Shown here in pieces: positions 1-32,275 of a stretch of DNA of 32,275 bases. The position numbers and the translations under genes were made by a program. Source of the stretch: a virus. How positions within the stretch are numbered: the stretch's first letter is position 1; each line of letters starts with the position of its first letter. Location of the stretch: the IMG/VR virus record IMGVR_UViG_3300003599_000006, positions 2,997 through 35,271 of that record; one strand, written 5' to 3'. Under the pieces are notes generated by a model that saw only the letters and a program-made list of their open reading frames with translations, was not told the DNA's origin and made no database searches.

Positions 1-561
1 TGTTAATGCAGAAACACCAGATCCAAAGTGGTGCATTACTCCTTTAGGATTTGGAAAACTATTCTCTACAATTTCCAAACCCTTTTCAAGATAGTCATCA
101 TACTTGTCTTTCCATTTCATAGGAACATCATCACCACCACGGTTCTTAGTTCCTGCTAATTCGATTCCCTCTGCTTTATCAACACCTTTGCTTATCATAT
201 TATAAGCACAACATATAATAACTTCCCATTCAGCACCAGATGGTTCTTTTGACCCGTCACCAGTAGAGAATCCATTGCCATCTTTAGATAAATTTAAATC
301 TTTTAACCCTTTAACTGAGTAAGAATTTTTTAGTATAGATTCCATCTCTTTAGTCTTAAAGAAATTATTTTCCATGTATTTGATTAATGGATCATCTGCT
401 TCTAACTTTTTTATTTTTTCACCATCTTCAGTTTTAAGTGTACCAGCAATTGCTTTATCAATAAAGTCCGCTCGATTGTTTCGTTTAAAGAATTCGAGAT
501 AGTTTAGCATTATGGATTCTGATAATACTTCTTCTGTGTAAAATGACCTGAATGACTTCAT
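1..561 (-). CDS. Putative capsid-targeted internal protein, unknown function (3' end outside window)
   Basis: The reading frame is open from an ATG at 559-561 to the left window edge, so 187 codons are visible and the C-terminus is missing. The protein begins MKSFRSFYTE, the same leader seen on six neighbours, and contains a second possible gp21-type cut site (L-S-E before S at about residue 15). The rest is charged and soluble with no membrane segment. The visible end contains a GG-D-D stretch and an M-H-H-F-G-S-G stretch. I do not recognise the domain. It follows the NMN-adenylyltransferase-like gene by 45 bases. Known of the family: T4 internal proteins carry such leaders. Inference: this is another packaged cargo protein. 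Confidence 0.75.
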   Translation of the reverse strand, partial: MKSFRSFYTEEVLSESIMLNYLEFFKRNNRADFIDKAIAGTLKTEDGEKIKKLEADDPLIKYMENNFFKTKEMESILKNSYSVKGLKDLNLSKDGNGFSTGDGSKEPSGAEWEVIICCAYNMISKGVDKAEGIELAGTKNRGGDDVPMKWKDKYDDYLEKGLEIVENSFPNPKGVMHHFGSGVSALT

Positions 562-606
562 TAAAGTTTCCTTGTTTTTATGTAATTATAGATTGTCAAG
601 AGTTAT

Positions 607-1164
607 TTACAAAATGTCTTGCATCTTATCAAACTCACCCCAAAGTTCTTTGGGCATTGACTTCTTGAATGTTTCAATATCATCATCTTTAATAGCGGTT
701 CGTACAATAGTAGCAGAAGTGACTCTAGGAGTTTCTTTCATTGTGACCGTGATCTGTTTATCTTCGGGCATCTGTTTATTGAATGAATCAATTTGACCTT
801 GATACCCTTTGAATCTATCCGCACCCGCATAGATAGCAGTTACTTCATTACCGTCCTTTCTTATTAGAGAAATGATATCAGGCACATATCCAGTAGGAAC
901 GACTATAACCTTTGCTTTAGTTTTTAACTTCTTTAAGAGTTCTAATTGATAAGTTGTATCAAATGGATTCTTGTTTTTATCTAGTGAAGTCTTAGCACCT
1001 TTTACTAATGCAACAATAGGATTATTCATCATCTTAATAATAGCAAGATGTGCTTTATGAACGGGTTGCATTCTTCCAAGGAATAGTTCTACAGATTTCT
1101 TTTGGATTGGTAGATAATCTGTAGGATTAAGTGCTTCTGTTATAAATTCTATGTATGTTTTCAT
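607..1164 (-). CDS. Capsid-targeted NMN-adenylyltransferase-like (cytidylyltransferase superfamily) protein
   Basis: A 185-residue protein that begins MKTYIEFITE followed by A, a textbook I-x-E/A prohead-protease site. Behind it (about 24-160) is a nucleotidyltransferase of the HxGH superfamily: G-R-M-Q-P-V-H-K-A-H at 30-39 is the HxGH-type loop, and R147 with S150-A-T-I-V-R155 fits the C-terminal ISSTxxR-type motif. The family joins NMP or NTP to NMN, pantetheine phosphate or similar; the closest flavour by eye is NadM/NadR-like NMN adenylyltransferase, which makes NAD+. Substrate cannot be fixed from motifs. The gene lies downstream of the methyltransferase and upstream of another leader-bearing gene. 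Inference: injected enzyme that adjusts host NAD or a related nucleotide. Confidence 0.75.
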   Translation of the reverse strand: MKTYIEFITEALNPTDYLPIQKKSVELFLGRMQPVHKAHLAIIKMMNNPIVALVKGAKTSLDKNKNPFDTTYQLELLKKLKTKAKVIVVPTGYVPDIISLIRKDGNEVTAIYAGADRFKGYQGQIDSFNKQMPEDKQITVTMKETPRVTSATIVRTAIKDDDIETFKKSMPKELWGEFDKMQDIL

Positions 1165-1179
1165 ATTGCCTTATGGTAA

Positions 1180-2451
1180 TTAAATTACGCAGTCTAAGTA
1201 ATTTTCTGACTTGATTTCTATATATTTAGCATTATTTTTTCTAAAGACCCATACAGGTTCAATAAAGGTTTCCCTCATTTCTTCGGTGTTTGGTCTTGCC
1301 ATCATACGCATACCTATCTTTCCAATGTAATTGCTTTGATCGAATGCAGCAAATGTATCAACCATTTCATCACATAATTTATGTCGTTTGCCAGTTTTAC
1401 TTGATGGTTCTATAATATTGATCATCATAAACCCATCGGATTTAATAGTACCCCAAACGAGTTCAGTCACTTTAAAAAAGAAGTCATATTTCCATTTATC
1501 GAAACTATCATATCTTGACCAAGATTGATCATCAATACAATCTGTAGATTCACCATAAGTTTCAGTTGAGAAATAAGGTGGTGATGTAAAATAAAAATCA
1601 AATGTATTTTGATATAGATTCCAATCAACATCTTCAGATGGTTTTCTCCATATCTTCACAGTTTTTTTACCGACACATTCAAAGTAATCTTCTGATTCGG
1701 TTAGTACTGGATTAGATCCTAGCACGGTTTCATACATAATACATTGTTCTTTATAGACTTCAAAAACATCTGGATTAGGATCACACCCAACATATAATTC
1801 AGTAGAAGGTGTAGCATAGAACCCTGCTAATCTATCACCCCATCCACAAGAAGTGTCTAATACATTTACGGCATTATGTTTTTCATATAATGCTTTAGCA
1901 ACAGTAGGTTTAAATTGTGTTGCTGTATATGTTCCTAATCTAAATGCTGTAAGGAAACTTCGTCTTGTTAGACCAGAGTCACCCATGACACCTTCTCTCC
2001 ACCAAGTCCAATTCATAGATGCTAATAGTTTTTCATCATTCCAAATTTCTGTTGGTGCTTTATTTTTATTAGAACCACACCCCAATCTATTACTTTGTTG
2101 GAAGTAGTTTGATATGATATTGAATGAGTGACTTTTATCAATAACCCCTAGAGGTGCATCATAGTATGGATACTTGTAATCATATCGTTCTTTCACATTA
2201 GGAAAGTCTTTATAGTAAGATATCATAGAGGTAGAGCAAAACCTTCTAAATGTTGCAATGAAAGTATGTCTATCAAATTTCCGGAATGGGAATCCTATTT
2301 CATTTTCATGCACATATCTTGCCAATGCAACTCTTATATCATTTTTCTCATAGGTGTTTTTAAACTTTATCCATTCATCATTAGATAAATTAGGGATACC
2401 ATCTTCATCACAGTTATTTTTAAAGTATTCAACAATTTCACATAATTCCAT
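1180..2451 (-). CDS. DNA methyltransferase (SPPY-type, N4-cytosine/N6-adenine family)
   Basis: A 423-residue protein. Residues 197-206 (V-L-D-T-S-C-G-W-G-D) form the AdoMet-binding motif I, followed by an acidic V-G-C-D-P motif II at 221-225, and F-T-S-P-P-Y at 288-293 is the catalytic motif IV of amino-methyltransferases. Motif I before motif IV suggests the gamma/zeta-type order. The roughly 190 N-terminal residues probably serve target recognition. No cognate nuclease is adjacent, so it is a solo methylase. It has no capsid-targeting leader although the genes on both sides do, and it has its own early promoter (2490-2518). Inference: it modifies phage DNA during replication, perhaps against host restriction. 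Exact base and target are unknown. Confidence 0.8.
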   Translation of the reverse strand: MELCEIVEYFKNNCDEDGIPNLSNDEWIKFKNTYEKNDIRVALARYVHENEIGFPFRKFDRHTFIATFRRFCSTSMISYYKDFPNVKERYDYKYPYYDAPLGVIDKSHSFNIISNYFQQSNRLGCGSNKNKAPTEIWNDEKLLASMNWTWWREGVMGDSGLTRRSFLTAFRLGTYTATQFKPTVAKALYEKHNAVNVLDTSCGWGDRLAGFYATPSTELYVGCDPNPDVFEVYKEQCIMYETVLGSNPVLTESEDYFECVGKKTVKIWRKPSEDVDWNLYQNTFDFYFTSPPYFSTETYGESTDCIDDQSWSRYDSFDKWKYDFFFKVTELVWGTIKSDGFMMINIIEPSSKTGKRHKLCDEMVDTFAAFDQSNYIGKIGMRMMARPNTEEMRETFIEPVWVFRKNNAKYIEIKSENYLDCVI

Positions 2452-2489
2452 TCAGTAGTACCCTCTTTCAATTTATCTAATTATTATAT

Positions 2490-2518
2490 ATTATATCATA
2501 GAGTAGTTACTATGTCAA
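2490..2518 (-). promoter_or_regulatory. Early sigma70-type promoter of the solo methyltransferase
   Basis: On the minus strand TTGACA (2513-2518), 17-base spacer, TATAAT (2490-2495). Both hexamers are perfect. It lies between the stop of the 385-residue cargo gene and the methyltransferase start. Confidence 0.85.
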
Positions 2519-2522
2519 CATA

Positions 2523-3680
2523 TCATAATATCTCCAACTCCTTTAATTGAGCGACTACTTTGTTGATAATATTCTTCCTATCTAATGTCAATCCACTAGG
2601 TTTATGAATACGTGTCTTCTCTTTACGAATACCATACAATAATATCCGAAACAGATCCTCTGCATACCAATACCTAGATATCAACTTCCTCATACCAGCA
2701 GGAATTAAAGCAGCAGATACATTCGAATATCTGTTATCCAGCACATCATCCTTATAATCTTCAACTTTACCCATATCCTGTGCAACTTTAAAAATGATAG
2801 AACCAGTTAATGCTGATATGAATTGAATATATCTTGCATCCTTACTTTGAAATGCCATAACCTTTGCCATGCTTCTCTTGTTGTTCAAGATACTAATAAT
2901 AGCAACATTAAGATGTTTATAAGCAGTGCTAGAAATCAACTCATAGAAATCATTAGATTTATCACCACTCTTATCCATAATAGTAACGGTGAACATATTA
3001 TCAGTCAATTTATATACTTGACCAGACTCAGTATAAATCACGATACCTTCAATGAAATTACCAGCAAGAAATGCATGAGCAGGTTTCAATGTAAACACTG
3101 ATAACATTTCTGCCGCAAAATCTTTACCACTAATAACATCAGGGTTCTCTACTAGTTTATTAATCAAATCTTTTTGTTTGGTATTCAATAGTCCAGAATG
3201 AATAACAGGTGGTGGTGTGATTTCAAGTATATCAGAAACCTTATCATATAAAGGATCATTAAGAGGTAATGATTTACCACCAAGTTTAATCCAAGAAATA
3301 ATCATACCATTCCTTGGTGGTGTATCCCATTTAATGATTGTGCTGATCTTGGGGTTATAGATTTCTGTTGCAATAATAATATCGTTTGGAAGTTTTGACC
3401 AATCAGTTGTTTCAAGGTGTGCAATAAACGTTTCACGTATATCAGAACCTGCTCTAACAATTTTGTCAATCTCTTGTTTCATTTCTCTATTGTAGTACTT
3501 CAATCCAGTAGATTCTTTTTTAACAATCATACTAGAGGTATCAATTTTCAGATTGATATACACTTTATTATTCAGTATATCATCAAGAAATGCTTGACCT
3601 TTTTTATTGAATACCTTGAATAAATGATCAAGTTCTAATAGTAAAAACTTCTCTGTCACATATGTTTTAAATGATTTCAT
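2523..3680 (-). CDS. Capsid-targeted protein, possible RNA/DNA ligase-like nucleotidyltransferase
   Basis: A 385-residue protein that begins MKSFKTYVTE. After the leader a pattern resembling polynucleotide ligases can be read: K45-I-D47 in L-K-I-D-T-S-S (motif I, K-x-D/H/N-G, here T instead of G), an acidic A-T-E-I-Y segment at 104-108 (motif III-like), E211-G-I-V-I (motif IV, very ligase-like) and K224 in V-Y-K-L-T (motif V). In real ligases K of motif I is the AMP-linked lysine. The missing Gly and the weak motif III leave the call tentative; it could be a related adenylylating enzyme or an inactive fold. It sits 5 bases downstream of an ART-like cargo gene, so it is probably in the same late operon. 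Confidence 0.5.
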   Translation of the reverse strand: MKSFKTYVTEKFLLLELDHLFKVFNKKGQAFLDDILNNKVYINLKIDTSSMIVKKESTGLKYYNREMKQEIDKIVRAGSDIRETFIAHLETTDWSKLPNDIIIATEIYNPKISTIIKWDTPPRNGMIISWIKLGGKSLPLNDPLYDKVSDILEITPPPVIHSGLLNTKQKDLINKLVENPDVISGKDFAAEMLSVFTLKPAHAFLAGNFIEGIVIYTESGQVYKLTDNMFTVTIMDKSGDKSNDFYELISSTAYKHLNVAIISILNNKRSMAKVMAFQSKDARYIQFISALTGSIIFKVAQDMGKVEDYKDDVLDNRYSNVSAALIPAGMRKLISRYWYAEDLFRILLYGIRKEKTRIHKPSGLTLDRKNIINKVVAQLKELEIL

Positions 3681-3685
3681 TATTA

Positions 3686-4144
3686 CTACCCCTCGAATAT
3701 TCCATAAGTTGATATGCCATCTTCCTTAATACTAACAGCATCATAACCAAATACTTTTAAGAATCTTACAATAGACTCTTTTGATTTATTGTCTTTCCAA
3801 TACTCCATAGTTTTAAGTTCGTTATTTCCAAAGAAATCTTTAAAGACTTTCATTTCAGATCTTGCAACATCCATATCAAGTTTTGATCGGTCAGCACCCT
3901 TGATAGCCATACCGGCTAAAGAAGTCGGATTAAGTTTGAAACTGTCGTGGGATAAATTCAAGACACTTTTCAAGTTGAATGTCTTGGAATCCACTTTACC
4001 ATTTTCTCTTGCTTTAGCGTAACCAGTAGCCAATTCTTTATCAGTTGACCACCATGTCATAAACTTTGTGTCTGACCCTTTACCATGACCTCTATAAAGT
4101 GTCACCTTGGTACTTTCTGTCACAAATGTTTTAAATGATTTCAT
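3686..4144 (-). CDS. Capsid-targeted ADP-ribosyltransferase-like protein A
   Basis: A 152-residue protein that begins MKSFKTFVTE followed by S. The mature part starts with V-T-L-Y-R-G-H-G-K-G (Arg18 in the Y-R-G strand), then T-W-W-S-T-D-K-E-L-A (30-39) with a Tyr three residues later, and ends with K-E-D-G-I-S-T-Y-G-I (140-149). Y-R-G, S-T-x-x-x-x-A and a late acidic loop are the order expected of mono-ADP-ribosyltransferases of the R-S-E type, although the final catalytic Glu cannot be assigned safely. It is paralogous to the next gene upstream (4141-4728) and their ATG and TGA overlap. T4 Alt is a known precedent: a packaged ADP-ribosyltransferase trimmed by gp21. Targets are unknown. Confidence 0.65.
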   Translation of the reverse strand: MKSFKTFVTESTKVTLYRGHGKGSDTKFMTWWSTDKELATGYAKARENGKVDSKTFNLKSVLNLSHDSFKLNPTSLAGMAIKGADRSKLDMDVARSEMKVFKDFFGNNELKTMEYWKDNKSKESIVRFLKVFGYDAVSIKEDGISTYGIFEG

Positions 4145-4728
4145 GATAGGATTCCGTATGTAATGACACCATCTTCCTTTGCCAACAGTGCAGTGATTCC
4201 CATCTCTTTAAGATATGCTATAACCTTTTCACTACCGACTTTATGTAAGAACTTGGGGAGTGCATTAGTTGCAGATCCTCCACCGAAATGATATACAGCA
4301 GCATCATATAATTCTTGTGCTTTCTTACTTTTAGTCTTCTTCACCGCATCCAATATATCTTTCACTGTTCCTGTGCGATTGATCTCTCCTATGTCTGCAA
4401 TTTTATGAGACTTCGGGTTGAACTTCATCTCAGAAACTTCCTCACCATATTCCGATGCCAACTCTTTATCAGGGGAAATCCAAGTGATCCCTTTGTGATT
4501 TGGTTTATTGGGATTAGCACCCTTTGCATGTCCTCTATAGAATTTCTGTTCAGAGAGGTCTTGGTATTTAAGAAGATTCGATTTATATGACATTGCCTGA
4601 GATCCAGTGGTTGAAGTATTAGTCCACTTTGGGAATAACTTTTCCATCTCACCAGATAATCTTGCACCCATTTCTGCACCAGATTCTTCAGCAAGAACTT
4701 CGTTTATAAACTCTTTATAATTTTTCAT
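4141..4728 (-). CDS. Capsid-targeted ADP-ribosyltransferase-like protein B
   Basis: A 195-residue protein that begins MKNYKEFINE. The leader is followed by a spacer of about 50 residues absent in its paralogue, then F-Y-R-G-H-A-K-G (63-70), T-W-I-S-P-D-K-E-L-A (82-91) with Tyr94, and the ending K-E-D-G-V-I-T-Y-G-I (184-193). The shared blocks show that this gene and 3686-4144 arose by duplication. In this copy the ST of the S-T-D block is S-P. The ADP-ribosyltransferase reading rests on the Arg in Y-R-G and the W-x-S-x-D-K-E-L-A block; the catalytic Glu is not certain. The start overlaps the stop of the J-domain gene by ATGA, so translation is probably coupled. Confidence 0.65.
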   Translation of the reverse strand: MKNYKEFINEVLAEESGAEMGARLSGEMEKLFPKWTNTSTTGSQAMSYKSNLLKYQDLSEQKFYRGHAKGANPNKPNHKGITWISPDKELASEYGEEVSEMKFNPKSHKIADIGEINRTGTVKDILDAVKKTKSKKAQELYDAAVYHFGGGSATNALPKFLHKVGSEKVIAYLKEMGITALLAKEDGVITYGILS

Positions 4729-5726
4729 TTTATTGACCCTCTTGCATCGTTCTTCATTTTAGTTATAATAGTATCAACTTGTTTCATTGTTTTCTTACGA
4801 AATGATAACAATATATCTAGAGTTTCTTCAGACTCTGCTAAAGAGTGTATATGCCTGTACTCAGTATCAAATGCATAACTACCTCGTCTAACACCAAGAT
4901 CATTTAATGACCAAAATGGTGTTCTCATTATTACAGTTCTAAAGATTCTTAAGAAACCATCTTTAACAGGGATTAAGTAAGTGTCTGTATTCCAATTCTC
5001 ACCTTTAAGTTCTTTCTCAATTGCCAATTTAAAGTCTGCTCGTGTCATCTTACCAGAAACTCCTGAAGCAATCTTTTTCATCTTAGCTAAAGGAAATGAT
5101 TTCTTTGGATCAGATAGTAGGATGTGATCATTTTTCTGATCCCAATCTCTTTGTGCCATTTTCTGTTTCTTGCGATTAGCATAACCAAACGCAGTAACTT
5201 GAATGGTGTATGATATTGTTTCAGAGTTAGAAAGTCCGCCTTTCTCTTGCCGACCGAATAGGTACGCAAGGGCATCAAAGTCAAATGCTATCTTACCATC
5301 AGCAGTTTCAAATCTAACTTGGATACCAGCATGGGATGGTGCGTAATCTCCTACACCATCCATAACTTTAACAATAGCATTAAAGTCATGACCTAAGTGT
5401 TGTTTAAAGTAGTCTTTAAATGCCTGTACATCAAACTTACCAGAGATATCAGCAGCAATGTCTTTTGCTTTTGCTTGCCATCTAGCTTTGTTTTCGGCTT
5501 TATTATATGTATCAGTGCCACCTTTAGTTTCACCCTTTAGGGTTTTCCATGCAGCATTGACTTTCTTCATAACCTCAACATCACCACCTTTGTCAGGGTG
5601 ATGAATCATAGACATCTTTTTGTACGCTAGTTTGACATCAGCTGCACTGTAGTCACCAGTCAGACTAAACAATACTTCTGATTCTTGTTTAGTTAGTTCT
5701 GTTAGAAATGATTTAAACGATTTCAT
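4725..5726 (-). CDS. Capsid-targeted J-domain (DnaJ-like) protein
   Basis: A 333-residue protein. I start it at the ATG at 5724-5726 because this gives MKSFKSFLTE, has a GGAG ribosome site inside the end of the previous gene and leaves one base after that gene's TAA; a start 14 codons earlier would destroy the leader. Residues of about 16-65 form a J-domain with the diagnostic H-H-P-D-K (HPD at 43-45). The remaining roughly 260 residues are soluble, without Cys-rich zinc repeats or a Gly/Phe region, so this is a J-domain fused to an unknown client or effector domain. J-domains recruit and stimulate Hsp70. Inference: an injected co-chaperone that redirects host DnaK. Confidence 0.8.
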   Translation of the reverse strand: MKSFKSFLTELTKQESEVLFSLTGDYSAADVKLAYKKMSMIHHPDKGGDVEVMKKVNAAWKTLKGETKGGTDTYNKAENKARWQAKAKDIAADISGKFDVQAFKDYFKQHLGHDFNAIVKVMDGVGDYAPSHAGIQVRFETADGKIAFDFDALAYLFGRQEKGGLSNSETISYTIQVTAFGYANRKKQKMAQRDWDQKNDHILLSDPKKSFPLAKMKKIASGVSGKMTRADFKLAIEKELKGENWNTDTYLIPVKDGFLRIFRTVIMRTPFWSLNDLGVRRGSYAFDTEYRHIHSLAESEETLDILLSFRKKTMKQVDTIITKMKNDARGSIK

Positions 5727-5727
5727 G

Positions 5728-6579
5728 TTATTTAATCTCCGTAGGTAGGGGATATCCTTTATGTTCAATATCAGTTTTAATCAATGCAATGATATCAGTT
5801 TTATGTGCTTTCCATAAGAACTTTGGTGAGGACATTGCTTTCCAAATATCAGACCAAGTTAGAATATCTGCTGCTTTAAATGTTGGTCCCAATAAAACAT
5901 CAATAACAGATTGTGGATCTTTAGCAATAAATTGTCTTGAAACTTCTTTACCATTCTTTAAAATCTTATCTTTCTTACCTTTCTTGCTGAATGATACATC
6001 ATGTAAACCAGAAGCAAAATGTAAAAGTTTACGTTTCCACTCAATATCATTTCCTGATCTTCCCGCAAAATGTGATATTGCTGATAAAGCAGAGTTACGA
6101 TATAATCCTTTGAAATTGCTTTCCCATTCAGCAGGAGAATAAAATATCCATTCAGACCATGATAAATTATCAGATAACATTAGATCAACTTGAACTCTAT
6201 CACCTTCTTGTAACCCATCAATGTTCACGATAGGGTACGCAAGCGATACAATGCCTATACTAGAGAGGTCACGAACCGAATCAGAGACTTTACCAGCAGC
6301 ACTAAGGACACCCCTGAAAATCGCTTTAGGATCGTTTGTCTTGAACTTCTTACCAAGTGATTCGATAAACACAGCCATATCAATATCACCAGAATGTCCA
6401 CCAGGTTTCTTCTTTCCTGTAGAACCTAATAGTCTAATATCATCAGTAGTTAAACCTAACAACGGTAATAGTTTTTTATAGATATCTGCCATTGTGGCAG
6501 CAACATTTTCTTGATTGATATGTGTAACGTTCTCAACGGCATTACCGCCTTCAACGATAAATTGTTTAAATGTAATCAT
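5728..6579 (-). CDS. Capsid-targeted nucleotidyltransferase-fold protein
   Basis: A 283-residue protein that begins MITFKQFIVE followed by GG. It shows the pol-beta-type nucleotidyltransferase signature: L-L-G-S-T-G (50-55), then D65-I-D67 after a Gly/Lys-rich loop, and the third acidic residue D132 in V-Q-V-D-L-M-L. All three metal ligands are present, so activity is plausible. Family members add nucleotides to tRNA, RNA, proteins or small molecules; the substrate here is unknown. It is the first gene of the leader-bearing series, 35 bases downstream of a T4 late-promoter box (6614-6621), consistent with synthesis during virion assembly. Confidence 0.7.
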   Translation of the reverse strand: MITFKQFIVEGGNAVENVTHINQENVAATMADIYKKLLPLLGLTTDDIRLLGSTGKKKPGGHSGDIDMAVFIESLGKKFKTNDPKAIFRGVLSAAGKVSDSVRDLSSIGIVSLAYPIVNIDGLQEGDRVQVDLMLSDNLSWSEWIFYSPAEWESNFKGLYRNSALSAISHFAGRSGNDIEWKRKLLHFASGLHDVSFSKKGKKDKILKNGKEVSRQFIAKDPQSVIDVLLGPTFKAADILTWSDIWKAMSSPKFLWKAHKTDIIALIKTDIEHKGYPLPTEIK

Positions 6580-6613
6580 AGTTAATAGTCCATATTATTG
6601 CTAATGTTTATTG

Positions 6614-6621
6614 TATTTATA
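6614..6621 (-). promoter_or_regulatory. T4-type late promoter for the internal-protein operon
   Basis: Minus-strand TATAAATA, the exact T4 late (gp55) box, lies 35 bases upstream of the first leader-bearing gene and reads into the compact gene series 6579 to 2523, in which neighbours overlap or are 1-5 bases apart. Confidence 0.7.
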
Positions 6622-6654
6622 TATAAAAGTATCTTGAAATAAAAGAGAATTGAT

Positions 6655-6981
6655 ATGAAATTACCAGAAATAAATGAGGTATACAATGCCCTGAAATCCT
6701 CAGCAAAGAAGAGAGGCATTGTATTTACACTTGAAAAGTCTGATATGTATGACTTGGATTATCCGTTAACCTGTCCAGCGTTAGGGATACCATTAGCATT
6801 TAATAAAGGACAATCGCAAGATAATTCTTACTCTTGGGATCGGATTGATAGTTCACGGGGGTATGAAGCAGATAACTTAGTGATAATTTCCAATAGAGCA
6901 AATCGAATAAAGAATGATGCTACCCTAGAGGAACTAAAACTAATTGTTGCTTTTTATGAGAACCTTATTGATTCACTATAG
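6655..6981 (+). CDS. HNH-like endonuclease family protein, opposite strand
   Basis: A 108-residue protein on the plus strand, one of only three genes here with that orientation. The C-P-A-L-G-I-P-L block (44-51), S-W-D-R-I-D-S-S-R-G-Y in the middle and I-S-N-R-A-N-R-I-K-N-D-A-T near the end match a phage family related to HNH endonucleases, in which D-R-I-D replaces the usual first His region. Only one Cys is visible, so a zinc site is doubtful. It is divergent from the cargo operon and its last 17 bases overlap the dsbA end convergently. Inference: a small phage nuclease or homing-type element; I cannot tell whether it is active. Confidence 0.6.
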   Translation: MKLPEINEVYNALKSSAKKRGIVFTLEKSDMYDLDYPLTCPALGIPLAFNKGQSQDNSYSWDRIDSSRGYEADNLVIISNRANRIKNDATLEELKLIVAFYENLIDSL

Positions 6982-7285
6982 TATTGTGTGGTTTAAATAA
7001 TCCACTATAAAAAATTTCATATTCTTCTATTTGTGCTTCCATTTCAGAAAGTTTATTTATATAATTACCTTCCATATAAGTTGCGACCATAGAATTCACT
7101 AAACGTCTTGATAACCCAAAATCTTCTTTTAGGTTATCCGCAATTTCTTTCATCAACTCTTTTTCTGAATCCATCCGAGTTTTACAGTCGGATAATTCTT
7201 TTAATGCACCTCTAATTTTATCCTGATCCTTTGGGTTAGATGGTAGTAAAGCAATATCTTTTTGGTTCATTATTTCTTGACTCAT
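6965..7285 (-). CDS. dsbA: DsbA-like double-strand DNA-binding protein, late transcription
   Basis: A 106-residue protein with low Cys content and helical, charged sequence. Its central part (about 27-98) follows T4 DsbA closely in pattern: a D-x-K x x M segment, then L-M-K-E-I-A-D-N-L-K-E-D-F-G, an N-S-M-V-A-T-Y block, and a C-terminal E-x-x-E-x-Y-x-x-F. T4 DsbA (89 residues) binds double-strand DNA near late promoters and is unrelated to the disulfide oxidoreductase of that name. The N-terminus is somewhat longer than in T4. The 3' end overlaps the opposite-strand HNH-like gene. The match is from remembered sequence and needs alignment. Confidence 0.65.
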   Translation of the reverse strand: MSQEIMNQKDIALLPSNPKDQDKIRGALKELSDCKTRMDSEKELMKEIADNLKEDFGLSRRLVNSMVATYMEGNYINKLSEMEAQIEEYEIFYSGLFKPHNTIVNQ

Positions 7286-7302
7286 TATATATTTCCTATT
7301 TA

Positions 7303-7602
7303 TTAACAGTAGATAAAAGCGTTATTGTAACAAGTTTTTTCTATATCTGAAACAACGGCAGGTCTAGTATAATCTTTAGTGTAGTATTTTGGATTAACCA
7401 TCTTAGTCCATTGAGATGTCATTAGGTTAATACTATAATCGATTAGATCTTCTTCGATTTTCAGTTCAAGATAGATTTGCTCTATACATCTTTCAAGTTT
7501 TCCTGAAACTTGTTCAAGGGTTACACTTGGATCATTCATAGCATCTAAACGGACATTAGAGATAGCATCTAACATTTCTTGGTATTCTTCTAATTTGTTC
7601 AT
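7303..7602 (-). CDS. Hypothetical early protein
   Basis: A 99-residue acidic, mostly helical protein. I recognise no domain. It has two Cys residues near the C-terminus and one in the middle and no signal peptide. It is the first gene behind the early promoter at 7629-7657 and is followed 17 bases later by dsbA, so the two are probably co-transcribed early. It begins at an ATG preceded by a purine-rich GGAAATACAAT stretch. Confidence 0.6.
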   Translation of the reverse strand: MNKLEEYQEMLDAISNVRLDAMNDPSVTLEQVSGKLERCIEQIYLELKIEEDLIDYSINLMTSQWTKMVNPKYYTKDYTRPAVVSDIEKTCYNNAFIYC

Positions 7603-7628
7603 ATTGTATTTCCTAAAAAGTAAGACTA

Positions 7629-7657
7629 ATTATAACTTAGTTTGTTCTCAATGTCAA
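7629..7657 (-). promoter_or_regulatory. Early promoter of the 7303-7602/dsbA unit
   Basis: TTGACA (7652-7657), 17-base spacer, TATAAT (7629-7634) on the minus strand; perfect hexamers, member of the repeated promoter family. Confidence 0.85.
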
Positions 7658-7665
7658 CCTTTATT

Positions 7666-8109
7666 TTACTTTTTATTTTCAAAGAATTGATCTAAGTTCA
7701 ACTTCTCACCAAATGAGTAATCATAAGTCAATGCATCTGCACAAACAATATTTTTCTCTACAATAGTTCTAAACTCTTCGTGACCACATAACAACCTATC
7801 CCTAGTTACCAATACGTTATCTAGCATCAAGTCAACACCATATGTAGTTTGTAGAGACTGCTCAAGAGAACTACCATTTTCAATCTTCCTGATTATAACT
7901 TCCCCAAGGAACTGACCATCACCACAACTTGGATCTAGGAATGTCCTCATAGTATCAGTAAACTTTTCAATTGGGATTTTATCAAGAATCTCTCTGACCA
8001 AAGGTGTCGGGGTAAACACCTCACCAGTTGACTTGACTCTAGATTTCTCACGGGCAACACCAGACATGTATTCACGATCACGGATATGCTTTATTACATT
8101 TTCTATCAT
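7666..8109 (-). CDS. N6-adenine methylase, AdoMet-binding part (split enzyme)
   Basis: A 147-residue protein holding only the cofactor half of an N6-adenine methylase: T-G-E-V-F-T-P at 28-34 (motif X region) and F-L-D-P-S-C-G-D-G at 57-65 (motif I), then Y-G-V-D (motif II) and C-A-D-A-L (motif III). It ends before any NPPY. The NPPY-containing part is encoded by the gene just upstream (8120-9196), 10 bases away. The usual order in gamma-class enzymes is motif I before NPPY; here the gene order is reversed. Inference: the two polypeptides together make one methylase. Alternatively this is a decayed remnant. Confidence 0.75.
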   Translation of the reverse strand: MIENVIKHIRDREYMSGVAREKSRVKSTGEVFTPTPLVREILDKIPIEKFTDTMRTFLDPSCGDGQFLGEVIIRKIENGSSLEQSLQTTYGVDLMLDNVLVTRDRLLCGHEEFRTIVEKNIVCADALTYDYSFGEKLNLDQFFENKK

Positions 8110-8119
8110 ATGGGGTTCC

Positions 8120-9196
8120 TTATTTTCCTTCGATTAGATTTATTTCTTCCTCAGTTAATCCGAACTCAGCATAGATTTCTTCGTCAGTCCACTCTCTATT
8201 TACATCTAGAACGGGTATAGTATGTTGTCTTTGAGCAATAAGGAATACAAGTTTTGTATTCCTATAATTTTCGCCAATGTATTGAAATAATTTCGATGTA
8301 TTCCATAGATCTCTAATCTTGGTCAGTTCTTCTACACCACCTGTGATGTAAAAATAAGCAGGGGAAACTTCTTCTGTTGTTATCAGCAAGTTCTTGTCGG
8401 ATACACAGAACTTCTTGTAGTTGTTCATACAAAGTTTCAACGAGTTATCGATCACCTTGCTAGAATACATAACCTCGTGTGCTTTACTATTCCATATAAC
8501 AGGGATAGGGTGGGATTCTGATTGTATAGAAACAACGTCAGACTTCCTTCTACCTTGCCTCTTTATGGTGTATCTAGAGTGATCGCTATTGATAAACTTG
8601 CTGACGATACTATCTCGAGTCGTTGATTCTAACATCATACCAGCTGTATATTGTACAACCTTTGTTTCGCCAGATGCCATCACGAACGTTGTAGGATCCT
8701 TAGATATCGTGTTTTTCAATCTCCAAGAACATATCTTCACCCCAACATTGAAATGCTTATCGGTGGTTTCATCGTAACTGATAAATGCTTTTTGCTCGAG
8801 TATCTTTTGAAGTTTATTAGTGGTCTTGTTTACGATCTTGTTTGACAACGATCCTTGCACGATAGTCCGAGGGCATATAAACATTATCTCACCACCATCT
8901 ACCAACAATCCTTCGATACATTTGATCGCAATGACATTCCATAACTTTATGTTATCTGATGCTCCTTGATACGGTGGATTTCCTACTATAACGTCAAATT
9001 GCATATGATCTAGTTCTCCTTCTAATAACTGTTGTACTGTATATAGTGTCGCTTGAGGCATGTAGTCGCCCATGATTAAATCTGCTTCCTTTGCCACCAC
9101 CACAATCAGATTTGACTTATCTTTGTATTCATTGTATTTCTGTTGTAACTCACTTAGAAACACTTGGCCACGGTAAATCAACATCACATTTTTCAT
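8120..9196 (-). CDS. N6-adenine methylase, NPPY catalytic and target-recognition part (split enzyme)
   Basis: A 358-residue protein. F-D-V-I-V-G-N-P-P-Y-Q-G (67-78) is the motif IV of Eco57I/type I HsdM-like N6-adenine methylases; V-D-G-G-E-I-M-F-I-C-P at about 96-106 fits the region that follows it. The first 65 residues contain no AdoMet motif I. The long C-terminal part (about 180-350), rich in aromatic and basic residues, looks like a target-recognition domain. Its missing cofactor half lies in the next gene. It has its own promoter at 9239-9267. Context with the helicase upstream suggests a restriction-modification-like unit. Confidence 0.75.
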   Translation of the reverse strand: MKNVMLIYRGQVFLSELQQKYNEYKDKSNLIVVVAKEADLIMGDYMPQATLYTVQQLLEGELDHMQFDVIVGNPPYQGASDNIKLWNVIAIKCIEGLLVDGGEIMFICPRTIVQGSLSNKIVNKTTNKLQKILEQKAFISYDETTDKHFNVGVKICSWRLKNTISKDPTTFVMASGETKVVQYTAGMMLESTTRDSIVSKFINSDHSRYTIKRQGRRKSDVVSIQSESHPIPVIWNSKAHEVMYSSKVIDNSLKLCMNNYKKFCVSDKNLLITTEEVSPAYFYITGGVEELTKIRDLWNTSKLFQYIGENYRNTKLVFLIAQRQHTIPVLDVNREWTDEEIYAEFGLTEEEINLIEGK

Positions 9197-9238
9197 AATA
9201 TAGGTCTCTCTCTGTTGGATTATTTATTTTATATAGAT

Positions 9239-9267
9239 ATTATACTATAGAATATCCTATAAGTCAA
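9239..9267 (-). promoter_or_regulatory. Early promoter of the split methylase
   Basis: TTGACT (9262-9267), 17-base spacer, TATAAT (9239-9244) on the minus strand, 43 bases upstream of the ATG. Confidence 0.75.
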
Positions 9268-9275
9268 CCTTTGTT

Positions 9276-11453
9276 TTAATCTTCAAGACCTAAGAAAATC
9301 TGTATTTTTCTAAGTGTCACAACTTCGTTTTGTGATTCTGCATCTTGGAAGATACGATCAACAACCTTTTTATATGCTTCATTTTCCAAATTTCTTTCAA
9401 ACACTTCTTTATCAAGACGAGTGTGTTTTTTCCAAGATTCATTACTCACTGTATCAATCATATCCAATGAGACAATATTGAAATATTTTTTACATAACAC
9501 TGGAAGAACTTCAAGAATAATTCTCATTGTTTTGATATATTCTAATCTTTGTTTATCAGACAACACAACTTCTTTCTTTTTATCGTCTTCCTTTTTTCCT
9601 TCTGAGATTTTTGATTCTGGTTTAGTCGAATCAGATTTGGTGATTGCTTTCGATTGTCTTGTAGATTTACCAATCGATATATCTATTTCAATGTCAGCAT
9701 CCCATAATTTGGCATTGATATAACCTTCTTGTCTTGTCACTTCCATCAAACCATCGATCAGTTCGTTTATATCCAAAGTAAGTTTTTCTGTTGGTCCTTT
9801 TTCATTCAGAACGAATGCATTGAAGGTATTGAAATCCTGCCAGAAACGATGACCCTTTGAGATCAAATTATCATTGCTAGAATTTTCTACATTATCGTTT
9901 TCGATAAGGAACATATCTTCAGCAAGACCGATACGCTCAAAACTGGCACGGATAATGTTAGCAGAATCCTTTCCTTCTTTCCATGTCAAACAACGACTCA
10001 TCTTTTGGTAATCAGCAGAGGATATAGCACCGTCTTTGAAAATAACAACACGATCAATCTCAGGGATACTGAACGATCTACTTGCCATTTGGCGGCTGAA
10101 GATAACCAATTTACGAGTATCGTTCGACTTGATCATTTCTTTCAATACTTTATTCACATGACGTTCAGCATCATTATTTGAAGTTTCTTTAGACGTAAGC
10201 AACATTGTTTTGATAGTGGATGAACGTGTATCACTATAATGTTCAACGAACTGGTCAAGGTGTGTATTGTTTTCTGTATTGATAAAGATCATAGTTGCTT
10301 CATTATCAGTCAGATCTAGTTTACAGTTCTTGCCAACGAACTGGTCTACATAGTCTGCTAGATTGCTATGGTGATCAGCATCGGCGAACGATTGTGTGAT
10401 ATTCAATTTCTTTTCATCAGCAGACATTACTAATTGGATGTCTGTAAATTTGCGATGAACGACCATTTCACCCTTAGCCATTTCAATCATATCTGTATAG
10501 TTCATATGCCCAAAAAATGTATTTTCTTCGGTGCTTTCTTTACGGATAATCTTGTTTCCTTTGTTGATGTTTGTTCCAGACATTACAACGATTTTGACGA
10601 TGTTACATTTCTCTTGGATGGCTTTGTGTTTAGCACGACTGTTCTCAGTATGAGCACCCATATCAGCCTCGTCAGTAACAAGGATAACATTGTGATGGCT
10701 TTGGATTTTTGAACTAAGATTCGTCAATACCGAGTCATCACCTTGGTATAAAGTCGCTTCAACAATCTCGAAATCATATCCAACATTTTTATAAGAACTT
10801 ATGAAAGAAGCGTCACTGCCTTTGCTTTTTGAAGAAATTACCAACACAAGGTTATCATACTTTTTTGTTAGTTCTTGGGCATATTCTAGCATCAAATATG
10901 TTTTACCGAATCTAGGGCATAGACTCAACAAGTTGTAATACTTATCAGATGATAACATTTTAGATAGAATGGTTCTTTGTGGTAATCTAAGACTGATAAC
11001 TCTTCTTGCTTTTTTGCCTAGAAGAGAATTAATTGCTTTGTTTTTTGCATCATTTAAACGAGTCTCAAGAGCAGCAAGAAAATCTTTATTTTCAAGCAGA
11101 CTATCTTCATAAGGCAGATCCAGACTTTCAACAATGTCTTCGATACGAACCCAAGTCCACTCTCCGCGTTTACGGTCTTTTCTTGTATATGCTTCAAAGT
11201 TGGGGTATTCGTGAATAACATTACGAATCTTATCGTCAAGTTTTACATCACTGTTGTTATCAACAGATATTTCACTAACAATAATAAGAGTCGAAGTGGT
11301 AGACGAAATATCTTGATCTTTTACTCGACCTTTGGTGTCTATTAATGTTTGACCATTCTTTACTTTCAACCATCCTGGTTTTTGCTTTTCAGAATAAGCA
11401 AATTCAGTTTCACAAGTGTAAGCATATTGGTAGTTTATTTTATTTGTTTTCAT
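9276..11453 (-). CDS. SF2 helicase, restriction-enzyme-like, possible N-terminal GIY-YIG-like region
   Basis: A 725-residue protein. I start at the ATG at 11451-11453; an upstream in-frame ATG would translate the promoter repeat. Superfamily 2 helicase motifs are clear: P-R-F-G-K-T (180-185, motif I), T-D-E-A-D (260-264, motif II), M-S-G-T (291-294, motif III) and Y-Q-K-M-S-R-C (482-488, motif VI). The 120 N-terminal residues have P-G-W-L-K-V followed by G-R-V-K-D-Q (42-47), a D-K-I-x-N-V-I-H-E segment and G-E-W, a pattern recalling GIY-YIG/T5orf172 nucleases, though the K-I-G is disturbed. A Lys/Glu-rich linker lies near 620-640. With the methylase downstream it resembles a type III/ISP-like restriction enzyme. 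Confidence 0.7.
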   Translation of the reverse strand: MKTNKINYQYAYTCETEFAYSEKQKPGWLKVKNGQTLIDTKGRVKDQDISSTTSTLIIVSEISVDNNSDVKLDDKIRNVIHEYPNFEAYTRKDRKRGEWTWVRIEDIVESLDLPYEDSLLENKDFLAALETRLNDAKNKAINSLLGKKARRVISLRLPQRTILSKMLSSDKYYNLLSLCPRFGKTYLMLEYAQELTKKYDNLVLVISSKSKGSDASFISSYKNVGYDFEIVEATLYQGDDSVLTNLSSKIQSHHNVILVTDEADMGAHTENSRAKHKAIQEKCNIVKIVVMSGTNINKGNKIIRKESTEENTFFGHMNYTDMIEMAKGEMVVHRKFTDIQLVMSADEKKLNITQSFADADHHSNLADYVDQFVGKNCKLDLTDNEATMIFINTENNTHLDQFVEHYSDTRSSTIKTMLLTSKETSNNDAERHVNKVLKEMIKSNDTRKLVIFSRQMASRSFSIPEIDRVVIFKDGAISSADYQKMSRCLTWKEGKDSANIIRASFERIGLAEDMFLIENDNVENSSNDNLISKGHRFWQDFNTFNAFVLNEKGPTEKLTLDINELIDGLMEVTRQEGYINAKLWDADIEIDISIGKSTRQSKAITKSDSTKPESKISEGKKEDDKKKEVVLSDKQRLEYIKTMRIILEVLPVLCKKYFNIVSLDMIDTVSNESWKKHTRLDKEVFERNLENEAYKKVVDRIFQDAESQNEVVTLRKIQIFLGLED

Positions 11454-11526
11454 AATATATTTCCAAAGTTTCTCAAAAGTATGACTCATTATCCCATGTA
11501 TCGACTTCCTTGTCAACACTTATTTT
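11451..11526 (-). repeat. 76-bp early-promoter repeat, copy 1
   Basis: Runs from the helicase ATG to the TTATTTT box upstream of the -35. Copies of equal length lie at 13839-13914, 21538-21613 and 27893-27968. Copies 1 and 3 differ at only about five positions. Confidence 0.85.
11488..11516 (-). promoter_or_regulatory. Early promoter of the helicase gene
   Basis: TTGACA (11511-11516), 17-base spacer, GATAAT (11488-11493), on the minus strand. Just outside the stop codon (11526-11528) of the upstream gene. Confidence 0.85.
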
Positions 11527-11915
11527 CATTTTATTTTCAAATGCAAGGTTTTAAGGGATTCAAAGGTTTCGTCTCCATCCAGATAGTGTGCCTCAAATTC
11601 AGCATCGGCTCTATCGATAGCAATCACGGTATTACGCACCTTTCTCTCGGCAACACGATGTAACAAAGGATCCGCAACATCATTTAAACGAGCAGTGACT
11701 TGGCGGCTTCCAAAATGGCGAACACATTTAGCAATATCTTTAAGATGCCCCCCACTCAACACGCTAACGATGAACGCTTTTGAAGGCATATTACGATTAC
11801 TCCAATCATAAGGCTTTGCCATGCCCAATAACTCGGACAACGATGTGTCACCTGCTTCAGTAGGGGTTGGATAGAACTCGTGCTCTTCTTTATCTTCAGG
11901 CTTTCTATAGCGCAT
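11526..11915 (-). CDS. Hypothetical protein, base composition unlike neighbours
   Basis: A 129-residue charged protein of unknown function. The middle (about 45-75) reads as a possible helix-turn-helix: S-K-A-F-I-V-S-V-L-S-G-G-H-L-K-D-I-A-K-C. Arg and Ala are frequent and the DNA is visibly richer in G+C than flanking genes (for example around 11690-11780), which suggests a different origin. It ends 10 bases before the -35 of the helicase promoter. It has no clear promoter of its own. No relationship to a toxin, antitoxin or transposase can be shown from sequence alone. Confidence 0.6.
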   Translation of the reverse strand: MRYRKPEDKEEHEFYPTPTEAGDTSLSELLGMAKPYDWSNRNMPSKAFIVSVLSGGHLKDIAKCVRHFGSRQVTARLNDVADPLLHRVAERKVRNTVIAIDRADAEFEAHYLDGDETFESLKTLHLKIK

Positions 11916-11974
11916 TTATCCCCTCTTTCGTTATTCTAACTGAAATCCAATATATTGAACTCTAATTGCTGTCA

Positions 11975-12193
11975 TTATGCGATATCCAACTGGATATCGA
12001 AGCCTAGCCATTTTCCGCATAGACCTGATGGAGAGACACCACCGCTATTTCTCATAGTTTCTAAAGAGTTTAATGCTGATCTGGCAGCATCATTGAAATT
12101 ATCAAATGTGCCTAAGCCTTGGCGTATTTCTTTAGCAGTTGTATAGAATGATACATAATCTACGATAATTCTGATTTTAGTAGTTGCTTTCAT
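11975..12193 (-). CDS. Small hypothetical early protein
   Basis: A 72-residue protein from the ATG at 12191-12193, chosen over a start four codons upstream because a GTGAGAA ribosome-site-like stretch precedes it. It begins MKATTKIRIIVDYVSFY and includes a helix around D-N-F-N-D-A-A-R-S-A-L. No motif recognised. It is the first and probably only gene behind the promoter at 12226-12253. About 60 bases of non-coding DNA separate it from the next gene, 11526-11915. Confidence 0.55.
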   Translation of the reverse strand: MKATTKIRIIVDYVSFYTTAKEIRQGLGTFDNFNDAARSALNSLETMRNSGGVSPSGLCGKWLGFDIQLDIA

Positions 12194-12225
12194 GTTATTT
12201 CTCACTTTATTGATTTGATGAGTCT

Positions 12226-12253
12226 ATTATACCAGAATCTGCGGGGATGTCAA
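12226..12253 (-). promoter_or_regulatory. Early promoter of the 72-residue gene
   Basis: TTGACA (12248-12253), 16-base spacer, TATAAT (12226-12231) on the minus strand. Confidence 0.75.
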
Positions 12254-12260
12254 CACTTAT

Positions 12261-12503
12261 TTACCATTTAGACATCTTCTGAGTGAAGTCAATTATCTTA
12301 GTTTGTACCTGTTCTTCTGTGAATCGTTGATGGACTTCACGCCAGTATTCTTCTCCTTCTGGTGAAGCATCCCACATAAAGGCACCACCTAAACCAACCA
12401 CCCTATCTTCATCATCGTGGAACGCTTCGTCCGCGTTAGTCATGAACTTCAGGGTTAGGTCATTTCTGTCTAGGAATTCTAGTAGATCGTTGGGGATATT
12501 CAT
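12261..12503 (-). CDS. Hypothetical acidic protein
   Basis: An 80-residue protein, strongly acidic with clustered Asp/Glu (A-F-H-D-D-E-D-R) and Trp/Phe residues, no signal peptide or membrane segment and no recognised domain. Its stop lies just upstream of the promoter of the next gene, so it ends a small operon that includes 12514-12879 and 12876-13076 (10-base gap and ATGA overlap). Function unknown. Confidence 0.55.
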   Translation of the reverse strand: MNIPNDLLEFLDRNDLTLKFMTNADEAFHDDEDRVVGLGGAFMWDASPEGEEYWREVHQRFTEEQVQTKIIDFTQKMSKW

Positions 12504-12513
12504 ATATTATAGG

Positions 12514-12879
12514 TTAGTTCTGTGGTGGTGTATAGGTTGTGTGAATGGCATGAACCAATCTATCATGATCAAAACCAACCACTGAGATTTCTGTGAATGT
12601 TGTGTAATCGGTATCAGATTCTCCGAATATCAATGTCCGGTATAATGGGATATTATATTTGATATGATGAATTATATAAACACCATCAGACGCTTTGATC
12701 TTCAAATATGTCTCAAAATCGTTGGTAATCATTGATACTTTGAAATCGTGTGGCTTGTAATATGAGTATTCTCCATACTCCTCGTTTATTTTTTTAATGA
12801 TATCCGTTTCAGTAATTCCTAGTTGTTCTGCTGATAGTTCAAACTCTTCGTTTTTGTAGTTCTTGATAATTATCTTCAT
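12514..12879 (-). CDS. Hypothetical protein
   Basis: A 121-residue protein of mixed strand and helix character beginning MKIIIKNYKNEEFELSAEQL. Many Tyr residues and alternating hydrophobics suggest a small globular beta-rich fold. No family recognised. Its ATG overlaps the TGA of 12876-13076, which implies coupled translation within the short operon 13841 to 12261. Confidence 0.6.
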   Translation of the reverse strand: MKIIIKNYKNEEFELSAEQLGITETDIIKKINEEYGEYSYYKPHDFKVSMITNDFETYLKIKASDGVYIIHHIKYNIPLYRTLIFGESDTDYTTFTEISVVGFDHDRLVHAIHTTYTPPQN

Positions 12880-13076
12880 GGTGTTATGTCCAGTCCGCTA
12901 TCAGTAGTCCTAAACAATTTACCATCACCATAAAAGGCCTTCAATTTCTTACCATCCCAAGTATTAACAACACACGCGACAGAACGTCCATCCGATAAGT
13001 TTAATCCAATAGCCACAATGTAAGCATCAAATCCACATTTGGTTTTGTAGGTTTTGCCTACTATCAATTCACACAT
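12876..13076 (-). CDS. Hypothetical small protein
   Basis: A 66-residue protein that begins MCELIVGKTYKTKCGFDAY, with a small beta-barrel-like pattern (V-G-K-T-Y, A-C-V-V-N-T-W-D-G) and three Cys residues. Such short phage proteins are common and mostly uncharacterised; I assign no function. The ribosome site is AGGAAAG directly downstream of a GA dinucleotide run (minus strand), seen as (CT)n at about 13086-13099. Confidence 0.55.
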   Translation of the reverse strand: MCELIVGKTYKTKCGFDAYIVAIGLNLSDGRSVACVVNTWDGKKLKAFYGDGKLFRTTDSGLDITP

Positions 13077-13103
13077 TTTCTTTCCTCTCTCTCTCTCTCA
13101 AAG

Positions 13104-13544
13104 TTATTTTTTATAAAAGATATGATTTTCTATTGTTGCAACATACTTTAATGAATTTCTCCATCTTGGTTTAACATTTTTTGTATGATACCACATAGCA
13201 CCTTTTGAAATCTCGTTTTTTGCTATTATAATATAAAACTCATCTACATTTTTTCGTATAACATGTAATACCTTTTTATTCCTTGCTGGTTTCCATCCAT
13301 TATTATACCAAGAGAATTGCTTAGGTTGCTTTATAACATCACATAGATTTGTTGGATAATTCTTAGACTTAGATCTATTATTAACCACATCCATTATCAT
13401 AAACTGTCCAAGTGTAGATTCGGATCTACCTTCATGGTACACATTTAATGCCAGACAATCCTTTTCATTATCAGTAATAACACGAGCATTGCCTATCATC
13501 GGTATCAAACATAACACCAAAAATGCTATTAATTTTATATTCAT
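13104..13544 (-). CDS. SleB-type cell-wall hydrolase with signal peptide
   Basis: A 146-residue protein. Residues 1-20 are a signal peptide (Lys4, hydrophobic core, G-N-A before R21). The mature part is a complete Hydrolase_2/SleB domain: C-L-A-L-N-V-Y-H-E38-G-R-S-E with the presumed catalytic Glu, V-V-N-N-R, Q-P-K-Q-F-S-W, G-A-M-W-Y-H and a terminal E-N-H-I-F-Y. The family cleaves peptidoglycan as a lytic transglycosylase/amidase-type enzyme. It sits in an early operon with small genes rather than beside tail or lysis genes. It may serve lysis, or wall remodelling. Export through Sec is inferred from the signal peptide. Confidence 0.8.
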   Translation of the reverse strand: MNIKLIAFLVLCLIPMIGNARVITDNEKDCLALNVYHEGRSESTLGQFMIMDVVNNRSKSKNYPTNLCDVIKQPKQFSWYNNGWKPARNKKVLHVIRKNVDEFYIIIAKNEISKGAMWYHTKNVKPRWRNSLKYVATIENHIFYKK

Positions 13545-13565
13545 AATATAATCTCAAAGTTATTT

Positions 13566-13841
13566 TTAAAGGTTTATGCGTTTAAGTATTAATGTGTATC
13601 CATCAACACCAGACATCAACCAGAAATATACAAGGGATGCTTCAATATTGTCTGATAAAGTCTTTTTGCAGTCTATATTACTGATCCATACTTTTGTCTC
13701 ATAGAGGTTGTGTGCCATGTCAGGATCAGCAATCACCACGGTAAGGGTTTTTTTCTCGTGGGTTTCTATTGAATCGTAGGCAATACTAGAATCGGCAAGC
13801 CAGTCTGATATTTGTAATTTTAGTGTGTTTTTTGCAGTCAT
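13566..13841 (-). CDS. Hypothetical early protein
   Basis: A 91-residue protein from the ATG at 13839-13841. A longer frame runs upstream but its first 22 codons lie in the promoter repeat. The protein begins MTAKNTLKLQISDWL and has hydrophobic strands plus V-I-A-D-P-D-M-A-H; no domain recognised. It is the first gene behind the promoter 13876-13904 and leads the operon that holds the SleB-type hydrolase. Confidence 0.6.
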   Translation of the reverse strand: MTAKNTLKLQISDWLADSSIAYDSIETHEKKTLTVVIADPDMAHNLYETKVWISNIDCKKTLSDNIEASLVYFWLMSGVDGYTLILKRINL

Positions 13842-13914
13842 AATATATTTCCAAAGTTTCTCAAAAGTAAGACTAATTATACCTTGTATGGACTTCCTTG
13901 TCAACACTTATTTT
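13839..13914 (-). repeat. 76-bp early-promoter repeat, copy 2
   Basis: Same length and layout as 11451-11526, with TATAAT instead of GATAAT at -10. Confidence 0.85.
13876..13904 (-). promoter_or_regulatory. Early promoter of the SleB operon
   Basis: TTGACA (13899-13904), 17-base spacer, TATAAT (13876-13881); perfect consensus on the minus strand. Confidence 0.9.
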
Positions 13915-13931
13915 AAATTATTTTTGTTTCA

Positions 13932-14411
13932 CTAACTTCGATACTCAATGATATGATACTTTTCTTTACCATCTTGGTATGCTTGTATTGCATCTTCTTC
14001 ATTGACAAAAAACCCCAAGTGCTTATTCACACCATCAACCATGATTCGTGCTTGCCATTTTTGACACTTTTTGTCCCAAGAATACCCCTTTGAATGCGTA
14101 TTAAATGAATTCTCTTGCTTAGTAACGACTCTCAAGTTGTCAATGCGGTTATCATCTCTTATACCGTTTCTGTGGTCAATGAACATCTTTTCAGGAATGT
14201 TGCCGTTATGCATAATGTAAATCAATCTATGTACTCTATGACGTTTAAAGTCTGCGGTCACCAAGGTATATCCATAGATGTCAGTTGTGCCAGCCATAGC
14301 ACCCTTCCTTGCTGTAGGGGACCTATTAGTTTTATTATACAACTTACCATCTCTGTATTCAAATAGTTCATTCAGTCTTTCTTGACTCGGATCACCTGTG
14401 GGAAGTGTCAT
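13932..14411 (-). CDS. HNH homing-type endonuclease with AP2 DNA-binding domain
   Basis: A 159-residue protein. The central part (about 56-105) has V-H-R-L-I-Y, F-I-D-H-R-N-G and D-D-N-R-I-D-N-L-R, the classic H-N-H pattern of phage group I-type endonucleases. The C-terminus (about 107-150) has G-Y-S-W-D-K-K, K-W-Q-A-R-I and H-L-G-F-F-x-x-E-E-D-A-I-Q-A-Y, an AP2-like DNA-binding domain. This HNH-AP2 architecture is typical of free-standing homing endonucleases. It lies immediately after thyX, 10 bases downstream, a common insertion neighbourhood because nucleotide-metabolism genes are conserved. It cuts DNA; its target is unknown, perhaps thyX alleles lacking it. Confidence 0.85.
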   Translation of the reverse strand: MTLPTGDPSQERLNELFEYRDGKLYNKTNRSPTARKGAMAGTTDIYGYTLVTADFKRHRVHRLIYIMHNGNIPEKMFIDHRNGIRDDNRIDNLRVVTKQENSFNTHSKGYSWDKKCQKWQARIMVDGVNKHLGFFVNEEDAIQAYQDGKEKYHIIEYRS

Positions 14412-14421
14412 CTCATTACCT

Positions 14422-15075
14422 CTAAATGATAGTTTTAGTCATTGGAAATATCTTTGTGATTGCTTTAGCACAAGCAAGAGCAACTTTTTGATGCTCTAAT
14501 TGTGTCCCGTTAGCACATCTCAATTCGATATAATGTAACCAACTCCTGATCGTACCATTCATATACATTCTTGAAACTGTATTACCTTCAGGAAGAATTG
14601 CTCTTGCTTGTTCCTTGGCAATGCCATTACTAATTGCCCAATCATAATTCTCTTTAACTAAACGAATCAACTCCTTCTGTCTTCTATCCCATTCACCACA
14701 CAACTCCCTATCTTCATTAGGAATAGAGTTTTGTCTATTCTTGGTGTCTTGTAATCGTGCATCACGAGTCACAAAAGCAAGATCAGTAGTAGGATCAGCA
14801 TATCTCTGAGAAAACTCTTGGAATGAAAATGATCTGTGTCTAAGAATTTGTCGTGCAATATCTCTTGTAGTTTCAATCTCAATACAAGCAGATACCATCT
14901 CAAGTGGACTCCAATGCTTGTTCTTGATAAGATAGTTAATAAGTTTTTCTGAGGTTTCATTATTCATTTGATTAGATGGATTAGAAACTCTGGCACAGAA
15001 TGCCACTAGATCTTGAATATCATTTAACCCAGAATCATCTACCGGTGTTGAATAACTAATTAATTTTACTCTCAT
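14422..15075 (-). CDS. thyX: Flavin-dependent thymidylate synthase ThyX
   Basis: A 217-residue protein with the ThyX signature R-H-R-S-F-S-F-Q-E-F-S-Q-R-Y at 79-92. It makes dTMP from dUMP with methylene-tetrahydrofolate and FAD. Length is normal for the family. Its ATG overlaps the stop of the gp41 helicase gene by a few bases, and dCMP deaminase lies 2.8 kb upstream in the same direction, so dUMP made by the deaminase can feed ThyX. T4 itself uses the unrelated Td enzyme; ThyX replaces it in several aquatic T4-like phages. Acts in the cytoplasm. Confidence 0.92.
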   Translation of the reverse strand: MRVKLISYSTPVDDSGLNDIQDLVAFCARVSNPSNQMNNETSEKLINYLIKNKHWSPLEMVSACIEIETTRDIARQILRHRSFSFQEFSQRYADPTTDLAFVTRDARLQDTKNRQNSIPNEDRELCGEWDRRQKELIRLVKENYDWAISNGIAKEQARAILPEGNTVSRMYMNGTIRSWLHYIELRCANGTQLEHQKVALACAKAITKIFPMTKTII

Positions 15076-16460
15076 ACTTTAAACCCCTTGAAATCGTTCA
15101 TTTTTTTATTTGCATAATTCGCTACTGGTGGTTCAGCAGGTGCTTGTCCCGAATCCATTATACCCTGTGCTGATTGCTCAACATCATATAACTTCATCTT
15201 TGCTTTATCTACCCCGACAATGAATCTCTTATTAAGATTAAGATCCGCATATCGGTTCTTCAATTGTTTCACTAGGATTTGATTTAATCCTTCTAGTTCT
15301 TCATTACTAATCAATGCAAACATTAAATCTGCTGTTGCTGGTAAACCAAATGATTCTGAAGTATCTGTAAGTTCTACATCAGAACTATTAAACCCTGAAC
15401 GTGTAACCTGTGTTGCAGAGATAATAGGTACATTAAATTCTACCGCTAAACCTCGAATCTCTTCAGCAATTGATTTGATTAATGTATAAGAGTTAACAGA
15501 ACCACCAATACCTTTCATTCTTGCCGAAGCACAAATATTAAGATAATCAATAAAAATGATATCAGGCATAAAGTTCTTTTTCAATTGCAACTCTTTTAAT
15601 AAAGACCTGAAATGCCCAACATGAGCAGAACCAGTTGGATACTGTTTGATCTTCAACATACCTTGGGATTTCTTAGAGATGCTATTAATCTTACTAGTGA
15701 ATGCTTCTTTTGATATATTCTTAATATCATCTAAGTCTGTATTCAAAAGGTTTGCATCAATACGTTCAGCAATCTTTTCTTCTGCCATTTCCATTGTAAT
15801 ATACAAGGCATTTTTACCTTGTGATATGATAGAACTTGCAACGTGACACATGAACAAACTTTTCCCAGTACCAGTACCCGCTAGAATGACATTTAAACTT
15901 TTCTTACTAAAACCACCCTTTGTGATTTGATTGAAGTAATCAAGGTCGATGGGTAATTTCTCTTCGGTTCTATGATAAAATTCGTAACGTTCATCTACAT
16001 CAGTGAAATAATCATGACCAATGTTTTGATCAAATCCGACTGACAAAGCATCTTGTAACAATTCTGGTAATGCATTTTTGGTTAACTCCTGATCTTTACC
16101 TTCAATGATAGAAATAGATTTCATGATAGCAAGATAGATTGCTCTATCCTGACACCATTTTTCTGTATGATCTAGTAACCAATCTATATCAGTTACTTCT
16201 TCTTTTCTTGATACTTCTGAAACTATTGTTATAACTTCATGGTACTGTGAATCCGATAGATTAGCACTATCTAATTCAATAGATAATGCTTCTCCGGAGG
16301 GCAGTTTATTGTACTTAGAAACAAAGTTTAGAATCTCTTGAAAGATAATGCCGTGATTTCCTTCAAAGTATTCCTTCTTTAAGAATGGGATAACCTTACG
16401 AGTAAAGTTATCATTATTAATCAGATTCCGTAAAATTATTGTCTGGATCTCTGTGTTCAT
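15072..16460 (-). CDS. 41: Replicative DNA helicase (T4 gp41, DnaB-type)
   Basis: A 462-residue protein. I use the ATG at 16458-16460 with AGGTGA upstream rather than a GTG four codons earlier. Walker A is A-G-T-G-T-G-K-S (194-201), Walker B F-I-D-Y-L-N, followed by S-A-T-Q-V-T-R and a Q-L-K-N-R block typical of the RecA-like ring of the DnaB family. The N-terminal I-L-R-N-L and R-K-V-I-P-F region matches gp41. It unwinds DNA ahead of the fork and drives primase. The start overlaps the previous gene (ending 16417) by 44 bases. Order uvsX, gene 40 position, gp41 is the T4 order. Confidence 0.92.
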   Translation of the reverse strand: MNTEIQTIILRNLINNDNFTRKVIPFLKKEYFEGNHGIIFQEILNFVSKYNKLPSGEALSIELDSANLSDSQYHEVITIVSEVSRKEEVTDIDWLLDHTEKWCQDRAIYLAIMKSISIIEGKDQELTKNALPELLQDALSVGFDQNIGHDYFTDVDERYEFYHRTEEKLPIDLDYFNQITKGGFSKKSLNVILAGTGTGKSLFMCHVASSIISQGKNALYITMEMAEEKIAERIDANLLNTDLDDIKNISKEAFTSKINSISKKSQGMLKIKQYPTGSAHVGHFRSLLKELQLKKNFMPDIIFIDYLNICASARMKGIGGSVNSYTLIKSIAEEIRGLAVEFNVPIISATQVTRSGFNSSDVELTDTSESFGLPATADLMFALISNEELEGLNQILVKQLKNRYADLNLNKRFIVGVDKAKMKLYDVEQSAQGIMDSGQAPAEPPVANYANKKMNDFKGFKV

Positions 16461-16785
16461 GTTTTGTATCACCTATTTTATAATTTCCGTCAGTAAAAGC
16501 ACTATCTAATACAAAACTTAATATGTCACCCACATAATTATTAAAATCTATATCGGATTCAAGATCCACAGTATCTAAACCGGATGGAACATAGTTAATA
16601 GCATATTCAAACTTTAAAGTTGCTTTGGCATCTTTATCCAAAGGTTCTGTAAAAGAAATAGCACCATAACTTAATACTACACCGGTGTATTGACCAGATA
16701 GAAGTTTAAATGAATCATATTCAGCATCTTCAATGTAAGATATTTGTTCAAAATCATATTCTGTAATATTATTATTATACATCAT
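16417..16785 (-). CDS. Conserved protein at the T4 gene 40 position
   Basis: A 122-residue acidic protein between uvsX and gp41. I start at the ATG at 16783-16785, placed after a strong GGAGG; a second ATG follows directly. An upstream extension would run into uvsX. The body holds Y-T-G-V-V-L-S-Y-G and a D-I-D-F-N-N-Y-V-G-D-I-L block, a pattern often seen in this position of T4-like phages, where it is annotated as head-vertex assembly chaperone. Sequence similarity to T4 gp40 is not evident to me, so the role rests on synteny. It overlaps uvsX by 11 bases and gp41 by 44. Confidence 0.6.
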   Translation of the reverse strand: MMYNNNITEYDFEQISYIEDAEYDSFKLLSGQYTGVVLSYGAISFTEPLDKDAKATLKFEYAINYVPSGLDTVDLESDIDFNNYVGDILSFVLDSAFTDGNYKIGDTKHEHRDPDNNFTESD

Positions 16786-17842
16786 TTTCCTCCGTTTGTA
16801 AAGCAGTAATATCAATATCACCTAAAATAGATTTATAACCAATAGTGAAATGACTCTTAACGAATGCAGAGAAATCCGTTTCTTCTAATATAGATTTCCA
16901 GAAACCTTCGTTCATTGTATCTTTTTCTCTTACCTTCGGATCAAGCAACTCTCCAGTAGATTTATCAACTTTACAATACCAACCATTGGAAGGCTTACCA
17001 ACATAATTGCCAGCCAGAGCAATATCAAGCAACCCAGAGTAACGCTGTATACCGCCTTCCCAAGAAACTGTAATAGGAATTTTTGACTTCTCTTTAACAT
17101 ATCGTGATTTCTCTACGTTGATTATGAAATGATACCCTTGTATTTCTGTGCCTTTCTTATCTTGTTGTCTACCAATAATCCATACGTTATCCGCACTGTA
17201 CATTACACCTGTACCACCTGATACAACTGGTTTTGAATACATTTCAAGAGTTTGATATGTATGATTCACGGCAATCATTGGAATATCTTTCATTGTCAGA
17301 TAAGGAGTTGACATACGAAATAGACCTTTCAATGCTTTTGCTCTTGACATATCAGCGACTGCTTTTTCATTTAAGGCATCATCAAGTTCTTTCTTAGATG
17401 CTAAGTTACCAAGTGAATCAATTACAACAACAACTTTATCTTCTCTTGTAATCATTTCTAACTGATTGATTAGATCAAACTTCAACTCTTCTACGTTAGT
17501 AATGGGTGTATGTAAAACTCTTGAAGTATCAATATCGAATGATTGAAAATATGATTGTGGTGAACCAAACTCTGAATCATAGAACAACATAACAGCATCA
17601 GGGTATTTCTTTAGATAAGCAGATGCCATTACTAACCCAAAACTTGTTTTGAAATGTTTAGATGGTCCTGCTAATACCGTTAATCCTGGAGTCAAACCAC
17701 CTTCAAGTGACCCAGATAATGCAACGTTGATCATTGGTACATCAGTTGGAATCATATCCTTATCAGTAAATAACTTTGATTTTGATAATACTTCTGTAGA
17801 TTTTAGTTTAGAATTCTTTTTTAGTTTGTCCATGATAGACAT
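16775..17842 (-). CDS. uvsX: Recombinase UvsX (RecA-like)
   Basis: A 355-residue protein from the ATG at 17840-17842 behind GAGGTG. Walker A is A-G-P-S-K-H-F-K-T (58-66), the UvsX-specific form of the P-loop (T4 has G-P-S-K-S-F-K-S), and V-V-V-I-D-S-L-G-N is the Walker B region. V-N-H-T-Y-Q-T and V-S-G-G-T-G loop motifs are also present. UvsX forms filaments on single-strand DNA and drives strand exchange and recombination-dependent replication. It has a promoter at 17879-17907. Confidence 0.95.
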   Translation of the reverse strand: MSIMDKLKKNSKLKSTEVLSKSKLFTDKDMIPTDVPMINVALSGSLEGGLTPGLTVLAGPSKHFKTSFGLVMASAYLKKYPDAVMLFYDSEFGSPQSYFQSFDIDTSRVLHTPITNVEELKFDLINQLEMITREDKVVVVIDSLGNLASKKELDDALNEKAVADMSRAKALKGLFRMSTPYLTMKDIPMIAVNHTYQTLEMYSKPVVSGGTGVMYSADNVWIIGRQQDKKGTEIQGYHFIINVEKSRYVKEKSKIPITVSWEGGIQRYSGLLDIALAGNYVGKPSNGWYCKVDKSTGELLDPKVREKDTMNEGFWKSILEETDFSAFVKSHFTIGYKSILGDIDITALQTEENDV

Positions 17843-17878
17843 ACACTTCACCTCTTTATTTAATTAATAATAAGATTT

Positions 17879-17907
17879 ATTATAACACACTTTCGATTAA
17901 AAATCAA
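17879..17907 (-). promoter_or_regulatory. Promoter of uvsX
   Basis: TTGATT (17902-17907), 17-base spacer, TATAAT (17879-17884) on the minus strand; the -35 overlaps the 3' end of the dCMP deaminase gene. Confidence 0.7.
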
Positions 17908-18334
17908 CAGTTTTATAATTCACTCCTGCCTCATCAAACATACGTTTAGACCAAGACCATTCTTCATCCCAATTAGTAGGAGTATCCTTATATAACATAA
18001 CAACATTCTTTATGCCTACTTGAATAACACCTTTAGCACAACTAGAACAAACAGGTAATCCATAAACATATAAAGTAGCACCATCCAAAGATGTTCCAGT
18101 AAAAGATGCATTGAATATACAATTCATTTCTGCATGAACCACCATTTTATATTTAACTTCTCGGTTATCATAGTTCTCTGGGTTATCATTAACTCCTCTC
18201 GGAAATCCATTATATCCCTGAGCAAGAACTTGACCTTTAGATCCAATCACAACCGCACCGATTTGTTTAGACGGATCTTTGCTCCAAGTAGAAACCTCTT
18301 TTGCTAATTTAATATATCGTTTATCCCATTTCAT
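17897..18334 (-). CDS. cd: dCMP deaminase
   Basis: A 145-residue zinc deaminase. H67-A-E69 supplies the zinc-bound His and the proton-shuttling Glu, and P-V-C96-S-S-C99 the two zinc Cys ligands, the exact order of the dCMP deaminase family. It converts dCMP to dUMP, feeding ThyX (14422-15075). The G-Y-N-G-F-P-R block near 40-46 is typical of dCMP deaminases. It follows the primase-like gene by 11 bases and its end overlaps the uvsX promoter. Cytoplasmic. Confident by motifs. Confidence 0.93.
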   Translation of the reverse strand: MKWDKRYIKLAKEVSTWSKDPSKQIGAVVIGSKGQVLAQGYNGFPRGVNDNPENYDNREVKYKMVVHAEMNCIFNASFTGTSLDGATLYVYGLPVCSSCAKGVIQVGIKNVVMLYKDTPTNWDEEWSWSKRMFDEAGVNYKTVDF

Positions 18335-18345
18335 TCATTCACCTT

Positions 18346-19272
18346 TTACATATTTTTATAAATAAATTCTATTGCACCTTCTGCTTCTTTATTAAGTGGT
18401 CTATTACCATACCATCCACCAGTTTCCACATCTAATTCTTTACATAATTCTGCAATTTCCATTGCTGTTATTGGATACTTCTGTTTCACTGCATTACCCG
18501 CAGTTGATACCATAATCTGATACATTTTATGATACCACCCAGTAGAACTAATTGTCCTATATTCAGCAACTAATTTCTTATTGATAAATGGACAATTTCT
18601 ATATGAATTCCATGATATAGTTCTATTATCCATTTGATCCTTTCTATGTTGTAAAATCATCTCCTGCATACTACTTGGCAATCTATCAAAGAAGTTATTA
18701 CCCTTTGGTACAAGTGTAGGATGTTTATCTATTAAAGCATAAGGATCAATATACTGACCAACATTAGTAAATATAAAGTTATTAGCATTTTTATAATCAG
18801 CAGGTACATAATACATTCTAGACAGATCTTTAGTTTGTCTATCTCCAATAGATTCCAATTCACTATTCAACGCATACCAAAATGCTTTTATCTTTGATGC
18901 TTCTACATGACATTTCAAAGGGAATATCAATCTAAACTTTGGAAACTCCTTTGTAGATGATGCTGTAGAATAACACACATAATACCAATCACCATACTTT
19001 TTTGCTAAGGTTTCTTTTAGATCACCTTCAATTTGATGATCATCAACATCTACTGCTGCCCAACCACACCAAGATATAACAGAATCATTCTTTCTGGTTG
19101 TATCTTTTTTAAATGAAGCAGGTGAAATCAATGGTGCATTTCTTTTACCTACTCTAGGGATATTTGATAACTTATATAAGAACTTCTCGAACTCTGGGAA
19201 GTCAGAGAAGTTCATTACCTTGTCAGTTTTGTTGTCGAAAATTGATTTAAATAAAGTTAGGGATAATGCCAT
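18346..19272 (-). CDS. AEP-type (prim-pol-like) primase candidate
   Basis: A 308-residue protein. I prefer the ATG at 19270-19272, preceded by AAGGA, to one four codons upstream. A-A-V-D-V-D-D-H (73-80) matches the metal-binding motif h-D-h-D of archaeo-eukaryotic primases, Y-S-T-A-S-S follows, then P-K-F-R-L-I-F-P-L with an Arg near 114, and S-R-M-Y-Y-V-P, an order seen in phage and plasmid primases of this superfamily. There is no Toprim or zinc finger, so this is unlike T4 gp61 (DnaG-type). It starts inside the 3' end of the MazG-like gene. The likely role is primer synthesis for gp41-driven replication, or a prim-pol activity. Confidence 0.6.
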   Translation of the reverse strand: MALSLTLFKSIFDNKTDKVMNFSDFPEFEKFLYKLSNIPRVGKRNAPLISPASFKKDTTRKNDSVISWCGWAAVDVDDHQIEGDLKETLAKKYGDWYYVCYSTASSTKEFPKFRLIFPLKCHVEASKIKAFWYALNSELESIGDRQTKDLSRMYYVPADYKNANNFIFTNVGQYIDPYALIDKHPTLVPKGNNFFDRLPSSMQEMILQHRKDQMDNRTISWNSYRNCPFINKKLVAEYRTISSTGWYHKMYQIMVSTAGNAVKQKYPITAMEIAELCKELDVETGGWYGNRPLNKEAEGAIEFIYKNM

Positions 19273-19675
19273 GATTTCCTTCATGTGTGGGTGAAACCCA
19301 ATTTTCAGGTTTGACCATATCAGGTAAATTTAATGGGTTGTATCTTGTAGGATTGACACCAGGAAGTTTAGTCATATTAGCATTATATACTTTATCCCAT
19401 GCTACATTAGCATCAACACCCATAGTATCTAAAGTAACAAATGCAAACACCAAAGTATCAATAAGAGCATCAACAACTTCTTCAGCATCTCTAGTATTGA
19501 TTGCTGTGTATAGTTCATCAACTTCTTCTTGAATTTGTGTTTGTCTAAACTTTAAATATTCATTCATAATTGATTTGAAGTGTGTAGGATCACCTGCCAT
19601 TTTATCAGCAACCCATGTATCCACACCAAACTTCTTATGCATATCTTTAATATCTTGAACCAAATCTTTACTCAT
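19247..19675 (-). CDS. MazG-like nucleotide pyrophosphohydrolase
   Basis: A 142-residue protein from the ATG at 19673-19675 with GGAG upstream. The helical core carries E50-E51-V-D-E54, the E-E-x-x-E metal-binding motif, and D69-A-L-I-D73, the second metal motif, the order of the MazG/all-alpha NTP pyrophosphatase superfamily. Such enzymes hydrolyse dNTPs or (p)ppGpp-like nucleotides. The C-terminal 40 residues (V-N-P-T-R-Y-N-P-L-N-L-P) are an extension. The neighbours are nucleotide metabolism genes, fitting a role in the dNTP pool. It overlaps both adjacent genes slightly. Confidence 0.7.
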   Translation of the reverse strand: MSKDLVQDIKDMHKKFGVDTWVADKMAGDPTHFKSIMNEYLKFRQTQIQEEVDELYTAINTRDAEEVVDALIDTLVFAFVTLDTMGVDANVAWDKVYNANMTKLPGVNPTRYNPLNLPDMVKPENWVSPTHEGNHGIIPNFI

Positions 19676-19805
19676 TACCACTCTCCACTCTAGTCATACC
19701 CAATAAGACACGAGCATCATCTCGTATCTCTGCTGTTACTGCTAAACCATACATATCAGGGTTTAATAGATTTCTTAAAAATCTTTCAACTTGTTCATCC
19801 AACAT
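19668..19805 (-). CDS. Small hypothetical protein (45 residues)
   Basis: A short frame from ATG 19803-19805 with a strong GGAGG six bases before it to TAA 19668-19670. It begins MLDEQVERFLRNLLN, an amphipathic helix. Its end overlaps the ATG of the MazG-like gene by eight bases, a compact phage arrangement that supports reality. No function known. Confidence 0.6.
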   Translation of the reverse strand: MLDEQVERFLRNLLNPDMYGLAVTAEIRDDARVLLGMTRVESGNE

Positions 19806-19819
19806 AATATCCTCCACTC

Positions 19820-19927
19820 TCAAAACATTAACTTTAAGTTAAATCTAAGTATAATCCCAGATAGAACAAACCAAATGAACATAAGTTCATGCTCAAATGT
19901 TATTTCTATTTTACCATTGATTCCCAT
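19820..19927 (-). CDS. Possible small membrane peptide (35 residues)
   Basis: A frame from ATG 19925-19927 to TGA 19820-19822, containing one hydrophobic segment (M-F-I-W-F-V-L-S-G-I-I-L). No clear ribosome site precedes it, so it may be chance. It fills the gap between two real genes. Confidence 0.3.
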   Translation of the reverse strand: MGINGKIEITFEHELMFIWFVLSGIILRFNLKLMF

Positions 19928-19932
19928 TTTAA

Positions 19933-20172
19933 TCAACATAAATCTACATAATATAGTCCATAAACTAGACCACCGATGCCAACTAATACCATTACACCAT
20001 TAGTTACTATCATTGCGGGTTCTTTCCATCTGATAGAAACAATTAACCATAAGATACCACCACACACCAAGATAAGCGGACCAAGTGGATAATAACCCAT
20101 AGAATTGAATGCTGTACCAATAACCAAAATTACTGTAGCACACCATTTCAGATAAAAATTCAAATCATACAT
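19933..20172 (-). CDS. Small integral membrane protein
   Basis: A 79-residue protein with about three membrane-spanning segments (near 10-25, 31-47 and 53-73), short charged connectors (K-W near 10, R-W-K-E between the last two) and the pattern W-C-A-T-V-I-L-V-I-G-T and A-M-I-V-T-N-G. Similar small membrane proteins are frequent in aquatic phages; function unknown. It is the first gene behind the promoter at 20202-20230 and probably leads the operon with the 35- and 45-residue genes, MazG-like and primase-like genes. Confidence 0.65.
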   Translation of the reverse strand: MYDLNFYLKWCATVILVIGTAFNSMGYYPLGPLILVCGGILWLIVSIRWKEPAMIVTNGVMVLVGIGGLVYGLYYVDLC

Positions 20173-20201
20173 AACAAACTCCTTTACTCAATTTATACTT
20201 A

Positions 20202-20230
20202 ATTATACTATAAGATGACCTTGTTGTCAA
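20202..20230 (-). promoter_or_regulatory. Early promoter of the nucleotide-metabolism/primase operon
   Basis: TTGACA (20225-20230), 17-base spacer, TATAAT (20202-20207) on the minus strand; perfect hexamers. Confidence 0.85.
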
Positions 20231-20247
20231 CTCTTTTTATTATTATA

Positions 20248-20269
20248 ACACACACACACATATATATAT
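20248..20269. repeat. (AC)n(AT)n dinucleotide tract
   Basis: About six AC units run directly into about four to five TA units between the divergent early (minus) and late (plus) promoters. The tract is likely to melt or bend easily. Confidence 0.85.
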
Positions 20270-20288
20270 CTTTATCAAGATTCTGCCT

Positions 20289-20296
20289 TATAAATA
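20289..20296 (+). promoter_or_regulatory. T4-type late promoter for plus-strand island
   Basis: Plus-strand TATAAATA lies 42 bases before the ATG of the DUF1353-like gene; exact match to the T4 late box. Confidence 0.75.
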
Positions 20297-20338
20297 GGTA
20301 TTAGACCCAGATTGGGAAATAACTATGGAGAATATAAT

Positions 20339-20848
20339 ATGAGTAAAAAACGACTAATGACTTTTGAATATGACAATATGCCAATCATGAGTCCTGTGAT
20401 TATAGACACAAAGGGTCACGGATTAATTAGAGCACTTTTGTGTTGGGTAATCACATCAAGAAAGTGGAAGATAGAAGATGATTGGTTATATTATATTGAT
20501 GGTGTGCAACATGTAGTAGAATCAGGATTTGTGTTTGATGGTGCTTCTGTCCCTAAGTATTTTAGAAGTTGGTTATCTCCTATGGGTATTCTACTCATTC
20601 CTGGATTAGTGCATGACTGGGGTTATTACTATGCTAGTTTAACTGTTGTAGGTGTTGATAGTGAACCTAATGTTAATGTAGACAAGACTCAAAAAGAAAT
20701 GGATATTATATTCAGGGACATTGCAATTCAAGTAAATGGGTTTCGTTACATCAACAAGGTTGCATATTATGTGCTAAGATTATGTGGTTTCTTTGCATGG
20801 AATGGTCATCGTAGAAGAGAAAAGAAAGAGTTAGATCAGGAATCATAG
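20339..20848 (+). CDS. DUF1353-like phage protein
   Basis: A 169-residue plus-strand protein from the ATG at 20339-20341, with GGAG eight bases upstream; an in-frame TTG at 20312 would put the ribosome site inside the gene. The core F-V-F-D-G-A-S-V-P-K-Y-F (about 63-74), L-V-H-D-W-G-Y-Y-Y and, later, I-F-R-D-I-A match the DUF1353 pattern (F-x-x-D-x-A-S-V-P ... H-D ... F). The biochemical role of this family is unknown. A basic tail (R-R-R-E-K-K) ends the protein. It is followed by the EF-hand membrane protein, and both are behind a late promoter. Confidence 0.75.
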   Translation: MSKKRLMTFEYDNMPIMSPVIIDTKGHGLIRALLCWVITSRKWKIEDDWLYYIDGVQHVVESGFVFDGASVPKYFRSWLSPMGILLIPGLVHDWGYYYASLTVVGVDSEPNVNVDKTQKEMDIIFRDIAIQVNGFRYINKVAYYVLRLCGFFAWNGHRRREKKELDQES

Positions 20849-20881
20849 ATCCATATATAACTCATAAAATGGAATAATTAA

Positions 20882-21208
20882 ATGGCACATAAAGTATTAC
20901 AAGAAGATTCAACATATAATCAGTTTGATGGTGATGGTGATGGGATTATAAGTGATGAAGAAATGTCAAGAGCTGCGTTAATGAAGAAGATTGAGAATGA
21001 AGATAAGAAACAAGATGCTCAAAGAAATATGGCATGGTTTGCTTTGTTTGGAATGTTGTTATATCCGTTTGCGGTTGTTCTTGCTGACTTTGTTAACTTG
21101 AAGTCAGCAAGTAAGACATTAGGTGATATGGCACCAACATATTTTGTATCAGTTGCTGCTATTGTTATGGCATTCTATGGTACACAAGCATTTATATCTA
21201 AGAAGTAA
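20882..21208 (+). CDS. EF-hand membrane protein (holin candidate)
   Basis: A 108-residue protein. D16-G-D-G-D-G-I-I-S-D-E-E27 is a perfect 12-residue EF-hand calcium loop (D-x-D-x-D-G-x-I-x-x-x-E). A charged helix follows, then two membrane segments (about 48-70 and 83-103) with the chain ending in S-K-K. The architecture, cytosolic or periplasmic EF-hand plus two helices, recurs in aquatic phages without known function. Size and topology suit a holin, but no lysis neighbour other than the DUF1353-like gene is adjacent. Calcium-binding is a prediction; two transmembrane helices are read by eye. Confidence 0.75.
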   Translation: MAHKVLQEDSTYNQFDGDGDGIISDEEMSRAALMKKIENEDKKQDAQRNMAWFALFGMLLYPFAVVLADFVNLKSASKTLGDMAPTYFVSVAAIVMAFYGTQAFISKK

Positions 21209-21212
21209 CTAA

Positions 21213-21256
21213 AATACTTTACTTTTTATGGTGTTATGCCTGAAAAGTAAAGTATT
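21213..21256. terminator. Long inverted repeat between convergent genes
   Basis: Perfect 14-base arms (21213-21226 and 21243-21256) separated by 16 bases lie directly after the plus-strand stop at 21208. Probably a terminator of the plus-strand island; a T-rich 3' flank is weak. Confidence 0.6.
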
Positions 21257-21257
21257 C

Positions 21258-21284
21258 CATCTACCAAGTAATCCTTGGTAGATG
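21258..21284. terminator. Second inverted repeat, tandem with the first
   Basis: Perfect 11-base arms (21258-21268 and 21274-21284) around a five-base loop, between convergent genes. Likely back-up or minus-strand terminator. Confidence 0.6.
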
Positions 21285-21324
21285 CTAGTAATCATATGTT
21301 TGTGACATTAACATTTTGTTATTT

Positions 21325-21540
21325 TCATATCCAACCCTCTTGTTCGATGTCGAACCAGTAGCAGCCAAAAGATTCATCGACTGTCTCCATATTCATTAGT
21401 CGTTCTGCTTGTTCCTCAGTTATGTTGATGTTTGTCTTTTGTAGCAACACCTCTTTAGTCGGCATCTTTGACCAGATTCCTATGACAACATTAGTGCGGT
21501 CATAATTATCGTCTTCGGTATATAAGCAGTAAAGGTTCAT
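21325..21540 (-). CDS. Small hypothetical early protein
   Basis: A 71-residue protein from ATG 21538-21540, which I prefer over an upstream ATG that lies in the promoter repeat. It begins MNLYCLYTEDDNYDRT and contains V-V-I-G-I-W-S-K-M-P and E-E-Q-A-E-R-L-M; it is acidic and globular. No family recognised. It has its own promoter at 21575-21603 and faces the plus-strand island tail-to-tail. Confidence 0.6.
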   Translation of the reverse strand: MNLYCLYTEDDNYDRTNVVIGIWSKMPTKEVLLQKTNINITEEQAERLMNMETVDESFGCYWFDIEQEGWI

Positions 21541-21613
21541 AATATATTTCTCTAATTTCTCAAAAGTATGACTCATTATCCCATGTATCGACTTCCATGT
21601 CAACACTTATTTT
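21538..21613 (-). repeat. 76-bp early-promoter repeat, copy 3
   Basis: Nearly identical to copy 1 (11451-11526), about five mismatches; same distance from -35 to ATG. Confidence 0.85.
21575..21603 (-). promoter_or_regulatory. Early promoter of the 71-residue gene
   Basis: TTGACA (21598-21603), 17-base spacer, GATAAT (21575-21580), minus strand. Confidence 0.85.
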
Positions 21614-21616
21614 AAA

Positions 21617-22258
21617 TTAATCCCACAATGAAGAGTAATATTTACCGAACAACCTAAATCCGTTTTGGATTCTATCCTTGTATTTGTTGATTCCATCCCA
21701 ATCATACTCCAAGGTGTGTTTGGGTCCATGATCTAATATTTTAAGCGTAGAACCATCATACGTTTCATCAGTATCAACCCAAACATAGTCAGCGACACCA
21801 GTTGTAAATTGCCCCATCCAATCATCTTCATCTAGTTTAGATCCAAAAGCAAATATCATTTCATCAAGACACCATTCCCACCGTTCAAAGAAGAACTCAT
21901 CGGTATCCCATGCATCATTACACCTAGGAGCATTCATAGATTTCAATCTATCAGGAACGTCACACTCATCAACTGCCGGTGCTCCATGATGGTTATCTTT
22001 GAGTTTAACCAACATAGGATAAATAATCTTTGCTAACGTATAATCAGCAGACCACACATCATGATCATCTATCTTGATATATTCTATTTCAGGATGAATG
22101 AAATCTAACACAGATTTTAACCCATTACAAGTTGCTGTTAAGATTTTTGGTGGTTCATCCTCGAATGCATCATAATCCTTTCTCCAGAAGAAGAACTTCT
22201 CCTTTATTGTATAAGGAGAAATCCAATGATTTCTAGGTTTCCCCATAAATACTTTCAT
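21617..22258 (-). CDS. Conserved phage protein of unknown function (W-S-x-D-x-T-L-A family)
   Basis: A 213-residue protein rich in Trp and Asp. The block V-W-S-A-D-Y-T-L-A-K-I-I-Y-P-M-L (68-83) followed by H-H-G-A-P-A-V-D-E-C-D-V-P (89-101) and W-D-T-D-E-F-F-F-E-R-W-E-W (117-129) is a pattern I remember as common in phage genomes of aquatic bacteria, always as hypothetical. It seems soluble and acidic. Its start overlaps the 53-residue AbrB-like gene by ATGA. No role can be assigned; the many conserved Asp/His/Trp suggest an enzyme or metal site. Confidence 0.7.
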   Translation of the reverse strand: MKVFMGKPRNHWISPYTIKEKFFFWRKDYDAFEDEPPKILTATCNGLKSVLDFIHPEIEYIKIDDHDVWSADYTLAKIIYPMLVKLKDNHHGAPAVDECDVPDRLKSMNAPRCNDAWDTDEFFFERWEWCLDEMIFAFGSKLDEDDWMGQFTTGVADYVWVDTDETYDGSTLKILDHGPKHTLEYDWDGINKYKDRIQNGFRLFGKYYSSLWD

Positions 22259-22416
22259 TCTTCTTTCCTCAGTGTAAACGATCCGTCATTATTATCTGTC
22301 CAAACTATTGAATCCCCCTCAACCAATTTTAATTCCTTTACTATAGCATATGGGAGATTAAACTTCAAATCCATATACTCACTAATTTCATAAACTTCAG
22401 TTGTGTATGTTTTCAT
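22255..22416 (-). CDS. AbrB/MazE-like small DNA-binding protein (53 residues)
   Basis: A frame from ATG 22414-22416 to TGA 22255-22257. Both ends overlap neighbours by ATGA, which strongly supports a coupled real gene. The sequence L-P-Y-A-I-V-K-E-L-K-L-V-E-G-D (21-35), then a D-N-N-D-G-S-F-T-L-R-K turn, follows the SpoVT/AbrB swapped-hairpin pattern (I-P-K-x-x-x-x-x-L-x-L-x-x-G-D). Such domains bind DNA as dimers and occur in antitoxins and regulators. No toxin is adjacent. Function is inferred only from this short pattern. Confidence 0.6.
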   Translation of the reverse strand: MKTYTTEVYEISEYMDLKFNLPYAIVKELKLVEGDSIVWTDNNDGSFTLRKEE

Positions 22417-22715
22417 AATATATCCTCTATTTTCACTACCTTAACTATACCACTAGACATCAATTCCTCCAAAACACCTGAGATATTGAAACGAATAATT
22501 TCACTACCCTTTCCAACTTTATAGACAGAACCAGAGTACCCGTGAATTTCATAATGGTGTTCAGTTGTGACAATTCTTTCAATACCAGAATTCAATCTCC
22601 AAGTATCACCGTCAAGATATCCACCACTCCATCCAGCAAGAACTTTATGGAAGGTATTGCCTTCATGTTCAACTTCTAAGATTATCCAGTTATCTGGTTC
22701 ATATAAACTTCTCAT
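22413..22715 (-). CDS. Hypothetical beta-rich protein
   Basis: A 100-residue protein that begins MRSLYEPDNWIILEVEHEG and appears beta-rich (alternating hydrophobics; W-S-G-G-Y-L-D-G-D-T-W-R). The ending V-L-E-E-L-M-S-S-G-I looks helical. No domain recognised. It overlaps the AbrB-like gene by four bases and follows 22719-23120 by three, so it belongs to the compact early operon 23688 to 21617. Confidence 0.6.
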   Translation of the reverse strand: MRSLYEPDNWIILEVEHEGNTFHKVLAGWSGGYLDGDTWRLNSGIERIVTTEHHYEIHGYSGSVYKVGKGSEIIRFNISGVLEELMSSGIVKVVKIEDIL

Positions 22716-22718
22716 TCC

Positions 22719-23120
22719 TTAATCGCCTCCGTGAATAGGGCATTCACCATTCATAATAAAATATCCGGTCCCAACACGCTCATTATTATCCATAGTTGGA
22801 CATTCACAATGTGGTGCTATAAACCAGTAAGACATCCATTTAGTACATTGTTCATCAAACTGTTCATCAGAATCAAAGTCTGATCTTTTGATAAACTTCC
22901 ATTGCAATTGCATTTCAACTTCTATGGCACTAATCTCCTTTGCAAACTCTATCAAAGCAGACACACCATCCTCTGTTAATGGGTCACATTCTTGCATATC
23001 ATTAAACACTTGTGACATATCAATGTACAACTCGGATAATGTTTCAAATTCATCAGAGGACAATCCTTGTGTCTCTGCTAATGCTAGTGATGGTTTGAAA
23101 TTGTATTTTTTATTGCTCAT
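22719..23120 (-). CDS. Hypothetical protein with clustered Cys/His
   Basis: A 133-residue protein from the ATG at 23118-23120, two bases after the preceding stop and behind AAGGCGG; an earlier in-frame GTG would overlap that gene. It is acidic and helical for the first 90 residues, and near the C-terminus has H-C-E-C (about 108-111) and a C-P-I-H (128-131), which together could bind zinc. No family recognised. Confidence 0.6.
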   Translation of the reverse strand: MSNKKYNFKPSLALAETQGLSSDEFETLSELYIDMSQVFNDMQECDPLTEDGVSALIEFAKEISAIEVEMQLQWKFIKRSDFDSDEQFDEQCTKWMSYWFIAPHCECPTMDNNERVGTGYFIMNGECPIHGGD

Positions 23121-23122
23121 GT

Positions 23123-23383
23123 TTAACCGCCTTGATGTGATGTAGGAGATGCTTGAGGGTTTCTTGGAATAGATCCGCACCACTCAGAACCATCATAGCA
23201 TATGGGGAAATAAACAAACCAAGTTGTCCATGTAGTAAAGGGTTGTCCTTCCTCCCCACCAAAACCATTATCAAACTCTACATCCAATTCTTTCTCGGTC
23301 AAAGTTGAAATATAGTTACCATTGATGTCATCATCTTTATTCTGTAACATTGCACTATTAATTAGTTTTCGCCATGTTGTCAT
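23123..23383 (-). CDS. Hypothetical protein
   Basis: An 86-residue protein. It begins MTTWRKLINSAMLQNKDDD, contains an acidic D-V-E-F-D-N-G-F-G-G-E-E-G run, a W-T-T-W-F-V-Y-F-P strand and two Cys (P-I-C-Y and W-C-G). No signal peptide. No domain recognised. Sits in the early operon behind 23725-23753, 23 bases after the preceding gene and two bases before the next start. Confidence 0.55.
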   Translation of the reverse strand: MTTWRKLINSAMLQNKDDDINGNYISTLTEKELDVEFDNGFGGEEGQPFTTWTTWFVYFPICYDGSEWCGSIPRNPQASPTSHQGG

Positions 23384-23406
23384 AATTATATCCTGTTCAG
23401 TTTATT

Positions 23407-23688
23407 CTACACATAACTCTTCACCCAGTCTACAGATGCTACCTTTACAATAGTGGGGTAATCTTTAAGGTAGAATCCTGTACCCGCTGATAATGAATTG
23501 AAATCTATTAACTTCTTATGTGGATGGTCAACATTATCCCATTCATCAAATAATCTCTTACATAAGGTATCATATTCAATATCATCTAAAGGTGACTCTA
23601 AGTGTGAATTATCTACATAATATATATAAGAACTCATCAAATAATAAGAAACTAGTTGATTTGATGATAGTCGATTTATATTTGTCAT
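23407..23688 (-). CDS. Small protein resembling the Ia domain of NAD-dependent DNA ligase
   Basis: A 93-residue protein. Y-Y-V-D-N-S-H-L-E-S-P-L-D-D-I-E-Y-D-T-L (22-41) followed by L-F-D-E-W follows the pattern Y-Y-x-x-D-x-P-x-x-x-D-x-E-Y-D-x-L of domain Ia of LigA, which binds the NMN half of NAD+. The rest (H-P-H-K-K-L-I-D, G-T-G-F-Y-L) does not continue into a ligase, so this is a stand-alone small protein. A helical coincidence is possible. First gene of its operon, behind the promoter at 23725-23753. Confidence 0.55.
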   Translation of the reverse strand: MTNINRLSSNQLVSYYLMSSYIYYVDNSHLESPLDDIEYDTLCKRLFDEWDNVDHPHKKLIDFNSLSAGTGFYLKDYPTIVKVASVDWVKSYV

Positions 23689-23724
23689 ATCATAGTTCCT
23701 GTATTTCTCAATTAAGTAAGACTA

Positions 23725-23753
23725 ATTATACCTTAACTAGTCTTAGATGTCAA
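23725..23753 (-). promoter_or_regulatory. Early promoter of the 23688-21617 operon
   Basis: TTGACA (23748-23753), 17-base spacer, TATAAT (23725-23730), minus strand; flanks match the promoter repeat family (AAGTAAGACTAATTATACC on the plus strand) with a slightly longer leader. Confidence 0.9.
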
Positions 23754-23800
23754 CACTTTTATTGTATTAAATTCATCATTATTCCCTTACTCCACTTATT

Positions 23801-26311
23801 TTAAAAGAAGTCATCAAGTGATACTCTAGATTCTACACTCCAACCAACAGCATCTAATATTGGTAAAATAGGAGCAAGAAAGGTTTTCTCAAATTGTAGT
23901 TCATAGTCTATATACTTCTCCAGTCCAAGTTCTGGTGGTAAATAATCAGGAAATGCTATAACATTTTCCTTAATAGGATTAGGCATTTTCATATAACAGA
24001 ACTTAATTTTTTCACCATTACCAATCAAAGGATATTTAGATTTTAAACCTTTAGCGATAACATGATGATTATAAAGAACCGATCCTCTTACATGAATTGG
24101 TGTTCCTTTCTTATAGATAACTTCAGAATCTTTCCATTTAGTAATATCCGATACACCTCTAGGAAATGATATCTCTTCTGGTTTGAATGTTAAAAATTGA
24201 TTCTTAAACTTTGCTATGGTGCTCTGAGTATTCTCTTCTGACCCTGTGATAATAACTTTAAACAGATCTTTTAGAGCAGTTCTACATACTGCTGGTGTAG
24301 AAGATTTGATTGCTTCAATACCCATAATCTTTAACTTAGGTTCTTTATATTGTACACCTTCATTATTATGGACATTCAATATATACCTTTTCTTTGCTGT
24401 CCAGATACCACGATCAGCAATTGCTTCTCTTGACATTTCCATTCTAGGTACAAGACAATTGAACTTCTCAAATAATCCAGCATAAGTTCTTTGCAACATA
24501 GGTTCAAACTGATCTCTACAGATTTTATCAATTGCTCCTACTGGATTGTTATCACCCACATATTTCTTCACCAAAGGTGCAAAGTTTACATAGACAGAAT
24601 CTGTGTCAATAGCAATAACATAATCAACATCTTTAGTGCCAACTATCTTATTCATAAAAGCATTAACAGCTCTTTCAGCCAATCGAATAACCATTTGACC
24701 TGTTAACGTAATCCCTTCAGCAATTCTTAGATCATAATACTTGAAATATCTATTACCGATAGCACCATAAAGAGAGTTCATAAGAATCTTAATTGCCATC
24801 TGTTGATTCTCATAGATAGAGATATCACGTTCAACACGATACAATTCCTTTTTATTATCTTTGGGTATTGTTTCCTTTTCTTGTTGAGATGCTAACATCT
24901 TTTTCTTGATCAACTTTCGTTCAGCATAATATTCTATAATGATTTTAGGTAGAATGCCTTGTTTATCTTTACGAAAATATACACCATTAGTTGCTAGAGT
25001 ATAATCTGGATTTGTATTATAAGCACCATCAAGACACATATCAGGTGTTAAATCTCTTCTATCATTATCAACAATAGTTTCGGGTGACATATTCCATTGT
25101 GCAATAATGTTTGGATAGAGTGAGTTTAAATCGAATGATACAACCCATTCATGTAATCCAACCATTGGCGATTTAACATAACCACCTGGATAATCCTTCT
25201 TGATATTATCTTTAGTCGGTTGAGATATAATACCTTTCTTAGAGATGTCACGATATATAATGGATTCCCAGATTCCAGTGGTACCTAAGATATCAATGTA
25301 ATTTACACCACCACGATATGCCATAGTAAATGCAAGGGTAATTAATCCCAACTTATCTTCAAGTCTATCCACAAGTTCTACATCTTTAATGTTATATTCA
25401 ATGAACCTTTGATAGTTATTGAGATATAACCCTTGTAGATTTGTGAATTCATCAAAAGAGATTTTACGATCTCCAAGTACTGTATGTGCAATATGATCTA
25501 ACTTATAGGACTCTTGAGCACCATAGGAATATCCAAGTTTCTTAAATAAATCAAGATAATCTAATTGACTAACACCAGTCAAATCAAAATATTGGGTTTC
25601 TTTGTTCATCTTTGTTACTGTACGAGGCGAAACTAAACCCCAAGGGGATAACTTCTTAACATAAGATTCATCTAATATACGAAATATTCTATTAACAAGG
25701 TAAGGTATATCAAAGAACTTAGAATTCCATCCTGTAATCACATCAGGACAATTATCAGGTAATGCCCAATGTGTTAAGAATTTACTTAATAAATCTCTTT
25801 CATCATTACAGTTCACATAGACTACTTTGTTTTCACAATTAGATGAATCAAATTCCCCCACACCCCAAGTATAATATATGTTATCAATATTGTTCTTTAG
25901 AGTAATTGCCGTGACAGGATATAAAGCATCTTCTGGTTTAGGGAAACCTTCATCAGAATAAACCTCAATATCAATAGTAGATACATTAATCATATCTCTA
26001 TTATATTCTATATCATCTGGAAATTTATCTTGAATAAACTGAGAAATAAAGTTAGAGTTACCATAAAGAGTATTATCAGCACCAGAAACACCATCCCACC
26101 GATCTTTATAATCTTTGACTTCTCTCATGGAATGGAATTGTATAGGCATAACCTTTGTACCATCAAATGCAACAGCAGTACCATCAGGATCTTTTTGATA
26201 CATTACCGGAGCAAACTTTATTCTGTCTTGAAATTTATAACCGTCTTTGTATCCACGATAGAGTAGTTGATTGCCGTAACGACTGACATTGGTATAGAAA
26301 GTATTCTGCAT
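23801..26311 (-). CDS. 43: Family B DNA polymerase (T4 gp43)
   Basis: An 836-residue replicative polymerase with 3'-5' exonuclease. Exo I D114-I-E116, Exo II G-W-N196-x4-D201, Exo III Y-N-I-K-D310. Polymerase motif A is F-D394-L-N-S-L-Y-P, motif B is K-I-L-M-N-S-L-Y-G (508-516) and motif C D569-T-D-S. The C-terminus ends in V-S-L-D-D-F-F, which looks like the sliding-clamp-binding tail of gp43. It copies the phage genome with clamp gp45 and loader gp44/62. GAGGAA precedes the ATG. Slightly shorter than T4 gp43 (898). Promoter at 26340-26368. Confidence 0.97.
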   Translation of the reverse strand: MQNTFYTNVSRYGNQLLYRGYKDGYKFQDRIKFAPVMYQKDPDGTAVAFDGTKVMPIQFHSMREVKDYKDRWDGVSGADNTLYGNSNFISQFIQDKFPDDIEYNRDMINVSTIDIEVYSDEGFPKPEDALYPVTAITLKNNIDNIYYTWGVGEFDSSNCENKVVYVNCNDERDLLSKFLTHWALPDNCPDVITGWNSKFFDIPYLVNRIFRILDESYVKKLSPWGLVSPRTVTKMNKETQYFDLTGVSQLDYLDLFKKLGYSYGAQESYKLDHIAHTVLGDRKISFDEFTNLQGLYLNNYQRFIEYNIKDVELVDRLEDKLGLITLAFTMAYRGGVNYIDILGTTGIWESIIYRDISKKGIISQPTKDNIKKDYPGGYVKSPMVGLHEWVVSFDLNSLYPNIIAQWNMSPETIVDNDRRDLTPDMCLDGAYNTNPDYTLATNGVYFRKDKQGILPKIIIEYYAERKLIKKKMLASQQEKETIPKDNKKELYRVERDISIYENQQMAIKILMNSLYGAIGNRYFKYYDLRIAEGITLTGQMVIRLAERAVNAFMNKIVGTKDVDYVIAIDTDSVYVNFAPLVKKYVGDNNPVGAIDKICRDQFEPMLQRTYAGLFEKFNCLVPRMEMSREAIADRGIWTAKKRYILNVHNNEGVQYKEPKLKIMGIEAIKSSTPAVCRTALKDLFKVIITGSEENTQSTIAKFKNQFLTFKPEEISFPRGVSDITKWKDSEVIYKKGTPIHVRGSVLYNHHVIAKGLKSKYPLIGNGEKIKFCYMKMPNPIKENVIAFPDYLPPELGLEKYIDYELQFEKTFLAPILPILDAVGWSVESRVSLDDFF

Positions 26312-26339
26312 TGATTCCTCACTTGTTCATAATATAGGT

Positions 26340-26368
26340 ATTATAACATACATTTTATTGTATGTCAA
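26340..26368 (-). promoter_or_regulatory. Early promoter of DNA polymerase gene 43
   Basis: TTGACA (26363-26368), 17-base spacer, TATAAT (26340-26345), minus strand; a perfect promoter directly below an 8-base dyad at 26371-26393. Confidence 0.9.
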
Positions 26369-26370
26369 CA

Positions 26371-26393
26371 GGTGTACAAAAGGAATGTACACC
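26371..26393. promoter_or_regulatory. Perfect dyad immediately upstream of the gene 43 promoter
   Basis: GGTGTACA and TGTACACC arms around a seven-base AAAGGAA loop, two bases from the -35 hexamer. Operator or RNA hairpin; no U-run follows on the minus strand, so a terminator is less likely. Confidence 0.5.
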
Positions 26394-26409
26394 GTTTTAC
26401 ATTAGTTCT

Positions 26410-26688
26410 TTACACAATAATACTTGGAGTTGGTGCATAGATTTTAGAGAAGAGTGATTTATATTTTTCGACTAATCCCTCAACTGCTGTTGTGACAAAT
26501 AGAACATGCTCTTTTTTGATTTCCGTGTCATCATTTTCAATGGTGGAATAGGGCATGAATGCCATTAAACCAATTCCATTTTCTGATGGAACAATAAGCA
26601 TAGGTTCTTTAATTATCCATCCAGTGTCTGTTTCAGTTGCTTCACAAAGGATTTCTTCGTGACTTAGTAATCTTAGTATTTTTATCAT
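26410..26688 (-). CDS. Sm-like phage protein candidate
   Basis: A 92-residue protein. It begins M-I-K-I-L-R-L-L-S-H-E-E-I-L-C-E and continues G-W-I-I-K-E-P-M-L-I-V-P and G-L-M-A-F-M-P-Y, then H-V-L-F-V-T. This run of five short strands with G-E/H-E-E-I near the N-terminus is the pattern of Sm-like proteins found in aquatic T4-like phages, which have been proposed to bind RNA. I see no direct RNA-binding motif. It lies after the hsp20 terminator and before the polymerase gene, with no clear promoter of its own. Confidence 0.5.
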   Translation of the reverse strand: MIKILRLLSHEEILCEATETDTGWIIKEPMLIVPSENGIGLMAFMPYSTIENDDTEIKKEHVLFVTTAVEGLVEKYKSLFSKIYAPTPSIIV

Positions 26689-26713
26689 AATTTAATTTTA
26701 AAGGTTAATTCAT

Positions 26714-26740
26714 AAAAAAAGGGAAGATTGCTCTTCCCTT
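26714..26740 (-). terminator. Rho-independent terminator after hsp20
   Basis: Perfect nine-base stem (26719-26727 with 26732-26740), four-base loop, followed on the minus strand by seven T (26714-26720, partly in the stem). It closes the late hsp20 transcript. Confidence 0.9.
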
Positions 26741-26773
26741 CGAGGTAGTATTTTATCTATCTATAAATTGGTT

Positions 26774-27217
26774 TTATTTAGATTCGGTTAAGAACTGTGC
26801 TTTACCAATAGGGATAGATTTGGGTTGCATTTCTTCAGGAACAATAACATCTAAGGTAATAATTAAAATACCATCAATAATATCAGCCTCCGATACTTCA
26901 ACATAGTCGGAAAGTCTGAATTTCTTATTAAATTTCTTAGTAGAGATACCTCGGTGGATATATTCAAACGATTCATCATTTGATTTATCTGAATCGCCAG
27001 AGATAGTGAGGGTACGATCTTCAACAGATATAGACAGTTCGTCTTGATTAAATCCTGCAACAGCAAGTTCAATCTTATATTTTGTTTCAGATATCTTTTT
27101 AAGATTATGTGGTGGGTAATGATTTTCGGAACTTCTTGTAATTGCTTGCATATCTGATAAAAGACTATCCAAACCAACAAAAGATGAACGTGGGAACATT
27201 GTGTTTAATTGTGTCAT
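26774..27217 (-). CDS. hsp20: Small heat-shock protein Hsp20
   Basis: A 147-residue protein with an alpha-crystallin domain of about residues 37-130: Y-K-I-E-L-A-V-A-G-F, L-S-I-S-V-E-D-R-T-L-T-I-S-G, F-N-K-K-F-R-L-S-D-Y-V, A-D-I-I-D-G-I-L-I-I-T-L, and the C-terminal K-S-I-P-I-G, an I-x-I tail motif. Such ATP-independent chaperones hold unfolding proteins. T4-like aquatic phages often carry one. It has a T4 late promoter (27285-27292), a strong AGGAGG ribosome site and a terminator, so it is a single-gene late unit, perhaps for virion assembly. Confidence 0.93.
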   Translation of the reverse strand: MTQLNTMFPRSSFVGLDSLLSDMQAITRSSENHYPPHNLKKISETKYKIELAVAGFNQDELSISVEDRTLTISGDSDKSNDESFEYIHRGISTKKFNKKFRLSDYVEVSEADIIDGILIITLDVIVPEEMQPKSIPIGKAQFLTESK

Positions 27218-27284
27218 AAAATGACCTCCTAGTATTAAGCAAGGGTTATAGTAAAATGAATCCAGACAATCTGCGATTCAAGTT

Positions 27285-27292
27285 TATTTATA
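27285..27292 (-). promoter_or_regulatory. T4-type late promoter of hsp20
   Basis: TATAAATA on the minus strand, 67 bases before the ATG. Confidence 0.75.
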
Positions 27293-27297
27293 TCAGA

Positions 27298-27564
27298 TTA
27301 ATTTCTTAGTAAAATATCAACTATTATCGATCCAACAGTATCATGATAATGTGGGTTATGTCGTCTATGATAATTTCTATGATAATTTCCATTATAATTA
27401 TACCTCACAACATGTCTATGATTATGATGATTATTATGTTGCTTTCGTATCAAATATTCATTCCAATTTTTATTAACCATATATTGACTTTCAGTGTAAT
27501 GTTCATGGTGTGCTAGAACATTAGTAGAAAATATCAACATAAGTATTGTAAGTGTTTTCATCAT
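27298..27564 (-). CDS. Histidine-rich exported peptide
   Basis: An 88-residue protein. Residues 1-18 form a signal peptide (M-M-K, hydrophobic core, V-L-A) with cleavage likely before H19. The mature 70 residues contain about 13 His and many Asn, Tyr and Arg (H-H-E-H, N-N-H-H-N-H-R-H, R-N-Y-H-R-R-H-N-P-H-Y-H), hence a metal-binding or cationic envelope peptide. GGAGG lies before the first ATG. The start overlaps the previous gene by ATGA. No family recognised; function may be metal capture or action in the periplasm. Confidence 0.7.
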   Translation of the reverse strand: MMKTLTILMLIFSTNVLAHHEHYTESQYMVNKNWNEYLIRKQHNNHHNHRHVVRYNYNGNYHRNYHRRHNPHYHDTVGSIIVDILLRN

Positions 27565-27704
27565 ATAGCCTCCAAATAAATTCTATTACAAGTTAAATCA
27601 AACATACTTCGAGTTTTCATGACCCATTTACTGGCATCATGGCCGTTACAAAAGTATGCCTGACAAACCCCATTAATAAAAACTTTATATCTAAATTTCA
27701 TCAT
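27561..27704 (-). CDS. Small hypothetical protein (47 residues)
   Basis: A frame from ATG 27702-27704 (a second ATG follows directly) to TGA 27561-27563. It begins MMKFRYKVFINGVCQAYFC and has three Cys. It lies two bases after the previous stop and overlaps the next ATG, so translation looks coupled although no ribosome site is obvious. No function known. Confidence 0.55.
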   Translation of the reverse strand: MMKFRYKVFINGVCQAYFCNGHDASKWVMKTRSMFDLTCNRIYLEAI

Positions 27705-27706
27705 GA

Positions 27707-27895
27707 TTAACAAGAAAATGAAAAGGATGATATTGTATTCAATTTATATCCTCGTTCTTTAAGATATGTAACACATTTACGTTTTGCATTTTTTAAAGTA
27801 TAATCAGAGAAGTATACCTTCTCATCTTCTGGAAGGTATACTTTAAACGTTATTACACCGTTCTCATCAATCTTTTCTGCATTTACTAATTTCAT
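27707..27895 (-). CDS. Small hypothetical early protein (62 residues)
   Basis: A 62-residue protein with the pattern F-K-V-Y-L-P-E-D-E-K-V-Y-F-S-D-Y-T-L-K-N-A-K, which suggests a small strand-strand-helix fold. No family recognised. Its ATG coincides with the end of the fourth copy of the promoter repeat, and it begins a three-gene operon that includes the His-rich exported peptide. A strand-forming ending contains one Cys. Confidence 0.6.
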   Translation of the reverse strand: MKLVNAEKIDENGVITFKVYLPEDEKVYFSDYTLKNAKRKCVTYLKERGYKLNTISSFSFSC

Positions 27896-27968
27896 AATAT
27901 ATTTCCTGTATTTCTCAAAAGTAAGACTAATTATACCTTATCTAGTGCTAGATGTCAACACTTATTTT
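27893..27968 (-). repeat. 76-bp early-promoter repeat, copy 4
   Basis: Same length and layout as the copies at 11451, 13839 and 21538, with a more diverged spacer. Confidence 0.8.
27930..27958 (-). promoter_or_regulatory. Early promoter of the 27895-27298 operon
   Basis: TTGACA (27953-27958), 17-base spacer, TATAAT (27930-27935), minus strand. Confidence 0.9.
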
Positions 27969-28055
27969 TAGAATATTTTTAAAAATTGTCACTATCCAAG
28001 TAATAATTGATATCGAAGAAAGTAGTAGTAGTAAATATTTAAACATTTCAGTTTT

Positions 28056-28286
28056 CTATAGATATTTTCCTAACTCAGATTGTTTTTCAAGTTTTAGTAT
28101 CTGTTTCCATATTTTAAGTTCTTTAGATTTATCAATTTTAGAAGAAGCAAGATCTTCGTCACTTAACTCTTCTAATGCTGAAATGATACTGAACATACCA
28201 GAAGAATCATAATAAGCAGATTTCACAGAACTAAGATCTGGAGTTTTAGCCTCTTTTAGAGTTTTAATTGTTTCTTTGTACAACAT
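28056..28286 (-). CDS. Small hypothetical early protein
   Basis: A 76-residue, lysine- and serine-rich, probably helical protein beginning MLYKETIKTLKEAKTPDLSS. The region A-L-E-E-L-S-D-E-D-L-A and K-I-W-K-Q-I-L-K-L-E-K-Q looks like two amphipathic helices. No family recognised. It is the single gene behind the promoter at 28320-28349. The 90 bases after its stop hold only a dubious 32-codon frame. Confidence 0.55.
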   Translation of the reverse strand: MLYKETIKTLKEAKTPDLSSVKSAYYDSSGMFSIISALEELSDEDLASSKIDKSKELKIWKQILKLEKQSELGKYL

Positions 28287-28319
28287 TATTGTTCCTTTTT
28301 AATTTTTAAAGTAAGATTC

Positions 28320-28349
28320 ATTATAGCATGGTGTTGACTTCCTTGTCAA
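28320..28349 (-). promoter_or_regulatory. Early promoter of the 76-residue gene
   Basis: TTGACA (28344-28349), 18-base spacer, TATAAT (28320-28325), minus strand; overlaps nothing but the gap after 28373. Confidence 0.8.
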
Positions 28350-28372
28350 CCTTCATTTTTCAAATAAATGAA

Positions 28373-28771
28373 TTATTTTGAAACACATCCAGCAATAGCA
28401 GGACCGAAACCATCACAGTATACTAGAGGCACTTGTCTGAAATATACAGCAGGAGCAGGATCAACTAACTCTAGTGTAATATCCACTAAACCTTGTACAC
28501 CTATAGCATCAAGGGACTCATCCACTAATACCATCAATGCACAATCATCAAGCAGATATGCTCGGTTAGTGTCAATCTCACTTTCTATCGATGTAAAGTA
28601 AACACCCGTTAGACTGTCTACATTGTTGCATCTGTATTCCCAATAATATTGAGACTCAGAGTCTGGACTTACAAAACCCGATCCAGTTGTGTAGTGGTTA
28701 ACTTTGGTATGGTTAGCACTAGCAGATGCTATTGATAGTGCAAGTAGTAGTGTTACGTGTAATATTTTCAT
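28373..28771 (-). CDS. Exported protein with four cysteines
   Basis: A 132-residue protein. The first 19 residues are a signal peptide (M-K-I, hydrophobic run, A-S-A before N). The mature part has four Cys (E-Y-R-C, D-D-C-A-L, V-Y-C-D-G, A-G-C), which can form two disulfides, and is acidic with many Val/Tyr. No domain recognised. A possible hairpin (28802-28817) lies in the leader. Probable periplasmic or secreted early protein. Confidence 0.65.
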   Translation of the reverse strand: MKILHVTLLLALSIASASANHTKVNHYTTGSGFVSPDSESQYYWEYRCNNVDSLTGVYFTSIESEIDTNRAYLLDDCALMVLVDESLDAIGVQGLVDITLELVDPAPAVYFRQVPLVYCDGFGPAIAGCVSK

Positions 28772-28801
28772 TCTTAATGTTCTCGATTTTAGTTTAAAAT
28801 T

Positions 28802-28817
28802 GGACTTTTAGAAGTCC
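28802..28817. repeat. Small inverted repeat in leader
   Basis: GGACTT and AAGTCC arms around TTAG, between the -10 (28821-28826) and the start codon of the exported protein; would be the first structure of its mRNA. Confidence 0.5.
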
Positions 28818-28820
28818 GTT

Positions 28821-28849
28821 ATTATAATATAGATCATATCAGTTGTTAA
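28821..28849 (-). promoter_or_regulatory. Early promoter of the four-cysteine exported protein
   Basis: TTAACA (28844-28849), 17-base spacer, TATAAT (28821-28826), minus strand; the -35 lies in the end of the nuclease gene. Confidence 0.7.
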
Positions 28850-29310
28850 GGGTTATTTAAATCACACCAAGATTCTTTTTTCTTGCCATAATATTCACGA
28901 GCATAACCTTTTTCTAGTAACATCATTCTAAGACTTTTACCATCTAGGAGGATATCACCCAAAACTCGTCCTCCATATTTATCCCATTTTATAATAGCGA
29001 CTCGTTGAACTTTACTTTCTTTGATCATTTTTTTAGTGAAGTTGCTTGCTTCTTCACCATGCCGTGCTTCGGTTTCGCATTCTGCTCTCCAACTCTTTTC
29101 AGGAGTATCAACACCAAACACTCGAATCGATAATTCTTGTTTCAATGGTGCGGGTAGAAAGTTTGCTTCAAATGCAACAGTATCTCCATCAATTACTCTT
29201 GTGATTTTGTAGTCATATATAGCAGCAACTTTCTCTTTAGCAAATGCCAAAGGATTTATCACTAGTTTCATAACTATCATTAATCCTAGTAATATTTTTA
29301 CACTTCTCAT
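28846..29310 (-). CDS. Exported thermonuclease-like (SNase) protein
   Basis: A 154-residue protein. Residues 1-24 are a signal peptide (hydrophobic core, A-F-A before K). The body is a staphylococcal nuclease domain: V-I-D41-G-D43-T (metal site), I-R63-V-F-G-V-D68-T-P-E71 (catalytic Arg and Glu), and W-D-K-Y-G-G-R115 (second catalytic Arg). All key residues are present, so an active calcium-dependent DNA/RNA nuclease is likely. Export implies a periplasmic or extracellular role: degrading host or competing phage DNA, or supplying nucleotides. Confidence 0.88.
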   Translation of the reverse strand: MRSVKILLGLMIVMKLVINPLAFAKEKVAAIYDYKITRVIDGDTVAFEANFLPAPLKQELSIRVFGVDTPEKSWRAECETEARHGEEASNFTKKMIKESKVQRVAIIKWDKYGGRVLGDILLDGKSLRMMLLEKGYAREYYGKKKESWCDLNNP

Positions 29311-29482
29311 ACCGTACCCACATTTAAACGATTTTAACCTTTATAAGTCATTGATTACTAACATGAATAATAGTGCTATTTTCACTTAATATTGTTATTG
29401 ATGCAATGATACCTATTAGTTCTAGTTATAATGCATTTTAAACGATTATAATATATAACATGTTGAAACTATTGTAGTTTTA
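29311..29482. other. Non-coding gap with an 11-base direct repeat
   Basis: No credible gene in these 172 bases. The repeated TTTAAACGATT occurs at 29323-29333 and 29437-29447. TATAAT-like boxes at about 29445 lack a good -35. May hold an uncharacterised promoter or an operator. Confidence 0.4.
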
Positions 29483-29722
29483 TTACAAAGTAACCCAACC
29501 GGTTTCAGTTAAAACCTTAACAGGATCATTAGTTTCTATCCAGACTCTAGCACCACAAGAAAGTGGTTTATCTTTACTATAAACAACTTTCCCATTAATA
29601 AAATCTGCTTCATACCCATATATATTATCTTTATATGTTTTACAGGTAATGACAGGATTATTTTGATCCCTGTTATTATTAGATTTTATCACATGTTGGT
29701 TGATATGTATTATACGTTTCAT
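29483..29722 (-). CDS. Small hypothetical protein downstream of regA
   Basis: A 79-residue protein beginning MKRIIHINQHVIKSNNNRDQ, with strands V-I-T-C-K-T-Y and I-N-G-K-V-V-Y and a P-L-S-C-G-A-R-V-W-I-E-T run. Two Cys. No family recognised. It follows regA by two bases, so it is likely in the same operon. Confidence 0.6.
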   Translation of the reverse strand: MKRIIHINQHVIKSNNNRDQNNPVITCKTYKDNIYGYEADFINGKVVYSKDKPLSCGARVWIETNDPVKVLTETGWVTL

Positions 29723-29724
29723 AA

Positions 29725-30144
29725 TTAATGAACAGTTCCTATATTATATTTTGGACTTAGTTCCCATTCAGATTTTTCTTTATGTGATATTACTTTGATT
29801 TGTCTTAGAGGTGCAACATCAGTAGCAGTGGCAGGGTTTACCATAGAAATCAAACCCCAATCTGATAATAGTGTAGCAACTGTGTTACGTCTTTGTAAAT
29901 CATTCACGGATAGATTAGATGGTTTAGCATCTAAAATAAACAATTCTTTAAAATGAACAATGAAATATCTACCTTGCTTATGTAAAATATGACAAGACTG
30001 ATATAAGATTTTATCTCTTCTTGAAGCAACACCAATACGTGTTAAAGTTTCTCTAACTTTCAAAAAATCATCTGGTTCATTCAAAGTGATTTCCAGCATC
30101 ATCTCTGGAGTCCAATCCTGTACTTCTGTATTATTATTTTCCAC
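29725..30144 (-). CDS. regA: Translational repressor RegA
   Basis: A 139-residue protein. From residue about 17 the sequence follows T4 RegA closely: E-P-D-D-F-L-K-V-R-E-T-L-T-R-I-G-V-A, then D-K-I-L-Y-Q-S-C-H-I-L-H-K-Q-G-R-Y, I-V-H-F-K-E, L-L-S-D-W-G-L-I and W-E-L-S-P-K-Y-N-I-G at the end. RegA binds ribosome sites of many early phage mRNAs and blocks initiation. It follows gp62 and overlaps it by 11 bases, as in T4. Confidence 0.95.
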   Translation of the reverse strand: MENNNTEVQDWTPEMMLEITLNEPDDFLKVRETLTRIGVASRRDKILYQSCHILHKQGRYFIVHFKELFILDAKPSNLSVNDLQRRNTVATLLSDWGLISMVNPATATDVAPLRQIKVISHKEKSEWELSPKYNIGTVH

Positions 30145-30508
30145 CTTTAAATATCCTTAATTTCAATTCATCAATTTGACTATTTGATAGAAGCGGAATA
30201 ACCTTTCTTGCCTTATCAGCAGAATAACCATAATATTCCATAACAACTTCTAATGCTTCAGATTCAGTTTCCTTTCCCCATTTAGAGAACCTTTTCCGTT
30301 TCCTAATTGTATTTAGGAGGAAATCGAACTGAAGTTTATTATCAAGTTTGTGATATTTATTCATTTCATTGGCATAAAGAATGGTATCATTGAAGTACGA
30401 TAATGAACGATTTATAACAAATGAGTTATATTCCTTTTCAGTTAACGCATCAACGATAAGATTTTTTTTGGTTTTGTTAATAGCCGTTACAAAATCATAT
30501 GGATTCAT
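30134..30508 (-). CDS. 62: Clamp-loader small subunit gp62
   Basis: A 124-residue protein between gp44 and regA, the T4 position. N-terminal P-Y-D-F-V-T-A-I-N-K-T-K-K-N-L and F-L-L-N-T-I-R-K-R-K-R-F-S-K-W near the middle, and Y-Y-G-Y-S at the end, match gp62 of T4-like phages. It partners gp44 to load the gp45 clamp on primer-template. Shorter than T4 gp62 (187 residues). It has no ATPase motif, as expected. It starts one base after the gp44 stop. Confidence 0.85.
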   Translation of the reverse strand: MNPYDFVTAINKTKKNLIVDALTEKEYNSFVINRSLSYFNDTILYANEMNKYHKLDNKLQFDFLLNTIRKRKRFSKWGKETESEALEVVMEYYGYSADKARKVIPLLSNSQIDELKLRIFKGGK

Positions 30509-30509
30509 A

Positions 30510-31451
30510 TTACTTGAACTCTACAGATGACATGATTTCAGTCATGCAAGCAACCAAATTGATTTCATGATCAGCAACGAATGAATTCTTGTATTGATAA
30601 TCAGCAATCAATAATACCAGTTGAGGTATAGATTGTGGTTGTATGTATTCCATCATGTTATCGTATAAGTTACGAAAGATTGCTTGAGGTTCTGAATCAA
30701 TATTATTAACGACCCATTGACGCATTGACTTAAAATCTTTAGTTTTAAGATGTTTCATTAGATCTTTAATATTTGAATCAGATAGATTGACCAGTAATCC
30801 TGCATCAATCTTTCCTGTTATAGCATATCTCTGTAGTTCATTTAATACTCTTCTCCAATCAGGAAAATACTTTGTAATAACTTGTGCCACAACTTCGGGT
30901 ACAAATTCTACATTTTCTTCTTTCAAGATTTGAGTTACCCGTTTGAAGAATTGTCCAGCAAGTTCAGGTTTATCTTTATTGGATATACTAAATTCATATA
31001 CAGAACATCTTGAATGTAATGGTGCAATGATTTTATTCTTAAAGTTACAAGTTAAGATAAATCTACAGTTATTAGAGAATTCCTCAATGAAACCTCTTAA
31101 TGCAGGTTGAACAGAATCTGCATTAAGATAATCTGCTTCATCTAGAATTACTACTTTATAACCACCTTGTAAAGAAACAGATGAAGCAAAAGATCTGATC
31201 TTGTCACGAACAGTATCAATCTTTCGTCCTTCATCTGATCCATTTATCAAAATGTAGTCTAACCCTAATTCGTTACACAATGCTTTTGCTATAGTCGTTT
31301 TACCAACACCAGCAGAACCAGTAAATAACATATTAGGGATTTCACCTGACTTAACGATCTCTTTAAATACTTTCTTAATAGGTTTTGGTAGAATGCAATC
31401 TTCTACAGTCCTAGGTCGGTATTTTTCAACATATAAAAACTCATTGCTCAT
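30510..31451 (-). CDS. 44: Clamp-loader ATPase gp44
   Basis: A 313-residue AAA+ protein from the ATG at 31449-31451, two codons after a TTG, with AGAGG upstream. Walker A G-S-A-G-V-G-K-T (45-52), Walker B L-D-E-A-D (103-107), arginine-finger S-R-C (147-149). The N-terminal V-E-K-Y-R-P-R is the usual clamp-loader opening. It opens and closes the gp45 ring with ATP. It belongs to an operon that continues with gp62, regA and 29483-29722. Confidence 0.95.
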   Translation of the reverse strand: MSNEFLYVEKYRPRTVEDCILPKPIKKVFKEIVKSGEIPNMLFTGSAGVGKTTIAKALCNELGLDYILINGSDEGRKIDTVRDKIRSFASSVSLQGGYKVVILDEADYLNADSVQPALRGFIEEFSNNCRFILTCNFKNKIIAPLHSRCSVYEFSISNKDKPELAGQFFKRVTQILKEENVEFVPEVVAQVITKYFPDWRRVLNELQRYAITGKIDAGLLVNLSDSNIKDLMKHLKTKDFKSMRQWVVNNIDSEPQAIFRNLYDNMMEYIQPQSIPQLVLLIADYQYKNSFVADHEINLVACMTEIMSSVEFK

Positions 31452-31482
31452 TTTCAAATAACCTCTTTCATTATAAATTAAT

Positions 31483-31511
31483 AGTATACATTATATTGTA
31501 TATCAAGTCAA
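31483..31511 (-). promoter_or_regulatory. Promoter of the gp44-gp62-regA operon
   Basis: TTGACT (31506-31511), 17-base spacer, TATACT (31483-31488), minus strand, 32 bases before the gp44 ATG. Confidence 0.65.
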
Positions 31512-31523
31512 GTGTTTCTTTGT

Positions 31524-31760
31524 TTAGACTAACTCAGTGGCATCTACACGATCTTCTTCTTCTTCAGGTGGACCATCAACACCTTCGGATTCTACTCTTG
31601 CTGCTTCAACGAATGCTGAAAACTTATCATATAATGTGCCAACAGCAGTTAATTCGTTGGGTTTAAATGCACCACGTTCAGTAGTGATATTGATAATGGA
31701 CAACACAGTTTGTAGATCTTGTAATGATAATCCAGCAGGTTGTTGTACTTCTTCTGTCAT
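31524..31760 (-). CDS. Conserved hypothetical between clamp and loader
   Basis: A 78-residue protein. L-S-L-Q-D-L-Q-T-V-L-S-I-I-N-I and E-R-G-A-F-K-P-N-E-L-T-A-V-G-T-L-Y-D-K-F form two helices and the C-terminus is a run of acidic residues (P-P-E-E-E-E-D-R). I remember this small protein next to gp45 in aquatic T4-like phages; it has no known function. It starts one base after gp45 ends, so the genes are co-transcribed, and it precedes the gp44 promoter. Confidence 0.7.
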   Translation of the reverse strand: MTEEVQQPAGLSLQDLQTVLSIINITTERGAFKPNELTAVGTLYDKFSAFVEAARVESEGVDGPPEEEEDRVDATELV

Positions 31761-31761
31761 G

Positions 31762-32275
31762 CTATACTCCGTAGGTTGAATTCTTTTCTAAGGCAACAAA
31801 ATATTCCATATCAGAATTTAATGTTTTGAACTTAGAAATAAGTTTTGATGATATTGATACTTCATAATCATCTTGAATGAATTTAAAATTATTTATATTG
31901 AAAATTAGTTTACAAGTAACATCGGATACTTCCATATTCTGTACTTCAATATCAAAGGAGTTTGATGTTACATCTTTGGTGTCAGTAACGACAAGTTTAG
32001 GGATATCACCTGGTGTACAAGTAAGCACCACATCAGTTACACCTAGAGTAGAACATGCAGTTCGGATATTAGACATATCATCAGCAGTCAATACAAAGGT
32101 GACATCAACAGGAGGCATCACAATTTCTTTGGTGGGTGTTGTAAGGATTGATGGACTTGCAAAGAAGTATTTTACTGAACGTCTACCTTCTGATACCCGT
32201 ACAAATTTCATATCAGGATCAAACACTAGATCTGGATCAGAAAACATATGGATAACACTAAGGAATTCATTTAGG
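31762..32275 (-). CDS. 45: Sliding clamp gp45 (5' end outside window)
   Basis: The frame stays open to the right edge, so the visible 171 codons lack the start; an ATG at 32245-32247 is internal. In-frame upstream residues L-N-E-F-L-S-V-I-H fit the T4 gp45 segment L-N-G-F-L-G-I-L. Position next to the loader genes supports this. gp45 is a ring-shaped processivity clamp for gp43 and a mobile co-activator of late transcription with gp33 and gp55. The last residues V-A-L-E-K-N are near the T4 ending (V-A-L-E-A-D). About 50 N-terminal residues are probably missing. Confidence 0.9.
   Translation of the reverse strand, partial: LNEFLSVIHMFSDPDLVFDPDMKFVRVSEGRRSVKYFFASPSILTTPTKEIVMPPVDVTFVLTADDMSNIRTACSTLGVTDVVLTCTPGDIPKLVVTDTKDVTSNSFDIEVQNMEVSDVTCKLIFNINNFKFIQDDYEVSISSKLISKFKTLNSDMEYFVALEKNSTYGV

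Follow-up and report, generated by a model that had tools for sequence, protein, structure and literature searches.

Which reaction would a phage adenylyltransferase catalyze when it carries the leader of an injected head protein, and which partners would it serve? The gene in question, NAT (positions 607-1164, minus strand; ATG start, 185 amino acids), lies in a stretch of 32,275 nucleotides, hereafter the window, which is part of a 35-kb IMG/VR fragment (G000) from a T4-superfamily phage, with DNA polymerase gp43, clamp loader gp44, the sliding clamp, UvsX, a DnaB-type helicase, and ThyX identified. The window's own genome is incomplete; genomic context was taken from the longer contigs G001-G003, which reach 71 kb and carry the NAT gene in identical form. 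On balance we consider it somewhat probable that NAT is part of a virion-packaged nucleic-acid-end repair kit, in which it forms an adenylyltransferase arm, and not primarily part of an NAD+ cycle.

NAT, a HIGH-superfamily (cytidylyltransferase-like) adenylyltransferase, has a solid predicted fold and intact nucleotidyltransferase motifs. It matches Pfam PF01467 (CTP_transf_like) at E = 1.1e-5, scoring 26.1 bits against a cut-off of 21, and its AF2 model (pLDDT 89.8) matches NadM, PPAT, and NadD structures in Foldseek. The HxGH-type loop, H36-K-A-H39 (1048-1059), is of the form HxAH, with HxGH in close relatives, while the C-terminal motif of the SxTxxR type reads S150-A-T-I-V-R155 (700-717); both are conserved in the NAT family. 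The nucleotidyltransferase assignment that the earlier note drew from the HxGH-type loop and the SATxxR motif is thus confirmed by family membership, fold, and conservation. In L012, the same phage has, besides NAT, another NAT-like gene that appears degenerate (ARFNSTTVAH) and adjoins a P-loop-kinase-like gene (L012:18593-19210 and 17616-18596).

The first ten residues of NAT, MKTYIEFITE (1135-1164), are identical at eight positions to the leader MKTYQEFIAE of T4 IPII/IPIII. Y4, F7, I8, and E10 all coincide with IPIII. In such capsid-targeting sequences (CTS), targeting is reported to depend on positions 4 and 7 and processing on positions 8 and 10 (PMC9026906); gp21-type cleavage is predicted after E10 (I-T-E). 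The capsid-targeting leader proposed in the earlier note therefore holds. Residues 1-10 are poorly ordered in the AF2 model (pLDDT 51) and the leader is absent from the homologues of Xanthomonas phage X1 and Stenotrophomonas phage Marzo, as expected of an added tag, by which NAT is probably packed into the virus particle.

The leader is shared by the genes around NAT. A CTS regular expression matches 7 of 60 window ORFs, all within the minus-strand block 1-6579. It matches 0.105% of random peptides and none of 198 internal Met positions, a background rate that is indicative because the pattern was written after the leaders had been seen. Seven of the eight consecutive genes in this block bear CTS-type leaders, the exception being a methyltransferase gene (1180-2451). 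Besides NAT, they comprise an RNA-ligase-like gene (LIG, 2523-3680, MKSFKTYVTE), a Pol-beta-superfamily-type nucleotidyltransferase gene (POL, 5728-6579, MITFKQFIVE), two ADP-ribosyltransferase (ART)-like genes (3686-4144, MKSFKTFVTE; 4141-4728, MKNYKEFINE), a DnaJ-domain gene (4725-5726, MKSFKSFLTE, phrog_13942), and the N-terminal part of a CTS-led protein (1-561), whose full length of 490 amino acids is seen in L013:5706-7178. This last protein has a homologue in pelagiphage HTVC008M and contains TPKTDMFIGNTHISLKK, which may be a PD-(D/E)XK-like motif. Two further short genes lie just past the window (L013:3831-4355 and 5056-5346), with leader variants MTKTYKDFIQEA and MSYKEFIQEA. The fragmentary contigs searched contained no prohead protease, portal, or other head genes, and the Pfam controls matched nowhere on them either. 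One known model for this block is the set of head-packaged, injected T4 proteins IPI-III and Alt, whose leaders the window leader matches at key residues. T4 has a known packaged and injected ART; the window cargo, unlike that of T4, consists mostly of nucleotidyltransferases, and its packaging is predicted.

Does NAT, then, make NAD+? It would do so as an injected NMN adenylyltransferase whose product either supplies the ART-like cargo or offsets defences that deplete NAD+, a reading that we regard as rather unlikely. Among curated families, archaeal NMNAT and NadM come closest to NAT, which shares with them GRMQPxH, xNPF, and S[AG]TxxR; NMNATs are the best PDB matches of its profile, and NadM 2qjo tops the Foldseek list, with PPATs close behind. 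Yet NAT falls below all curated cut-offs, reaching 26.9 bits against 127 for PRK01153 and 20.4 against 181.2 for TIGR01527, and it lacks a Nudix or NadV partner. X1, Marzo, and contig G004 encode NAT plus a separate NadV and NadM-Nudix pair elsewhere, with the NadM-Nudix proteins identified at E = 1e-87 to 1e-110, and LR756500 presents a weaker version of this pattern. NadV, where present, adjoins a different, true NadM; no NadV (PF04095) was found on the 71-kb contig and no NadV-type gene in the complete genome of Campylobacter phage CP21. In a maximum-likelihood tree the NadM proteins stand apart from NAT (99/89), which argues, along with the separate NadV and NadM-Nudix pairs, against NAT as the phage's NAD+ salvage enzyme. 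Where a phage genome encodes a true NadM-NadV pair at another site, an NMNAT-like gene in it should not be taken as a sign of NAD+ salvage.

The ART half of the proposed cycle fares no better. One ART-like protein reaches 18.4 bits with ART-PolyVal against a cut-off of 31.2; the other, 28% identical to it, has no Pfam match, and a profile of the ART-like neighbours found no ART in the PDB. The earlier note had placed ART cargo next to NAT: the two CTS-led genes do share its cluster, and in L021 a CTS-led ART-like gene overlaps the NAT gene, but the ART calls are sub-threshold and the window genes lie 2.5-3.6 kb from NAT, not adjacent to it. Of the 24 NAT lineages sampled, just 2 have ART-like genes alongside NAT, as against 17 with some ligase-like gene (the CP21 fusion counted), so that an NAD+ cycle with ART as the partner of NAT finds little backing, and as the main function it is weakened both by these linkage counts and by the separate NadM-NadV pairs.

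Another close relative is the phage 'cytidyltransferase' family phrog_3041 / phrog_395, with members in S-PM2, HTVC008M, and Atu_ph07, among others. It has the same fold as NAT and the signature (G)RFxPxTxGH, GSDR, and SAxxxR; it provides the best PHROG match (4e-15) and the best viral fold matches, with NAT aligning end to end and over more columns than to NadM. Many members are fused to other domains. The window NAT is set apart by its HxAH loop and by its leader of the T4 IP type.

The gene most regularly found with NAT encodes an Rnl2-type RNA ligase. The window LIG carries the Rnl2-type fold and motifs I, III, IV, and V: motif I reads KIDTS, motif IV IEGIV, and motif V includes K224, with K45, E106, E211-G212, and K224 all present and G48 of motif I replaced by T. 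Its best Foldseek matches are T4 Rnl2 (E = 2.4e-5, at a low TM-score of 0.30) and archaeal RNA ligases, obtained with a model of mediocre quality (pLDDT 64). PF09414 (RNA_ligase) is matched by 9 of 20 LIG family members, the window LIG not being among them. A SMODS match (E = 0.028) was set aside given the ligase fold match, and a profile scan of genome contigs found no bacterial homes for LIG.

An ATP-dependent DNA ligase model is also matched, by 4 of the 20 members, raising the alternative that NAT, the ligase, the Pol-beta enzyme, and the nuclease-like protein, once packaged, mend nicks or ends of the incoming phage DNA and not RNA. Sharing the head with the genome would bring them into contact with DNA, and a nuclease-like motif is present in the neighbouring protein (1-561); because the best structural and Pfam matches of LIG are RNA ligases, we consider DNA an improbable target.

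Other loci touch on the ligase fold. In L069 (7999-9985) and L120 (6127-8113), an apparent intein (PF14890 Intein_splicing, E = 1.7e-7) splits the ligase gene right at motif I, and in HTVC008M a DUF6267 protein (PF19782; L146:8764-9996) with a KWDG...EGY motif pair, suggestive of a ligase-like fold, has its gene close to those of a kinase and of a NAT-type 'cytidyltransferase'.

Among 11 sampled ligase lineages of the window clade (70% clusters, IMG/VR), NAT is on the same strand and no more than 7 kb away in all 11, is adjacent or fused to the ligase in eight, and forms one ORF with it in five, counts in which linkage is possibly enriched since the ligase profile seeds include some NAT-fused members. 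Records of 56-462 kb hold roughly one copy each of LIG and NAT, placing this closeness far from chance. Outside the 11-lineage set, close NAT relatives (X1, Marzo, L026, L028, L031, L033, and L044) are preceded or neighboured by genes of other ligase-like clades; profile comparison aligns two of these clades to LIG with 96% and 84% probability, compared with about 1% or less for control pairs. NAT-ligase fusions fall at no fewer than three separate positions (at least three) of the maximum-likelihood tree, and CP21, with NAT fused to a ligase-like domain, adds a further architecture. The conserved partner of NAT is thus an Rnl2-type RNA ligase, in an association that is not universal: 7 of the 24 NAT lineages have no ligase-like gene nearby, and no NAT lies within 6 kb of the megaphage relatives of LIG (L142-L145, 636-735 kb; four loci in one divergent clade with an EDIQGS-like motif I).

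POL joins NAT and the ligase in many lineages, including 8 of the 11 ligase lineages, and is found with NAT in 17 of 26 lineages, or more fairly 16 of 26, as the NAT match of L058 is a true NadM. NAT-POL fusions also exist, and Lak-A2 has POL with neither NAT nor LIG. The window POL displays GS...SGDID...VQVDLM, conserved across 20 relatives, and was recognized by these Pol-beta motifs, with no Pfam family match; the candidate assignment as RlaP was set aside, there being no Pfam Pol-beta/RlaP support. These fusions bear on the view that NAT adenylylates another metabolite or a ligase-unrelated protein and that linkage merely reflects a shared late operon of CTS-tagged cargo. Clusters do collect unrelated genes (ART-like, DnaJ), some NATs have no ligase nearby, and the phage 'cytidyltransferase' relatives of NAT, though widespread, have no substrate assigned to them; set against the repeated NAT-ligase and NAT-POL fusions in separate lineages, we judge this view very unlikely. 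By tying so widespread a family to RNA ligases, the repeated fusions make the substrate question directly testable.

With an Rnl2-type ligase as the usual and sometimes fused partner, NAT more likely belongs to an end-repair kit than to NAD+ recycling. The T4-type leader would take NAT into the phage head, from which it would be delivered together with the DNA. The core of the kit would be the Rnl2-type RNA ligase and the Pol-beta-type nucleotidyltransferase: after entry, the latter would restore lost nucleotides and the former would seal broken strands, most plausibly those of tRNAs cut by host defence nucleases, a target that we infer. NAT would supply ligase-coupled adenylylation, transferring AMP from ATP onto a 5'-phosphate. 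The acceptor could be a small molecule, with NMN yielding NAD+, or the end of an RNA or DNA, yielding an App-ended intermediate. If the kit is packaged, host-inflicted RNA damage would be repaired before any phage gene is expressed. No tRNA genes were found on the contigs searched.

RNA-ligase and RlaP Pol-beta repair pairs in large phages are already described in passages of PMC7824862, and they likewise set an RNA-ligase-fold enzyme beside a Pol-beta-type nucleotidyltransferase. The window kit differs from them in that its POL falls outside the Pfam RlaP family, it includes a HIGH adenylyltransferase as an extra or fused component, and its genes carry capsid-targeting leaders. The passages of PMC7824862 and PMC9503650 used here mention neither a HIGH enzyme nor capsid targeting, and any priority of the window kit is tentative.

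How closely NAT and LIG might cooperate is suggested by a subgroup (L114, L116-118, and L015) with a degenerate ligase. All its members have lost the ligase lysine (K to Q/N) and the motif III glutamate (E to Q), and most the motif V lysine (K to R), while the NAT motifs are intact; L121 is partly degenerate. Either NAT may have taken over the adenylylation step here, or the ligase domain may now act as a binding module. Because ligase residues are lost and NAT motifs kept, the two proteins could constitute a split ligase, injected from the virion as a ready-made repair kit, in which NAT would make AppRNA or AppDNA ends and LIG would perform only the final joining, even in the lysine-less L114 and L116-118. 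Chemically, NAT would act as an NMNAT does, but on the 5'-phosphate of a nucleic acid rather than on NMN. We hold this specific division of labour to be doubtful, with a low probability.

The one gene of the block without a CTS leader, the DNA methyltransferase-like gene at 1180-2451, is inserted between LIG and NAT and has its own perfect sigma-70 promoter upstream (TTGACA-17-TATAAT, 2490-2518, minus strand), suggesting early expression rather than expression as cargo. Nine perfect TTGACA-16/18-TATAAT promoters occur on the minus strand between 2490 and 28349 (0.09 expected), several of them in a repeated element of 69-98 nt with six copies; they are probably early promoters. Upstream of the first CTS gene by 35 bp, TATAAATA (6614-6621, minus strand) is a possible T4-type late promoter, a tentative call as the window contains this motif about as often as chance predicts. 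A PADLOC search for known defence systems returned only weak methyltransferase and unrelated matches. Farther along the window, at 7666-11519, a large ORF without a family match follows a pair of methyltransferase-like ORFs (N6_Mtase, Eco57I type), and the three may form a modification or restriction cluster.
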